Below the pieces are notes generated by a model that was not told where the DNA came from, searched no databases, and saw nothing but the letters and a program-made list of their open reading frames with translations. 64,000 bases of DNA from Hoyosella sp. YIM 151337 (GTDB taxonomy: Bacteria; Actinomycetota; Actinomycetes; Mycobacteriales; Mycobacteriaceae): the NCBI RefSeq assembly GCF_026041215.1, contig NZ_JAPEIQ010000021.1, positions 186,001 through 250,000 on the forward strand. The letters run 5' to 3'. This document shows positions 1 through 64,000 of this stretch, one piece after another. How positions within the stretch are numbered: the stretch's first letter is position 1; every line of letters begins with the position of its first letter. The position numbers and the translations under genes are program-made.

Positions 1-542
1 CGCCAGCGGGCAGGTTCTCCGCGAGCAACTGGGCAAAGCTGCGCCCGGTTCGGGGGCAGCGCTCACTCGGCTTGTGGACAACGGTATTTCCCGTGACCAA
101 TGCAGCACCTAGGAGACCAGCAGCCACGGCAATGGGGTCATTCCAGGGCGTGAGCACCGCAACGACGCCCCGCGGCTGGGGCACCATCACGTCGATCGCG
201 GACCAGCCGCCCTGCAGACTGCGTCCGCGGTGCAGCGGCCCGAGTTCAGCGTATTGCCTGAGCGTGCCAATGCCGGCGTGAACGCCCCCCCAGCGAATCC
301 TCCCGAGACTTGCCGGTCTCACACGCGTTGACTTCAGCTAGTTCGCCAGCGACGGCTTCTACCGCCGCCGCGGCCTGCCGGATGGATTCAGCACGCTCAG
401 CAGCAGGGGTACGCGACCAGTGGGCGAATGCGGAATGCGCGCGATCAACCGCCGCATCACACGCATTCGCGTCGGCAGTGGCCACCTGTGTCACCACGTC
501 ACCGGTGCGGGGATCGAGGACAGTGAGCTCCGTAGTCGTCAT
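1..542 (-). pseudogene. Aldehyde dehydrogenase, 5' part, frame-broken and cut by window edge
   Basis: An NAD(P)-dependent aldehyde dehydrogenase family protein that would oxidise an aldehyde to an acid. The first frame starts at the ATG at 540-542 (MTTTELTVLDPRTG) and runs through the N-terminal helical part (residues about 1-83) to ETGKSREDSLGG. The family match then continues in another frame with VMVPQPRGVVAVLTPWNDP, the typical ALDH cofactor-domain strand, and TGNTVVHKPSE. The switch falls at a run of seven C (285-291). The catalytic Glu and Cys lie beyond the left edge and cannot be checked. The break may be a real frameshift or a homopolymer sequencing error. A TTG at 593 could extend the start but falls inside a repeat element, so ATG 542 is preferred. 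Confidence 0.75.
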
Positions 543-573
543 TTCGTGCCTGTACCCGCCCACGTCCTTCTCA

Positions 574-642
574 AATCTAACTGCGGAAGACAACCAGAAC
601 CGTCCCGTTTGTCTAGTTTTACTTGACCCGTGTAGATGGATT
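574..642. repeat. 69-bp inverted-repeat element, copy C
   Basis: Arms 574-592 and 624-642 are 19 bp each around a 31-bp centre. The left arm matches the left arm of copy B (31082) at 15 of 19 positions and the right arm TGACCCGTGTAGATGGATT matches at 16 of 19. This is the most diverged of three equal-length copies. It lies between the divergent ALDH remnant and the nuo operon. No transposase or target duplication is seen. Confidence 0.65.
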
Positions 643-705
643 GCCGGAGGGAAGATAACTTGGCTCGCTAAAGATCACGCGAACCACGTCACACTCCCGG
701 TAGGC

Positions 706-721
706 TGAGAGCCAGCTCACA
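706..721. promoter_or_regulatory. CRP/GlxR-like binding site upstream of nuoA
   Basis: TGAGAGCCAGCTCACA matches the actinobacterial CRP-family consensus TGTGA-N6-TCACA at nine of ten defined positions. It sits about 145 bp before the nuoA start. Cyclic-AMP control of nuo is inference; three adenylate cyclases are encoded just downstream of the operon. Confidence 0.4.
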
Positions 722-864
722 CGAGTCCGCCGAAACACGTTCGGCTTCAAGGGATGGAGTGATCGCCAGCCCACCACACGCGGTCACCTGTCACCGGAGC
801 GGCTGCACGACGAGACTGCCTACAGGCGGCTGATGAGGACAGCGAGGAGGGGGAGCTCAGACGC

Positions 865-1224
865 ATGAACGTCTACGTGCCGATCCTTGTTCTTGGGGTG
901 ATCGCGGTCGTGTTCGCGGTGTTCTCCGTGTTCATCGCGTCAGCGGTTGGACCCCAGCGCTACAACCGCGCGAAACTCGACGCGTACGAATGCGGAATCG
1001 AACCCACCCCGCAGCCGTCGGGAGGCGGGCGCTTCCCAGTGAAGTATTACCTCACCGCGATGCTCTTCATCATTTTCGGCATCGAGATCGTGTTCCTGTA
1101 TCCGTGGGCCATCCACTTCGATGCGCTTGGCCTCTTCGGGCTCGCCGCCATGGCGCTTTTCATATTCAACGTTTCGGTTGCGTACGCATACGAGTGGCGG
1201 CGCGGCGGACTCAGCTGGGATTAG
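865..1224 (+). CDS. nuoA: NADH-quinone oxidoreductase subunit A
   Basis: A small membrane subunit of respiratory complex I (ND3 family), which helps couple quinone reduction to proton pumping. The 119 residues hold three hydrophobic segments (about 5-27, 62-82 and 88-108). The conserved loop [13 protein letters not shown] after helix 1 carries the Cys that marks the A/D-state loop of ND3. It is the first gene of a 14-gene operon whose members overlap or abut. The start ATG is preceded by a purine-rich ribosome binding site. Confidence 0.96.
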
Positions 1225-1238
1225 CACGGGGGTCACTG

Positions 1239-1793
1239 ATGGGTCTCGAAGAGAAGGTACCAAGCGGGTTTCTACTCACCACGGTCGAGCAACTCGCGGG
1301 ATACATGCGCAAAGGTTCCCTGTGGCCCGCGACGTTCGGGCTCGCGTGCTGCGCGATCGAAATGATGGCGACAAGCGGGGGCCGTTTCGACATCTCACGT
1401 TTCGGCATGGAAGCGTTCCGCGCTTCACCACGCCAGGCAGACCTGATGATCGTTGCCGGGCGGGTCAGCCAGAAGATGGGCCCCGTGCTGCGGCAAATCT
1501 ACGACCAGATGGTTGAGCCAAAGTGGGTTCTTTCCATGGGCGTCTGCGCGTCATCGGGCGGCATGTTCAACAATTACGCCGTGGTACAGGGCGTTGACCA
1601 TGTCGTTCCTGTCGACATTTACCTTCCAGGGTGCCCGCCTCGTCCGGAAATGCTGCTTTACGCGATTCTCAAGCTCCACGACAAGATCCAGGAAATGCCC
1701 CTCGGCGTGAACCGGGAGGAAGCGGTGCGTGCGGCCGAGCAGGCAGCGCTCGCGGCCCGGCCCACCATCGAACTGAAGGGGTTGCTTCGTTGA
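1239..1793 (+). CDS. nuoB: NADH-quinone oxidoreductase subunit B
   Basis: The connecting subunit of complex I that carries iron-sulfur cluster N2, the last electron donor to quinone. The four ligands are visible: adjacent C37-C38 (LACCAIEMM), C103 (GVCASSGG) and C132 (LPGCPPRPE). The length is 184 residues, normal for the family. The start is the ATG at 1239, 14 bp after nuoA; longer in-frame upstream sequence overlaps nuoA and has no family similarity. The stop overlaps the nuoC start by 4 bp. Confidence 0.97.
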
Positions 1794-2542
1794 CCGACTC
1801 GAACGATAAGAGCGTCCAGCCGGAACATCCTGAAGAAGCGACCGCGGGCCCTGAAGGCACCCTTCCAGAGCAACAACCAAAATCTGAGGTCATCGACGTC
1901 CGCAAAGGCATGTTCGGAATTCGCGGCACGGGTGACACCTCCGGTTACGGCGGGCTGGTCCGGGAGGTGCGTTTGCCGGGCAGCACCCCGCGGCCCTACG
2001 GCGGCTACTTCGACGACGTCGCAGATGCGCTCGCGGCCGCACTCGATGCGACCGGCGTCAGTTTCAGTGACGCGATAGAAAGAGTTGTCGTTTTTCGAGG
2101 TGAACTCACTTTTCACGTCCAGCGGGAACACCTCGTCACGGTAGCGTCCTTGCTGCGTGACGAGCCGCTGCTGCGCTTTGAACTGTGTCTCGGCGTCAGC
2201 GGAGTGCACTATCCCGCGGACGTGGACCGGGAATTGCATGCTGTGTACCCGCTGATGTCGATCACCCGGAACCGCCGCATTCGGCTCGAAGCGGCAGCAC
2301 CGGACAGCGATCCTCATATCCCGTCGCTCTACAGCGTCTACCCGACGAATGACTGGCATGAGCGCGAAACCTATGACTTCTTCGGCATCATTTTCGACGG
2401 CCATCCATCGCTGACCCGCATCGAGATGCCTGATGACTGGGAGGGCCACCCCCAGCGCAAGGACTACCCACTTGGGGGCGTACCTGTCGAGTACAAAGGC
2501 GCTGTCGTACCGCCGCCCGACGAGCGGAGAGGCTACAACTGA
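1790..2542 (+). CDS. nuoC: NADH-quinone oxidoreductase subunit C
   Basis: The 30-kDa peripheral-arm subunit of complex I. The family block is clear in the C-terminal half ([17 protein letters not shown], then [21 protein letters not shown]), which packs against NuoD near the quinone site. The chosen start is TTG at 1790, overlapping the nuoB stop (TTGA), giving 250 residues. This coupling, and the absence of family similarity further upstream, decides the start. The first 40 residues are charged and Pro/Glu-rich, as in other actinobacterial NuoC proteins. Confidence 0.92.
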
Positions 2543-3849
2543 TGAGCGATCACACCACTGACAAAGAATCGGTGTACACGGTTTCGGGTCAGGACTGGGA
2601 GAGCATCACCGAGGCCCTGAAGGAAGCCGAAGACGAGCGGATCGTCGTCAACATGGGTCCGCAGCATCCGTCCACGCACGGCGTGCTCCGGCTGATTCTC
2701 GAAATCGAAGGCGAAACCGTCACCGAAGCCCGGTGCGGGATCGGCTACCTGCATACCGGCATCGAGAAAAACCTGGAGTTCAGATACTGGACGCAGGGCG
2801 TAACTTTCGTTACCCGCATGGACTACCTCGCACCGTTCTTCAACGAGACGGCATACTGCCTCGGGGTCGAGAAACTGCTGGACATCACCGATGACATCCC
2901 TGAGCGGGCGACTGTCATACGGGTGATGCTGATGGAACTCAACCGCATCTCGTCCCACCTTGTCGCGCTCGGGACGGGTGCACTGGAACTCGGTGCCAGC
3001 ACCCCAATGTTGTTCGGATTCCGGGAGCGCGAGATGGTTCTCGATGTATTCGAAGCGATCACCGGACTCCGCATGAACCACGGATACATCCGGCCGGGCG
3101 GTCTCGTTCAGGACCTCCCGGAGGAGGGCATCAAGAAAGCGCAAGAGTTGCTGAAATTGATGCCCAAGCGCCTGCGCGACCTGGAGTTGCTGCTCAACGA
3201 AAACCCCATCTGGAAGGCACGCACCAAAGGTATTGGTTACCTCGACCTCACGGGCTGCATCGCCCTCGGCATCACCGGACCCGTTTTGCGATCGACCGGG
3301 CTGCCGCACGACCTTCGCAAAGCGCAGCCGTACTGCGGTTACGAAAATTACGAGTTCGACGTGATCACCGATACCGGCTGCGACTGCTACGGCCGCTACC
3401 TCATTCGTGTCCGCGAAATGATGGAATCTCTCAAGATTGTCGAGCAGTGCCTGGATCGGCTGAAACCGGGTCCTGTGATGGTAGCGGACAAGAAGATCGC
3501 GTGGCCGGCGCAGCTCGCGCTCGGTCCCGACGGCCTTGGAAACTCACTCGAGCACATCCGCAAGATCATGGGCACCTCGATGGAAGCGCTGATCCATCAT
3601 TTCAAGCTCGTCACCGAAGGATTCCGCGTACCGGCCGGGCAGGTCTACATCCCGGTCGAATCACCGCGCGGCGAACTCGGCGTCCACATGGTCAGTGACG
3701 GCGGCACCCGGCCGTACCGCGTGCACTACCGTGACCCGTCGTTCGCGAACTTGCAGGCGGTTGCCGCCATGTGTGAAGGCGGCATGGTCGCTGACGTGAT
3801 CGCCGCGGTCGCAAGCATCGACCCTGTGATGGGGGGAGTGGACCGATGA
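2542..3849 (+). CDS. nuoD: NADH-quinone oxidoreductase subunit D
   Basis: The 49-kDa subunit of complex I, a relative of the hydrogenase large subunit that forms the quinone-reduction pocket with NuoB. The 435 residues include [14 protein letters not shown] (about 37-50), in which the family's conserved quinone-site His lies, the [12 protein letters not shown] block and the C-terminal [16 protein letters not shown] and DPVMGGVDR ending. The ATG shares its A with the nuoC stop codon. Confidence 0.97.
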
Positions 3850-4622
3850 CAACACCTGAGCCCGTCTTCCTTCAGCTCGGCCCCAAACCAGACGAGAAGG
3901 GCCTCATCGTCCGCGAAGGTGTGCGCACCACGTACCCAGACGAGGTGCGCGAACGGTTGACGCAAGATGCGGACCACATCATCGCCCGCTACCCCCAAGC
4001 CCGGTCAGCACTGCTCCCGCTGCTGCACCTCGTGCAAGCCGAAGACGGCTGCATCACCCCCGCTGGCGTTGACTTCTGCGCGGACCAGTTGCAGCTCACC
4101 GGTGCGGAAGTCACCGCTGTCGCAACGTTCTATTCGATGTACCGGCGTACCCCCACAGGCGACTATCACGTCGGCGTGTGCACCAACACGTTGTGCGCGG
4201 TGATGGGCGGTGACGCGATCTTCGCTGAGCTGAAGAAGCACCTCGGCATCGGAAATGGCGAAACCACAGCGGACGGCACAGTCACGCTCGAACACATCGA
4301 ATGCAACGCAGCGTGCGATTTTGCGCCAGTGGTCATGGTGAACTGGGAGTTCTTCGACAATCAGACCCCGGAATCCGCTACCCGGATTGTTGACGACTTG
4401 CGCGCCGGAAAACAAGTGACTCCCACCCGTGGCGCACCGTTGTGCACATTTAGGGAGACGGCGCGCATCCTCGCGGGATTCCCGGATGAACGCCCTGGCG
4501 CGATCGCCACTGAACCCGGAGATGCAACGCTGGCCGGCCTCCGCATCGCACAGGAGCGCGGCATGCACGCGCCACCCGCACCCACGGCGGCAGCGGAGCC
4601 CACCAGCGAAAAGGAGGCATGA
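3846..4622 (+). CDS. nuoE: NADH-quinone oxidoreductase subunit E
   Basis: The 24-kDa thioredoxin-like subunit carrying [2Fe-2S] cluster N1a in the NADH-oxidising module. The ligands appear as two pairs, [11 protein letters not shown] and CNAACDFAP. At 258 residues it is longer than the enterobacterial protein. The extra length is an Ala/Pro-rich C-terminal tail after the ferredoxin fold, common in actinobacteria. It overlaps nuoD by 4 bp (ATGA). Confidence 0.96.
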
Positions 4623-4623
4623 C

Positions 4624-5952
4624 ATGCCCCTTGTGCCGTACCTCAGCCGCTACTGGGACGCTCCGGACACCTGGACGCTTGACACCTACCTGCAGCATGA
4701 CGGCTACCAGGCGGCCCGCAACGCGTTGCGCATGCATCCAGATGTCGTGATACAGACAGTCAAGGACGCTGGGCTGCGCGGGCGCGGTGGTGCTGGGTTC
4801 CCCACCGGGATGAAGTGGGGCTTCATCCCGCAGGGCGATGACAAGCCGCATTATCTCGTCGTCAACGCGGACGAGTCCGAGCCGGGCACCTGCAAAGACA
4901 TCCCCCTGATGCTCGCCACGCCGCACGTGCTCGTCGAGGGCATCATCATCGCGGCGTACGCGATCCGTGCCAGCCATGCATTCATCTACCTCCGCGGCGA
5001 GGTCGTGCCAGTTTTGCGCCGGGTCCAGCAGGCAGTCGCCGAAGCGTATACGGCCGGGTATCTCGGCCGGGATGTCTTCGGCTCCGGCTACGACCTCGAA
5101 CTGATCGTGCACGCGGGTGCAGGCGCATACATCTGTGGGGAGGAAACTGCACTGCTCGACTCACTTGAGGGACGCCGCGGACAGCCGCGCTTGCGCCCCC
5201 CATTCCCGGCCGTCGCAGGCCTGTACGCCTGTCCGACGGTGGTGAACAACGTGGAATCGATCGCAAGCGTGCCCTCGATCATCCTCAACGGCATCGACTG
5301 GTTCCGCTCCATGGGCAGTGAGAAATCCCCCGGTTTCACGCTGTACTCACTCTCTGGCCACGTAACCCGGCCCGGCCAGTACGAAGCGCCGCTCGGGATT
5401 ACGTTGCGCGAACTCCTCGACTACGCGGGCGGTATTCGGGCGGGACACAAACTGAAGTTCTGGACGCCGGGCGGGTCGTCTACCCCTATCTTCACCGCCG
5501 AGCATCTCGATGTGCCCCTCGACTACGAGGGATGTGCTGCGAACGGTTCGATGCTCGGCACCAAGGCACTGCAAATTTTTGATGACACGACGTGCGTCGT
5601 TCGGGCTGTGCTGCGCTGGACGGAGTTCTACGCACACGAGTCGTGCGGCAAGTGCACTCCGTGCCGGGAGGGGACTTACTGGCTCGTCCAGATCTTGGAG
5701 CGTCTCGAAAACGGTCTGGGCACGGAGGACGACCTCGAGAAGCTCCTCGACGTGTCCGACAACATTTTGGGGAAGTCGTTCTGTGCCCTAGGTGACGGAG
5801 CGGCCAGCCCCATCATCTCGTCGATCAAGTTCTTCCGCGACGAGTACCTGGCGCACCTCCCGGACGGCTGCCCCTTCGACCCCTATCAGTCGACGCTGAT
5901 GGCATCCACACCCGGGGGAACTGGCCACCCAGCACAGGAGGGGGCGCAATGA
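4624..5952 (+). CDS. nuoF: NADH-quinone oxidoreductase subunit F
   Basis: The 51-kDa subunit that binds NADH and FMN and passes electrons to cluster N3. Visible motifs are the NADH/FMN glycine loop [13 protein letters not shown] (about residues 53-65), the FMN-site stretch [12 protein letters not shown], and the 4Fe-4S ligands [12 protein letters not shown] (about 339-350) with the fourth Cys in SFCALGDG. The ATG at 4624 is set by the ribosome binding site AAGGAGG at 4611-4617, giving 442 residues. A longer in-frame extension overlaps nuoE and is not family-like. Confidence 0.97.
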
Positions 5953-8354
5953 CTGTGACGAGCAGTTCGAACTCCAGTCAGACAACACCGGCCGAGATGG
6001 TCACACTCACCATCGACGGCGTCGAAGTGACTGTCCCCAAGGGGACGCTGGTGATCCGCGCGGCCGAACTCATCGGCATCCAGATACCTCGCTTTTGTGA
6101 CCACCCACTGCTCGACCCCGCCGGCGCCTGCAGGCAGTGCATCGTTGAAGTCGAGGGGCAGCGCAAACCACTCGCCTCCTGCACCATCACCGTCACGGAA
6201 GGCATGGTCGTCAAGACCCAGCTCACGTCCACTGTCGCGGATAAGGCACAGAAGGGCGTAATGGAGTTGCTGCTCATCAACCACCCCCTCGACTGCCCAG
6301 TGTGCGACAAAGGCGGGGAATGTCCGCTGCAGAACCAGGCGATGTCCAACGGCCGGGCCGAGTCGCGGTTTGAGGACGTCAAACGGACGTTTCCCAAGCC
6401 GATCAGCATCTCAGCGCAGGTGCTCCTCGACCGGGAACGGTGCGTGCTGTGTGCCCGTTGCACGCGTTTCTCGCAGCAAGTTGCGGGTGACCCGTTCATC
6501 GAACTGATGGAACGCGGCGCGCTCCAGCAGGTCGGGATCTACGCGAATGAACCGTTCGAATCGTACTTTTCCGGCAATACGGTGCAGATCTGCCCTGTCG
6601 GGGCGCTCACCGGCACCGCGTACCGTTTCCGCGCCCGCCCGTTCGACCTCGTATCGAGCCCCGGTGTCTGCGAACACTGCGCCAGCGGGTGCGCACAGCG
6701 CACCGACCACCGGCGCGGAAAGGTGTTACGCCGCCTCGCTGGGGACGATCCCGAAGTCAACGAAGAATGGAACTGCGACAAAGGCAGGTGGGCATTTACC
6801 TATGCCACCGAGAGTGACCGCATCACCGCCCCGCTGGTGCGCGGTGAAAACGGCTCACTAGAGCCAGCATCGTGGTCAGAAGCTCTCGGCGCGGCCGCGC
6901 GCGGGCTCGGTGCGGCACGAGGTCGCACCGGCGTGCTCACGGGTGGGCGCGTTACCTGTGAAGATGCGTACGCCTACGCGAAGTTCGCGCGCCTCGTGCT
7001 GGACACAAATGACGTCGACTTCCGCGCGCGCGTCCACTCGGCGGAAGAGGAGGAGTTCCTGGCCGCGCATGTCGCTGGACGCGGCACAGCCACCTATACG
7101 GACCTCGAAAACGCACCGACCGTTCTGCTCGCCGGGTTCGAACCTGAAGAAGAGTCACCCATCGTTTTCCTGCGCCTGCGCAAAGGCGTGCGGAAAAGGA
7201 ATGTGCGCGTGTACTCGCTCGCACCGTTCGCGACGCGCGGTCTGCAGAAACTGTCCGGCACCCTTCTCAGCTCAGTTCCCGGAGCTGAAGCGCATACGCT
7301 TGATCACCTGCCCGAAGACATCAGCGAGCAGCTGAGCCGCCCCGGGGCGGTGATCTTGGCGGGCGAACGCCTCGCAGGATCCGCCGGTGCGTTCACAGCC
7401 TTGACCCGTCTCGCTGCCGCTACCGGCGCACGTCTCGCATGGATACCGCGACGGGCCGGTGAACGCGGCGCGGTGGAAGTTGGTGCGCTCCCCACGCTCC
7501 TGCCGGGCGGCCGCGCCGTCAGTGACGCGGCCGCGCGTCGCGAAGTCGCCGACTTCTGGGGTGTGCCGGAGCTGCCCAGTCAGCCTGGCCGGGACACCTC
7601 GACGATCCTTGCTGATGCAGCACAGAGCAACCTGGGCGCATTGCTGATCGGCGGCGTCGAGCCTGCAGACCTGCCCGACCCCGAAGCGGCGCTCGCCGCG
7701 GTAGACGGTGCTGGCTTCGTCGTCAGCCTCGAACTGCGCCGCAGCGTCATCACCGATCGGGCCGATGTTGTCTTCCCGATCGCACCGGTCGTGGAGAAGG
7801 CGGGAACGTTCCTTAACTGGGAGGGACGCGAACGCGGTTTCGCGCCGGCGCTGCGCGACACCGGCGCGGTCGCTGACCACCGTGTCTTGCACGCGCTCGC
7901 CAGCGAGATGGGTGTGCAGCTAGCGCTTCCGGATGCAGCCGCCGCGCGCGCGGAGCTTGTCCGGCTCGGCGCATGGCAGGGGGAACGCCCCCCGAACCCC
8001 GATGCTGAAACGGGTGCACAGCCCGAGCCGGCAGCTGGAGAAGCTGTTCTCGCCACCTGGCGGATGCTCCTGGATTCGGGGCGGCTGCAAGACGGCGAGC
8101 CCCACCTCGCGGGCACGGCACGCCGACCGGTAGCCAGGCTGTCCGCCGCGACCGCGGCTGAAATCGGCGCCGAAGATGGCACCGAGGTGACGGTGCGGTC
8201 CGTGCGCGGTGAAGTCACCCTCCCCCTCGCCGTCACCGACATGGCCGACCGCGTGGTGTGGGTGCCGCAGAATTCTCCCGGGTCCGCCGTCAACACGATG
8301 CTCGCCGCACCGGCCGGCAGCATCGTGCAGATCATCGCTGCGGAGGCACCGTGA
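5949..8354 (+). CDS. nuoG: NADH-quinone oxidoreductase subunit G
   Basis: The 75-kDa subunit, largest of the peripheral arm, carrying a chain of iron-sulfur clusters. In order: a [2Fe-2S] ferredoxin domain ([15 protein letters not shown] with a later Cys), the His-Cys3 cluster ([14 protein letters not shown]), the N4 ligands (RCVLCARC) and an N7-type set (CEHCASGC with a later Cys in [11 protein letters not shown]). A molybdopterin-oxidoreductase-like domain without cofactor follows. The 801 residues fit the actinobacterial form that retains N7. It overlaps nuoF by 4 bp. Confidence 0.96.
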
Positions 8355-9622
8355 TGGGTAGCCACACTCTCGCCGTTGGGTACGCGGACCTGTCCATGTT
8401 CGGCCAGGATCCGTTGTGGCTGGTGATCCTGAAAGCGGTCGGGGTCTTCGGCTTCCTCGTCGTCACGGTGCTAGTCGCTATCCTGCTCGAGCGCAAAATC
8501 ATGGCGTGGATGCAGATGCGGGTCGGGCCGAACCGTGTCGGCCCGTGGGGTATCTTGCAAAGCCTCGCGGACGGCGTGAAACTGGCGCTCAAAGAGGGCA
8601 TCATCCCTAAAGGCGTCGACAAGCCGATCTACCTGCTAGCCCCCATCATCGCCGTAGTACCTGCGATTCTGGCGTTCGCGGTCATCCCCTTCGGGCCGCA
8701 GGTATCGATCTTCGGTACCCAGACTCCATTGCAATTGACCGACCTGCCCGTAGCGGTGCTCTACATCCTCGCGGTCACCTCGGTGGGCGTGTATGGCATC
8801 GTGCTCGCCGGCTGGTCGTCCGGCTCAACATATCCCCTGCTCGGCGGATTGCGGTCCACTGCACAGGTCATCTCGTACGAGATCGCGATGGCACTTTCGT
8901 TCGTCGGCGTGTTCCTCTTCGCGGGCACGATGGCGACGTCCGGGATCGTCACTGCCCAAGAAGGCACCTGGTACATCTTCCTGCTTTTGCCGTCCTTCCT
9001 CATCTACATCACCTCGATGGTGGGCGAAACGAACCGGGCACCGTTTGATTTGCCGGAAGCCGAGGGCGAACTCGTCGGCGGGTTCCACACGGAGTACTCG
9101 TCGCTGCGATTCGCGATGTTCATGCTTGCTGAATACATCAACATGGTGACGGTGTCGGCGCTGGCAACCACACTGTTTTTGGGCGGCTGGCGCGCCCCAT
9201 TCCCCTTCAATCTCTGGGAGGGCGCCAACAGCGGCTGGTGGCCGCTGCTGTGGTTCGTCCTCAAAGTGTGGCTGTTCCTGTTCGTATTCATCTGGCTGCG
9301 AGCGACGCTGCCCCGCTTCCGTTACGACCAGTTCATGAACCTCGGGTGGAAGATCCTGATCCCGATCTCACTGGTGTGGGTGATGGTGATCGCCACGGTG
9401 CGCGGTTTCTACAACGCTGGTTACGACGTCCAAACGATCGTCCTGGTCTGCGCGGGGGTGCTGCTTGCGGCGATCGTCGCGATCGCGGTGTGGCTGCGCG
9501 CGCGACGCCCGCAACCGACCACCGGACCCCCGGCTCATTTCGATCCGATGGCGGGCGGTTTCCCGGTGCCCCCACTGCCCGGCCAGGATGCCGCACCCGC
9601 TGAGGAGGCTCGACATGGCTAA
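8354..9622 (+). CDS. nuoH: NADH-quinone oxidoreductase subunit H
   Basis: A membrane subunit (ND1 family) that forms the quinone entry channel. There are about eight to nine hydrophobic segments. The family signatures are [24 protein letters not shown] and the loop [21 protein letters not shown] with its acidic residues. The length is 422 residues with the ATG at 8354, sharing its A with the nuoG stop; the GTG one codon earlier is an alternative. The hydrophilic Pro-rich C-terminal tail overlaps nuoI by 8 bp. Confidence 0.96.
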
Positions 9623-10169
9623 AACACCGAAGTTCTTGGAACCGCTCGCTGGTTTCGGTGTCACGTTCTCGACAATGTTCAAGAAGCCGATCACGGAGCA
9701 GTACCCCGAAGAGAAGGTGCCCACCAACCCTCGATACCACGGTCGACACCAGCTCAACCGGCACCCCGACGGGCTTGAGAAGTGCATCGGGTGCGAACTG
9801 TGCGCGTGGGCGTGCCCAGCTGACGCAATCTACGTCGAGGGTGCTGACAATACGGAGACCGAACGCTACTCGCCCGGGGAGCGCTACGGCCGCGTCTATC
9901 AGATCAACTATTTGCGCTGCATCGGTTGTGGTCTGTGTATCGAGGCATGCCCGACCCGAGCACTCACGATGACGAACAACTACGAGATGGCGGATGACAA
10001 CCGCGCCGGTCTCATCTACGAAAAGGACCGGCTGCTCGCGCCCCTCAAGTCCGGCATGGTTCCCCCACCGCATGACATGTACCCGGGCACCACTGAAGAC
10101 GACTACTACCGCGGCGACGTCACAGAGGCGTCACCTGAGCAGGGTGAAATCGCCGGAAAGGAGGGGTGA
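9615..10169 (+). CDS. nuoI: NADH-quinone oxidoreductase subunit I
   Basis: A ferredoxin-like subunit with two 4Fe-4S clusters (N6a and N6b) that passes electrons to NuoB. Both motifs are plain: [12 protein letters not shown] and [12 protein letters not shown]. The ATG at 9615 follows GAGGAGG (9602-9608), giving 184 residues. The C-terminal tail is acidic. The upstream in-frame extension lies inside nuoH and is rejected. Confidence 0.97.
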
Positions 10170-10972
10170 TGCTGCTGGAGCTGGCTGAACCCATCACCCG
10201 GACATCCACCGGTGAGGCCGTGCAGTTCTGGATTCTCGCGACCATCGCCGTGATTGGCGCCCTCGGCGTGGTTGCCTCTAAAAAAGCGGTGTATTCGGCG
10301 GTATGCCTCGCCACCACAATGATCATTCTGGCAATCTTCTACATCGCACAAGGCGCAATGTTCCTCGGCGTTGTGCAGATCGTCGTTTACACCGGCGCGG
10401 TCATGATGCTTTTTCTGTTCGTGGTGATGCTCATTGGAATCGAGTCCAAAGATTCGCTGGTGGAGACGCTGCGCGGTCATCGCATAGCGGCGGTCGCGGC
10501 GGGGCTCGGGTTCGGTTTGCTGCTCGCCAGCGGGATCGCGAGGACCGCCCTACCAGCCTTCGCGGGATTCGGCGAGGACGGCGAGACGTACCCGGGCGGC
10601 AGCGTCCCCGCGCTCGCGGAGCTCATTTTCATTCGCTACGTGTGGGCGTTCGAACTGACGGGTGTGCTGCTGATTATCGCAACGCTGGGTGCGATGATCC
10701 TCGCGCACCGGGAAAAGTTCACCCACCGCAGATCGCAGATGCAGATGTCGCAGGAGCGTTTCCGCGCCTGGCAGCGCGGCGAGGATGTCCACGTCACCCC
10801 ACTCCCCAGCCCGGGTGTGTACGCCCGCCACAACGCTGTTGACCAGCCGGCCCGGCTCCCGGATGGCACCTACTCTGAACTGTCCGTCAGCGAGGTTCTG
10901 CGCAGGCGCGCCCCTCAGCGTCCAGCGATCGAATCTGCTGATGACGACCGGGAGGAGGGCAGCGCCCGGTGA
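10169..10972 (+). CDS. nuoJ: NADH-quinone oxidoreductase subunit J
   Basis: A membrane subunit (ND6 family) with five predicted helices in its first 175 residues. These include the [19 protein letters not shown] helix that contains the family pi-bulge region. A hydrophilic tail of about 85 residues follows, longer than in E. coli and usual for actinobacteria. The ATG at 10169 overlaps the nuoI stop; a GTG at 10166 is an alternative. AAAGGAGG lies just upstream. Confidence 0.95.
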
Positions 10973-11268
10973 GTCCCGAAAACTACCTGTTTCTCTCAGC
11001 CCTGCTTTTCACTATCGGTGCGGCAGGGTTTCTTCTCCGCCGAAACGCCATCGTCGTTTTCATGTGCATTGAACTCATGCTGAACGCCACCAATCTCGCT
11101 TTCGTGGCGTTTGCGCGCATGCACGGCAACCTCGACGGCCAGGTGTTCGCGTTCTTCACCATGGTCGTTGCCGCGGCCGAAGTTGTGGTGGGCCTCGCGA
11201 TCATCATGGCGATCTACCGTTCCCGCCGTTCGGCCTCGGTCGACGAAGCCAGCCTGCTGAAGAACTGA
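10969..11268 (+). CDS. nuoK: NADH-quinone oxidoreductase subunit K
   Basis: A small membrane subunit (ND4L family) with three helices in 99 residues. The proton-channel glutamates are visible in [10 protein letters not shown] (helix 2) and [11 protein letters not shown] (helix 3). The GTG start overlaps the nuoJ stop by 4 bp. Confidence 0.97.
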
Positions 11269-11269
11269 G

Positions 11270-13171
11270 GTGACGGTATTGGATTCGCTTACCGCAATGC
11301 TCTGGCTTCTGCCTGGCCTTCCGCTCGCAGGCGCAGCAATTCTGCTGCTCGCGGGCCGGCGCAGCGACCCATGGGGCCACCTGCTCGGATGCGCGGCGGC
11401 GCTGGGTTCCTTCGTGCTGGGTCTGTTGCTGTTCGTCGAGATGATTGGCCGCGCCGACACCGATCGTGTCTTGCATCAAGCACTGTTCAGCTGGGTGCCT
11501 GTAGCCGACCTGCAGGTCGACTTCGGGCTGCAGCTCGACCCCTTATCGATGTGCTTCGTCCTGCTCATCACCGGTGTGGGATCGCTCATTCACATCTATT
11601 CCATCGGGTACATGGACCATGACCCGGAGCGGCGCAAGTTCTTCGCGTACCTCAACCTGTTCCTTGCCGCGATGCTGTTGCTCGTACTCGCGGACAACTA
11701 CCTCGGACTGTACGTCGGCTGGGAGGGCGTGGGTCTCGCGTCGTATCTGCTGATCGGGTTCTGGCAGCACAAACCGACGGCGGCGACGGCGGCGAAGAAG
11801 GCTTTCGTCGTCAACCGGGTAGGTGACATGGGGCTCGCCATCGCGATGATGCTCATGTTCGTGACGTTCGGGACGGTGACGTTCAGCGAGGTTTTCGGCG
11901 CCGTCGATGGCGCGGGCGACGGGGTCCTCACCGCGCTGGGCCTGCTGCTCTTGCTCGGGGCGTGCGGCAAGTCGGCGCAAGTTCCCCTGCAGTCCTGGTT
12001 GCTCGACGCGATGGAAGGTCCCACGCCCGTTTCCGCGCTGATCCACGCGGCGACGATGGTAACCGCGGGCGTGTACTTGATCGCCCGTTCCAACCCGATA
12101 TACGACCTCTCCCCCACCGCGCAGTTGGCGGTAGTGATCGTGGGTGCCGTCACCTTGCTTTTCGGGGCAATCATCGGCTGCGCCAAGGACGACATCAAGA
12201 AGGCGCTCGCGGCGTCGACGATGAGCCAGATCGGTTACATGGTGCTCGCTGCAGGTCTCGGCCCGGCGGGATACGCGTTCGCGATCATGCATCTCCTCAC
12301 GCACGGCTTCTTCAAAGCGGGGCTCTTTCTTGGCGCGGGTTCAGTGATGCATGGCATGAACGACGAGGTGAACATGCGCCATTTCGGCGGCTTGCGAACT
12401 GTCATGCCGATCACGTTCGTCACGTTCGGGCTCGGCTACCTCGCCATCATCGGCGTCCCGCCATTCGCCGGCTTCTTCTCGAAGGAAGGAATCATCGAGG
12501 CGGCCTTTGATGCTGGCGGCATCAAAGGCTGGGTGCTGGGCGGCGCCGCACTGCTCGGCGCGGGAATCACCGCTTACTACATGACGCGCGTGATGATTCT
12601 GACGTTCTTCGGCAAGCGTCGCTGGGATCCGGCAGTCAAACCGCACGAATCACCGGGCGTGATGACAGCACCGATGATCCTGATCGCCATAGGTTCAGTC
12701 GCGTCGGGTGCAGTGCTCGCGGTCGGTGATAGGTTGCCATACTTCCTCGAACCCGTCGTCGGGAGCCACCATGGGGAACACGTTGTGCCCGTCTGGGTGG
12801 TTACGACGCTGGCCTTGGGCGTTGTCGTGGTGGGTGTCGGTGTGGCCGTGCGGCAGTACGCCGGGAAGGACGTGCCCGTGGAGGCCCCCGCCGATGTCTC
12901 GCCAGTGACGGTCGCGGCACGGCGTGACCTCTACGGTGACGCCGTCAATGAAGCGGTCCTCATGCGTCCGGGGCAGCAGTTCACCAGCGCGGCAGCTGTG
13001 GTTGACGACAAAGTGGTCGACGGGGCAGTCGGGGGTGTTTCTGCGTTGGTCGGCGCGGTCTCTAGTCAGGTCAGGCGAATACAGACCGGTTTCACGCGTT
13101 CGTACGCGCTGTACATGCTCGTGGGTGCGGCATTGTTGATCGCCGCGCTGCTGCTGGGAGGGGTGCTATGA
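11270..13171 (+). CDS. nuoL: NADH-quinone oxidoreductase subunit L
   Basis: The distal antiporter-like membrane subunit (ND5 family), one of the proton pumps, with the long lateral helix at its C terminus. The 633 residues show the Mrp-antiporter core: [52 protein letters not shown], and [15 protein letters not shown]. The broken-helix lysines and histidines lie within these blocks. The GTG start is 1 bp after the nuoK stop. Confidence 0.96.
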
Positions 13172-14748
13172 CGAACTTCCCCTGGCTCACGGCGCTGTGG
13201 CTGGCACCGGTGGCTGGTGCCATCGTGGTGATGCTGCTGCCCGCGCAGGCACGCCAGGCCGCTAAGGGTGTCGCGCTAGCGGCATCACTGGTGGTCTTCG
13301 GCATCAGCCTGATTCTCGTCGCGGGTTTCGAACCTGGCGGCGAGCAGTACCAGTTCGTCGAGTCACGGACGTGGATACCTGCGCTGGGCGCCGGATACAC
13401 CCTTGGTCTCGACGGCATCGGCATGATACTTGTGCTGCTCACTGGTGCGCTTACACCGCTGCTGCTCATCGCAGCGTGGCGCGACGACGAAAAAGGCTTC
13501 CCCGGCAGGCGCCGCCCCGCGCACACCTATGTTGCCCTCATCTTGCTCGTCGAAGCGATGGTACTGGTGACGTTCACGTCACTGGACATTCTGCTTTTCT
13601 ACATCTTCTTCGAAGCGATGCTCATCCCGATGTACTTCCTCATCGGAGGTTTCGGAGGCCCGGACCGCGCGGCAGCCGCAGTGAAGTTCCTGCTGTACAA
13701 CCTGTTCGGCGGGCTGATTATGCTCGCCGCGGTGATCGGTTTGTTCGTTGTCACCGCTGACATCGGCGAGAATGACCGGGGCACATTCGATTTCCGGACT
13801 GTCGTCGCGGCTGTGTCAACTGGTGAGCTCGGCATTGACCCCGCCATCGCGAAACTGTTGTTCCTGGGCTTCACCTTCGCCTTTGCGGTGAAGGCACCAC
13901 TCTGGCCGTTCCACACGTGGCTGCCGAACGCGGCAGTACAGGCGACACCCGCCAGCGCGGTGCTGATGATGGCGATCGTCGACAAGGTCGGGACTTTCGC
14001 GATGCTGCGTTACAGTTTGCAACTGTTTCCCGACGCCGCCCAGACCTTCGCGCCACTGATCATCACACTCGCGGTCGTCGGTATCATCTACGGCGCCGTG
14101 CTCGCGATCGCGCAAACAGATGTGATGAAACTTATTGCCTACACATCGATTTCGCACTTCGGCTTCATTATCCTCGGCATTTTCGCGATGACGAGCCAAA
14201 GCCACGCCGGGTCGGCGCTATATATGGTGAACCATGGCGTGGCGACAGCCGCGCTGTTCCTTGTCGCGGGCTTCCTGGTTTCGCGCCGCGGCACACGAGC
14301 GATCGCGGATTACGGTGGAGTGCAAAAGGTTGCGCCAGTTCTCGCAGGTTCGTTCCTCATAGCGGGTCTGGCAACTCTGTCGCTGCCCGGCTTGGCACCC
14401 TTCATCAGCGAATTCCTGGTGCTTATCGGCACGTTCGGCCGCTACCCGGTGGCGGCGGTATTCGCGACAGTGACGTTTGTGCTCGCCGCGATCTACATTT
14501 TGTGGACGTATCAGCGGATGATGGGCGGGCCGGTCACCGCTGGAAACGAGAAGATTCGGGACCTGCACCTGCGAGAGGTGGCGGTGGCGGGGCCCCTCAT
14601 CGTGGTACTCATCTTCCTCGGCCTGTACCCGAAGCCCGCGCTCGATGTGATCAGTCCCGCTGTGGAACACACGCTCACCACCATCCACGTCGCGGATCCA
14701 GCTCCCGAGGTAGCTGGTGGCCAGTCGAACGGAGGTGGTGACCAGTGA
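13168..14748 (+). CDS. nuoM: NADH-quinone oxidoreductase subunit M
   Basis: An antiporter-like membrane subunit (ND4 family) forming the second proton channel. The 526 residues are mostly helical. The signatures are the helix containing [17 protein letters not shown] (with the conserved Glu), [22 protein letters not shown] and [14 protein letters not shown]. It overlaps nuoL by 4 bp (ATGA) and nuoN by 4 bp (GTGA). Confidence 0.96.
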
Positions 14749-16271
14749 CTCCCGATATTGCCTACAGTCAGCTCGCACCGATGTTGATTGTGTTCAGCGT
14801 CGCGATCGTGAGCGTTCTCGTCGAGGCGTTTCTGCCCGCACGTCACCGCTACGTGACGCAGATGGCCCTCAGCATCGCAGGGCTTGTGGCTGCTTTTATC
14901 GTCGTACTCACGCTCGCCGGCACCAGCGCGGTCACTGCAGTGGGCTCAGTCGCGGTCGATGGCCCAGCCTTGTTCCTGCAGGGTGTGATCCTGTTGGTGG
15001 CACTGGTGTCGATGCTGCTCCTCGGCGAGCGATCCCGTGAAAGTGTCGTGGTTCTGGAGGGTTTCGCGCCACAAGCATCCGCGGTGCCGGGCGGTGTCAC
15101 AGAGCGGGAGGCGACCAAAGCCGGGGTGATGCAGACAGAGGTTTTCCCGCTGGCCTTGTTTGCCGTGGGTGGCCTGATGTTGTTCCCCGCCTCGAACGAC
15201 TTGCTGACCATGTTCATCGCGTTAGAAGTGCTATCGCTGCCGCTTTATGTGCTGTGTGGCATGGCTCGGCGCCGCCGGCTGCTCTCCCAAGAGGCAGCCC
15301 TGAAGTATTTCCTCCTCGGCGCGTTTTCCTCCGCGTTCTTCCTCTACGGGGTCGCGCTCATCTACGGTTACGCGGGCACTGTGGAGTTCGCGGGAATCGC
15401 TGCCGCGGTAGACGAGCAGGGTGCCAACCCGCTTATTTTAATCGGCATCGCGATGCTCTCCGTGGGCCTGCTGTTCAAAGTAGGTGCGGTGCCGTTCCAC
15501 ATGTGGACACCTGACGTGTATCAGGGAGCCCCCACGGCCGTCACAGGATTCATGGCGGCTGCCACGAAGATCGCCGCATTCGGCGCGATGCTTCGCGTCT
15601 TCTATGTCGCTCTCCCGGAACTCGCTGTCGACTGGCGGCCGATTTTGTGGGCGGTTTCCGCGCTGACAATGCTCGCGGGCACCATCATCGCGGTGACTCA
15701 GACCGATGTAAAGCGCATGCTTGCGTATTCCTCTGTGGCGCACGCCGGTTTTCTCTTGACGGGGATCGTTGCCGCTAACGATGCTGGCGTTCCCGGTGTG
15801 ACGTTCTACCTCGTGGCATACGGTTTCAGCACCCTCGGGGCCTTCGCGGTCGTGAGTCTCGTGCGTGACCAGGGCGGCATCGAGGCCGGCGACATGAACT
15901 CATGGGCTGGGCTGGGCAGGCAATCGCCCCTGATCGCCGGGTCATTTGCGCTGTTTCTGCTAGCACTCGCCGGTGTCCCACTGACAAGCGGATTTATCAG
16001 CAAATTTGCCGTGTTCTCGGCGGCGCTCGAGGGTGGTGCGGCAGGGCTCGTAATCATCGGTGTCCTCAGTAGCGCCATCGCGGCGTATTTCTACATCCGC
16101 GTGATCGTCTTGATGTTCTTCACCGACCCGGTAGCAGACAGCGCGGTTGTGGCACCGAAAGCTATGACGACTGCAGTGGTCGTAACCGGTGCGATCGTCA
16201 CAGTTGTTCTCGGTGTGCTGCCGCAAGGTGTCTTGGATCTTGCGGAGCGTGCGTCGGCCTTCGCGTGGTGA
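14745..16271 (+). CDS. nuoN: NADH-quinone oxidoreductase subunit N
   Basis: The third antiporter-like subunit (ND2 family) and last gene of the operon. The core motifs are FIALEVLSLPLYVLCGMARR, FKVGAVPFHMWTPDVYQGAPTAVTGF and KRMLAYSSVAHAGF. The length is 508 residues. The stop lies only 7 bp from the end of the convergent gene at 16279, so no room is left for a separate terminator. Confidence 0.96.
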   Translation: MTPDIAYSQLAPMLIVFSVAIVSVLVEAFLPARHRYVTQMALSIAGLVAAFIVVLTLAGTSAVTAVGSVAVDGPALFLQGVILLVALVSMLLLGERSRESVVVLEGFAPQASAVPGGVTEREATKAGVMQTEVFPLALFAVGGLMLFPASNDLLTMFIALEVLSLPLYVLCGMARRRRLLSQEAALKYFLLGAFSSAFFLYGVALIYGYAGTVEFAGIAAAVDEQGANPLILIGIAMLSVGLLFKVGAVPFHMWTPDVYQGAPTAVTGFMAAATKIAAFGAMLRVFYVALPELAVDWRPILWAVSALTMLAGTIIAVTQTDVKRMLAYSSVAHAGFLLTGIVAANDAGVPGVTFYLVAYGFSTLGAFAVVSLVRDQGGIEAGDMNSWAGLGRQSPLIAGSFALFLLALAGVPLTSGFISKFAVFSAALEGGAAGLVIIGVLSSAIAAYFYIRVIVLMFFTDPVADSAVVAPKAMTTAVVVTGAIVTVVLGVLPQGVLDLAERASAFAW

Positions 16272-16278
16272 GCAAGAA

Positions 16279-17304
16279 CTACCTCAGCAGTTTGTGAACG
16301 CGCTCCGACTCGCTGAAGTCTTTGAACTGCCTGCGAATGAAGTCCTCAAGCATTCCGTTTTCCTGTAACACCGCGATGACCCTCGGCGCGAAGCGCAAGG
16401 CCTCTTCAATCATGTCCTCGCGTGTCACGCCGATCTCGTCGAGCAAATCCGCGAGCGTGTGCTGCCCGTATTTGGCGAAGAACACCCCGACGCCTTCTTC
16501 AATCGCCGTCCGGATCGAGCGCGTGCCCCGAAACTCGCGCCAGAATTCGAAGCCGAGTGTCAAGAAATCTTCGATATCGTCCGCGCTGATCACCGCGTTG
16601 ATCGCGCTGAAGGAATCAGTCTTGTGCTGCTCGAACATCTCCATCGCAGCCGAGATGATGGGGTCGCGTGCATCGCTGATGTTCGGAGTGTCGACGTGCG
16701 AAATGACACCCTGCACGATGCGTTCCGTGAATTCACGCGCGAACTTGTCAAGCGTGTCCGGAACTCCGGGGGCGACGCGCGCTCCAATGGACTCGGTGAC
16801 GCGGACTAACATTCCGAGCCCGGGCAACCGTTCCGCGTAAGTGCGATTACGCTGCAGCACATCCACGGCCATCCGGTACAGGAACCACGCGACGGAACTG
16901 CGCACCACAGGGCTGTGATAGAGCAGGTCGACCACGCGCTGGAACGCGGGATTCGACATGAATTTCTCGGCGATCGCTTCGAAACTCTGTTCCGAGACGA
17001 AGTCGACCTCTTCGTCCTCCGCAGTAAAGGTACGTTCGTGAATCCGGGCAGCAATATCACCGACAAGCTCCGGGATGGTGCCTTCAATTCGCCATTCAAG
17101 CGCGTACTTGATGGCTGCCCCACTCACTTGCTGTGGCGTCACCACGTCACTGAGCGTGATCCGCTGAGCTCCAACGAGCGCATTGCCGACCTCTACGTGC
17201 ACCCATTTGATGAACGCGTCACCACTCAATTGCTCGAGGATGTAGTCGGTGAGCGCATCGAGAAGTTCGGTGGAGCCTGTGCTGCCGTTGCTGTCGTCCG
17301 CCAC
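16279..17304 (-). CDS. Conserved protein of unknown function, mostly alpha-helical
   Basis: I do not recognise the family. The product is about 341 residues, soluble, acidic and predicted almost wholly alpha-helical, with no signal peptide or membrane segment. A stretch at about 130-160 (NPAFQRVVDLLYHSPVVRSSVAWFLYRM) and the C-terminal EDFIRRQFKDFSESERVHKLL look like packed amphipathic helices. GTG at 17304, 20 bp downstream of the cyclase stop, is the likely start; a GTG at 17343 overlaps the cyclase and is less likely. The gene probably shares a transcript with the cyclase, which hints at a cyclic-nucleotide or stress role, but that is inference. Confidence 0.6.
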   Translation of the reverse strand: MADDSNGSTGSTELLDALTDYILEQLSGDAFIKWVHVEVGNALVGAQRITLSDVVTPQQVSGAAIKYALEWRIEGTIPELVGDIAARIHERTFTAEDEEVDFVSEQSFEAIAEKFMSNPAFQRVVDLLYHSPVVRSSVAWFLYRMAVDVLQRNRTYAERLPGLGMLVRVTESIGARVAPGVPDTLDKFAREFTERIVQGVISHVDTPNISDARDPIISAAMEMFEQHKTDSFSAINAVISADDIEDFLTLGFEFWREFRGTRSIRTAIEEGVGVFFAKYGQHTLADLLDEIGVTREDMIEEALRFAPRVIAVLQENGMLEDFIRRQFKDFSESERVHKLLR

Positions 17305-17324
17305 GGTCTCAGGATAGAGGTGAT

Positions 17325-18017
17325 CTACTCCGCATGGGGCCACGCGAGACGCGTGAGCTTATTGCGTCCCCGCAATTTAACAAGCTCACCCGTTTGCCAT
17401 CTGCCTTGCTCGCTGTCAGCAGCAAAACTCACCGAATACGCCGACGCCAGAATCGAGCCTGGCTGCTTCTTGGCGAGTTCGGTGAGCCTCGCCGCCTCGT
17501 TGACCGGGTCGCCAATTACGGTGTATTCGAAGCGGTCGGCAGAGCCGACATTACCGGCGAGGACGGTGCCTGCTGAGACGCCGATGCCCACGCGGATGCC
17601 AGGTACGTCGCTGAGTTCCCGCGCGAGTTCACGAGCGGTCACCAGTGCACCAGTCACAGCATCCGCGCGGTACGCCGGCGCACCGAAAACGACCAGCGCC
17701 TCGTCACCGACAAACTTGTTCACGAAACCGCCATGCCGCTCGACGACGGCAACGACCACTTCGAAGAACCGGTTGAGCATGGCCACAACATCACCCGGCC
17801 GCTGTGTGGACACCGCATGCGTCGACCCAACGAGATCGACAAAAAGCACGGCGACAAATCTCGTCTCCCCGCCGATCGCCGCGCTGCTCGCAACGGCCTG
17901 ACTCGCTACGTCGCGGCCAATGTGCTGCGCAAGGAGTTGCTGCAAGCGGACGTTCTCCTGCTCGAGTTCCTCGATGCGGGCATGCAACTCAGCGGTCTTC
18001 GCGGCCGGTCGCGGCAT
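17325..18017 (-). CDS. Class III adenylate/guanylate cyclase with N-terminal coiled coil
   Basis: Makes cyclic AMP (or GMP) from the nucleoside triphosphate. Residues about 8-35 form a heptad-like coiled coil (ARIEELEQENVRLQQLLAQH), suited to holding the catalytic dimer together. The cyclase domain follows with the metal-binding aspartates in FVDLVGST and KFVGDEALVVFG, the purine-selecting Lys (NKFVGD) and Asp (IGDPVNEAARL), and the transition-state Asn and Arg in the same block. All key residues are present, so it should be active. ATG 18017 follows GAGGGGGAG. It is divergent from the second cyclase at 18213. Confidence 0.85.
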   Translation of the reverse strand: MPRPAAKTAELHARIEELEQENVRLQQLLAQHIGRDVASQAVASSAAIGGETRFVAVLFVDLVGSTHAVSTQRPGDVVAMLNRFFEVVVAVVERHGGFVNKFVGDEALVVFGAPAYRADAVTGALVTARELARELSDVPGIRVGIGVSAGTVLAGNVGSADRFEYTVIGDPVNEAARLTELAKKQPGSILASAYSVSFAADSEQGRWQTGELVKLRGRNKLTRLAWPHAE

Positions 18018-18212
18018 GTCGGAACTCCCCCTCGATACTTCTTTACCATCATGTAAGCGCACGCTTGTGCCACTATTGTAGGGCGTCAAGACTTCCGGAG
18101 TAGGCTGATTTTTGCACTTCACAGCGATCTAACTCAGGCTTTCCTTGCTGAGTGAGTGTACACGCGTTTACTATTCGTTCGCAGCACTCGCGTCCGGCAC
18201 TACGAGGAGACC

Positions 18213-19016
18213 ATGACTGAAATTGCTCTCATTGCGGTCGCATTGATTGCCGTCGCAGCAGCGGTGGTGCTGAGCGTGCTTTTGGTACGCACCCGCCGCG
18301 AGCTGGCAGCCCTGCAGCGCGAGGCAGAAACCTCAGCCACACAGCGCCTTCTCTCCGGCGGCCGGGAAGCAGTCCGGACGGTCTGGAACACCGCCGACCT
18401 GGTGCGCAAGAAGGGCTTTGGCGCGATGGTCCGTACGTCAATCGAAGACCTAGCAAGTTGGGCGGAAGTCGAGCGTCCCGACCTCGCACGCCTCACCCCC
18501 GACGGAACAGTGGTCATCTTTTTCTCCGACATCGAAGGCTCCACCGCGCTCAACGAACAACTCGGCGACCGTGCGTGGGTACGCCTGCTTGAGCGACACG
18601 ACAAACTCATCCGGCGTTCCATCAAGAACCAGCAGGGGCACGTCATCAAAACCCAGGGTGACGGCTTTATGGTTGCCTTCGCCGATGCCGGGCAGGCCGT
18701 TCTCGCGGCGATGGACATACAAAAAGAGCTCGGCGAGGCGAGTTGGGCGCGCAGACACGACGTGCGCGTTCGGATTGGCATACACATGGGTAAATCAGTG
18801 CGCCGGGGGGATGACCTCTTCGGACGCAACGTCGCGCTCGCGGCGCGGGTGGCAGATCAGGCACACGGCGGTGAAACGCTGGTGACCCGGCGCGTGCGCA
18901 ATGGGATCGGCGACGACACGAAAGTTCGATTCAGTGATCCACGTGAAGTTGAATTGAAAGGCTTCGATACTGCCCACGCTGTTTACCCCGCTGCGCCTGC
19001 GCCTGAGGCTGATTGA
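18213..19016 (+). CDS. Membrane-anchored class III adenylate/guanylate cyclase
   Basis: A cyclase of 267 residues. The N terminus has one strong transmembrane helix (about residues 4-25), then a charged linker, then the catalytic domain. The metal aspartates are in FFSDIEGST and [10 protein letters not shown], the substrate Lys precedes the second motif (IKTQGD), and [14 protein letters not shown] supplies the Asn and Arg. A complete catalytic set is present. ATG 18213 follows ACGAGGAG. The gene ends 5 bp from the convergent antiporter gene. It is divergent from the coiled-coil cyclase across a 195-bp region. Confidence 0.85.
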
Positions 19017-19021
19017 CGAAG

Positions 19022-20602
19022 CTAATGCGGCTCAAGGCCCGCCGCTTCCGCTGCGCCGTCCGCCAGAGCGATCCCTGCACCGGCATAAAGGTGGAAGACA
19101 TCATCCGCACCGTGGTCGCGGATCGACTCGATTTCGTCTCGATGCTGGACTACCGCGGCGACTTCGCCGTCGTAGTGCAGCTTTCGTAGCTGGTCGAGCG
19201 CCACCACGTTGGGATCATGATGAGGGAGCGCCAGAATAACAATGTCGACTGTCTCAGCGATCGTCAGCTTCTCCCAGAAATCCGGGTCAGTGGCGTCCGC
19301 CTCAATCACGTTGTACCCACGATCCGACAGTGCCGCGACCCGCTCATCATCAGTATCGATGCCTTGCACATGTAGCCCGTATGCCCCTGTGAGCCGATCG
19401 TAGGCGCCCCGGCCGACGCGCCCCATGCCCAGGACTACAGCTTCCGCGTCACCAACGTGGATCGGGCGGTCGATCGAGTTGAGGCGTTCGGGGTCTTGCG
19501 CAGGCAGGATGTCGACCATTTTTTCGTACATTGCAGTCGAGCGCCGGTTAAGAATCGCAGACACACCGAAACTCAATGCAACCGCGATCGAAAGGGTCAC
19601 AAGCCAGTCATCCGTCAGCCAGCCATTAGCGCCAGCCAGTACAGCCACGATAAGGCCGAATTCGGAATAATTTGTTAGCGCGAGAGCTCCCAGAAATGAC
19701 GTGCGGCGACGCAACCGGAAACGATTGAAAAAGGCGTAAAACAGCGCGCCTTTCGCGAAGATCAGGAGTACGAGCAGCGCGGCGACACCTGCGGTACTCC
19801 ACGTCGGAAGATCCGCGAGACCGATCGAGACGAAAAATCCTACGAGGAAGAGCTCCTTCATGTTGAACAGCGCACGAGACATCCCGGCGGCCGAGGGGTG
19901 CGTTGCCAGGAGCATGCCGATGATGAGCGCCCCCAGGTCTCCCTTGATACCCACGAACTCGAAAAGCGCATACCCAAGGCCCAACGCGAGCACGACACCA
20001 TAGAGCACCTGCATTTCACCGTGTCCGACGCGCTCCAGCAGGCCGCGCAGAAGTGGGGCGAGTGGGATGAGGGCGAGCAGGCCTAACGCCCAGGGGCTTG
20101 GCAGTTCGCCCGTTGACGCAGTGATAAAGACCACCGCGAATATGTCCTGCATGATCAGGATTCCGATTGCGAGACGGCCGTAGAGAGCGCGAGTCTCACC
20201 GCGCTCTTCAAGAATCTTCACCACAAAAACAGTGCTCGAAAACGAAAGCGCAAAGCCGAGGATTGCGAGCACCCTGACGTCCGCGTCAGCCAGCGCCGCG
20301 AATCCCACGAGCTTGAGCAGAGCGAGCACGCCGATCAAAAAACCGGTGGAACAGACCATATGCGCGGTGGCGGTCCCCCATACTTCCTTGCGCAGGAGCG
20401 TACGCACATTGAGCTTGAGCCCGATCGTGAAGAGCAGCAACGTCACACCTAGATCGGCGATCGTGCGCAGCATCTCGGTTTCCTCGTAGCCGAGAGCGTT
20501 GAGCACGAAGCCCGCGACCAAAAAGCCGACGAGCGGCGGCAACCGCAACCCCATAGCGATAAGTCTGCCGACAATCGGCGCGACAAGATACGCGGCATTC
20601 AC
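19022..20602 (-). CDS. Kef-type K+/H+ antiporter (CPA2) with RCK/TrkA-N domain
   Basis: A monovalent cation:proton antiporter, probably K+/H+, in the cytoplasmic membrane. Residues 1 to about 360 form a dozen hydrophobic segments with CPA2 features (LPPLVGFLVAGF, LALGLGYALFEFVGIKGDLGALIIGML). Residues about 385-526 are a Rossmann RCK domain (VVLGMGRVGRGAYDRL) that in this family binds NAD(H) or nucleotides and gates transport. The GTG start at 20602 has no obvious ribosome binding site and sits just after an AT-rich TATCTAAT, so a leaderless transcript is possible. A CRP-like site lies 90 bp upstream. Confidence 0.85.
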   Translation of the reverse strand: MNAAYLVAPIVGRLIAMGLRLPPLVGFLVAGFVLNALGYEETEMLRTIADLGVTLLLFTIGLKLNVRTLLRKEVWGTATAHMVCSTGFLIGVLALLKLVGFAALADADVRVLAILGFALSFSSTVFVVKILEERGETRALYGRLAIGILIMQDIFAVVFITASTGELPSPWALGLLALIPLAPLLRGLLERVGHGEMQVLYGVVLALGLGYALFEFVGIKGDLGALIIGMLLATHPSAAGMSRALFNMKELFLVGFFVSIGLADLPTWSTAGVAALLVLLIFAKGALFYAFFNRFRLRRRTSFLGALALTNYSEFGLIVAVLAGANGWLTDDWLVTLSIAVALSFGVSAILNRRSTAMYEKMVDILPAQDPERLNSIDRPIHVGDAEAVVLGMGRVGRGAYDRLTGAYGLHVQGIDTDDERVAALSDRGYNVIEADATDPDFWEKLTIAETVDIVILALPHHDPNVVALDQLRKLHYDGEVAAVVQHRDEIESIRDHGADDVFHLYAGAGIALADGAAEAAGLEPH

Positions 20603-20690
20603 GAATTAGATATCCATATAAGCCCGATTAGCGGTCCCAGTAAGAGGTTACCGACGCACGGGACAGGCGCTCGACCCAGCGACTCGAAGC

Positions 20691-20706
20691 TGTGATGCAG
20701 TTCATA
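20691..20706. promoter_or_regulatory. CRP-like site upstream of the Kef antiporter
   Basis: TGTGATGCAGTTCATA has a perfect left half (TGTGA) and a right half with one mismatch (TCATA against TCACA) at the correct 6-bp spacing for an actinobacterial CRP-family protein. It lies about 90 bp upstream of the antiporter start. Confidence 0.35.
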
Positions 20707-20953
20707 TCTGGACGTGTCCGATTCTGTCGTCACATTGTGAGCCCCAGATAATTCGCCCGACAAGCCCGCCGATGTGATTTTGAATTTCCAATACCATCAG
20801 GGTGACTGAACTCATAAACAATCACCCATGCACTTTTCTCATGGGGCGCTTCTTGTTCCCTAGACTCACCCACAGGAGATTCACAGCCAGGTCTCATTGT
20901 GGAGATCGTGGCACTCCTCATTGGTGTGAAAGATCAACGTTGCTCTTTCCCCC

Positions 20954-20990
20954 GCGGCCCCGGACCGACCCCCAGCTGGTCTGGGGCCGC
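20954..20990 (+). promoter_or_regulatory. GC-rich hairpin in the leader of the ArsR-type gene
   Basis: Arms 20954-20966 (GCGGCCCCGGACC) and 20978-20990 (GGTCTGGGGCCGC) pair over 13 bp with one G-U, around an 11-base loop. No U tract follows on either strand. It may be an attenuator or a structured leader, or a terminator of a small unseen transcript. Confidence 0.5.
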
Positions 20991-21052
20991 GCAACTTCTG
21001 CAACCATCGGTGTGTGCCACCATCTGAGGTGCCCGCACGGCACAATAGGGGA

Positions 21053-21406
21053 ATGGCACCCGATCTCGAGCCGATTGCTGATGACGGCCTGCTGGAACGA
21101 GAGGCCCGCGCGTCAATCGAAGCTGTAGACGATCTCGACGGGTGGGCGCGCCGTTTCGATTTACTCTCCGACGCCAACCGTCTCGGGATACTCCTCGCCA
21201 TTCACCGCGCGCCCGGCATCACGGTGGGTGGCCTCGCCTCTGCGATGGGCATGTCGAACAGCGCTGTCTCGCACGCACTGCGACTGCTGCGTCACCATGA
21301 TTGGGTGCGTGTACAGCGAGATGGGCGAAACATGCGGTATTACCTGGATGACGCTGTAGTGCACGCAATCTTGCACGGCATCGGCGGCACACACGCGGCA
21401 CTGTAA
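21053..21406 (+). CDS. ArsR/SmtB-family winged-helix regulator
   Basis: A 117-residue winged-helix repressor. The HTH core is RFDLLSDANRLGILLAIHRAPGITVGGLASAMGMSNSAVSHALRLLRHHDWV, with a wing in RVQRDGRNMRYYL. The classic ELCVC metal site of ArsR is absent. The last helix is DDAVVHAILHGIGGTHAAL, where Asp and three His are spaced like an alpha-5 metal site of the CzrA/NmtR/KmtR type, so a metal sensor (Zn, Ni or Co) is plausible but not proven. ATG 21053 follows AATAGGGGA. The next gene starts 24 bp downstream and is probably co-transcribed. Confidence 0.8.
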   Translation: MAPDLEPIADDGLLEREARASIEAVDDLDGWARRFDLLSDANRLGILLAIHRAPGITVGGLASAMGMSNSAVSHALRLLRHHDWVRVQRDGRNMRYYLDDAVVHAILHGIGGTHAAL

Positions 21407-21430
21407 GTATGCTCTGAAAGGACAAACTGG

Positions 21431-22549
21431 GTGGTTCATCCAGATCGCCTGTCTGACCAGGTGCTCAACCGGACGCTGCTTCAGCGGCAACACCTTTTGC
21501 GCCGTGCTCCACTGTCACCGCAGGATCTGGCAGCCCATCTTGTTGGCCTGCAGGCCCAGGACTCACTGCCGCCCTACATCGGCATGTTCAGCCGTATCAG
21601 TGGCTTTGATCCAGCCGCGCTGTCCCGCACCCTCGAATCGCGCGAGCTCGTGCGGGTAACCCTCATGCGGGGCACCATTCATCTCGTCACTGCCGAGGAC
21701 GCGGCGCGGATGCGGCCTATTTTTCAGCCGGAGTTCGAGAAGGCTATCGACCGCCCCGGATTCTTCTTCGGAGCTCTCGACGGGCTTGCCCCCGAGACGA
21801 TCCGGCGACAGGGCGAAGCTGTGTTCGGTGATACACCGCTCAGCGCCGCGGACGTCCGTGCCGCAGCGAAACGGGCTTTCCCCGACCGCGATCCCAGCGC
21901 GATCGCGCAAGCGTGGTACTACCAGCTTCCCGTGCTCCAGGTACCGCCCCGCGGATTGTGGCGCACGTCGGGCCCTCCCACCTGGGCACGCATCGAAGAC
22001 TGGCTTGGCCGTGACCTGGCCCGCGACTACCCGCCGTCCGAAGTCGTGGCGCGCTACCTTGCCGCATTCGGTCCCGCGACGACGCAAGACATCGCAGCGT
22101 GGTCGCGCCTGCCCGGGGTGGCGGAACTCATCAGCAACCTGGGCCCGCGGATACGGCCCTACCTCAACACCAGCGGTCAGACCCTGTACGACGTGGAGGA
22201 CGGCGCACTGGCCGACCCGGACAGCGAAGCACCAGTACGGTTCCTGGGCTGGTACGACAACGTGTACTTGAGCCACAAGGATCGTGCGCGCATCGTCGCT
22301 AGTGACATCTCCGCACAGCTCTGGAACGGCGAGACACGCAACATTTCACCCATTCTCGTCGATGGGTTCATCCAGGGCGGCTACCGCATTCTTACAGGCA
22401 AGAAGGGCGACCCGGTGGAGATGCGGATCCGCATGGTCGCGACCACCAGCGCCGAATCGCTGGAGTACGTGGAGAAAGAAGCGGTCCGGCTCCTTGAATT
22501 CCTCGAGCCGGACCGCCCCGCGGTGATCGCATTCGTAACGCGGTTATGA
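21431..22549 (+). CDS. AlkZ-like winged-helix DNA-binding protein (HTH_42 family)
   Basis: A 372-residue protein of the winged-helix family that includes the DNA glycosylases AlkZ and YcaQ. The N-terminal block HLVGLQAQDSLPPY contains a QxQ motif (Q41, Q43) at the place of the catalytic motif of those glycosylases. Other family blocks are RTLMRGTIHLVTAED-like (LVRVTLMRGTIHLV), FGPATTQDIAAWSRL and FLGWYDNVYLSHKDR. It may therefore excise alkylated or crosslinked bases. A non-enzymatic regulator is the alternative. The GTG start follows AAAGGA at the right distance. It overlaps the convergent gene by 6 bp. Confidence 0.75.
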   Translation: MVHPDRLSDQVLNRTLLQRQHLLRRAPLSPQDLAAHLVGLQAQDSLPPYIGMFSRISGFDPAALSRTLESRELVRVTLMRGTIHLVTAEDAARMRPIFQPEFEKAIDRPGFFFGALDGLAPETIRRQGEAVFGDTPLSAADVRAAAKRAFPDRDPSAIAQAWYYQLPVLQVPPRGLWRTSGPPTWARIEDWLGRDLARDYPPSEVVARYLAAFGPATTQDIAAWSRLPGVAELISNLGPRIRPYLNTSGQTLYDVEDGALADPDSEAPVRFLGWYDNVYLSHKDRARIVASDISAQLWNGETRNISPILVDGFIQGGYRILTGKKGDPVEMRIRMVATTSAESLEYVEKEAVRLLEFLEPDRPAVIAFVTRL

Positions 22550-22921
22550 CGCGGCCGCTGTTATGCGACGAGTCTCCGTGTTCAGCACGGCACTCAGCGC
22601 CCGGGCACCTTGCGCACCGACAACCACAAAGGCGGTTGCTGGCACCGCCGCAAAGGCAATGATCGCGCTGAGTTCCGGCAGCACCGACCAAACAACTGGC
22701 AGCAGGCTCTCCGCATTGACGAGCAGCGAGGCGACGAATCCCGCAGCGCCCACGGCGATCAGGACGAGCGGCACGAGCCACAGCGCGCGCCGCTCCTTAT
22801 CAGTAGCTGCTCCCCACATCGACACGCTGGCGCACAGCGCGAGAACCCCGGCAGCCACAAACAGAATCATCGGATCTGCCTGCGCCCACACATCCGTGAC
22901 TACTCCGACACTGTTAACCAC
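22544..22921 (-). CDS. Small integral membrane protein of unknown function
   Basis: A 125-residue product with three to four hydrophobic segments (about 18-38, 47-70 and 74-105) and a short charged C terminus. No family motif is recognised. The GTG start at 22921 follows a G-rich ribosome binding site; an internal ATG (MILFV) is an alternative. It is divergent from the cyclase at 23169 across a region with a palindrome. Confidence 0.55.
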   Translation of the reverse strand: MVNSVGVVTDVWAQADPMILFVAAGVLALCASVSMWGAATDKERRALWLVPLVLIAVGAAGFVASLLVNAESLLPVVWSVLPELSAIIAFAAVPATAFVVVGAQGARALSAVLNTETRRITAAAS

Positions 22922-22954
22922 AGCCTGACCCCCCGACGAGTACTTTTTTTTACC

Positions 22955-22976
22955 AGGTAGAAACTAGTTTCTGCCT
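22955..22976. promoter_or_regulatory. 22-bp near-perfect palindrome, probable operator
   Basis: The core AGAAACTAGTTTCT (22959-22972) is a perfect 14-bp palindrome. Extended by four bases on each side it stays symmetric except for one position. It lies between the divergent membrane-protein and cyclase genes, about 35 bp from the former. The cognate regulator is not known. It resembles but does not match the actinobacterial LexA box. Confidence 0.5.
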
Positions 22977-23168
22977 ACGGCCAACTCATCGGGCCCACGT
23001 CTGATCTTGTTACGGTTCGGCTACGACCTTGAGATGACAATCACTGCCCGCGCATCAACCCTAGGGTGGATTCGGCGACAGATGTCGCGCAATGCGGGAC
23101 AGGACCGCGGTGATCACGGACGATAGGAACGGACATCCACCCGACGCGAACGCAGGGAAACACTTCAC

Positions 23169-24278
23169 ATGGCATCGAATGACGACATCGTGAACGCGAA
23201 CGCGCCGACCGAGCCGCTCTTCATCGTGCCGCGGCGCACGAAAAGCGGAATGGAGCACACGGAACCGCGTCCGCTGATCATGCGGCTCATCCAGGCGGAG
23301 GTCGAGAAAAGCCTGCTCGGCGAGGCACGCAGGTATACGCGTGCGCAGGTTGCGGAACGAGCGGGCGTCACTGCGGAGTACGCGCGCACGCTGTGGCGGG
23401 CTCTTGGATTTGCCAGTCCTGAACATGAACAAGCTGTGCTGTTCACTGAGAGTGACGTTGATGCGCTCAGAACAGTGGCGAACCTGGAGAATGCTGGCCT
23501 GCTCAATCACGATCTTGCGGTGGGTCTGACTCGTGCTTTGGGGCAAATGTATTCCCGCACTGCGGAATGGCAGCTGCCCCTCCTCAACGAACTGGTGGTT
23601 GACCTCGTAAGGGAACGCATGGAAGTCAATCCGCCGATCTCACCTGTTGAAATACTCGATGATGCGGCAGACCTCGTTGAAGAATGGGTTCCGGTTGCTC
23701 ACTCCCTCCAGACTTACGTATGGCGCCGGCATCTCGCAGCTCGTGCCGCCAGGTACCTCGCTGGCCCCGGTGAGGACACTTCCAGCCAATCTCTCGTGGT
23801 CGGCTTCGCCGACATGGTCGGGTTCACCGACCTCACTCGTCTCAACAATGTGACTGGGCTCGCTGAACTCCTCGAATCGTTCGAGTCAACCGTCACATCG
23901 ATCATTGCCAACCACAGTGGGTCCGTGATCAAGAACGTCGGCGACGAGATCATGTTCTCTGTCGAGCAGCCTGCCTCCGCCGCGCGGATCGCGCTCGAAC
24001 TCCACGAAGCCACCGAAGCGGACGAATCTCTGCCCCTGCTCCACGTAGGGCTGGCCTACGGCGAGGCGCTGGCTCGCTACGGCGACCTGTACGGCTCGGT
24101 TGTGAACACCGCAGCCCGGCTGACCAGCGCAGCGCGCGGCGGCGACACGCTGGTCGACGGGAACCTCGCGGAGATTCTGGGCAGCCATCCTGCTTTCACG
24201 ATCAAAGCGGTGAAATCTGCGCGGCTGCGGCGTTTCATGAAGTACAGACCACATTCGCTGCGCTGGGCGAAAAAGTGA
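23169..24278 (+). CDS. Class III adenylate cyclase with N-terminal regulatory domain (Rv1264/Rv2212-like)
   Basis: A 369-residue soluble cyclase. Residues about 45-195 match the autoregulatory domain seen in the mycobacterial pH-sensing cyclase Rv1264 and in Rv2212 (YTRAQVAERAGVTAEYARTLWRALGF, then VLFTESDVDAL). The catalytic domain follows with metal aspartates (GFADMVGFT, NVGDEIMF), the substrate Lys (IKNVGD) and Asp (YGDLYGSVVNTAARL), and the catalytic Asn/Arg. All are present. The ATG follows AACGCAGGGAAAC. It probably makes cAMP in response to acid or a lipid signal; that signal is inference from the relatives. Confidence 0.87.
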   Translation: MASNDDIVNANAPTEPLFIVPRRTKSGMEHTEPRPLIMRLIQAEVEKSLLGEARRYTRAQVAERAGVTAEYARTLWRALGFASPEHEQAVLFTESDVDALRTVANLENAGLLNHDLAVGLTRALGQMYSRTAEWQLPLLNELVVDLVRERMEVNPPISPVEILDDAADLVEEWVPVAHSLQTYVWRRHLAARAARYLAGPGEDTSSQSLVVGFADMVGFTDLTRLNNVTGLAELLESFESTVTSIIANHSGSVIKNVGDEIMFSVEQPASAARIALELHEATEADESLPLLHVGLAYGEALARYGDLYGSVVNTAARLTSAARGGDTLVDGNLAEILGSHPAFTIKAVKSARLRRFMKYRPHSLRWAKK

Positions 24279-24288
24279 ATTCTCGCCC

Positions 24289-25908
24289 CTAATAGCGGCC
24301 CGCCATTCCGGCATAGGCGACACCGGAAAGGTCCGCGAGCTCTTTCTTCCACGCCACGAGGTCGTCTGCGCTGAACTCGCTGACATGGCTATGACCGCAA
24401 GCACGGGCCATCACCTGCATCAGTTCAACCGAAGCTGACAGGAACCGTGCCAGACGATGCGCAGCCTCGTCGACCGGCAATCGCGTCCGCAGCAGGGGAT
24501 CCTGAGTCGCGATTCCCACCGGGCACTTGTTGGTGTGGCAAGCGCGCATGCCAAGACACCCGATTGCTTGCATCGCGGAGTTGGCGATAGCGATCGCATC
24601 CGCCCCCAGAGCGAGCGCTTTGACGAAATCTGAGGGTGTGCGCAGCCCACCGGTGATGATGAGGGTGACGCCGTCTGCACCGAGCATGTCAAGATGGCGG
24701 CGAGCACGGGCCAGCGCGGGAATCGTCGGCACCGAGATGTTATTGCGGAACAGCAGCGGTGCCGCGCCGGTTCCTCCACCGCGCCCATCGAGGATGATGT
24801 AATCGACGCCAGCGTCAACGGCCGCATCGATATCGCGTTCGACGTGTTGCGCCGAGAGTTTCACTCCGATGGGTATCCCCTCGGTCAACTCGCGGATCGC
24901 CGTCGCGGCTTCCCTGAAGTCGGCGACCGTCGTCAAATCCTTAAAGCGCGCGGGCGATATCGCGGAAACACCCTCTTCTAGGCCGCGAACAGCAGCAATC
25001 TTGCCCTTCACCTTGTGCCCGGGCAGGTGCCCACCCGTACCGGTCTTCGCTGCCTGGCCAAGTTTGAAGTGAAAAGCCTGACTCGTCTTGACGAGTTCTT
25101 CCGAGTAACCGAACCTGGCGGAAGCAAGTTCGTAGAAGTACCTGGTGTTTTCTGCTTTCTCCTCCGGCAGCACGCCCCCTTCTCCGGAGCAGATTCCCGT
25201 ACCGGCGAGTTCCGCTCCCCGAGCAAGGGCGGTCTTCGCTTCCTCGGAAAGCGCGCCGAAACTCATGTCGGACACGAAGATCGGGATATCAAGCCGCAGC
25301 GGCCGGGCCGCGCCGGGACCGACGACTACTCCGGTCCCCACGGGATCGTCGTCCAGCAGCGGTGGCTTCGCCAGCTGAGCGGTAAGGATCTGCAAGTCGT
25401 CCCAGGACGGCAGTTCCGTGCGGGGAACCCCCATCGCCTCGACCTGACCGTGGTGCCCCACCTTTGTCAGCCCGTGCGCAGCCAAATCCCGTATCTCGCG
25501 GTTGTACGGTTCCTCCGGAGCGCCTGTGAAGTCAGCGTATAAGCCCTGGTAACCGTTGCGCTTGTACTTCTGTGGGTTGCTGCGCTCCCAACGCACCACA
25601 TCATCCGAATTCACCCACACACCGCCATCTTCGACCCAGGCATCGAAAGCCTTCAGATCGGCACCCTTGAAGTGGATGTTGATTCCACTCTTGGAGTCAT
25701 ACGTCGACCCGTGCAGGCCGCATGTCAAACGCCCATTCCGCACAGTGGCGTCCGAGAGCAGTGCCCCACGGTGCTGGCAGCGGCCATACAGGACGGAGAC
25801 CGCGTCATCGTGATGTCTGATAACCACTAGGTCGACATTCGCGACAAGTGCATACGTCGGTTGTTCAGGCTGCAGATCCGCCCAGTGGGCGACCTTTGTG
25901 GCGCTCAT
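24289..25908 (-). CDS. FMN-binding glutamate synthase family protein with N-terminal Rieske domain
   Basis: A two-domain protein of 539 residues. Residues 1-110 are a Rieske [2Fe-2S] domain (C44, H46, C63, H66 in GRCQHRG and CGLHGSTY). Residues about 150-530 match the FMN and 3Fe-4S synthase domain of glutamate synthase, including SDMSFGALS, GTGICSGEGG, HLPGHKVKGKIA, DGRGGGTGAAP and the cluster Cys in GCLGMRACHTNKCPVG. No glutaminase domain is present, so it is not a classical GltB. It probably acts as an FMN-dependent oxidoreductase fed by the Rieske cluster. ATG 25908 is set by AAGGAG 11 bp upstream; a GTG at 25917 is too close to that site. Confidence 0.85.
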   Translation of the reverse strand: MSATKVAHWADLQPEQPTYALVANVDLVVIRHHDDAVSVLYGRCQHRGALLSDATVRNGRLTCGLHGSTYDSKSGINIHFKGADLKAFDAWVEDGGVWVNSDDVVRWERSNPQKYKRNGYQGLYADFTGAPEEPYNREIRDLAAHGLTKVGHHGQVEAMGVPRTELPSWDDLQILTAQLAKPPLLDDDPVGTGVVVGPGAARPLRLDIPIFVSDMSFGALSEEAKTALARGAELAGTGICSGEGGVLPEEKAENTRYFYELASARFGYSEELVKTSQAFHFKLGQAAKTGTGGHLPGHKVKGKIAAVRGLEEGVSAISPARFKDLTTVADFREAATAIRELTEGIPIGVKLSAQHVERDIDAAVDAGVDYIILDGRGGGTGAAPLLFRNNISVPTIPALARARRHLDMLGADGVTLIITGGLRTPSDFVKALALGADAIAIANSAMQAIGCLGMRACHTNKCPVGIATQDPLLRTRLPVDEAAHRLARFLSASVELMQVMARACGHSHVSEFSADDLVAWKKELADLSGVAYAGMAGRY

Positions 25909-26024
25909 CAGCGGCACTTCTCCTTGCTTCGTTGCGAAGTATCCAGCTCACGTCAGACTCTGATGGGCTGTGAGAATCTGCGCGGCACTGACACGGTACA
26001 GCAGCAGCGGAAAAACGCCGTGGA

Positions 26025-26969
26025 TCAGCGGGTGTACAACTGGCTGAGCTCGGCGCCAATTCTGGCTAGCTCGGCCTGCACTGACGCGGGTTCGAGCACC
26101 TCGACCATCGCGCCCCAGCCAGCGAGATTGCGCGCGATGTCGAGTGCTGTCGGTGCGGCGACACGAACTCGGCTGCGCCCGCCGTCAAGATCGGCGTCGA
26201 CGCGGCAGTGCCTGCCGAAGTGATCGCGCAGAATTGCGACGTAGCCGGTCTCGATGAGCACCGTTGCCCAGGTTCGGGACCGCTTCACTTCCACTGCTTC
26301 GACTACCTCATTCCAAGCCTGGTCGAGAGCGAAGTCCTCGGGGCGTTCCGCTCTCTCCCCGGTCACCTCGGCCGCAACGATGCGGCTGACCCGGAAAGTG
26401 CGCTGCCCGCGCTCACTGCCAGCGACGAGGTACCAGATGCCGTTCTTGTCGACGAGCCCCCATGGGTCGACGAGACGCACGGATGGCTCTCGCCTGGCGT
26501 TGGTGTAGGTGAGCCGGACCTGGCGCCGCCGCACGACCGCGCTTTGCAGCAGACTGACGAGGCCGGGACGTGGCCGGTCGAGACCGCTCCATCCGGTGGG
26601 GTCGTTCAGGCTCGTGCTTGCTGCCGCTTCGGCGTCGGCGCGGAAGGTGTGCGGGAGCGCGCGAACGAGCTTGCGGAAGGCCGTTCTTGCCTCCGCTGAG
26701 ATGGCAGCAGCCGGGCCTACTAGCAGGAACAGCGCTTGCGTTTCGGCCGCCGACAATCCGCTGAGGTCAGTGCGCGCGCCGCCGAGGAGCGACCATCCGC
26801 CGCCGCGCCCTGACTGCGGATAGACCGGAATGCCCGCCACCGAGAGTGCTTCCAGATCGCGGCGAGCCGTCGCCACCGACACCTCAAGTTCCTCGGCGAG
26901 TTCGGCGGCGGTCACCCGCCCTCGGTGCTGGAGGAACAGCAGGGCCGCGACGAGCCGGTCTGCGCGCAT
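26025..26969 (-). CDS. WYL-domain transcriptional regulator
   Basis: A 314-residue regulator. The N-terminal winged HTH (RADRLVAALLFLQHRGRVTAAELAEELEVSVATARRDLEAL) is of the DeoR/HTH_11 type. The WYL domain follows, with RLVDPWGLVDKNGIWYLVAGS and FRVSRI, then a WCX C-terminal domain. Such proteins sense a ligand through the WYL fold. It is divergent from the glyoxalase-fold gene at 27063, and a long inverted repeat between them (26984-27021) is the likely operator. Confidence 0.88.
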   Translation of the reverse strand: MRADRLVAALLFLQHRGRVTAAELAEELEVSVATARRDLEALSVAGIPVYPQSGRGGGWSLLGGARTDLSGLSAAETQALFLLVGPAAAISAEARTAFRKLVRALPHTFRADAEAAASTSLNDPTGWSGLDRPRPGLVSLLQSAVVRRRQVRLTYTNARREPSVRLVDPWGLVDKNGIWYLVAGSERGQRTFRVSRIVAAEVTGERAERPEDFALDQAWNEVVEAVEVKRSRTWATVLIETGYVAILRDHFGRHCRVDADLDGGRSRVRVAAPTALDIARNLAGWGAMVEVLEPASVQAELARIGAELSQLYTR

Positions 26970-26983
26970 AGCGTCGAGTATCC

Positions 26984-27021
26984 CTCAGAAAAGTGATCAG
27001 TTGATGAGCACTTTCACTGAG
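26984..27021. promoter_or_regulatory. Inverted repeat between divergent WYL regulator and VOC genes
   Basis: The left arm CTCAGAAAAGTGATCA (26984-26999) and right arm TGAGCACTTTCACTGAG (27005-27021) are complementary over about 14 positions with one bulge. The element starts 15 bp upstream of the regulator start, the usual place for an autoregulatory operator. Confidence 0.55.
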
Positions 27022-27062
27022 AAAGTTGGTGTACCGAACAGAAACCAGAAAGGAATACCCCC

Positions 27063-27482
27063 ATGCTGCGAGGGCTCACCACCACCAATTTCGTCGTCGA
27101 CGATCTCCGCTCCGCCGTTGACTGGTACACCGAACTACTTGGAGTGGAGCCCTACTTCATCCACGACATTGACGGGACCCCGGCCTACATCGAGTTCCGC
27201 ATCGGCGACTTCCAGCACGAACTAGGGTTCATCGCGAGCCGGTTCGCACCGCCCAGCCGACTCGGCCCGGAAACCGGCAAGACGCTGACCTACTGGGCGG
27301 TTGACGACGTTGAGGCTACGCACAAGCGGCTGCTATCAATGGGAGCCACCACCCACGAGGACGTCACGAAACGCGGCCCCGGATTTGTCACCGCGTCGGT
27401 CATCGACCCATTCGGCAACGTACTCGGCGTCATGTACAACCAGCACTACCTCGACATCGTTGCGTCCGCGAAAGGTGCGTGA
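27063..27482 (+). CDS. VOC (glyoxalase/bleomycin resistance) family protein
   Basis: A 139-residue protein with two beta-alpha-beta-beta-beta modules of the vicinal oxygen chelate fold (TTNFVVDDLRSAVDWYTELLGVEPYF, then WAVDDVEATHKRLLSMGA and VIDPFGNVLGVMYN). It may be a lyase or dioxygenase, or a binding protein; the substrate cannot be read from sequence. The ATG follows GAAAGGA. It is followed 1 bp later by the YdeI-like gene, so the two probably form a unit under the WYL regulator. Confidence 0.85.
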   Translation: MLRGLTTTNFVVDDLRSAVDWYTELLGVEPYFIHDIDGTPAYIEFRIGDFQHELGFIASRFAPPSRLGPETGKTLTYWAVDDVEATHKRLLSMGATTHEDVTKRGPGFVTASVIDPFGNVLGVMYNQHYLDIVASAKGA

Positions 27483-27483
27483 C

Positions 27484-28551
27484 ATGGACGTTCTCGCAAG
27501 CAGCGCCGAAGCGTGGCGCGCCTGGCTACGGACTCACGGCGGCTCCGAGACTGAAGTCTGGCTGGTGATCCACCACAAGGACAGCGTGATGCCTAGCCTG
27601 CGTTACGGCGCGGCAGTCGAACACGCGCTATGTTACGGCTGGATCGACGGACTGCACCGAAAGCACGGCGCCGACAGTTCGCGGTTGCGGTTCACTCCCC
27701 GGCGGCCGCAGAGCACGTGGAGTGCGGTGAACCGCGAGCGCGCCTCCCGCATGATCGCTCAAGGTCTCATGACTGCAGCAGGGCAGGCCGCCATCGACCT
27801 CGCGAAGAACCATGGCACGTGGCAGCCAACACCCAACGGAATACCCTCGGAGCTGCAGGAACTCCTCGACAAAGACAGTGTCGCCAGGGCCAACTTAGTC
27901 GCGTTCCCGACGTCGTCGCAACGCCTGATCCGGGAATGGATCGCTGCAGCCAAGCGACCGCAGACACGAAAGCGGCGAGTGGCACGCACTGTCGAACTCG
28001 CGGCCACGAACCGTCGCGCCAACCATCCGGATCCTCACAAAAAAATATCCGCTGTCGCCACCGCCTGTTGTCGAAAATTCGGCGGCGGCTCCGTCCCTGG
28101 AGTAAGAGTGGCCACGAGGGCCGCGCTACTACAGAGGAGAGCCGCCATGAAGTATCTGCTGCTAAAGCACTACCGGGGAGCGCCAGCGCCGGTCGTTGAC
28201 GTGCCGATGGACCAGTGGACACCAGAAGAGGTTGATGCGCACGTGCAGTTCATGCGCGATTTCGCCGCTCGCTTAGAGGAGACAGGTGAGTTCGTCGACG
28301 CCCAGGCCCTCGCGCCCGAGGGGGCCTTCGTGCGTTATGACGGCGCGGGACGACCGCCGGTGACCGATGGCCCTTTCCCTGAAACCAAGGATCTCATCGC
28401 CGGCTGGATGGTGATCGACGTTGAGTCGTGGGACCGTGCCGTCGAACTGGCTGGGGAACTGTCCGCCGCCCCTGGGGCGGGCGGCAAAGCAATCCACGAG
28501 TGGCTTGAGGTGCGGCCGTTTCTCAACGAGATTCCAATGGTGACTGAATGA
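27484..28551 (+). CDS. YdeI/OmpD-associated family protein reading in frame into a YCII domain
   Basis: Residues 1 to about 185 match the YdeI family (AWRAWLRTHGGSETEVWLVIHHKD, LCYGWIDGLHRKH, RRPQSTWSAVNRERASRMI, RLIREWIAAAKRPQTRKRRVARTVE). The frame then runs without a stop through about 37 residues of low-complexity linker into the YCII protein at 28147. Relatives end close to NRRANHPDPH. A seven-A run (28039-28045) sits there, and with one A fewer the frame would stop at 28103-28105. The fusion is therefore doubtful: it is either real or a homopolymer error that removed the stop. ATG 27484 lies 1 bp after the VOC stop. Confidence 0.6.
   Translation: MDVLASSAEAWRAWLRTHGGSETEVWLVIHHKDSVMPSLRYGAAVEHALCYGWIDGLHRKHGADSSRLRFTPRRPQSTWSAVNRERASRMIAQGLMTAAGQAAIDLAKNHGTWQPTPNGIPSELQELLDKDSVARANLVAFPTSSQRLIREWIAAAKRPQTRKRRVARTVELAATNRRANHPDPHKKISAVATACCRKFGGGSVPGVRVATRAALLQRRAAMKYLLLKHYRGAPAPVVDVPMDQWTPEEVDAHVQFMRDFAARLEETGEFVDAQALAPEGAFVRYDGAGRPPVTDGPFPETKDLIAGWMVIDVESWDRAVELAGELSAAPGAGGKAIHEWLEVRPFLNEIPMVTE
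28147..28551 (+). CDS. YCII-related (DGPF) domain protein
   Basis: A 134-residue protein of the YCII/DGPF family (MKYLLLKHYRG, then FVRYDGAGRPPVTDGPFPETKDLIAGWMVIDVESWDRAVELAGELSAAPG, WLEVRPF). It is normally paired with ECF sigma factors of the ECF42 type, as here: its stop overlaps the sigma gene start by 4 bp (ATGA). It has its own strong ribosome binding site (AGAGGAGAG) ahead of ATG 28147, which argues for independent translation even though the upstream frame is open into it. The role in the sigma module is not established. Confidence 0.8.
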   Translation: MKYLLLKHYRGAPAPVVDVPMDQWTPEEVDAHVQFMRDFAARLEETGEFVDAQALAPEGAFVRYDGAGRPPVTDGPFPETKDLIAGWMVIDVESWDRAVELAGELSAAPGAGGKAIHEWLEVRPFLNEIPMVTE

Positions 28552-29690
28552 ATGAGACGCTGCTGCGGGAACTCGTGCCTGCGGTGATCGGTGTCCTCGT
28601 CCGGCGCGGCGCTGATTTCGCGTCGGCCGAGGATGCGGTGCAAGACGCGCTGATCCGGGCCCTGCAAACCTGGCCGGCCGAGCCGCCGCGAGACCCCAAA
28701 GCGTGGCTTGTTGCGGTGGCATGGCGCAGGTTTATCGATACTGCGCGCGCGGAGGCGTCGCGGCGGGACCGTGAGCTGGCCGTAGGCGCGGAGCCGCGAC
28801 CGGGTCCGGTGTCCGCGGCAGATGACACGCTGTGGTTGTATTTCGTGTGCGCGCACCCCCAGCTGCCAGCAAGCGCAGCGGTCGCGCTGACGCTGCGCGC
28901 TGTCGGTGGCCTCACCACGCGGCAGATCGCCCGCGCCTACCTCGTGCCGGAAGCGACCATGGGGCAACGGATTAGCCGGGCAAAGCGGCGCATTGCGGAC
29001 CTCCCGCTGGATCAGCCCGGCGATCTTCAGACTGTTCTTCGCGTGCTTTACCTCGTTTTCAACGAAGGGTACGGCGGGCACGTGGATTTGGTTGCCGAGG
29101 CCATCCGGCTCACCCGCCAGCTCGCTGCGCTCAGTTCCGAGCCAGAGGTTGCTGGACTTCTGGCGCTGATGCTGCTGCACCATGCCCGCCGGGCATCGCG
29201 TACCGGCCCGGACGGTCGCCTGGTGCCCCTGCGTGAGCAAGACCGCACACTGTGGGACACCACGATGATTGCTGAGGGCGTGACCATCTTGCAGAGCGCG
29301 CTGGCACGCGACCGGCTCGGCGAATACCAGGCACAGGCTGCGATCGCGGCGCTGCACGCGGATGCTCGCAGCACCGCCGAAACTGATTGGGTTCAGATCG
29401 TGGAGTGGTACGACGAACTGCTGCGCCTCACGGCAAGCCCGATAGTGCAGCTGAACCGGGCAGTCGCGGTCGGTGCGGCTGACGGGCCGCAAGCGGGACT
29501 GGCTGCGCTGGCTGAGGTGGAGCCGAGTCTCCCCCGCTACACCGCCGCGGCCGCGTACCTGCATGAAAGCGCTGGCGACCTCGAGCGTGCAGCCGATCTG
29601 TACGCTGAGGCCGCCCGCACAGCGAATAGTGTGCCCGAACGTGACCACCTCATTCGCGAGGCCGCGCGGGTGCGGCACCTGCTCAGCTAG
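28548..29690 (+). CDS. ECF sigma factor of the ECF42 (SigI/DUF6596) type
   Basis: An RNA polymerase sigma factor of 380 residues. Region 2 is at about 18-60 (FASAEDAVQDALIRALQTWP, DPKAWLVAVAWRRFIDTAR), region 4 at about 115-150 (LRAVGGLTTRQIARAYLVPEATMGQRISRAKRRI). A long C-terminal extension with TPR-like helices follows (FNEGYGG, LNRAVAV, YLHESAGDLERAADLYAEAARTANSVPERDHL). This extension replaces an anti-sigma factor in ECF42 proteins. No anti-sigma gene is adjacent, consistent with the group. The upstream partner is the YCII protein. Confidence 0.9.
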   Translation: MNETLLRELVPAVIGVLVRRGADFASAEDAVQDALIRALQTWPAEPPRDPKAWLVAVAWRRFIDTARAEASRRDRELAVGAEPRPGPVSAADDTLWLYFVCAHPQLPASAAVALTLRAVGGLTTRQIARAYLVPEATMGQRISRAKRRIADLPLDQPGDLQTVLRVLYLVFNEGYGGHVDLVAEAIRLTRQLAALSSEPEVAGLLALMLLHHARRASRTGPDGRLVPLREQDRTLWDTTMIAEGVTILQSALARDRLGEYQAQAAIAALHADARSTAETDWVQIVEWYDELLRLTASPIVQLNRAVAVGAADGPQAGLAALAEVEPSLPRYTAAAAYLHESAGDLERAADLYAEAARTANSVPERDHLIREAARVRHLLS

Positions 29691-29713
29691 CCCGCGCTGC
29701 CGTCACCCGCGCC

Positions 29714-29782
29714 AATCCACCTACGGAGGTCACACGAAACGGCCGATTTCAGGCCGTTCTGGTTGACTCCCGCAGTTGGATT
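29714..29782. repeat. 69-bp inverted-repeat element, copy A
   Basis: Arms 29714-29732 and 29764-29782 (19 bp each) are complementary at 15 of 19 positions. The 31-bp centre contains a perfect 7-bp hairpin AACGGCC/GGCCGTT (29738-29744, 29752-29758). The right arm lies inside the 3' end of the DUF418 gene and encodes its last residues (IQLREST). With copy B it brackets that gene. The inner hairpin may end transcription of the convergent sigma and DUF418 genes. Confidence 0.75.
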
Positions 29783-30963
29783 TGTGACCGGGATGCACGC
29801 GACAGCAGTCGTTCAAGTGGACCCTGGCTGAAGAACAGCGACCATGTCCATGCCACGATCAGTGGCACCGCGAGAAACAGCGCGAACTGGAATCCGCTCA
29901 AGGACAGTGTTCCGGTAATCGTCAGCAGCCACAGTGCGACGATGTGCCCCGCGTAGACGGTCAAGGGCATGCGTCCGAGCGCGCTCAACGGCGCTACCAA
30001 CAACCGCGGTGCGAAGCGAGCGAACGCGATCGAAGCGGCGATCACTATGATCGCGACACCGGTGCTGCCGAGGATGTCGAAGGGTGTGCCTGCGTGCGGG
30101 AAAGCGATGAACAGCCATCGCCAGTCATGTGTACTGACCGTCCCCATCATTCCGTGCTGTGCGAAGAACGTGAAGAGTTCATTACCCGCCCCCGGCTGAA
30201 GATCATCGAGCCCCTGGACGAGGGCGGCTTTCATTCCGAAGGCGTGCAACGCGAGATAAGACCCCCCGTAACCCGCCGCAGCCAGCAGACTGCCCGCTCC
30301 CAGCAGCGCGGGCCACGCACCATTCCGGCCAGTTCCCCACCGGCCAACAGCCAAACCAGCCAGCACAAATGGGATCCATGTGAGCACGGGGTACATTCCG
30401 TCGATCAACAGTATGCGCAACGAAGCCAATACACCGTCGAGTGACATGAATGCGTCAAGCGTGACTGTCCCGCCAAGGGTGTCGGTGGGCGGCAGCACCC
30501 GCCCGCGCACGAGGAAAGAAACAACGGGTGCGACGAGCGCCGTTACCGCAGCGAGTAAAGCCACACGTTGCCACGACCACGCCAACAACGGGGTGACCAC
30601 CCAGAACAGCACGGCATACGTCGCGAGGATCACCACCACCGGCGTCCCGAGGAGCATCAGCGCAATACCCAGCACGAACAGAAGCGCGCCGCGGATGACA
30701 ATACCGCGCCGATCGCTGCGCAGCTTATCGCCCCGATGCACTTCCGCACCGCCGCTCAGGAGTGCGAGAGACACACCTGCGAGCACGGCGAAAAGAACTG
30801 ATGCCCGGCCGGTGAAGGGGGCGAGATACTGCGGCGCAAGGACACCCATGCCGGTATGCACGGTGATCATTCCGAGCACAGCAAGTGCTCGCGCGACGTC
30901 AATACCAGCGATGCGCTCGCTGCGAACCGAGTTGGGTTCGAAAGTGGTAGCGGCGGTGGCCAC
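29749..30963 (-). CDS. DUF418/HGSNAT-like multi-pass membrane protein
   Basis: A 404-residue membrane protein with about ten hydrophobic segments. The N-terminal signature RIAGIDVARALAVLGMITVH and the C-terminal block LGRMPLTVYAGHIVALW identify the DUF418/HGSNAT-like membrane acyltransferase superfamily. A donor and acceptor cannot be assigned. The GTG start at 30963 follows TTGGAG. The last eleven codons lie in repeat copy A, so the native C terminus may have been replaced. The gene is bracketed by copies A and B of the 69-bp element. Confidence 0.8.
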   Translation of the reverse strand: MATAATTFEPNSVRSERIAGIDVARALAVLGMITVHTGMGVLAPQYLAPFTGRASVLFAVLAGVSLALLSGGAEVHRGDKLRSDRRGIVIRGALLFVLGIALMLLGTPVVVILATYAVLFWVVTPLLAWSWQRVALLAAVTALVAPVVSFLVRGRVLPPTDTLGGTVTLDAFMSLDGVLASLRILLIDGMYPVLTWIPFVLAGLAVGRWGTGRNGAWPALLGAGSLLAAAGYGGSYLALHAFGMKAALVQGLDDLQPGAGNELFTFFAQHGMMGTVSTHDWRWLFIAFPHAGTPFDILGSTGVAIIVIAASIAFARFAPRLLVAPLSALGRMPLTVYAGHIVALWLLTITGTLSLSGFQFALFLAVPLIVAWTWSLFFSQGPLERLLSRASRSQIQLRESTRTA

Positions 30964-31081
30964 GGCAACTCCAATTCTGAGTGGATGCGGTGGCCTTGAC
31001 GCTATTGGGGGAACGCACCGAATTCGCCGGCCTAGAGACCGATTTCGGTGTCATACCACGGGACGACTGCCGCCCCTCTGC

Positions 31082-31150
31082 AATCCAACTACGGGAGTCA
31101 ACGGAAACGACCGGAAAACCGGACTTTCAGGTGACTCCCGTAGATGGATT
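31082..31150. repeat. 69-bp inverted-repeat element, copy B
   Basis: The arms AATCCAACTACGGGAGTCA (31082-31100) and TGACTCCCGTAGATGGATT (31132-31150) are complementary at 18 of 19 positions around a 31-bp centre. This is the best-preserved of the three copies. It lies in the 212-bp gap between the DUF418 gene start and the isocitrate dehydrogenase stop and could fold at the 3' end of the latter transcript. Confidence 0.8.
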
Positions 31151-31175
31151 CGGAGGCAGGGGGCGAGGGCAGGTA

Positions 31176-33413
<2,238 letters not shown>

Positions 33414-33605
33414 GGTCCTTCTTCCCGCTTTAGCGCTTATCCGTGTCTAGGCATTGTGTGCCAAGTGCGGCAACCATGTTACGGCAGCGAGATATGGCCC
33501 ACCTAACAAAGGGTGAGCTGATGGGAGTGCTCACACAATTGGCGAATGCGCTGTGAAACGGGCGTAACACTGCGCTAAAAAACGCGCCCAGCGTCGGCAC
33601 GCGAG

Positions 33606-34241
33606 CTACTTCGTCAGCCCAAACTCAGCGAGTTCGACGAGCCCGTCAAGCGCGTCAGCAAACACCTGTACCCGAGCGTGCATACCGGGCGCAGCAAGCA
33701 GTGCGTACCTGTCGGCATCCCCAAGCGGCACGCGGTCGGCCAGCGAGTACAAATGAAGAGCTGGATCCTCAGGCAGACCGCCGAGTTCAGGTACGCGCGG
33801 TGACGGGACATGCTGTTTCCCAGCGAGGCGAGCGAGCAGGCTGTATAGCTCGGCGATGCGCGCGCTGAAATGCTGGAAGTCAGCGGCGGTGAAGTCACGG
33901 TCCTCATCAGGCCATTCCTCGACCTCGGCTCGCGGATACGGGTCGTCGGGGAGCCATCGTCGTATCCTGATCCGTGAACGGCCCCGGCAGTCGAGTGCGA
34001 TGCGCCCACCGCCGAGATCAACGTGCGCCACGATCTCAGCTTTAGTGCCGATGTCGTTGCGCAGATCGCCTCCGCCAACCTCGGCACCACGGGCAATAAG
34101 TACCTCACCGAAAAACGGCCCGCCCGGGGCGGCGAGGCAGTCCCGAACCAGTTCCTGGTAACGCGGCTCGAAGACATGCAACGGCAGGCGTCCGCCGGGC
34201 AACAAAGCCATACCAAGCGGAAACATCGGCGAAACCGTCAT
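33606..34241 (-). CDS. Lon protease N-terminal (substrate-binding) domain protein
   Basis: A stand-alone Lon N-domain protein of about 211 residues. The signature is SPMFPLGMALLPGGRLPLHVFEPRYQELVRDCL, followed by FGEVLIARGAEVGGGD and VDLGGGRIALDCRGRSRIRIRRWLPDDPYPRAEVE. The AAA ATPase and Ser-Lys protease domains of Lon are absent. Such proteins may bind unfolded substrates. ATG 34241 follows GAGGGA; a GTG at 34259 is an alternative start. The AAA gene lies just upstream. Confidence 0.85.
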   Translation of the reverse strand: MTVSPMFPLGMALLPGGRLPLHVFEPRYQELVRDCLAAPGGPFFGEVLIARGAEVGGGDLRNDIGTKAEIVAHVDLGGGRIALDCRGRSRIRIRRWLPDDPYPRAEVEEWPDEDRDFTAADFQHFSARIAELYSLLARLAGKQHVPSPRVPELGGLPEDPALHLYSLADRVPLGDADRYALLAAPGMHARVQVFADALDGLVELAEFGLTK

Positions 34242-34276
34242 TGCACCAGCATCCCTCACTTGCCGTGTTCCGGCAT

Positions 34277-35464
34277 TCAGTCTGATTGACTTCGCAGATA
34301 TCGGCCGAAATGCGGAACAGTGAACCCGATCGAACCACGCTCAGCGGAGTAGATCAGGCCCTTCTTGATCAATCCGTCCCGGGACGGGGAGAGCGAGGCG
34401 GGGCGCCGGCCGAGATGCTTCGCGATTTCCGCGGTGAGCACAGGGCCGTCGTCGCCAGCGAGATCCGCCATCGCCCGCATGTATTCCCGTTCTGCGGGTG
34501 TCGCGCGCTCATACCTGGAACCGAAGAATCCAACTGCGAGTTCTTCCTCTGCGTCGGGCGCGGCGACCCGCACATCGTTGGCAGTGATCGGCGACTGCGC
34601 CGCCATGTCCCAGGTCGCTTTGCCGTACGCCTGCACAAAGTAGGGATACCCGTCCGCGGCCGCGTACAGCGCGTCGAGCGCGTCAGGCTCGAAGGTCACG
34701 TCTTCACGTTCGGCAGGCGCCAGCAGCGCGAGGTCGAACGCGTCCCGGTCGAGCCGGTCAATACGGTGGTACGCGAAGAGTCGTTCGGAATAGCTTTTCG
34801 ATGCGGACAACACAGCCGGAACATGTGGCAGCCCAGCACCAACCACGATGAGCGGTGCGCCCAGTTGGCTGAGTTCGTGGCAAGCGGCGCACAGGGCAGA
34901 GACGTCCGCGGCGCCGAGGTCCTGAATTTCATCGATAAAGATCGCAATCCCGACGCCCACATCCTGCGCCAGCGATGCCGCGTCGACGAGCAACTCCAAA
35001 AGGTCGATTTCGATATCGCCGGAATCTGCGCGTCCCTTAGCGACAGGAACGTCGATTCCGGGCTGCCACTTCTCACGCATACCCTTGTCGGCTGACGCCC
35101 GAAGTGCGAACGCTTTGAGTACGCCGAGGAACTCATCGACCCGCTCTGGGTCACGGTGCGCTGCAGCGATTTCCCGGATCGCCATGTGCAGAGCTGACGA
35201 AAAGGGCCGACGCAGTTCTTGATCGGGCCGGGCTTCAATCTTTCCCGTCCCCCAGCCGCGGCTGATCGCCGCGGACCGCATCTGGTTGAGCAGCACCGTT
35301 TTTCCGACACCGCGCAGGCCGGTCAGCATGACGCTGCGTTCGGGACGGCCACGCGCTATGCGCTCGAGAACAACGTCGAACGCAGTCAGTTGCCGTGTCC
35401 GACCGGCAAGTTCGGGTGGCTTTTGCCCGGCCCCTGGAGCGTAGGGGTTGCGCACTGGGTCCAT
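34277..35464 (-). CDS. AAA-family ATP-binding protein with C-terminal winged helix (Orc1/Cdc6-like)
   Basis: A 395-residue P-loop ATPase of the STAND/Orc-like kind. Walker A is GLRGVGKTVLLNQM (about 49-62), Walker B is IAIFIDEIQDL, and sensor-like VVGAGLPHV follows. The C-terminal domain (AKHLGRRPASLSPSRDGLIKKGLIYSAERGSIGFTVPHFGRYL) is a winged helix with a final strand typical of this prokaryotic family. Its biological role is not defined; some members act as defence or regulatory ATPases. It lies 35 bp upstream of the Lon-N protein, on the same strand. Confidence 0.8.
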   Translation of the reverse strand: MDPVRNPYAPGAGQKPPELAGRTRQLTAFDVVLERIARGRPERSVMLTGLRGVGKTVLLNQMRSAAISRGWGTGKIEARPDQELRRPFSSALHMAIREIAAAHRDPERVDEFLGVLKAFALRASADKGMREKWQPGIDVPVAKGRADSGDIEIDLLELLVDAASLAQDVGVGIAIFIDEIQDLGAADVSALCAACHELSQLGAPLIVVGAGLPHVPAVLSASKSYSERLFAYHRIDRLDRDAFDLALLAPAEREDVTFEPDALDALYAAADGYPYFVQAYGKATWDMAAQSPITANDVRVAAPDAEEELAVGFFGSRYERATPAEREYMRAMADLAGDDGPVLTAEIAKHLGRRPASLSPSRDGLIKKGLIYSAERGSIGFTVPHFGRYLRSQSD

Positions 35465-35541
35465 GGCGCCACCGTATCGCCGGCGCTACGAATATCTACG
35501 ACTTTCTATGGTGTGTTCTAGAGATAGTGAGATTTCTGTGA

Positions 35542-36375
35542 TCAGTCCGGGATAAGACCTTCCACAGCGCTGATCAACTCACCCCCGACGAGCATGTGCG
35601 GGTCGTTATGTCCCACGCCTGGCAGAACGACGGTGCTGTTGAGGTTCTTTGCCGCATCCGCCACCTTTGCGCTCATCTCAGCGGGAACGATGTCGTCAGA
35701 CGTGCCGTACACCACGACGATGGGCACCGTGATCTTCCGTACCGCATCAACGACGCGGAACCGGTCGCGCAAGAAGAACTGGACCGGCAGCCGTGGGTAA
35801 TGCAGCTTTCCGACCTCTACCAAATCTGTGAACGGTGATCGGAGGACTACGCCGCCGGGCGGGTAGCGCAGTGCCAGTTCCGCGACTACACCGCATCCGA
35901 GGCTCTCACCGAAATAGATCATCCGTTCGGGCTCGACGCCACGGTTTTTCCGGAGGTACCAATACGCAGCGCGAACATCGAGGGCGAGGCCCTGCTCGGA
36001 CGGCTGGCCTGGGTTGCCTCCGTAGCCGCGGTAGTCGAGCAGCAGCGTTGCGATTCCGCGACGCGCGAGTTTCGCCGCGAGCGGCGCGCGGTCCGCCCGG
36101 CTACCAGCGTTGCCATGCGCCATCAGCACCGTGACGTTGCGGTCTGCGGCTCCACTAGACGGCCGCACATACCAGGCACGCAGAGTCAGACCGTCGTCGG
36201 TGGTGAATTGAACATCTTCAGCACTGCTCACAACGCTGGCTGCTGGCGGGATCGGCAGCGCATCGGGATAGTAGATGAGCCTGCGCTGCATCGACCACGC
36301 CGCTGAACCTGCAAAAGCGAGACCCAGACCGCCAAAAGCGGCGCCGCGCCGCCATATTCCCCCAGTACCAGCCAT
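35542..36375 (-). CDS. Alpha/beta hydrolase with N-terminal membrane anchor
   Basis: A serine hydrolase of about 277 residues. The first 25 residues form a single hydrophobic anchor (GAAFGGLGLAFAGSAAW). The catalytic triad is visible: Ser in FGESLGC, Asp in YGTSDDIVP and His in GVGHNDPH, with the oxyanion region MAHGNAGSR. It resembles the ABHD13/ABHD17-like hydrolases. ATG 36375 follows AGAGAGG. A GTG at 36444 and an ATG at 36426 are in frame but lack good ribosome binding sites. It is downstream of alkB but a hairpin separates them. Confidence 0.78.
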   Translation of the reverse strand: MAGTGGIWRRGAAFGGLGLAFAGSAAWSMQRRLIYYPDALPIPPAASVVSSAEDVQFTTDDGLTLRAWYVRPSSGAADRNVTVLMAHGNAGSRADRAPLAAKLARRGIATLLLDYRGYGGNPGQPSEQGLALDVRAAYWYLRKNRGVEPERMIYFGESLGCGVVAELALRYPPGGVVLRSPFTDLVEVGKLHYPRLPVQFFLRDRFRVVDAVRKITVPIVVVYGTSDDIVPAEMSAKVADAAKNLNSTVVLPGVGHNDPHMLVGGELISAVEGLIPD

Positions 36376-36472
36376 GTCGAGCTGCCTCTCTGACCAAGCG
36401 GAGGCAGCGTTGCCCCCGGCGCTCATCGTCCTCAGATCATCCACTATGCCGGGTTAGCGCGGTTACACGGGA

Positions 36473-36505
36473 GCCGGGCGGGTCTGTGTCACCGCAACGC
36501 CCGGC
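36473..36505 (-). terminator. Hairpin downstream of alkB
   Basis: A perfect 8-bp stem GCCGGGCG/CGCCCGGC (36473-36480 with 36498-36505) around a 17-base loop lies just after the alkB stop. No strong U tract follows. It is a candidate factor-assisted terminator between alkB and the hydrolase. Confidence 0.4.
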
Positions 36506-36520
36506 CCCAGGGCACGCGCC

Positions 36521-37744
36521 TCAGCCTGGCACTGCGACACCGAACTGAGCGTAGATCTTGTTCCGCTTGCGGGGATCGACGTTAACTTTGGTGATGTCGC
36601 CGTGGTAGTGCGCCAAAACCCGCTTGTCCATTACCCTCCGCCACAGTGGTGGCACGACCGCGAGAAGAATCATGGTCGCGTAACCGGCTGGGAGTTCGGG
36701 GGATTCCTGCATCGTCCGCAATGCCTGGTATCGCCGCGTCGGATTCGCGTGATGATCGCTATGGCGCTGCAGATGGTAAAGGAAGAGGTTGGTACAGATA
36801 CGGTCGCTATTCCAGCTGTGTGCCGGATTGCACCGCTCATACCGCCCGTTTGCGTCCTTCTGCCGGAGCAGCCCGTAATGCTCAAGGTAGTTCACCGCTT
36901 CGAGCAGTAAGAACCCGAAGACGGCCTGGATAACGAGGTAAGGAAGGACAGTCCAGATGGTGTAGCTCTCAATCACACTTGTCCAGCTGAGCACCTGCAG
37001 TGCGATCAGCGCAGCAGCCCACATGCCGATGCTCATTGCCCACGCATTGAGGACGTCGTTCTTAAGGGTCCAATGCGAGCGTCCTGATCTCGCGAAACGC
37101 TGCTGCTCAAGCTTCCAGCCAGATCGCACACTGCCGACGACGGTGCGCGGAAAGAATGCGTAGAGTGACTCACCAAAGCGCGCGGTTGCGGGATCCTCCG
37201 GCGTCGCGACCCGAACGTGATGCCCGCGATTGTGCTCAATATAGAAGTGACCGTATCCGCATTGGGCCAGGACGATACGGGAGAGCCAGCGCTCGAGGTT
37301 TTCTTTTTTATGGCCAAGTTCGTGCGCGACTGTGATACCGATACCTGCTGTCGACCCGACCGTCAGGGCCAGACCCACGCTATCGAGCACGCTCAAGTTG
37401 CCGCTCGCCCACAGCCACAATGCCAGAACGAACCCAGCGTATTGAAGCGGGAGATAAAGATACGTCACCCACCGGTACCACCGATCGTTTTCGAGTTCGG
37501 CTATGAACTCAGCTGGCGGGTTCTGGCCATCGTTGCCCAGTGCCACATCGATGACGGGGATCAGTACAAACACTACGATCGGGCCTGCCCACCACGCTAG
37601 CGAGTTGCCAGTAAGGGAGTACAAGCCCGCGGCAAGCAGGGGCGCCGTTGCGGGGATTAACGAAAAGAGCCAAAGATATCGCTTCCTGTCGCGCCAGCGC
37701 TCGAGATCTGCAGCCGCGCGGCCACGTCGCGTCACAGCGGTCAT
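36521..37744 (-). CDS. alkB: Alkane 1-monooxygenase
   Basis: A membrane-bound di-iron enzyme that hydroxylates n-alkanes at the terminal carbon with O2 and reduced rubredoxin. The 407 residues contain six hydrophobic segments. All His boxes are intact: HELGHKK, EHNRGHH and LQRHSDHH, plus the alkane-hydroxylase signature NYLEHYGLLR. No rubredoxin domain is fused at the C terminus, and no rubredoxin or rubredoxin reductase gene is adjacent, so electron partners must be encoded elsewhere. The ATG follows AGGCAGG. Confidence 0.95.
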   Translation of the reverse strand: MTAVTRRGRAAADLERWRDRKRYLWLFSLIPATAPLLAAGLYSLTGNSLAWWAGPIVVFVLIPVIDVALGNDGQNPPAEFIAELENDRWYRWVTYLYLPLQYAGFVLALWLWASGNLSVLDSVGLALTVGSTAGIGITVAHELGHKKENLERWLSRIVLAQCGYGHFYIEHNRGHHVRVATPEDPATARFGESLYAFFPRTVVGSVRSGWKLEQQRFARSGRSHWTLKNDVLNAWAMSIGMWAAALIALQVLSWTSVIESYTIWTVLPYLVIQAVFGFLLLEAVNYLEHYGLLRQKDANGRYERCNPAHSWNSDRICTNLFLYHLQRHSDHHANPTRRYQALRTMQESPELPAGYATMILLAVVPPLWRRVMDKRVLAHYHGDITKVNVDPRKRNKIYAQFGVAVPG

Positions 37745-37974
37745 GACAGAGACCTGCCTTCAGTCATGCGCCGGACTCCATTGTCCGGCGGCTAGGGCGT
37801 TAACTGTAGGCGGCAGTTCGTCAGGGAGATAGACATCAGAGCAATGGCTGTCGAAAGTGTGGACTAAGGTCCCTAGTTTTTGCGTTTAACATCACAGATT
37901 CAAAGCCGAGGGTCTGCTCAACAACCTCCGACAGGATCGAAAAGCGACTAATTCGAGCGCAAATTGAGGGATCC

Positions 37975-40395
<2,421 letters not shown>

Positions 40396-40481
40396 CGAGG
40401 ACGGCCGACACTTTGTCAACGACTGAGGTTTGCCCGGTCGGCCTGACTACTCAAATCTTTCGACCCGACGCAAGGACAACT

Positions 40482-40931
40482 ATGACTGTTCCTACCCTCT
40501 GGCTCGACGACATCAGCGTCGGTGACCGCTTCCGCACCGAGACCTACGAACTTGGCGCAGAGGCGATCATAGACTTCGCCAACGCATGGGACCCCCAACC
40601 GTTCCACCTCAGCGAAGACCTCGCACGGGACACCTTCTTCCAAGGTCTCGCGGCCAGCGGCTGGCACACCGCCGCGATCACCATGCGACTGCTCGTCACC
40701 AGTGGGTTGCCTTTGGCCACCGGCATCATCGGCGCCTCAATCGATCTGGCTTGGCCGACGCCCACTCGCCCCGGTGACCGGCTCCACGTGGACCTCGAGG
40801 TCACCGATGTCCGAGCCTCCCGATCCGATCCGAGCCGCGGATTCATCACCGCCGTCTACGACACTGTTAACCAGCACGGTGAGATCCGCCAGCACACCAC
40901 CGCACGGCTGCTGGCGTTCTCCCGGCCCTGA
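40482..40931 (+). CDS. MaoC-like hotdog dehydratase
   Basis: A 149-residue single hotdog-fold protein of the MaoC (R-specific enoyl-CoA hydratase) family. The hydratase-2 type motif is present (AIIDFANAWDPQPFHLSEDLARDTFFQGLAASGWHTAAITMRLL), with the Asp and His of the catalytic dyad. It probably hydrates an enoyl-CoA in the pathway of the island. ATG 40482 follows CAAGGA and lies about 85 bp after the -10-like element of site 1. It is the only plus-strand gene in this part of the island. Confidence 0.85.
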   Translation: MTVPTLWLDDISVGDRFRTETYELGAEAIIDFANAWDPQPFHLSEDLARDTFFQGLAASGWHTAAITMRLLVTSGLPLATGIIGASIDLAWPTPTRPGDRLHVDLEVTDVRASRSDPSRGFITAVYDTVNQHGEIRQHTTARLLAFSRP

Positions 40932-41002
40932 ACGCCGTCGTCTCACACAGCCGACGATCGGCCGAGTCACATCCCGTGATTCCGTGCTAGCAGGGCCACG
41001 AC

Positions 41003-41695
41003 TCACACTGTCGCCGGCACGCTAGCCGCCTTGGCGGCGTCGACGCGCTTGTTGTAGGCGTCGAATGCCCGGTACGCGCGGTAGTAGGCGAACATCTGCA
41101 AGCCCCACGTGGTCAGTGCGAGGGTGTAGAAGATCGTGCGCTCGGCGTCGTCGCCCGGGATGTCAACGAAGTCATAGGTCGCGGCGATGAGGAAGCCGCA
41201 AGCGGTGGCAATGCCGGCCCACACAGCGTGTCGGCGCTCGCCGATGTCCCACAGACGTTTCACGAAGTAGATCAGGAAGATCGTGGTGAGCACGTTGGCG
41301 ACCACGTAGAAGATCTTGCCGGAGAGACCGATCTCCTCGGCGTACCGACTGAGGATGAAGCCCGCGAAAGCAGCGAGGGCGAACACGCCGATATCGATAG
41401 CCGCGGATGGCTTGTACCGGTGGGTGACCTTCATTAGCCCGAGAACCAGGATCAGGGTGATGCCGATAGACCGAGAGAAGGCGTCCAGGAAGTACGCCAT
41501 GGAGTACATCGGACTGTCTTGGCCAGCCTGGAGGAGGGCGTAGATAAGGAAGTTTGTTCCCGAAGTCGCAACGATGATCCATTCGAGTCCGAGCAGGTAA
41601 TTTCTGAAGTTCCGGATGAATAGGACGCCGTATATGAAGCCGACGGCGATCATCCAAATGTCCGCGACCATGAAGAGTAGTTCCCAGATGGCCAT
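41003..41695 (-). CDS. Multi-pass membrane protein of unknown function in the catabolic island
   Basis: A 230-residue protein with six or seven hydrophobic segments (about 8-27, 36-57, 65-87, 99-117, 127-147, 156-174 and 184-203) and a positively charged C terminus. I recognise no transporter or enzyme motif. It follows the FAD oxidoreductase by 42 bp in the same direction, with AAGGAG ahead of the ATG. Its place in the island suggests uptake or membrane attachment of a pathway step, which is a guess. Confidence 0.65.
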   Translation of the reverse strand: MAIWELLFMVADIWMIAVGFIYGVLFIRNFRNYLLGLEWIIVATSGTNFLIYALLQAGQDSPMYSMAYFLDAFSRSIGITLILVLGLMKVTHRYKPSAAIDIGVFALAAFAGFILSRYAEEIGLSGKIFYVVANVLTTIFLIYFVKRLWDIGERRHAVWAGIATACGFLIAATYDFVDIPGDDAERTIFYTLALTTWGLQMFAYYRAYRAFDAYNKRVDAAKAASVPATV

Positions 41696-41737
41696 GATCT
41701 TCTCCTTGGGGGTGACACCAGCCGACCAGCGGCGTGG

Positions 41738-43036
41738 TCATTTCGTGAGGGTTGCCAAACGGTCGGAGGCGCGGTCCGCCAGCCAGCCCGCGTACAGCGC
41801 GGGGCCCCTGACGAGACTGGGCCAGAAGCGCTTGCGGCCGTGCCAGATTGCCGCCAGGTCGTCGTGCATCGGCGCACCGCCGATCCGGTCGGCCAGCAGA
41901 TGGCCCACGTACTGCGCCTGGGCGAACCCGTGGCCATTGCAGGCGAGCGAGTAGAGCACATTGTCGGAGGCCTCCCCGGCGACGGGAAGCCACGTGGAGC
42001 TCATGCCGATCCAGCCGCCCCATGCCTGCTGCGGCTTGACGTCGCGCAAGCCCGGGAAGCGCTCGCGGAATCCGCGGACGAGGTCATCGGCAACGTTTTG
42101 CGCGGGAGTGCGGTCCGGCAGTGGGTTTCGCCCGGTCTGAATACGGCGGGTGCCGAACACGATGGTGCCCCGTGGGGTGACGCGGTAGCTTTCGATGATC
42201 ATGTGCAGAGTGACCATCGGGGCGCGGCTGGTCCAGCCGATTTCGTCGAGTCGCTCGGGTGCCACCGGCTCGGTCTCGACCAGGGAGGTCCAGACGGGGG
42301 TCGCGAGGTTCTTCGGCGCGATGGAAAGGTCCGCGCTGTAAGCGTTGGTGGTCAGAATCGCCTTGCGGGCCCGAACCTTGCCGCCGGGGGTTTCGACGAT
42401 GACCCCTCCGGCGGTGTCGGTGACGTCGCGGGCGGGGGTGTGCTCGTAGACGCGCACACCGGCCCCGATCGTCGCGGCCCGCAGGCCGAGGACGAACTCA
42501 CCCGGATTGAGCGTGCCACCGACCCCCTCGCGCACTCCGCCCAGGAATCCGTCCGGAAGCCCCGCCGCACGCCCCTCGACGAACTCGGCCGCCGATCCGG
42601 CCTCAGTCATGGCCTTTGCGTTGCGGCGCGCCCTCCGCAGTTGCCCTTTGGAGACGGCGGCCATCACAATCCCGGCCCGCTGGTAGCCGCACTCGATTCC
42701 GTGATGGGTGATGGCATCCTCGGCGAAGTGCACCGCGTTCTCCGCGTACCGGTACAGGTTGCGCAGCCGCTCGGGTTTAAGCAGGAGTGCGAGCATCTGC
42801 GGATCGGCGGCGATCGAGTTCGTGATGTATCCGGCGTTGCGGGAGGTGGCGCCCCAGCCGAGTGTCTGCGCCTCGAGGAGCACCACGTCGACGCCCTTCT
42901 CGGCGAGGCGGAGCGCCGCCGACATGCCGCCCCCGCCACCGCCGATCACGACCACGTCGCAGTCGATGTCAGCGCTAAGGGGCTGTTCGATGATCGCGGG
43001 GGGCTTGGCCCAACCGGTCTCGTGGATCAGCTTCAT
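41738..43036 (-). CDS. FAD-dependent oxidoreductase of the DAO / gamma-glutamylputrescine oxidase type
   Basis: A 432-residue flavoenzyme of the D-amino-acid-oxidase superfamily. The FAD motif is CDVVVIGGGGGGMSAALRLAEKGVDVVLLEA (about 26-56), followed by GWGATSRNAGYI, where covalent or close flavin contact occurs in relatives, and GGWIGMSSTWLPVAGEA near the C terminus. It is closest in layout to PuuB, which oxidises gamma-glutamylated amines. The glutamine-synthetase-like and C26 genes at 52007 and 51237 supply the other steps of such a route. It lies 5 bp after the hotdog gene. Confidence 0.82.
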   Translation of the reverse strand: MKLIHETGWAKPPAIIEQPLSADIDCDVVVIGGGGGGMSAALRLAEKGVDVVLLEAQTLGWGATSRNAGYITNSIAADPQMLALLLKPERLRNLYRYAENAVHFAEDAITHHGIECGYQRAGIVMAAVSKGQLRRARRNAKAMTEAGSAAEFVEGRAAGLPDGFLGGVREGVGGTLNPGEFVLGLRAATIGAGVRVYEHTPARDVTDTAGGVIVETPGGKVRARKAILTTNAYSADLSIAPKNLATPVWTSLVETEPVAPERLDEIGWTSRAPMVTLHMIIESYRVTPRGTIVFGTRRIQTGRNPLPDRTPAQNVADDLVRGFRERFPGLRDVKPQQAWGGWIGMSSTWLPVAGEASDNVLYSLACNGHGFAQAQYVGHLLADRIGGAPMHDDLAAIWHGRKRFWPSLVRGPALYAGWLADRASDRLATLTK

Positions 43037-43041
43037 CGCCG

Positions 43042-43416
43042 CTACTCCGCATCCTCTGTAGGGATGACCGCGGTGCCACGAGCGCGCACCGCGACCAGTG
43101 GTGTTTCAAGAGTTCGCGACCGGCCGGAGTCGTCTGCTGCACGGCAGATCACGCGGAGCTCGAAGTCGACTGTCCGGCTCCGATTGCCCTTCCTCACCAA
43201 ACGGGCCTCGGCCTCAACGACATCGCCTCCGCGCACCGGGGCGAGGAATTCGACGGATGAGTAGCCGGCGAACAGCCCCTCGTGACCGTCGGTCTCGATC
43301 GAAAGGTTCGTGCCGACGTCACCAAAGAGTTTCAGGGCGTAGGCGCCGTCGACCAGGTTGCCGGCATAGTGCGCGTCGGAGAAGGCGACATAGCGCCGGT
43401 GGACTGCCTTGCTCAT
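43042..43416 (-). CDS. Hotdog-fold protein similar to 3-aminobutyryl-CoA ammonia-lyase
   Basis: A 124-residue hotdog protein. The blocks DAHYAGNLVDGAYALKLFGDVGTNLSIETDGHEGLF and SVEFLAPVRGGDVVEAEARLVRKGNRSRTVDFELRV closely follow the pattern of 3-aminobutyryl-CoA ammonia-lyase of lysine fermentation (SKDAHYGGNLVDGA, EFLAPVFAGD, GNTSRK). That enzyme removes ammonia from a beta-aminoacyl-CoA to give an enoyl-CoA. A simple thioesterase is the alternative. The stop lies 5 bp before the FAD oxidoreductase gene, and the start overlaps the end of the BVMO gene by 4 bp. Confidence 0.75.
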   Translation of the reverse strand: MSKAVHRRYVAFSDAHYAGNLVDGAYALKLFGDVGTNLSIETDGHEGLFAGYSSVEFLAPVRGGDVVEAEARLVRKGNRSRTVDFELRVICRAADDSGRSRTLETPLVAVRARGTAVIPTEDAE

Positions 43417-45077
43417 GAGATTTCCTTATGGATGGGGCCGAGGTTGCGGGACTGCGCTTCGCCGTCGATCTCGACGCCGGGGTAACCCCGCTTGGCGATC
43501 TCGGTGCACATGCGGCGGTATTTGCCCACTCCGCCTACGTAGCCCAAGAAGGTATTTGGCTTGCCCTCGACGTTCGAGCCGCGGTACCAGGAGTCGGTGG
43601 TGGCGTACAGGGTGCCGGCGACGGTCTCCTCGGTGATGTCCACCCAGTCGTTCTGGCCCTCGGCGGTGGCCTCGACGAGCGTCGCACCGGAGTCGCGGGC
43701 GTGCTCGATGAGGTCGGCGATCCAGTCCACCGCCTGCTCGATAGTCATCACCACGTTGCTGGCGAGAGCGGGGCTCTGCGGGCCCCCCACCATGAAGAAG
43801 TTGGGGAAATCCGCGGTCATGAGCCCGAGGTAGGTGCGGACGCCGTTGTGCCAAGCGTCCTGCAGCTTCTTGCCGGACGCGCCGGTGATATTGAGCCCGT
43901 ACAACGGACCGGTGAAGGCATCGAAACCGATGGCGAGTACCACGGCGTCCACCCCGTACGTTCCCTTCGATGTGACGATCGCGTTCGCGGTCATCGTCTC
44001 GATCGGCTCGTCGCGCAGTGACACCAGCGATACGTTTGGCCGATTGAAGGTCTCGTAGTAGTCCGTTCCGAAGCAGCTGCGCTTCGCGCCCATCGGGTGG
44101 TACTTGGGTACAAGCAGCTCGGCTGTAGCCGGATCCTTGACGATCTCGCGAATCTTGTTGTGGATGAATTCCGACGCGGTCCGGTTTGCCTCGGCGTCAG
44201 TGAGCAGATCGACGAACTCGGCACCGACACCATTAAAGCCACTACGTTTGTAGGCCTCCTCATAACGCCGCTGACGCTCCTCATCCGACACGTCGAAGGC
44301 CTTATCGGCCACGGGACGCTCGGGGATGCCGCCGAGAGAGTGACGGCACTCCTCACGGATTGCCGGATAGTCGTCCTTGATGCACTGGATCTGCTCCGGG
44401 GGAAGCTCGGAGTTGCGCGCTGGCATCACGTAGTTCGGGGTGCGCTGGAAAACGGTGAGCTCATCGGCGACCTCCGCGATCAGCGGGATAGCTTGCACGC
44501 CTGACGATCCTGTGCCGATCACGGCGACGCGCTTGCCAGCGAGGTCGTCAAGCGCGATATTCCAGCGGCTCGTCGACACCTGCAAGCCGGTGAAGTTCGC
44601 GAGGCCCGGCACGTCGAAGTCTTTGGGGGTGGACAGGCCGCCGGCACCGGAGATCAGGTAACGGGAGCGACGCGTCTCACCATTGTCGAGTCGCACCTCC
44701 CACAGCCGATCGGCCGCGTTCCACGTCGCACCGACCACTCGGGTATTCAAGGTGAAGTACTTGCGCAGATCGAAGCGGTCAGCGACGTGGTTGATGTAAC
44801 TGAGGATTTCGGCCTGCGGCGCAAATCGCTCGCTCCACGTCCATTCCTGCTGAAGTGCGTCGTCGAACGAGTACGAGTAGTAGATGCTCTCGACGTCGCA
44901 GCGGGCGCCCGGATAAGTGTTCCAGAACCACGTGCCGCCGACGCTCGGCCCGGCCTCGAAGCCCGCGAAGGTCCACCCCGCGGTTGTGAGCCGGTGTGCG
45001 AGGTAGAGACCGGAGAAGCCGGCGCCGACGCCGATGACATCGACGACTTCGGCAGCTGAGGTGGAGGGAGAGCTCAT
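43413..45077 (-). CDS. Baeyer-Villiger-type flavin monooxygenase with altered fingerprint
   Basis: An FAD- and NADPH-dependent monooxygenase of 554 residues that would insert oxygen next to a carbonyl, giving an ester or lactone. Two Rossmann motifs are present (VIGVGAGFSGL at 14-24, VIGTGSSGVQ at about 186-195), as is the active-site Arg region (MGAKRSCFGTDYYETFNRPNV). The fingerprint FxGxxxHxxxW reads F162-T-G-L-Q-V-S168-T-S-R-W172: the conserved His is Ser and the usual Pro/Asp after Trp is Asn. ATG 45077 lies just downstream of operator 2; longer frames run through the operator and are rejected. Confidence 0.88.
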   Translation of the reverse strand: MSSPSTSAAEVVDVIGVGAGFSGLYLAHRLTTAGWTFAGFEAGPSVGGTWFWNTYPGARCDVESIYYSYSFDDALQQEWTWSERFAPQAEILSYINHVADRFDLRKYFTLNTRVVGATWNAADRLWEVRLDNGETRRSRYLISGAGGLSTPKDFDVPGLANFTGLQVSTSRWNIALDDLAGKRVAVIGTGSSGVQAIPLIAEVADELTVFQRTPNYVMPARNSELPPEQIQCIKDDYPAIREECRHSLGGIPERPVADKAFDVSDEERQRRYEEAYKRSGFNGVGAEFVDLLTDAEANRTASEFIHNKIREIVKDPATAELLVPKYHPMGAKRSCFGTDYYETFNRPNVSLVSLRDEPIETMTANAIVTSKGTYGVDAVVLAIGFDAFTGPLYGLNITGASGKKLQDAWHNGVRTYLGLMTADFPNFFMVGGPQSPALASNVVMTIEQAVDWIADLIEHARDSGATLVEATAEGQNDWVDITEETVAGTLYATTDSWYRGSNVEGKPNTFLGYVGGVGKYRRMCTEIAKRGYPGVEIDGEAQSRNLGPIHKEIS

Positions 45078-45099
45078 GATGGTGTCGCTTTCGTTAAGT

Positions 45100-45131
45100 G
45101 GATCATACGACTGGATCATTTGACTTACTTT
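45100..45131 (-). promoter_or_regulatory. Catabolic-island operator, site 2
   Basis: The decamers ATCATACGAC (45102-45111) and ATCATTTGAC (45115-45124) again start 13 bp apart. The site is 23 bp upstream of the BVMO start, so it probably covers the promoter of the BVMO, hotdog, FAD-oxidoreductase and membrane-protein unit. No plus-strand gene follows, and the plus-strand -10-like sequence of the other sites is not conserved here. Confidence 0.65.
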
Positions 45132-45188
45132 AAGTACAGCAGTGGTGCTGATCACAGTCAAGGGGTGGCGCGGAAGTAGTCGCTGTCG

Positions 45189-46646
45189 CTACATGGGAAG
45201 GTCGGGGGAATCGATGCCGACGACGCGGTCGCCGCAGAAGACCCGGACGGACTCGCCGGGGGCGTGACCGCCGATTCCAGAAGTGCCCCAGAAACTCTGT
45301 GCGGAACCATCCGCAAGATCGGCGACCTTGGCACCGTTGACGCGCACCTCGCCCGACAGCACCCGGGATCCGACCTCGATGGCGCGGTCAAGGTCGCTGC
45401 CGAACACGTACGCATCCAGACCTGACGGGTGCGCGTTGGCCACGCGCAGGGCGTCCTCATCGGACTCCACCGCGTGCAGGCTGACGATTGGACCGAACAG
45501 CTCGGCGGTCGCCACCGCCGCGTCGGCTCCCGCGGCAACGGTGGGCGACAGGAAGAATCCGTCGAGTGCGGGAAGCTTTGCGGGCTGATGGATCGTCGCG
45601 CCGTCGGTCCACAGTCTGTCGATTCGGCTCTGCAGCGTGGCGAAATGCGGTGCGTTCGAGATGGGCCCCAGCTGCGAATTCTCGTCGAGCGAGTGCCCGA
45701 TCTCGATGCGGGCAATGCGATCCAGGAGGGCCTCCAGGAGCGGCTCGACGAGGCTCTTGTGCGCCAGCACCTTTCCGGGCCCCTCACACCACTGACCGTT
45801 CAGTTTGGTCATTCCTTCGAGGATCCCGTCGGCCGCCACGTCGATGTCCGCGTCGTCCAGTACGAGGGCCGGGTTGTTGCCGCCGAGCTCGAGTTGGAGC
45901 ACCTTGAAGTCCTCCGCGGCCGCACGGGCGATCGCTCGCCCGGCGTTGGGGCCCCCGGTGAACGAAACGATTTTTACGCGGTGATCACCGGTGATCGCGG
46001 CGCCCACGTCACCCGCGCCGTGGACGAGTTGGAGCGCACCGTCGGGCAGCCCGGCCTTGACGAAGCACTCGACAATGATCTGTGCGCTGCTCGGTGCGTG
46101 CTCTGACGGTTTCAGAATGACGGGGCAACCGGCGGCAAGCGCGCTCGCCATCTTCGCGGCGGGGATGAAACTGGGGCCGTTCCACGGAGTCAGGATCGCG
46201 GCAGGACCCCACGGAACCTTGTACAGCCGCACGTCTCGGCCACCAGCCGCCAACGCTGTGCGCCGCGGAATGGCGCGCACCTCGGCCGCCGAGGAGCGAA
46301 GTCGGTGCGGGAGGAACTGCGCGATCATTCGCGCCTTCGCGATCGGAACGCCGCTGGTGAGGGCGTCAGTGAAGGCGATGTCCTCGATCCGGGACTCGAT
46401 GATGTCGGCGGCACGCTCGATGATCGCTGCGCGTTCCTCGCTCGCAGCGTCGTCCCAGCGGTCGAAGCCGTAGGACCGCTCGGCATGGCGCAGGGCACGC
46501 TCCACATCGTCGGGACTGGTGGTGACGGCTCGGTGAACGGGTTGGCCCGTGTTGGGGTCGAGATTCCACGCGTCCGGGATCGTCCGGCACTCGGACCACT
46601 CGTCAGCGATGTAGTTGATCGGCTGGGGAAGTTGCGGACTCGGCAT
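45189..46646 (-). CDS. Aldehyde dehydrogenase
   Basis: An NAD(P)-dependent aldehyde dehydrogenase of 485 residues, probably oxidising the aldehyde made by the neighbouring alcohol dehydrogenase or by an amine oxidase. The cofactor-site strand is PWGPAAILTPWNGPS, the glycine turn is FTGGPNAGRAI, the general-base Glu is in LELGGNNP and the nucleophile Cys is in GQWCEGPGKV. The ATG at 46646 follows AAGGAGG. A frame extending to 46958 overlaps the alcohol dehydrogenase gene and is not used. The gap to the alcohol dehydrogenase stop is 44 bp. Confidence 0.92.
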   Translation of the reverse strand: MPSPQLPQPINYIADEWSECRTIPDAWNLDPNTGQPVHRAVTTSPDDVERALRHAERSYGFDRWDDAASEERAAIIERAADIIESRIEDIAFTDALTSGVPIAKARMIAQFLPHRLRSSAAEVRAIPRRTALAAGGRDVRLYKVPWGPAAILTPWNGPSFIPAAKMASALAAGCPVILKPSEHAPSSAQIIVECFVKAGLPDGALQLVHGAGDVGAAITGDHRVKIVSFTGGPNAGRAIARAAAEDFKVLQLELGGNNPALVLDDADIDVAADGILEGMTKLNGQWCEGPGKVLAHKSLVEPLLEALLDRIARIEIGHSLDENSQLGPISNAPHFATLQSRIDRLWTDGATIHQPAKLPALDGFFLSPTVAAGADAAVATAELFGPIVSLHAVESDEDALRVANAHPSGLDAYVFGSDLDRAIEVGSRVLSGEVRVNGAKVADLADGSAQSFWGTSGIGGHAPGESVRVFCGDRVVGIDSPDLPM

Positions 46647-46690
46647 CTGGAGCCTCCTTCGATGCTCAGGTATAGATGGATTTGGTGTGA

Positions 46691-47785
46691 TCACACGGTG
46701 AGGTCGGCGACGATGCGGGTCACCTCGCCTGACTTCATCGCCTCGAAACCCTCGTTGACCTCGCGGAACGGGATCACGTCGCTGACCATCTCGTCGAGCA
46801 GCAGCCGGCCCTGGAGGTAAAGGCGCGCGAACTGGGTGATGTCCTCGTGCGCTTGGCCCGAGCCCATGTAGGAGCCGATGAGGCGCTTCTCGCCGAAGAA
46901 GAAGTCCGACGCTGGGAGAGAAAGCTCGGTGCCGTCGGGTGCGATGCCGACCAGGCACGCGGTACCCTTAGCACGCAGGACGGACATCGCGGTAGCCGCG
47001 GTACGCGCGGAACCGACGGCCTCGAACGAGTAGTCCACGCCGTCACCGAGCATCTCCCGGATCTCGGCAGCGACATCGGCCGCGCCATTCACGACGTGGG
47101 TGGCACCGTACTTGCGGGCCGCCGCGAGCCGGGCATCGTCGAGATCGACGGCAACGATTGCCGAGGCACCTGCGAGCCGCGCTCCTTGAATGATGGCCGA
47201 TCCCACTCCGCCGCAGCCGATTACGGCCACGGTGGCCCCGGGACGTACGTGCGCGCCGCGGAACACGGCCCCGACGCCGGTGATAATGCAGCACGAGAGC
47301 AGGCACCCGACGTGCAGACCCACCTCTTCGGGCATCTTCACCAGCGAGTTCTCACGCATCAAGGTGTGGCGGGAAAACGCGCCGACGTCGCCGAGCCGCT
47401 CAACGGACTCGCCTCCGGGCAGCTGGAAAGCAGGGCGCGGCCGCTGCCGGATCTGCGAGACGCGCTGGCACTGCGTCGAGTGTCCGGCCTGGCAGTTGCG
47501 GCACAACCCGCACGACGGTGTGAGGGCGCCGACGACGCGGTCACCCGGGCGCAACGAGGTCACGGCGGAGCCGACTGACTCGACGATCCCGGCCAATTCA
47601 TGCCCGACCACCACGGGCAGGCCGGCCTGCACGGTGCCGGTCATATAGTGCAGGTCGCTGTGGCAGAGGCCCACGTTGGACACCGCGATGCGGACCTCGC
47701 TGGGCTCGGGGTTGTCGACCTGGATCTCGGTGAACTCGAGCGGCTCGTTCAGCGTGGTGAGAAGTGCTGCTTCGGTGGTGATCAT
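46691..47785 (-). CDS. Zinc-dependent alcohol dehydrogenase
   Basis: A medium-chain dehydrogenase of 364 residues that oxidises an alcohol to an aldehyde with NAD(P)+. The catalytic zinc ligands are C41 (GLCHSDLH), H62 (VVGHELAG) and the Cys of LLSCCIITG. The structural zinc site is CGLCRNCQAGHSTQC. The Rossmann motif is AVIGCGGVGSAIIQGARLAG. GGAG lies six bases before ATG 47785; ATG 47788 is one codon longer. It may oxidise the alcohol released by ester or lactone hydrolysis, feeding the ALDH directly downstream. Confidence 0.9.
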   Translation of the reverse strand: MITTEAALLTTLNEPLEFTEIQVDNPEPSEVRIAVSNVGLCHSDLHYMTGTVQAGLPVVVGHELAGIVESVGSAVTSLRPGDRVVGALTPSCGLCRNCQAGHSTQCQRVSQIRQRPRPAFQLPGGESVERLGDVGAFSRHTLMRENSLVKMPEEVGLHVGCLLSCCIITGVGAVFRGAHVRPGATVAVIGCGGVGSAIIQGARLAGASAIVAVDLDDARLAAARKYGATHVVNGAADVAAEIREMLGDGVDYSFEAVGSARTAATAMSVLRAKGTACLVGIAPDGTELSLPASDFFFGEKRLIGSYMGSGQAHEDITQFARLYLQGRLLLDEMVSDVIPFREVNEGFEAMKSGEVTRIVADLTV

Positions 47786-47799
47786 CATCGTCTCCGATC

Positions 47800-48594
47800 T
47801 CAGTTGCATTGCACGGGCGCTGACGGCGCCACGTTCTTCGCTGCAGTGTCTTTCGAGGTCAAGAAGCCCTCGACGCCCTCGGTGAAGGCGCCGGACTCCC
47901 ACGCCTGGCGGGCGGCGTGATCTTCGCGGGCGAACGCGGCCTCGATGTCGTCGGAGCGCGGCCGCAGCAGACCTAGATGCAGCGCGGTGATTCGGGGATC
48001 GGAGTTCCACTGTCTGACCACTTCGACCGCACGGTCCACCAGTGCTTCCGGGGCCACGACCTCGTCGAGCAGTCCGATTCGCAGAGCCTCATGCGCGCCG
48101 ATCCGCTCGGAGCCCAGGATGATTCGCATCGCGTGATTCCGTACCAGGCGGCCCATCAGGAAGCTCGAGGCGTTGGAGATGATGATCCCGCGGTGGTTCT
48201 CCGGCTGGTAGTACTCGGCAGCGGGGGTACCGATCCGCGAGTCGCAGCACAGTGTGATCTCGGAGGCGCCGCCGACTGCGATCCCATTCAGGGCAGCGAT
48301 CACCGGGACCTTCGTCTCGAGAATGGCTCGGGTGATGTCGTGGAAGGTGGCGAAGGCCTCGCAAATCTCGTCGTACGTGGTCGGTACCGTCTGCAGGTCC
48401 TCTCCGGCGGAGAAGGCGCGACCCGTGCCCGTAAGCACGATTCCGCGGACGAGATCGCCTGTCCCGAAGCGGCGGATGGTTTGAGCGAGTAGCACCCGCG
48501 TGGCCACGTTCATCACGTTCAGCTTCGCGGGGCGGTTCAGCGTGAGTACTGCGACATCGTTGTCGACGTGCACGTTTAGGTAGTTGTCGGTCAT
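47800..48594 (-). CDS. Enoyl-CoA hydratase/isomerase family protein
   Basis: A crotonase-fold protein of 264 residues. The oxyanion-hole motifs are GRAFSAGEDLQ and ALNGIAVGGASEITLCCD. The first catalytic Glu of classical hydratases may be the one in YYQPENHRG. The second, which falls in the LAMEMVL-type helix, appears replaced (HAMRIIL), so the reaction may not be plain hydration; some crotonases act as isomerases, lyases or hydrolases. The ATG follows GAGGAA. It is co-directional with the ligase, 10 bp upstream. Confidence 0.82.
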   Translation of the reverse strand: MTDNYLNVHVDNDVAVLTLNRPAKLNVMNVATRVLLAQTIRRFGTGDLVRGIVLTGTGRAFSAGEDLQTVPTTYDEICEAFATFHDITRAILETKVPVIAALNGIAVGGASEITLCCDSRIGTPAAEYYQPENHRGIIISNASSFLMGRLVRNHAMRIILGSERIGAHEALRIGLLDEVVAPEALVDRAVEVVRQWNSDPRITALHLGLLRPRSDDIEAAFAREDHAARQAWESGAFTEGVEGFLTSKDTAAKNVAPSAPVQCN

Positions 48595-48604
48595 CTCAGG
48601 TTCC

Positions 48605-50212
48605 TCAGCCTCGTGGCGGTTGCAGGTCGTGGGTGATGCCGGGATGCTCGGCGGCGCGGGCCTTGAGTGCCGGCTTTGACACACGCTCGGACGGGGTTCT
48701 CGGGAAGTCGGCGACGAACTCCACGTAGCGCGGAACCTTGAAGCGCGCCAGCTGTTTTCCCGCGCCGGTGATGATTCGGGCCGCGGTGGCGCGGCTCTCC
48801 TCGACCCCAGGAGCCAGCTGAAGGAAGGCCTTGACCTCCTCACCGAACAGCTCGTCCGGGACACCGACCACTGCCGCCGCGACGACGGTGTCGTCGCGCT
48901 CGAGAACTCGTTCAACCTCGGCGCTCGCGATGTTCTCCCCGCCGCGACGGACCATGTCCTTGAGTCGCCCTACCAAGCGGTAGCTGCCTGCGTCGCGGAC
49001 CGCGACATCGCCGGTATGCAGCCAGCCGTCGCGCAGGACCTGGGCGGTGTCTTCAGGCCGGTTCCAGTAGCCGAGCATCATCGGGCTGCCCGAAGTGATC
49101 AGCTCGCCGGACTCTCCCTCGGCGACTTCCCGCCCTTGCGGATCAACCACCCGGACCTTCTTGGTGGGAACCGGCTGCCCCAGCCGGCCGCTGCCGACGT
49201 CGGCCATGTTCGCAGGGAGGCTGACCAGGTCGACCCCGCTTTCGGTCATCCCGAAGATCTCCCGCCACGGCGCACCCCAGCGCTGTTCGAGCTGCGCATG
49301 CAGCGCGGCGGGGATCGCCGAGCAGAGCACGAGGCGCAGGTCGTTGTCGCGGTCCTGCTCAGTCGGCGGCTGCTTGTACAGCAGCGTCGGCATTGAGCCG
49401 AGCACATAGCAAAACGTGGCGCGATGCCGCCGGACGTCCGCCATGAATCCCGACGCGGAGAACCGGGGCAGCACCACCAGCGGCGCGCCGATCGTCAGGC
49501 ACAGTGACGTGTTCCATTGCGGGTCCATGTAGGAAAACGGCTGCGAGGTCAAGACCACGTCGTCAGCTCCGAGACCCGCCGCGCCCGCACAGATCCACCC
49601 CAGCCTTACCCAATAGTCGTGTGTCAGCATGCACGCCTTCGGGAATCCGGTGGTCCCCGAGGTGTACTGAAGGTTCGCGAGTGTGTCGCCGGAGATGGCA
49701 ACCTCCGGCCGGTCCGCCGGATAGTGCGCGAGCGCGCGACGCGACGCGACTTCCACGATCCGGATACCGGCGAGATCGCCGTTCGCGGTGCGCACCTCGT
49801 CGACAAGCCGGGTATGAGCGGCGTCCGTAAAGATCACCCGGGCACCGGAGTCACGGAGCACAAATTCAAGGTCCGCACACTGATATGACGAGTTCACCGG
49901 CACCGCGACACCGCCTGCCTTGAGGATCGCGAGCCACGCGATCGGCCACTGCACCACGTTGGGCAGCATGATCGCGACCCGGTCACCGGCGCGGACCCCA
50001 TCCTCTCCGACCAGACGGTGCGCCAGGCGTGAGGTCCATTCGTCGACCTCACCGAACGTCCATGACCCTTCGGCGAACCGGAGGAACTCGCGCCCAGGGT
50101 TGCTGACGGCCTGTCTCGCCAGCAGGCCAACGAGAGTGTCGATCGGCGGGTCCATAGCCACGTGATCAAATGCGATCACGCCTTCCTGGCGAACTTCTTC
50201 GACTTCGGTCAT
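48605..50212 (-). CDS. AMP-binding acyl-CoA ligase
   Basis: An acyl-CoA synthetase of 535 residues that activates a carboxylate with ATP and CoA. Motifs are LQYTSGTTGFPKACMLTH (A3), IFGMTESG (A5), LHTGDVAVRDAGSYRLVGRLKDMVRRGGENI (A7-A8) and a C-terminal domain. The A10 motif is PRTPSERVSKPAL: where nearly all members have GK, this has E509-R510, so the adenylation Lys is Arg, with a Lys three residues later. ATG 50212 follows GAGGAAG. It heads the ligase, crotonase, ADH, ALDH unit and faces the TetR gene across operator 3. Confidence 0.9.
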   Translation of the reverse strand: MTEVEEVRQEGVIAFDHVAMDPPIDTLVGLLARQAVSNPGREFLRFAEGSWTFGEVDEWTSRLAHRLVGEDGVRAGDRVAIMLPNVVQWPIAWLAILKAGGVAVPVNSSYQCADLEFVLRDSGARVIFTDAAHTRLVDEVRTANGDLAGIRIVEVASRRALAHYPADRPEVAISGDTLANLQYTSGTTGFPKACMLTHDYWVRLGWICAGAAGLGADDVVLTSQPFSYMDPQWNTSLCLTIGAPLVVLPRFSASGFMADVRRHRATFCYVLGSMPTLLYKQPPTEQDRDNDLRLVLCSAIPAALHAQLEQRWGAPWREIFGMTESGVDLVSLPANMADVGSGRLGQPVPTKKVRVVDPQGREVAEGESGELITSGSPMMLGYWNRPEDTAQVLRDGWLHTGDVAVRDAGSYRLVGRLKDMVRRGGENIASAEVERVLERDDTVVAAAVVGVPDELFGEEVKAFLQLAPGVEESRATAARIITGAGKQLARFKVPRYVEFVADFPRTPSERVSKPALKARAAEHPGITHDLQPPRG

Positions 50213-50321
50213 GTCTTCCTCTACGAGGTGTCTGGGGCCCGTACGCAGCGCCGCGCAGCAGGAGCGCAGCCAAAGAACCGGACTTTGCATGTGATTGCGG
50301 TCATAACGCTAGCACTTTCTT

Positions 50322-50354
50322 GGTCATTTGCTCAAGACATATGACTAAGATAGT
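50322..50354 (+). promoter_or_regulatory. Catabolic-island operator/promoter, site 3
   Basis: The decamers GTCATTTGCT (50323-50332) and GACATATGAC (50336-50345) start 13 bp apart and are followed by a -10-like TAAGAT (50346-50351). The site matches site 1 at 24 of 33 positions. It lies between the acyl-CoA ligase (minus) and TetR (plus) genes, as expected for an autoregulated divergent promoter. Confidence 0.7.
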
Positions 50355-50458
50355 GCAGTGAAACCTAGAGGACTGACCGTTCTCACCTCTCGGGCAGGCT
50401 GATACGATCAACATTGACTTGATCAACTGTCTGTCAATGGTTCGACTGGAGGACGCCC

Positions 50459-51160
50459 ATGGCGCGCATACCCGCTGCCGAACGCCGCGCCGAGCTTGTG
50501 GCGGCGGCTGTGCGCGTGATCGCCGTCCATGGCGTGGACGGCGCCACCACTCGCCGTATCGCCCAGGAGGCCAATGCTCCGCTCGCCACCCTGCACTACT
50601 GTTTCGCCGCGAAGGAGGAGCTGTTTGCAGAGGTTTTCGAGTACGTTTCTGGCCAGTATCGAGAAGTGTTGACGCGCAATGCCGTCCACAGCGACGTGTC
50701 AACCAGTGCGCGCGCGCTGTTACGAGGGTTGCTTGAGTGGTACCTCGAAAACCGGGACTTCGGGGCGAGCATCATCGAGTTGGTCAGCTGGGCCCAGCGT
50801 CAGGAGGGCGCGCAGGCCGAAATGGTCTACAACGAGGCCTTCGCGACTATGCGGACGATACTTGAGACCGCCAAAACCGCTGCGGACCGGTCACTCGACT
50901 CAGACACAATCGACGCACTGACCTACATCGTGTCCGCGTTGTCGGACGGATTCGCGCTTAACTGGCTGGTGTTTACTGACCGGGCAGCCGCGGAACGACA
51001 GATCGAGCTGACTGTCGGAGTGCTCGACGCTTGGATGGCCGCAAACCTCGGCACCGTTGCCGCCCCTGCGGCCGATTCTGCTCCTCACGCCCCTGAATCC
51101 CCGGAAGCTTCGTCCGAGCGAAACCTGCGATCTCTCGTCTCCTGGGTGGGCGTCGACTAA
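50459..51160 (+). CDS. TetR-family regulator, probable regulator of the catabolic island
   Basis: A TetR-type regulator of 233 residues. The N-terminal HTH is RRAELVAAAVRVIAVHGVDGATTRRIAQEANAPLATLHYCFAAKEELFAEVF, and the C-terminal helical domain would bind a pathway compound, perhaps an acyl-CoA. It is the only DNA-binding regulator inside the island and sits beside operator 3, so it is the best candidate to bind the shared motif. A second inverted repeat, ATTGAC (50413-50418) with GTCAAT (50433-50438), lies closer to its start. The ATG follows CTGGAGGA. Confidence 0.85.
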   Translation: MARIPAAERRAELVAAAVRVIAVHGVDGATTRRIAQEANAPLATLHYCFAAKEELFAEVFEYVSGQYREVLTRNAVHSDVSTSARALLRGLLEWYLENRDFGASIIELVSWAQRQEGAQAEMVYNEAFATMRTILETAKTAADRSLDSDTIDALTYIVSALSDGFALNWLVFTDRAAAERQIELTVGVLDAWMAANLGTVAAPAADSAPHAPESPEASSERNLRSLVSWVGVD

Positions 51161-51236
51161 TACCGTGCTGCCCCATAAGTAACTGTAGGCCGCCACCCTT
51201 CGGTGCGCGGCCTACCGTCTTTCCCGGTCAGATCAG

Positions 51237-52010
51237 TCAGATCAGCCGACTGGCCTCGGTAACGATCCAGCTCAACGTCGGATCGTCGCGCTCCATCCAC
51301 TCAGGATGCCACTGGACACCGAGCACCGGGGACCCCGGCAGCTCGACTGCTTCGACGACGCCGTCGGCCGCGCGCCCGGTAACCACCAGGCCCGTGCCAC
51401 AGCGGTCGACTGCCTGGTGGTGCCACGAGTTGGTAACCGTGCTTGCGCCGAAGAGGCGTTCCGCGATCGAACCGGGCTCAAAAGCCACCTTGTGGTCGTC
51501 GGCACCGTCGGTGAGCGGCGGTGCCGCCGACAGGTGCTCGACGGAGCCAGGCGGCAGGTCTGGCACCAGCGTGCCGCCCAGCGCGACGTTCAAGACCTGC
51601 AGGCCCCGGCACACCCCCAGCACCGGAATGTTCCGGTCGAGCGCAGCCCGCACGAGTGCAATCTCGAACGCGTCTCGCTCGGTGTCGTGGACCATCGGAT
51701 CATCCCGCGGGTCCACATCACGGACCACCGACGTCTCGCCACCCCAGCACGCGGGATGGACATCCTGACCGCCAGTGATGACCACGCCGGACAGCCAGTG
51801 GCACAACGCGTCAGGGTCGGCGTCGTAAGGCAGGTTCACCGGAACGCCACCGGCCCGTGCGATCCGCTCCGAAAAGTCGGACATGAAGGTGTCAGCGAAT
51901 AGATGCCCGTAGCGTTTGTCCAGACCATCGACGAGCCCCAGCCGGACCCGGCGGCCAGTTGTGCCGATCAGCGGCCGGACGGTGCCCGGCGTCACGTTGC
52001 CCGCGGTCAC
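51237..52010 (-). CDS. Class I glutamine amidotransferase-like C26 hydrolase (PuuD-like)
   Basis: A peptidase C26 family protein of 257 residues. In the putrescine pathway this family hydrolyses gamma-glutamyl-GABA. The nucleophile Cys is in PVLGVCRGLQVLNVALGG, and the His and Glu of the triad are in VLGVQWHPEW. The substrate-side motif VVITGGQDVHP is also conserved. The GTG at 52010 overlaps the stop of the glutamine-synthetase-like gene by 4 bp, which fixes the start and implies translational coupling. It probably removes or processes the gamma-glutamyl group added by that ligase. Confidence 0.87.
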   Translation of the reverse strand: MTAGNVTPGTVRPLIGTTGRRVRLGLVDGLDKRYGHLFADTFMSDFSERIARAGGVPVNLPYDADPDALCHWLSGVVITGGQDVHPACWGGETSVVRDVDPRDDPMVHDTERDAFEIALVRAALDRNIPVLGVCRGLQVLNVALGGTLVPDLPPGSVEHLSAAPPLTDGADDHKVAFEPGSIAERLFGASTVTNSWHHQAVDRCGTGLVVTGRAADGVVEAVELPGSPVLGVQWHPEWMERDDPTLSWIVTEASRLI

Positions 52011-53362
52011 GGGAACTCGAAGTATCGGGCCGACTCCCACTCGGAGAGCTCGGCGAACGGATCGCCGCCGGTGGTGTGGAACTGCATCCACTCCCAGCGC
52101 CGGGTGCCGACCCAGTAGTCGACGAACTCATCGCCGAGCTGCTCGCGCAGGATCAGGTCCGTCTCGAGCGCGGTGGCTGCCTTGGTGATCGTATCCGGCA
52201 GCCGCTCGAGGTCGGGCACACACCACGCCAGGTCGCTGACTGGCTCGGGTGGCTCGATTTCGCCGTCGAGGCCGGCGATCACACCGGCGAGAATCGCCGC
52301 TACCGCGAGGTACAGGTTCGCGTCGGCGCCGGGAACGCGGTACTCGAGGCGTGAGTACGCCGGGTGCCCGCACACTGCACGCACCGCGGTGCTCTTGTTG
52401 CTGATGCCCCACGTGACGGTGGTCGGCGGGCCGCTCAAATCGACCAGGCGGCGGTACGAAGTGATCTGCGGAAGCACGATCGACGTCGCGCCGCGCATCG
52501 TCGCGAGCAGCCCACCGACCGCATGCCGCATCGCATCTGATGGCCCGTCAGGGGCGTAGAACGCGTTGACCCCGTCGCGCTGCAGGGACAGATTGACGTG
52601 CGAGGCCTGTCCGTACCCTGCCGTCGGCTTCGCCATGAAGGTGACGGTGTGTCCGCGCTCGAAGGCTACCTCGCGCATCACCTGCCGGGCGCGAGCCCAT
52701 GCATCGCACACCGAGATCGGGTCCGCAGGGACCAGGTTGAGTTCAACCTGTCCTGCCGCGTCTTCGTCGCTCCACGCCTCCCATTCGATGCCGATCTCGT
52801 CGAGCCGACGCGCGACCGCCGACATGTAGTCGTTCCAGTCCTTCGACTTAGCAAGGTGATAGGCGGTGCCTGCGGAACCACCAAGCGGCGTCAGGTCACG
52901 ATATCCCTTGGCCCGGGCCTCGTGAATCGACTCCTGAAATAAGGTCGCCTCGATCTCGACTGCGACAGTGGCTGTGTAACCGCGTGATGCGAGTCGATCG
53001 ACCAGCTTCCGGGCAAGGTTGCGGGGACAGGTCCCCACCGGGGTGCCGTCCGCCTGCCAGTAGTCACCGATCACCGACTGCAGCCCCGGTTCCCACTGCA
53101 CCAGCGTCGACATGTCGGGCCGGAACTGCAGATCCGCGAGGTGGCCACGCCAGTCGGGGTAGGCGAATCCAAAGGTCGGCGCGTTCCCGAGGTCGAGGCC
53201 GAACAGCAGATCAGCGAAGGCGAAGCCCGAGCCAGCGCTCGCGGCGAATTTTTTGGGAGCGACGTTCTTTCCGAGGAAGCAGCCCTCGTGATTAGTGGCC
53301 TCGAGCCGGACCGTGTGGATGGCGGTCTCGAAATCCGTTGTAGTAGTGCTATTTTCAAACAT
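52007..53362 (-). CDS. Glutamine synthetase-like gamma-glutamyl-amine ligase
   Basis: A glutamine synthetase family protein of 451 residues. Metal and substrate residues sit in VAVEIEATLF, AAGQVELNLVPADP, GQASHVNLSL, SNKSTAVRAV and SRLEYRVPGADANLYLAVAAILAG. It lacks the adenylylation-site region of GlnA and is adjacent to a C26 hydrolase. This is typical of ligases that glutamylate amines (PuuA, IpuC, and the aniline-pathway AtdA1/TdnQ type) rather than ammonia. It overlaps the SCP2-like gene by 8 bp. The amine substrate is unknown. Confidence 0.85.
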   Translation of the reverse strand: MFENSTTTTDFETAIHTVRLEATNHEGCFLGKNVAPKKFAASAGSGFAFADLLFGLDLGNAPTFGFAYPDWRGHLADLQFRPDMSTLVQWEPGLQSVIGDYWQADGTPVGTCPRNLARKLVDRLASRGYTATVAVEIEATLFQESIHEARAKGYRDLTPLGGSAGTAYHLAKSKDWNDYMSAVARRLDEIGIEWEAWSDEDAAGQVELNLVPADPISVCDAWARARQVMREVAFERGHTVTFMAKPTAGYGQASHVNLSLQRDGVNAFYAPDGPSDAMRHAVGGLLATMRGATSIVLPQITSYRRLVDLSGPPTTVTWGISNKSTAVRAVCGHPAYSRLEYRVPGADANLYLAVAAILAGVIAGLDGEIEPPEPVSDLAWCVPDLERLPDTITKAATALETDLILREQLGDEFVDYWVGTRRWEWMQFHTTGGDPFAELSEWESARYFEFP

Positions 53363-54026
53363 CGTAGCGAGCCTTCCAGGATGCAGCGACCAGCACCGAC
53401 AGCTGCGAGAGTGTGCCCCGCACTCCGACCTGACCGGTGGACAGGGCAGCGATCAGGTCGTCGGTGCCCGTGAAGATTCCGGCCAACAGGTCCGGTGGGC
53501 CGGCGATCACATAGTGCGTCTCGCCGTCGCCGATCACCTGCTGGGCCAACCCGTCGGGGCCGTCTGCAATTGCAACGAGCACGTCGGGAACTCCCGGTAT
53601 CGTGCGAGCTGCGGCCCAGAATCTTTCCGCAGCGACCTGCCAGTCTGGCAGCGGCGGTGACAGCAGAGCCAGCACCGCTGTGGCGAGATGATCAGCACCA
53701 GCGCCGACTGGCTCCCCGACGAGGGCGAGCCGACCGTTCAGGTCGACGGTCAGGGTGAGGTCGGGCTCTACAAATACACCGCTCGACACCGCGATAACAC
53801 CGTTCGCGATGCTAATTGTCGCAGCTTGCGGGGTGTCGTGGGAGCGGACAGCGACGGTTCCTTCCACTCCCTCCAGGCCGGAGTCTGCACTGTTCGCGCG
53901 GACGGAGTCCCGAATCGTCCGGCCGAGCAGCCGGACGATTGGACTCGCATCGTCCTCGATCCGAACGCCGACCCCGCCGGGCGCGTCAGCCTCGCATGTC
54001 GCGGGACCGATCGTCGTTTCGGTCAT
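53355..54026 (-). CDS. SCP2-like sterol-carrier-domain protein
   Basis: A 223-residue protein with no signal peptide. The C-terminal half (VIAGPPDLLAGIFTGTDDLIAALSTGQVGVRGTLSQLSVLVAASW) looks like the SCP2 lipid-binding fold, in which a hydrophobic pocket holds acyl chains. The N-terminal half may be a second, diverged copy of it (IANGVIAVSSGVFVEPDLTLTVDLNGRLALVGEPVGAGAD). It leads the unit with the glutamylating ligase and C26 hydrolase and starts 80 bp from operator 4. It could bind a hydrophobic amine or CoA intermediate. The family assignment is tentative. Confidence 0.55.
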   Translation of the reverse strand: MTETTIGPATCEADAPGGVGVRIEDDASPIVRLLGRTIRDSVRANSADSGLEGVEGTVAVRSHDTPQAATISIANGVIAVSSGVFVEPDLTLTVDLNGRLALVGEPVGAGADHLATAVLALLSPPLPDWQVAAERFWAAARTIPGVPDVLVAIADGPDGLAQQVIGDGETHYVIAGPPDLLAGIFTGTDDLIAALSTGQVGVRGTLSQLSVLVAASWKARYDV

Positions 54027-54105
54027 CCTTCTATCCTTTCGATTTCGGCGAGATCGTGTGCGCGGTACACCGTGAGCAGATCCCGGAATGGAACGGGAAT
54101 TATGT

Positions 54106-54138
54106 GGTCATTCGTCTTGGTCATGTGACTATGATGGT
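54106..54138 (+). promoter_or_regulatory. Catabolic-island operator/promoter, site 4
   Basis: The decamers GTCATTCGTC (54107-54116) and GTCATGTGAC (54120-54129) start 13 bp apart and are followed by a -10-like TATGAT (54130-54135). Match to site 1 is 28 of 33. It lies between the SCP2-like unit (minus) and the esterase gene (plus, ATG 44 bp downstream). Confidence 0.75.
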
Positions 54139-54181
54139 GAGGCACAGATCACTTCTTGTCAACGACTCGTGAGGTCCTGAG

Positions 54182-55147
54182 ATGAACGACGACGCTCCCG
54201 CTTGGCGAAACCTGCTGGACGACAACGCGAAAGCCGTGGCCCAGATGATCAACCGGGTTCTGCGGAAACCCATACACGAGTTGGGGGCCGAGCAGGCTCG
54301 CGCACTCCTGAACACAGGCACGACCACCGAACCCATCACCCCGCTGGACCATGTCGAACAACTGACCGTGCCGACCCGGGCTGGCTCGATCCCGGCTCGC
54401 CTCTACCGCGCGGACGGCGCCCGCGCCGACAGCGTCAGTCCTTGTCTCGTCTACCTGCATGGTGGTGGTTTCGTCCTGGGCACCCTGGACGGAGCCGACG
54501 AGCTGTGCCGAGCGATCGCCGCTGGATCCGGCTGGACGGTCGTGTCCCTGGACTACCGTCTTGCTCCTGAGAACCCCTACCCGGCAGCACTGGAAGACTG
54601 CCTCGACGCCTACGCTTGGCTGCTCAGGACTGCACAGACGCTCGGGATCGATCCCGCACAGATCGCAGTTGGGGGCGACTCCGCAGGTGGCAATCTCGCC
54701 GCCGCCCTGTGCCTGCACCGGCGCGACGAAGACAGCCCCCTGCCTGTGACGCAGGTGCTCGCCTACCCCGCCGTCGACGGAACGTTCGTCGCGCGCTCAT
54801 GGTCGGAATTCGCCGACGCGCCGCTGCTGAGCACTGCGGATGCGCGCTGGCTCTGGGATCAATATGTTGGCCCAGGGCACCGCACGGACGATCACCTCGC
54901 GGCGCCCATGCGCGCCGAGTCGCTGCGCGGCCTGCCGCCTGCCCTGATTCTGACGGCGGCGGTCGATCCCATCCGAGACGACGCCGAGGCGTACGCGGCA
55001 CGCCTGCGGCACGACGGCGTCGACGTCTCGCTGACCAGGTACGCCGGCGTCTTCCACGGCTTCCTCACCGAGGTCGGTGTATTCGCGCAGACGAAGCAGG
55101 CGATCGACGAGGTGTGCGCGCATCTGCGTGCGGTGGCGAATGCTTAA
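54182..55147 (+). CDS. Alpha/beta hydrolase of the hormone-sensitive-lipase family
   Basis: An esterase or lipase of 321 residues. The oxyanion motif is YLHGGGFVLG, the nucleophile motif is VGGDSAGGNLAAAL, the Asp is in DPIRDDAE and the His is in GVFHGF. All triad residues are present. This family includes lactone and ester hydrolases that follow Baeyer-Villiger monooxygenases, so it is a candidate for opening the ester made in the island. The ATG follows GTGAGGTCC and the gene is directly downstream of operator 4. Confidence 0.9.
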   Translation: MNDDAPAWRNLLDDNAKAVAQMINRVLRKPIHELGAEQARALLNTGTTTEPITPLDHVEQLTVPTRAGSIPARLYRADGARADSVSPCLVYLHGGGFVLGTLDGADELCRAIAAGSGWTVVSLDYRLAPENPYPAALEDCLDAYAWLLRTAQTLGIDPAQIAVGGDSAGGNLAAALCLHRRDEDSPLPVTQVLAYPAVDGTFVARSWSEFADAPLLSTADARWLWDQYVGPGHRTDDHLAAPMRAESLRGLPPALILTAAVDPIRDDAEAYAARLRHDGVDVSLTRYAGVFHGFLTEVGVFAQTKQAIDEVCAHLRAVANA

Positions 55148-55215
55148 CGACCGTTCAATCCCGGCGACTCTGCCAGTGGCGTTCGGCTCGACCTGCTTTG
55201 AAAGTAGAATCGAGC

Positions 55216-57690
55216 ATGACCGCCCGTGATCGGGAGAAAGAGACTCGCCGCGGCCTGCAGGATGGCGGTGATGACATGACGCTGCGCAGCCCCCGGGGTG
55301 GCTACTCGCCATCAACTGCGACTCGCCGCAAACTCGGGCCGCCGACTGCCACGACGAAGTTCCGGCCGCCGACAGCGCGCCGGACTCTTGTCGACCGCAG
55401 CAGGCTTCTTCACAGTCCCGGCGACCAGTGGCGCCGGCTCATCCTGATCCATGCGCCCGCCGGCTTCGGCAAGACCACGCTGGCAACCCAGTGGTGCCGC
55501 ACCCTCGAAGCCCGGGGCGCTGTATGGACCTGGTTAAGCGTCGATCCGGATGACAACAATCCTGTGTGGTTCCTCGCCCACCTGATTGAAGCCATACAGA
55601 AGGTGAAGCCGGCGCTGGCGATCGGCCTGGCAGAAATCCTCGAGGAGAACGGCGAAGAGGCCGAGCGGTACGTTCTGACTTCCCTCATCAACCAGATCCA
55701 CGAGAACGGTGAACACCTCGCTGTCGTCCTCGACGACTGGCACGCGGTGACCTCGCCGCAGACAGTCTCCGCTGTCGAGTATCTCCTCGATTACGGTTGT
55801 CACCATCTGACGCTGATCGTGACGAGCCGGTCCCGGTCTGGTCTTCCACTTGGACGCATGCGCATGCACGACGAACTCATCGAGATCAGCGCCAGCGAGC
55901 TCCGTTTCAGTGTGGACGAAACTCAGAAGTTCCTGGCGGCCGCGGGTGCTGCGGAGTTGTCCGATAGGGACGCTGAGTCCCTATGTTCCACCACTGATGG
56001 CTGGGTTGCTGCGCTACAGCTCGCGTCGCTTTCACTGCGCGATAAGGGCGACGCCGCAGAGTTGATCAGCCATCTTTCGGGTCACCATCGCGCGATCGCG
56101 GGCTACCTGACTGAGAACGTACTCAGCAACCTAGATCGCCGCATTCTCGATTTCATGCTGGCGATTTCGATCACAGACCGGATTTGCGGCTCCCTCGCAG
56201 GAGCGTTGAGCGGCATCGCACACGGTCAGCTTTTGCTGGAGGACCTCGAGCGGAAAGATTTGTTTTTGTACGCCCTCGATGAGGAGCGGCGCTGGTTCCG
56301 CTTCCATCATCTTTTCGCGGATTTCTTGCGGCGACGCCTTGAGCGTGACTATCCAGGACGAACCACTGAATTGCATCGGCGGGCCCAGGCGTGGTTTTCG
56401 GAGAATGGGATGCTCCGTGAGGCTGTCCACCACGCACTCGCTGCAGGCGATGAAAACCACGCCGTTTCACTGGTGGAGCGATTCGGGACGGACATCATCG
56501 AACATTCACAAATGGCGACTTTACTCGGCCTTGTAAACAAGCTTCCGGCAGGTCCCGTTGCAGCGAGCCCGCGGTTGCAAATCGACCTCGCGTGGGCACA
56601 CGTGCTTTTGCACCACCCCATTAAGCCGCTGGGCTCCGTATTTGACACCTTTGACGCAGCTCTTGCAAACCAACCCCTATCGAACGACGAACGGGAGGCC
56701 CTCAGCCTCGAAGCTGCGCTCGTGAAAGACATCGAAGCGGCATTCGCCGACCGCATGCCGGAGCTTGGTGAGAGTGCCGAGCGCTGCCTGGAAAAGGCAG
56801 AAAAGCTGCGGCCGTTTGTTGTCGCTGCAGCCGCAAATGTCGCGACGTTCAGAGCCTTCTACAGGTGTGACTTCACTGGCGCACGCAAGTGGCAGGATTG
56901 GGTGCAGCCGTATTTCCGGCAGATGACGGGACCATTTAGTGAGGTGTACGGGCATTGCCTCGCCGGGATGGCCGCGCAGGAACAACTCGATATCAACGCG
57001 GCTGAGTGGCATTTCCGGACCGCGCTGCGGGTTGCGCTACAGGGTCAAGGCGGCGCGACTTCCCACGCGGCGCGACTTGCGGGTGCGGTTCTTGGGGACC
57101 TTCTCTATGAGAAGGGCGAGATCGAAGAAGCCGAGAAGCTGCTCGATGACAGCTACAAGCTCGGCCCAGAAGGCGGCCTTGTGCATTTCATGCTTGCGAC
57201 GTACGGCACCGGGGCGCGTATCAAGCTGCTGCACAACGATGTTGATGCTGCGCAGCGTTGCCTCGACGAGGGCGCACGGATTGCGCAAACGCTGTCCCTG
57301 CCGAGGTTAGCGGCGCGTATTGAGAACGAGGAAGTTCGGGCGCGTCTGCATGTGGGGGAGTTGCCCGCGCCAGCTGATGGTAGTGCGAATGACTCCGAGA
57401 TCGCCGTTCTCACCGGGGAACTCGCACTCGACTCGGCACTCCGGAAAGCCATACAGGTGGGCTCACCTGAACAACGCGACGCGGCGTGCCGACGGGCTGC
57501 AGCGCTGGTCCGCGAACTCGAGAAAGCGCAGCGTCCACGCGCACTTCTCAAAGCTCAGCTTCTGCACGCGACATGCCTGCAGGCAGTCGGCCAGACCGCC
57601 GAAGCTGACGCTGTACTAGCTCCCGCTGCTCGGCAGTGCACTGAATTGGGGCTTGTACAGCTCCTTAGGGACGACGGGCCACCGAGCTAA
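55216..57690 (+). CDS. MalT-like STAND ATPase without LuxR HTH domain
   Basis: A large signal-transduction ATPase of 824 residues, as in MalT/LAL regulators. It has an N-terminal linker (TKFRPPTARRTLVDRSRLL), Walker A (IHAPAGFGKTTLATQW, about residues 77-92), Walker B (LAVVLDDWHAV), and winged-helix and TPR-like helical repeats to the end. In relatives the region ending in a block such as LGLVRPFLDEGP is followed by about 70 residues with a LuxR-type HTH. Here the protein stops at LGLVQLLRDDGPPS and no HTH is found in any frame up to 57876. It may be truncated or act through protein contacts. ATG 55276 is an alternative start. Confidence 0.75.
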   Translation: MTARDREKETRRGLQDGGDDMTLRSPRGGYSPSTATRRKLGPPTATTKFRPPTARRTLVDRSRLLHSPGDQWRRLILIHAPAGFGKTTLATQWCRTLEARGAVWTWLSVDPDDNNPVWFLAHLIEAIQKVKPALAIGLAEILEENGEEAERYVLTSLINQIHENGEHLAVVLDDWHAVTSPQTVSAVEYLLDYGCHHLTLIVTSRSRSGLPLGRMRMHDELIEISASELRFSVDETQKFLAAAGAAELSDRDAESLCSTTDGWVAALQLASLSLRDKGDAAELISHLSGHHRAIAGYLTENVLSNLDRRILDFMLAISITDRICGSLAGALSGIAHGQLLLEDLERKDLFLYALDEERRWFRFHHLFADFLRRRLERDYPGRTTELHRRAQAWFSENGMLREAVHHALAAGDENHAVSLVERFGTDIIEHSQMATLLGLVNKLPAGPVAASPRLQIDLAWAHVLLHHPIKPLGSVFDTFDAALANQPLSNDEREALSLEAALVKDIEAAFADRMPELGESAERCLEKAEKLRPFVVAAAANVATFRAFYRCDFTGARKWQDWVQPYFRQMTGPFSEVYGHCLAGMAAQEQLDINAAEWHFRTALRVALQGQGGATSHAARLAGAVLGDLLYEKGEIEEAEKLLDDSYKLGPEGGLVHFMLATYGTGARIKLLHNDVDAAQRCLDEGARIAQTLSLPRLAARIENEEVRARLHVGELPAPADGSANDSEIAVLTGELALDSALRKAIQVGSPEQRDAACRRAAALVRELEKAQRPRALLKAQLLHATCLQAVGQTAEADAVLAPAARQCTELGLVQLLRDDGPPS

Positions 57691-57693
57691 TAG

Positions 57694-57718
57694 TTCCGGC
57701 TCACTGACAGCGCCGGAA
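57694..57718 (+). terminator. Hairpin after the MalT-like gene
   Basis: A perfect 7-bp stem TTCCGGC/GCCGGAA (57694-57700 with 57712-57718) with an 11-base loop starts 4 bases after the stop codon. No U tract follows. Likely a transcript end. Confidence 0.4.
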
Positions 57719-57823
57719 ACGCTCCAGCAACAGCCCGATCTCAGCCTTCCGGCGCTAAATGCAACGATCCGTATTGGCGCTCGGCGTCACATCAACGGTC
57801 TTAGCGGGACACCTTGCGAGTAC

Positions 57824-57860
57824 ACCATTCGGTCTACTATGCTCCAGTAAACCAACCGGT
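57824..57860. promoter_or_regulatory. Paired TetR-type operator boxes upstream of the OYE fusion gene
   Basis: Two boxes, ACCATTCGGT (57824-57833, followed by CTACTAT) and ACCAACCGGT (57851-57860, followed by ATACC), resemble the box ACCGATCGTT at 60230-60239 in front of the TetR gene, which is flanked by TATACC and TCTACTAT. The shared flanks suggest one regulator binds all three. Confidence 0.5.
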
Positions 57861-57876
57861 ATACCTGGAGGCTCGT

Positions 57877-59625
57877 ATGGCACAGCGCCGTGCTGACACC
57901 AATTCCACCACCGCGAGCGTCGCCGTACTCGGCCACTCGCTGAGCGACCCGCTCCCGCTGCCATGTGGCCAAGTACTCTCCAACCGGCTGATGAAAGCCG
58001 CTCTCAGCGAAGGGCTGGCCAATTCGGCACACGATCCCGACCCTCGCCTCGAGCGTCTATACACCCGCTGGGGCACAGGCGGTTTCGGTCTTCTTGTCAC
58101 CGGAAACGTCATGGTTGACCGCGCCCAATTGGGTGAACCTGGAAACGTCGTTGTCGACAGCCGAACCGACATTGACGCGCTCGCCCGGTGGGCGAAATCC
58201 GCACAAGATGGCGGCACTACGGTGTGGATGCAGATTAATCATCCCGGCCGCCAGGCTAATCCCCTTGCCTCGAACAGCCGCCCTGTGGCACCGTCGGCAA
58301 TCGCACCAAACTTGCCAGGCGTACCGGTACCCCGCGCTTTGACGCACACTGAAATTGAAGACATCATCGAACGCTTCGCGCGCGTGGCACACATAGCCGA
58401 AACCGCCGGTTTCAACGGCGTCCAGATACACGGTGCACACGGATACCTCGTGTCCCAGTTCCTGTCGCCGCTGGCCAACCAGCGCGACGACGAGTGGGGC
58501 GGTGACACCACGCGGCGCATGCGCTTCGCGCTTGAGATTGTCCGGCATATCCGGGCCGCGGTCAGCCCGGGATTTGCTGTCGGGATCAAGCTGAATTCCG
58601 CAGATTTTCAGCGCGGCGGGTTCACCGAAGAGGAATCGAGGCTCGTCACCGAGCGGCTCGCCGCCGAAGGTACCGACCTGATCGAGATCAGCGGTGGCAG
58701 TTACGAATCCCCCGCGATGATGGGACGCCCGAGGACCGTCGCTGAAAGCACGCGGGCACGCGAAGCATACTTCCTGGAATACGCGCGCACAGTTCGCGAT
58801 GTGACCGTTGGTGTGCCACTTGCCGTCACGGGCGGCTTCCGGACATTCGCGGGCATGAACGCGGCAATCAGCAGCGGAGACTGCGACGTCGTGGGCATCG
58901 GCCGTCCCGCCGCGGTCCTGCCTGACGCTGCTGCGCTTCTGCTGGAGCAGCGCAGCGACCGCCTCGACTCCCCACAAGTCACGCTTGGTGTACCCCGACG
59001 GCTCGCAACAGGGCCGTTGAAGGCTCTCGATGGCGCACTCGATCTCCAGTGGCACACCGATCAGTTACACCGACTCGGCGCGGGCTCGGATAGCGATCCG
59101 AACCGCGCAAAGTGGCGCACGGTCGTGACAATGGTGCAGCGCAATGGACTCGACGCGTTCCGTTCACGGCGTTCTGCAGCTCCGGTTGGGACCGCACGAG
59201 ATAAGACGCTGCGCAAATTCAAGTTCGAGCGTGCCGTCGGGCGATACGTGGCAAACCCCGCCGTCCGCGTACTCAACAACCTCGGACTGCGTACCTCATT
59301 GGCCACCGAGATTGAAACTACTGGCCGAAAAACTGGCGCGCTACGCCGAGTGCCCGTCTCCGCAGTCTTCGATAGGGACGGGGCATGGGTCATCTCTCAG
59401 CACGGAAAGCGCTCGGGGTGGGGGCTCAACATCACGGCGAATCCAGCGGTCCGAATTCGGCAAGGCAACCGGTGGCGCACCGGCGTCGCAAAATTCCAGC
59501 CAGATGATGACGTCCGTGCGCGCGCACGAACATTCGGGCCTAAAGCGCTCGCGAACATTACGGCCGCTGGTTTTCAGGCGCTGCAGAGCACACCGATCTC
59601 GGTACGAATCACGTTTACTGATTAG
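57877..59625 (+). CDS. Old Yellow Enzyme fused to a Ddn-like F420/FMN split-barrel domain
   Basis: A two-domain reductase of 582 residues. Residues about 20-390 are an OYE-type FMN TIM barrel (LSNRLMKAALSEGLA, WMQINHPGRQ, GVQIHGAHGYLVSQFLSPLANQRDDEWGG, VGIGRPAAVLPD). Residues about 455-575 match the deazaflavin-dependent nitroreductase (Ddn/DUF385) family (RYVANPAVRVLNNLGL, IETTGRKTGALRRVPV, WVISQHGKRSGWGLNITANPAVRI). Such a fusion could pass hydride between flavin systems or reduce one substrate twice. ATG 57877 follows CTGGAGG. It overlaps the convergent TetR gene by 11 bp. Confidence 0.85.
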   Translation: MAQRRADTNSTTASVAVLGHSLSDPLPLPCGQVLSNRLMKAALSEGLANSAHDPDPRLERLYTRWGTGGFGLLVTGNVMVDRAQLGEPGNVVVDSRTDIDALARWAKSAQDGGTTVWMQINHPGRQANPLASNSRPVAPSAIAPNLPGVPVPRALTHTEIEDIIERFARVAHIAETAGFNGVQIHGAHGYLVSQFLSPLANQRDDEWGGDTTRRMRFALEIVRHIRAAVSPGFAVGIKLNSADFQRGGFTEEESRLVTERLAAEGTDLIEISGGSYESPAMMGRPRTVAESTRAREAYFLEYARTVRDVTVGVPLAVTGGFRTFAGMNAAISSGDCDVVGIGRPAAVLPDAAALLLEQRSDRLDSPQVTLGVPRRLATGPLKALDGALDLQWHTDQLHRLGAGSDSDPNRAKWRTVVTMVQRNGLDAFRSRRSAAPVGTARDKTLRKFKFERAVGRYVANPAVRVLNNLGLRTSLATEIETTGRKTGALRRVPVSAVFDRDGAWVISQHGKRSGWGLNITANPAVRIRQGNRWRTGVAKFQPDDDVRARARTFGPKALANITAAGFQALQSTPISVRITFTD

Positions 59626-60184
59626 CGGGCAGTTGCTGCTCGATCAGCGTGGCGATCTGACGGCTGGTGCGCTCAAGCGGTGCTGTCGATTGTGCGGCGA
59701 GCGACATTATGACCGCCCCCTCAACCGCCGCGATGATCGTGGTGGCGAGTGCCTGTGCGTCCGCGTTCGGCACGCCTTCCTGCTCCAGGCGGGTGGTGAG
59801 GATTTCCTCCCACTCGTGAAAGGCGTCCCCCGCCGCGTCCGCCGCGGCGGGGGCTTCCGAGCGGCCAAGTGTCGCGGCCACGATAGGGCAGCCCGCCGTG
59901 AACCCGCTTTCTGACAGCACGTGTTTCCAGGTGTCGATGAAGGCACCGAACGCCTCGTCGACAGTGCGCTTGCCGACGAAAGATCTGATGAGGTCAGCTG
60001 TCGCGGCACCCGCAGAACCGACTGCGTTCGTGACGAGTTCCGCCTTCCCACCGGGAAAGTTGAGGTAGATCGTACGCCGCGATCGGCCGCTGTGCTCGAT
60101 GAGTTCCGCAAGCCCGGTCCCCGCGACGCCGTGGCGGCGCACCAGGTCGATGGCGGCGGCGATAAGGCTTTCACGTGCCTGCAC
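59615..60184 (-). CDS. TetR-family regulator next to the OYE fusion gene
   Basis: A TetR regulator of 189 residues. The HTH is RESLIAAAIDLVRRHGVAGTGLAELIEHSGRSRRTIYLNFPGGKAELV. The ligand domain contains TWKHVLSESGFTAGCPIVAATLG, a block common in the YxaF/LmrA-type group with a C-terminal TetR_C domain. The GTG at 60184 is chosen because GGAAGGAG lies at the right distance; a GTG at 60220 has none. The convergent OYE gene is the likely target, given shared operator boxes at 57824, 57851 and 60230. Confidence 0.85.
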   Translation of the reverse strand: MQARESLIAAAIDLVRRHGVAGTGLAELIEHSGRSRRTIYLNFPGGKAELVTNAVGSAGAATADLIRSFVGKRTVDEAFGAFIDTWKHVLSESGFTAGCPIVAATLGRSEAPAAADAAGDAFHEWEEILTTRLEQEGVPNADAQALATTIIAAVEGAVIMSLAAQSTAPLERTSRQIATLIEQQLPANQ

Positions 60185-60229
60185 TTGATCTCCTTCCGCC
60201 CGATCACAGCTGACCGACACGTCAAGTAT

Positions 60230-60239
60230 ACCGATCGTT
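60230..60239. promoter_or_regulatory. TetR operator box upstream of its own gene
   Basis: ACCGATCGTT is one base from the palindrome ACCGATCGGT and is flanked by TAT and CTA, extending the symmetry. It lies 46 bp upstream of the TetR GTG start, in a place suited to autoregulation. Confidence 0.5.
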
Positions 60240-60332
60240 CTACTATCTGTGCACTCAGCCTTCGCTCACGCTCTCGCACCATGGCGCACCCGTGTGCGAA
60301 ACTGTGCCGATAGGTAGTGGAGGTGTGATCCG

Positions 60333-60912
60333 ATGTCGGCAATTAAGGATGTGCTTGCCCGGTACAACGTGGGTTTGACGGAGCAAGTTTTTGGCGGGCG
60401 AGCTGGACGCAGCGCTGCGCTCGCTTCAGCATCCTGGCTCCGCGCCGCTCTCCGCTCACGAACTGGACTACCTCAGCAAGCAAGCTGGTGCGGGTACCGA
60501 TGAGGTGCTGGCGCAATGGGATCCCGTGGACGAGCAGCATCGGCACACCGTCGCCGTCGCCAGCTCTATTAAGGATCTCGTTGCCAGTTCCCTGAGCCGG
60601 ACGCAGGCAGCGCAGCAGCTAGGGGTCGACCCGTCGGGGATTTCACGCCGCATCCACGAGGATGCCCTGTGGTCGTTCAAAGTGGGTTCACGGCTCCGCA
60701 TTCCAAGTTGGCAGTTCGCTGGGAACGCCTTACTTCCAGGGCTGGCTGAGATCGTTGCGGCGATCCCGGATGATGCGCACCCCCTCGATATCGCCGCGAT
60801 GATGACCAGCCCGCACGAATTTATCGATGGCCACACGCCAGCGCAGTGGCTTGCTGCTGGCCGCGACCCGGGCGCCATCGTCAGCATGATTGAAGACTTC
60901 GATCGGTGGTAA
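60333..60912 (+). pseudogene. Antitoxin of a RES-type toxin-antitoxin pair, single-base frame break
   Basis: The reading frame starts at ATG 60333 after GGAGG (MSAIKDVLARYNVGLTEQVF) and continues in the next frame with AGELDAALRSLQHPG. The frames join if one T is removed from the T5 run at 60388-60392 (giving QVLAGELD). The rest is an HTH protein (SSLSRTQAAQQLGVDPSGISRRIHEDALWSF) with the C-terminal MbcA/ParS/Xre-like block HTPAQWLAAGRDPGAIVSMI. If the break is real, translation could still start at TTG 60391, giving 173 residues with the HTH intact. The toxin remnant overlaps its end. Confidence 0.7.
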
Positions 60913-61491
60913 AACCGAAGGTTCCTCGTGAACCGAATACGCCGCTCGCCCGCAACGACGGTGACATCGTCGAGTACGCCGATCCAGTGTGGAGAATCCA
61001 CCGAACCCGCGGTGCACATGTCCTGCTGTGGAACATGTTTCGCGCATTCGGTCCGGTAGCGAGCTCGCGCTACGATCCGCACCCGCCGCAACGCGGAATT
61101 CACCCTGGTTTCGGCATCATGTACACCGCATGCAGTGTGCGCACCGCGGTGGCGGAGGTATTTCAGACCACCCGCAGGGTCAACACCATGACCGGTGCGC
61201 CCTGCTTGACTTCGTGGACGCCGGTCCGGCCGCTGAAGCTACTTGATACGCGCTCACGGCGGCCCTGCGGTCGACTTGCCGGGCTTGGTCTCGTGCCATT
61301 CACCAACAGTGGGAAGACCTTGATGGACTGTGGGCGCCGTCCACAATGACAGGTGAGTCGATGCCGGTGCTGTACGACGGGACCGCAGCAGCGATCCCGT
61401 CCGCATCTGATTTTCGAGGCCTCTGTCGCATCCGCTGGTGTGGTCACTGATTGAACGAGCCGCCAAAACACTCGGCTACGGTGCGTACTAA
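60906..61491 (+). pseudogene. RES-domain toxin, decayed by two frame breaks
   Basis: RES-domain toxins are NAD+-degrading or ADP-ribosylating enzymes. The first part is in one frame from GTG 60906 (PVWRIHRTRGAHVLLWNMFRAFGPVASSRYDPHPP, MYTACSVRTAVAEVFQTTRRVN, RPLKLLDT), including the Arg and Glu regions of the domain. About ten residues of the family pattern are then missing and the match continues in a second frame (ALRSTCRAWSRAIHQQWEDLDGLWAPSTMTG), and after another break in a third (SHPLVWSLIERAAKTLGYGAY) up to the stop at 61491. The first-frame protein of 147 residues ends at 61349 without the last third and is probably inactive. Confidence 0.72.
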
Positions 61492-61516
61492 GCGATAACG
61501 CCGCGTCCCATCACCG

Positions 61517-62503
61517 TCACTCCACCGTGACCGGAAACCGCGCCAGCAGCTCCTGAATGCGCACGATTTCAGCTGCGATTCGCTCCTCGAACTCGGCACC
61601 GGCGATGAAGTCACCAGTCCACATCGTCTCACTGACCAGTGCGTTCCAATAGTCGGCACCGTTGAGTGCTGAAAACATATCCACGAGTGCCGCGCGCTGA
61701 GTTTCCGAGATACGCGGTGCCATAAGCCCGCGCCAGTTGTGAAATTCGACGTCGTAGCCGTGCTCGCGGAGTGTTGAGGCGTCAAGACCAGGGAGGCGCT
61801 CCGCACCCGTCACCGCAAGGATATGCACCTCGCCGGCCCGGATCTCGTAGAGGTGCTCGGCTACACCGGTGAACGCGACATCCACCTCACCTGACACCAG
61901 CGCACCGAGCATGTCGCCGCCGCCCTCGTAAGCACGGTATTTGACATGCGCCGTGTCCATCCCGATGGCGTCCAGGAAAAGCATCGCAGCGAGATAGTCG
62001 GGGCCGCCTGGCTGTGAGCCGCCCCCGATATCGAGAGCTTCCGGGTTATCGCGGAGCGCTCCGGCGAGTTCGTCGATCGTCTGATAATCCGAGTCACGGC
62101 GAACGAGAATCGCGCCGGGTTCTTCAACAAGCTGCGCGATAGGGGTGAGCTTCTCGAGGAGGTCTTCCTGACCAGCAACCACGATATTCGAAATGGTGGC
62201 GAGGCCGGCTTGCAGGAGCATCGATGCGTCTCCCTCCGCCAGGCGAACTCGGTGGATCGCCGCAAGCCCGCCATCCCCGGGGATGTTGATCACCGAAGCC
62301 TGCTCCGCTAATTTCTCCTGCTCAAGTCCAATGGCGGTCAGCCTGGCCGTCTGGTCGAAGCCGCCGCCGGGCGGAGTGGGCACGACGAACCGCAGCGACG
62401 ACGGCTCCGTCCCGCCGCCGACGGCGCAGCCAGCGATGAGGGTCGTCAGCGCGACCATCATGATGACTAGCTGCCCTGGCAGGGAACGGAGCCGTCTTCC
62501 CAC
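61517..62503 (-). CDS. tctC: Tripartite tricarboxylate transporter substrate-binding lipoprotein
   Basis: The periplasmic-type receptor of a TTT transporter, held on the outer face of the membrane as a lipoprotein. The N-terminal signal with lipobox LIAGC (Cys26) is followed by the mature Bug/TctC fold (LRFVVPTPPGGGFDQTARL, INIPGDGGLAAIHRV, AILVRRDSDYQTIDELAGAL, DIGGGSQPGGPDYLAAMLF, YEGGGDMLGALVSGEVDVAFTG). It binds a carboxylate; tricarballylate or citrate are the known types. The GTG start follows AAAGGA. It begins 5 bp after the tctA stop. Confidence 0.88.
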   Translation of the reverse strand: MGRRLRSLPGQLVIMMVALTTLIAGCAVGGGTEPSSLRFVVPTPPGGGFDQTARLTAIGLEQEKLAEQASVINIPGDGGLAAIHRVRLAEGDASMLLQAGLATISNIVVAGQEDLLEKLTPIAQLVEEPGAILVRRDSDYQTIDELAGALRDNPEALDIGGGSQPGGPDYLAAMLFLDAIGMDTAHVKYRAYEGGGDMLGALVSGEVDVAFTGVAEHLYEIRAGEVHILAVTGAERLPGLDASTLREHGYDVEFHNWRGLMAPRISETQRAALVDMFSALNGADYWNALVSETMWTGDFIAGAEFEERIAAEIVRIQELLARFPVTVE

Positions 62504-62508
62504 GTGCG

Positions 62509-64000
62509 TCAGATCCTTTCAGACACCTTTACTTCCGTATTCTCCCCTTCGAGCTCGTCCTGGTGGCTGCGGCGCTTGCGGAAGGCGCCAATCACCGCCG
62601 GGAGGAGTGACATTACCGCGAGAGCCAGCAAGATCGCGGGGATGGGCTTCGTTGCGAATACTGTCCAGTCACCGCCAGAGATCTGCAAAGCCTGGCGCAT
62701 CGACCGCTCCATCAGGCCACCGAGAATGAGCCCGAGGATCAGCGGTGCTGCCGGGAAGCCGTTCGCGCGCATCAAGAAACCGATGGCACCGAAGGCGATG
62801 AGCAGCCACAGGTCGAACGTAGAGAAGCTCAGTCCGTACACGCCGACGACGCAGAAAACCACGACCAGTGGAAGCAACAGCGTTTTCGGAGTGTCCAGGA
62901 TTTTTGCGAACAGCGGGATCAGCGGCAGGTTGAGCACGAGCAGCACGACGGTGCCGATGTACATGCTCGCGATCACGCCCCAGAACACCTCTGGGCGGTC
63001 TGTCATCATCATCGGACCGGGCTGAACATCCAAAACAAGCAGCGCGCCCAGCAGGATTGCGGTGGTCCCGGATCCGGGGACGCCCAGCGTCATCATGGGG
63101 ACGAAGGAGCCTACCGCTGCGGCGTTGTTCGCCGCCTCGGGTGCCGCGACACCTTTGACGTTTCCTTTGCCGAATGTCTTGCCGTCTTTCGCGATCTTCT
63201 TCTCAAATGAATACGAAAGGAAGGACGCGACCGTCGCCCCCGCACCGGGGAGAACACCCGTGAAAAAGCCGAGTACGGAGCTGCGCGCAACCGGCGGCGT
63301 GATCGCTTTCGCTTCCTTACGGGTAAGGCGCAGTGACGTGACTTTACGCGATTCGCCTTCTTTGCCCCGTTTGGTAAGTAGCACGAGAACTTCAGCGAGA
63401 GCGAATATTCCGAGTGCGACGATGAGGAAGTCGATCCCCTCGAGCAGGTCAGGAAGCCCAAAAGTGAAGCGCTGGTTTGCGGTTTGAGTGTCGATGCCGA
63501 CTAGCGCGATCATCACGCCCACGACCGCCGCAATTAAGCCCTTGGTGATGTTCTTGCCCGCGAGCGTAACGACTGCGGTGAGGCCGAGAACCATTAGTGC
63601 GAAGTACTCCGCGGGACCGAAGCTGACAGCGACACTGGCCAGTGCTGGCGCGATCGCCATCAGTCCGATAATGCCGATTGTGCCACCAACGAATGAGGAG
63701 ATCGCAGCAATCGCCAGCGCCTTCCCCGCTTTCCCTTGCTTCGCCATCGGGTAGCCATCGAACGATGTCGCCACGGTGCCCGCGACGCCTGGCGCGTTCA
63801 GCAAGATCGACGACGTTGAGCCACCGAATATCGCGCCATAGTAGACGCCCGCGAGCATGATGATGGCGGTGGTCGGCTCCATACCGAACGCCACCGGGAT
63901 CATCAGTGCAATCGCACTCATCGGCCCCAGTCCGGGCAGCGTGCCGATAATCGTGCCGGCGAGGACGCCGATGAACACAAACAGCAGGTTTTGCGGGGTG
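62509..64000 (-). CDS. tctA: Tripartite tricarboxylate transporter large permease, 5' end beyond window
   Basis: The 12-helix permease of the TTT family. Signatures are GVLAGTIIGTLPGLGPMSAIALMIPVAFGMEPTTAIIMLAGVYYGAIFGGSTSSILLNAPG near the N terminus and the matching second repeat GFFTGVLPGAGATVASFLSYSFEKK and TLGVPGSGTTAILLGALLV. The frame continues to the right edge with TPQNLLFVFIG, so the first 15 to 20 residues lie outside. The order is tctA then tctC. The small subunit tctB is not between them and may lie beyond the edge. Confidence 0.92.
   Translation of the reverse strand, partial: TPQNLLFVFIGVLAGTIIGTLPGLGPMSAIALMIPVAFGMEPTTAIIMLAGVYYGAIFGGSTSSILLNAPGVAGTVATSFDGYPMAKQGKAGKALAIAAISSFVGGTIGIIGLMAIAPALASVAVSFGPAEYFALMVLGLTAVVTLAGKNITKGLIAAVVGVMIALVGIDTQTANQRFTFGLPDLLEGIDFLIVALGIFALAEVLVLLTKRGKEGESRKVTSLRLTRKEAKAITPPVARSSVLGFFTGVLPGAGATVASFLSYSFEKKIAKDGKTFGKGNVKGVAAPEAANNAAAVGSFVPMMTLGVPGSGTTAILLGALLVLDVQPGPMMMTDRPEVFWGVIASMYIGTVVLLVLNLPLIPLFAKILDTPKTLLLPLVVVFCVVGVYGLSFSTFDLWLLIAFGAIGFLMRANGFPAAPLILGLILGGLMERSMRQALQISGGDWTVFATKPIPAILLALAVMSLLPAVIGAFRKRRSHQDELEGENTEVKVSERI

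Follow-up and report, generated by a model that had tools for sequence, protein, structure and literature searches.

An Old Yellow Enzyme fused to a Ddn-like F420-type domain, beside an LmrA/YxaF-type TetR repressor with matching predicted operators in Hoyosella

Introduction

F420 is a rare cofactor, and the fusion gene described here, which is expected to encode an F420-using domain, comes from Hoyosella sp. YIM 151337, a host that we take to be a soil actinobacterium. The enzymes closest to its two halves have themselves been likened to one another. Passages of PMC5449967 describe the reduction of quinones, coumarins and cyclohexenone by FDOR-A enzymes, in which hydride passes directly from F420H2 to the substrate, and call the overall mechanism equivalent to that of the Old Yellow Enzymes (OYEs). 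Part of a review (PMC8498797) in turn presents OYEs and F420H2-dependent reductases as biocatalysts that can replace one another: they serve for the same reactions, and there is some evidence that their stereochemistry is opposite. According to the same part of PMC8498797, gene fusions are familiar in actinobacterial F420 biology from FbiC and FbiB, which the OYE-Ddn fusion resembles in this respect; those fusions make F420, whereas the OYE-Ddn protein is expected to use it, beside an FMN enzyme.

The closest described regulatory system is that of QdoR (YxaF) and LmrA, the flavonoid-responsive repressors of Bacillus subtilis. The section of PMC8481877 dealing with qdoI/qdoR places two operators ahead of the enzyme gene and one ahead of the repressor gene, and QdoR sits with a quercetin dioxygenase. 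In the window (the whole 64-kb stretch of DNA that was analysed), a TetR with the same PF21993 C-terminal domain sits with the OYE-Ddn fusion. No paper on a fusion of an OYE with an F420 domain, or on its control, was found in the open-licence literature searched, OYE classification papers included. Both domains and the repressor belong to known families; what this analysis adds to the first-pass annotation is the presence next door of an LmrA/YxaF-type TetR, together with matching operators.

Results

The features of the locus, in coordinates of the window, are the following.

57877..59625 (+), OYE-Ddn fusion gene, a single open frame of 582 codons
57973..58941 (+), Old Yellow Enzyme FMN barrel, residues 33-355 (Pfam PF00724, fold match 7fev)
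to 59151 (+), end of the OYE module including its helical extension, at about residue 425
59152..59304 (+), flexible linker and N-terminal helix of the Ddn-like domain, residues 426-476 (from pLDDT and identity)
59305..59616 (+), Ddn-like (FDOR-A) split barrel, residues 477-580 (Pfam PF04075, match to 3r5r)
59615..60220 (-), LmrA/YxaF-like TetR repressor, convergent with the fusion gene, the ends overlapping
57821..57836, predicted operator 1, TACACCATTCGGTCTA, an exact match to TANACCNNNNGGTNTA
57848..57863, predicted operator 2, TAAACCAACCGGTATA, an exact match, two bases ahead of the ribosome-binding site
60227..60242, predicted operator 3, TATACCGATCGTTCTA, one mismatch, just upstream of tetR

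The first-pass annotation had read an OYE barrel and a complete Ddn-like domain in one frame, and had proposed a domain search. That search bears the reading out: the frame is open from 57877 to 59625, starting at an ATG with TGGAGG ahead of it at 57866-57871, and its product matches Oxidored_FMN (PF00724) over residues 33-355 (3.3e-43, 148.7 bits against a Pfam cut-off of 27) and F420H2_quin_red (PF04075) over residues 479-578 (1.7e-16, 61 bits against a cut-off of 22). The NCBIfam model TIGR00026 also matches the second domain, at 63 bits against a cut-off of 46.35. A gene on the opposite strand was rejected as the coding alternative, since reverse-strand frame 1 contains stop codons; an antisense open reading frame of 332 amino acids lies at 58057-59055.

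The full-length AlphaFold2 model, built from 55 aligned sequences, has a mean pLDDT of 80.9 and a pTM of 0.69. It places the barrel first, then helices to about residue 423, the linker, and the split barrel at 477-580, with both folded parts mostly at good confidence and a weak loop in the OYE part at about 278-286. Values of pLDDT below 50 at residues 426-449 and 451-474 mark the linker, within which a helix is modelled at 440-468. Identity in the linker proper is 47-69%, against 65-84% in the domains, across four pairs.

A scan for relatives, covering one genome per species, found 478, of which the best 80 were kept as loci. In 71 of these best 80 the two domains are fused in one open frame, eight loci are OYE-only and one is split, which rules out a frameshift or an assembly error as the origin of the fusion; the possibility, raised in the first-pass annotation, that an error had joined two genes thus falls away. 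Fused relatives occur in Nocardia, Rhodococcus, Gordonia, Williamsia, Hoyosella and other genera, the nearest named one being that of Hoyosella altamirensis (81%). At 5237-5263 of locus L049 (Antrihabitans stalagmiti), an OYE gene is followed by TGA, GGAGG and an ATG-started Ddn gene in the same frame. A survey of the domain pair across actinobacteria, also suggested at the outset, returned a match across both domains in 50 of 301 genomes of the window's family (its own included, and one interrupted by TGA). In a survey of 396 genomes of the phylum only two spanned both domains, and both belong to that same family.

In the OYE domain, Q119, H185, H188, Y190, K238 and G320 are identical in all 54 non-gap rows of the alignment and R343 in 53 of 54, with residue equivalences judged by eye from sequence alignments. 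H185 and H188 correspond to the substrate-binding histidine pair of OYEs and Y190 to the tyrosine proton donor. A serine, S44, occupies in 53 of 54 non-gap rows the position of the class III cysteine. The OYE-type NCBIfam equivalog models all matched below their own cut-offs, and the domain thus falls in none of those named subfamilies. The nearest solved OYE is 7fev (OYE6), the top match in both sequence (E 3.2e-62) and fold, which shares the barrel and the H/H/Y positions (Foldseek E 2.1e-33, 31% identity over 452 columns, rmsd 8.1); unlike 7fev, the fusion has K238 in the place of an arginine, S44, and the C-terminal Ddn-like domain.

Because the 50 best matches listed by Foldseek for the full-length model against the PDB were all OYE-like barrels, the second domain was modelled separately (mean pLDDT 82.0). 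Its best structural match in VIA-align is Ddn of M. tuberculosis, 3r5r (Z 13.1, rmsd 2.8, 105 residues), and F420-bound FDORs come next. PNP-oxidase-like and heme-binding split barrels likewise reach Z 10-12 against it, so that the cofactor is not fixed by the fold alone. The domain shares its split barrel, and the contact positions GRK[ST]G..R..P and W..N, with the FDOR-A enzymes Ddn (3r5r), Rv1558 (7kl8), MSMEG_2027 (6wta) and MSMEG_2850 (8d4w), at 15-22% identity in structural alignments. It differs from them in the attached OYE, a QHG motif of its own, a shorter loop and the apparent loss of the helix-D tyrosines.

The residues of Ddn that contact the tail, phosphate and ribityl parts of F420 were taken from the portion of PMC3267046 that describes them. 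Equivalents of R54, R60, P63, W88 and N91 are kept in 39 of 39 sequences; that of K55 is lysine or arginine in 36 of 39, that of T56 is threonine or serine in all 39, and that of K79 is histidine in all 39. Compared with Ddn, the loop lacks two to three residues; it carries an invariant QHG and GW, the QHG.RSGW motif as a whole being invariant or nearly so. The sequence alignment to Ddn stopped short of helix D, whose positions were counted back from the C-terminus; at the positions so counted no tyrosine stands for Y130, Y133 or Y136, and a phenylalanine lies near Y136 in 38 of 39 sequences. By this count, the helix-D tyrosines of Ddn seem not to be kept in the fusion. The first-pass annotation had allowed that the C-terminal domain might lack F420 binding; at the level of sequence this does not hold, most of the F420-contact positions being kept.

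The host genome encodes a CofH/FbiC-type match of 530.7 bits in a frame of 907 amino acids and a match of 638.9 bits to F420-dependent glucose-6-phosphate dehydrogenase (Fgd), both above their cut-offs. Given these FbiC-type and Fgd genes, F420 should be present in the organism. Nine matches to PF04075 occur in the same genome.

The product of tetR matches PF21993 (6.8e-29, 100.6 bits) and TetR_N (1.2e-07, 31.8 bits), both above the Pfam cut-off. Among the best 80 of the 478 relatives, a TetR homologue lies divergent from and just upstream of the OYE gene in 70 loci, and in nine none was found in the stretch examined at E values up to 1e-5. The nearest relative, L001, has tetR downstream, as in the window. 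When the genes around the fused and TetR-linked genes were clustered, tetR was the commonest cluster (61 loci), followed by an MFS transporter (34 loci; Pfam MFS_1 for that of L035); other clusters recur among Nocardia. The transporter gene is a same-strand neighbour of the more distant TetR in 15 of the 34 loci with the MFS cluster, some of them near-copies. These gene calls came from a simple script that missed some genes, for example at L001 and L081. In the window itself, the seven proteins scanned include no MFS transporter.

Several other genes surround the locus. On the same strand upstream, 55219-57690 encodes a large protein with AAA_16 and MalT-like TPR matches that ends about 190 bases before the ATG of the fusion. 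A small gene pair at 60391-61349 (+) resembles a RES-type toxin-antitoxin system. The first protein has a weak helix-turn-helix match, below the cut-off; the second has a RES domain (Pfam RES, 6.3e-09) that covers only positions 1-76 of the 157 in the profile, so that the toxin is possibly truncated. TctC- and TctA-type genes lie further away, at 61520-63978.

A candidate operator palindrome, TANACC-N4-GGTNTA, was derived from 78 intergenic stretches. It was rescored on 70 of them, after removal of the stretches of the window and L001 (four) and of the Ddn-only loci (another four). Of the 53 divergent stretches with a TetR at 42% identity or more to that of the window, 49 contain the operator with at most one mismatch, and 42 contain at least two sites. 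These stretches, 9,829 bases in all, hold 91 sites, and the remaining 486,037 bases of the same loci hold 3. The operator was found in none of the 17 stretches with a more distant TetR (below 42%) and is missing from four of the closer 53; no palindrome is common to all 17 distant stretches, the best one occurring in 10. The 21 stretches without the operator include all eight OYE-only loci, for which the link to TetR is accordingly one of position.

With at most one mismatch allowed, the 64-kb window holds three sites, where 0.30 would be expected, and one of 100 shuffles reached three. These are the only such sites in the window: two precede the fusion and one precedes tetR. In L001, no site with at most one mismatch was found before tetR. 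The position of tetR in the window differs from that in most relatives, yet both promoters carry the operator. The arrangement (57821, 57848 and 60227) reproduces that given for qdoI/qdoR in the section cited above (PMC8481877), the likeness being one of layout and not of operator sequence. The TANACC-N4-GGTNTA sites are put forward as predicted operators matching the TetR. Across the whole genome the exact motif occurs in four places and a backward control pattern in one. The other two exact matches (C5 and C19) were considered as extra regulon members and set aside as chance, lying within or at the edge of coding sequence whose translations look suf-like and NRPS-like.

Genes for either half alone exist as well. 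The eight OYE-only relatives among the best 80 of 478 stop at about query residue 432, are about 68-71% identical and keep the same OYE positions. A TetR homologue accompanies all eight OYE-only Nocardia and Rhodococcus loci (L071, L072, L075-L080), and no separate ddn gene was found within flanks totalling 4 to 9 kb around each of 16 OYE-only loci (L071, L072, L075-L080 and L089-L096). Ddn-only genes, 52-68% identical to the C-terminal domain, were found in nine of 150 genomes at E values up to 1e-40 (L097-L105), a partial census, with more among the family matches listed; all nine are from one other genus, perhaps Mycobacterium at a guess. In L097-L100 the gene and a TetR homologue (48-51% identical) are transcribed away from each other, and the stretch between the two contains operator sites of at most one mismatch. 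A TetR homologue was found in none of the five more distant loci, L101-L105. With the exception of L102, these five loci (L101, L103, L104 and L105) have a presumed MenA-like gene no more than several genes away and a presumed nitronate-monooxygenase-like gene nearby; this shared neighbourhood is a hint of a quinone-related role.

In the OYE tree the OYE-only rows are nested within the fused clade, and the fused label requires five changes, at least three of them forced by starred branches. In the Ddn tree the Ddn-only rows lie among the fused ones, again with five changes, of which at least one is forced. The simplest reading of these sequences is a single fusion followed by loss of either half. 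Several fusions could still account for them, since the trees were built by a quick procedure that raised long-branch warnings and left many of the forks weak. Between the window and L001, dN/dS is 0.10/1.30 for the OYE domain and 0.10/1.69 for the Ddn-like domain, and in the four pairs compared both domains have a dN far lower than dS, with dS near saturation. A fusion with a TetR homologue (43%) also occurs in Sciscionella marina (L018, Pseudonocardiaceae), the other named loci in the OYE tree being mostly from Nocardiaceae, Gordoniaceae and Hoyosellaceae; its occurrence outside these families suggests horizontal transfer.

Discussion

The architecture of the fusion, its conservation, the type of the neighbouring repressor and the operator sites are seen in the sequences themselves. 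With a TetR of flavonoid-sensing type beside the fusion, and a transporter in some relatives, the reading that fits best is an inducible detoxifying reductase. The fusion is probably a dual-cofactor enzyme that detoxifies electrophiles (quinones, enones, perhaps nitro compounds) through two independent active sites. The N-terminal OYE domain would reduce activated C=C bonds, or nitro groups or quinones, with FMN and NAD(P)H, and the C-terminal FDOR-A domain would transfer hydride directly from F420H2 to quinones, enones and the same broad class of electrophiles. The two sites would act independently, on one compound or on several, so as to make two reductant pools available to the cell and possibly to form different stereoisomers. 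The LmrA/YxaF-type TetR would bind the paired operators over the fusion promoter and the one ahead of its own gene, and the offending compound would release it; we infer that the repressor in this way switches the fusion on in response to some chemical.

The occurrence of OYE-only and Ddn-only genes beside a homologous repressor indicates that each half can stand alone, and this suggests that the halves act in parallel and not through an obligatory coupling. Of the proposals of the first-pass annotation, the use of two cofactors by a single enzyme is plausible, and the idea that two bonds are reduced in sequence finds no direct support.

Coupling between the domains is one alternative. In its broader form, the Ddn-like domain would supply the OYE with reducing equivalents or with a half-reduced substrate, giving a dual-cofactor ene-reductase under an electrophile-sensing repressor, which we regard as unlikely; such coupling, if true, would mean two-step reductions, or an OYE that works at the lower potential offered by F420H2. 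An intramolecular relay, in which the Ddn-like domain passes the hydride of F420H2, or a shared substrate, to the FMN of the OYE, would entail either an OYE run on F420H2 or two sequential reductions of one channelled molecule. The retention of the covalent linkage over many genera is in keeping with a relay, and the low-confidence linker with its modelled helical segment would permit contact between the domains. However, OYE-only relatives at about 68-71% identity retain the OYE positions without a second domain, Ddn-only relatives exist, and in the passages cited from PMC5449967 the FDOR-A hydride goes straight to the substrate, all of which makes such a relay rather improbable.

It seems similarly doubtful that the OYE domain alone is catalytic and that the Ddn-like domain, its turnover lost, serves in oligomerisation, in membrane or substrate binding, or in regulation. 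The apparent replacement of the helix-D tyrosines, the histidine at the position of K79 and a loop shorter by about two to three residues would suit a domain that no longer turns over, as would the OYE-only genes within the fused clade, where the domain looks to have been lost several times. Yet most positions that contact the F420 tail and phosphate are invariant or nearly so, as is QHG.RSGW, dN is well below dS in this very domain, and four of the nine Ddn-only loci retain a homologous repressor and operator alongside. The weakest alternative is a role in metabolism instead of detoxification, for example as an enzyme dedicated to the reduction of menaquinone, steroids or secondary metabolites. 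It could draw on the presumed MenA-like and nitronate-monooxygenase-like genes near four Ddn-only loci, but is very improbable when no neighbour of the fused and TetR-linked genes is nearly as frequent as tetR (61 loci against 34 for MFS, adjacent in 15) and when the fusion is patchy in its own family, at 50 of 301 genomes.

On the preferred reading of an inducible reductase with two independent sites, the natural fusion and its single-domain versions beside homologous repressors provide a system in which to ask why both kinds of enzyme are used, and what compound both evolved to remove. This would place F420 enzymes in a defined, inducible physiological context, and it may yield a self-contained dual-cofactor biocatalyst together with a biosensor in the form of the TetR with its operators.
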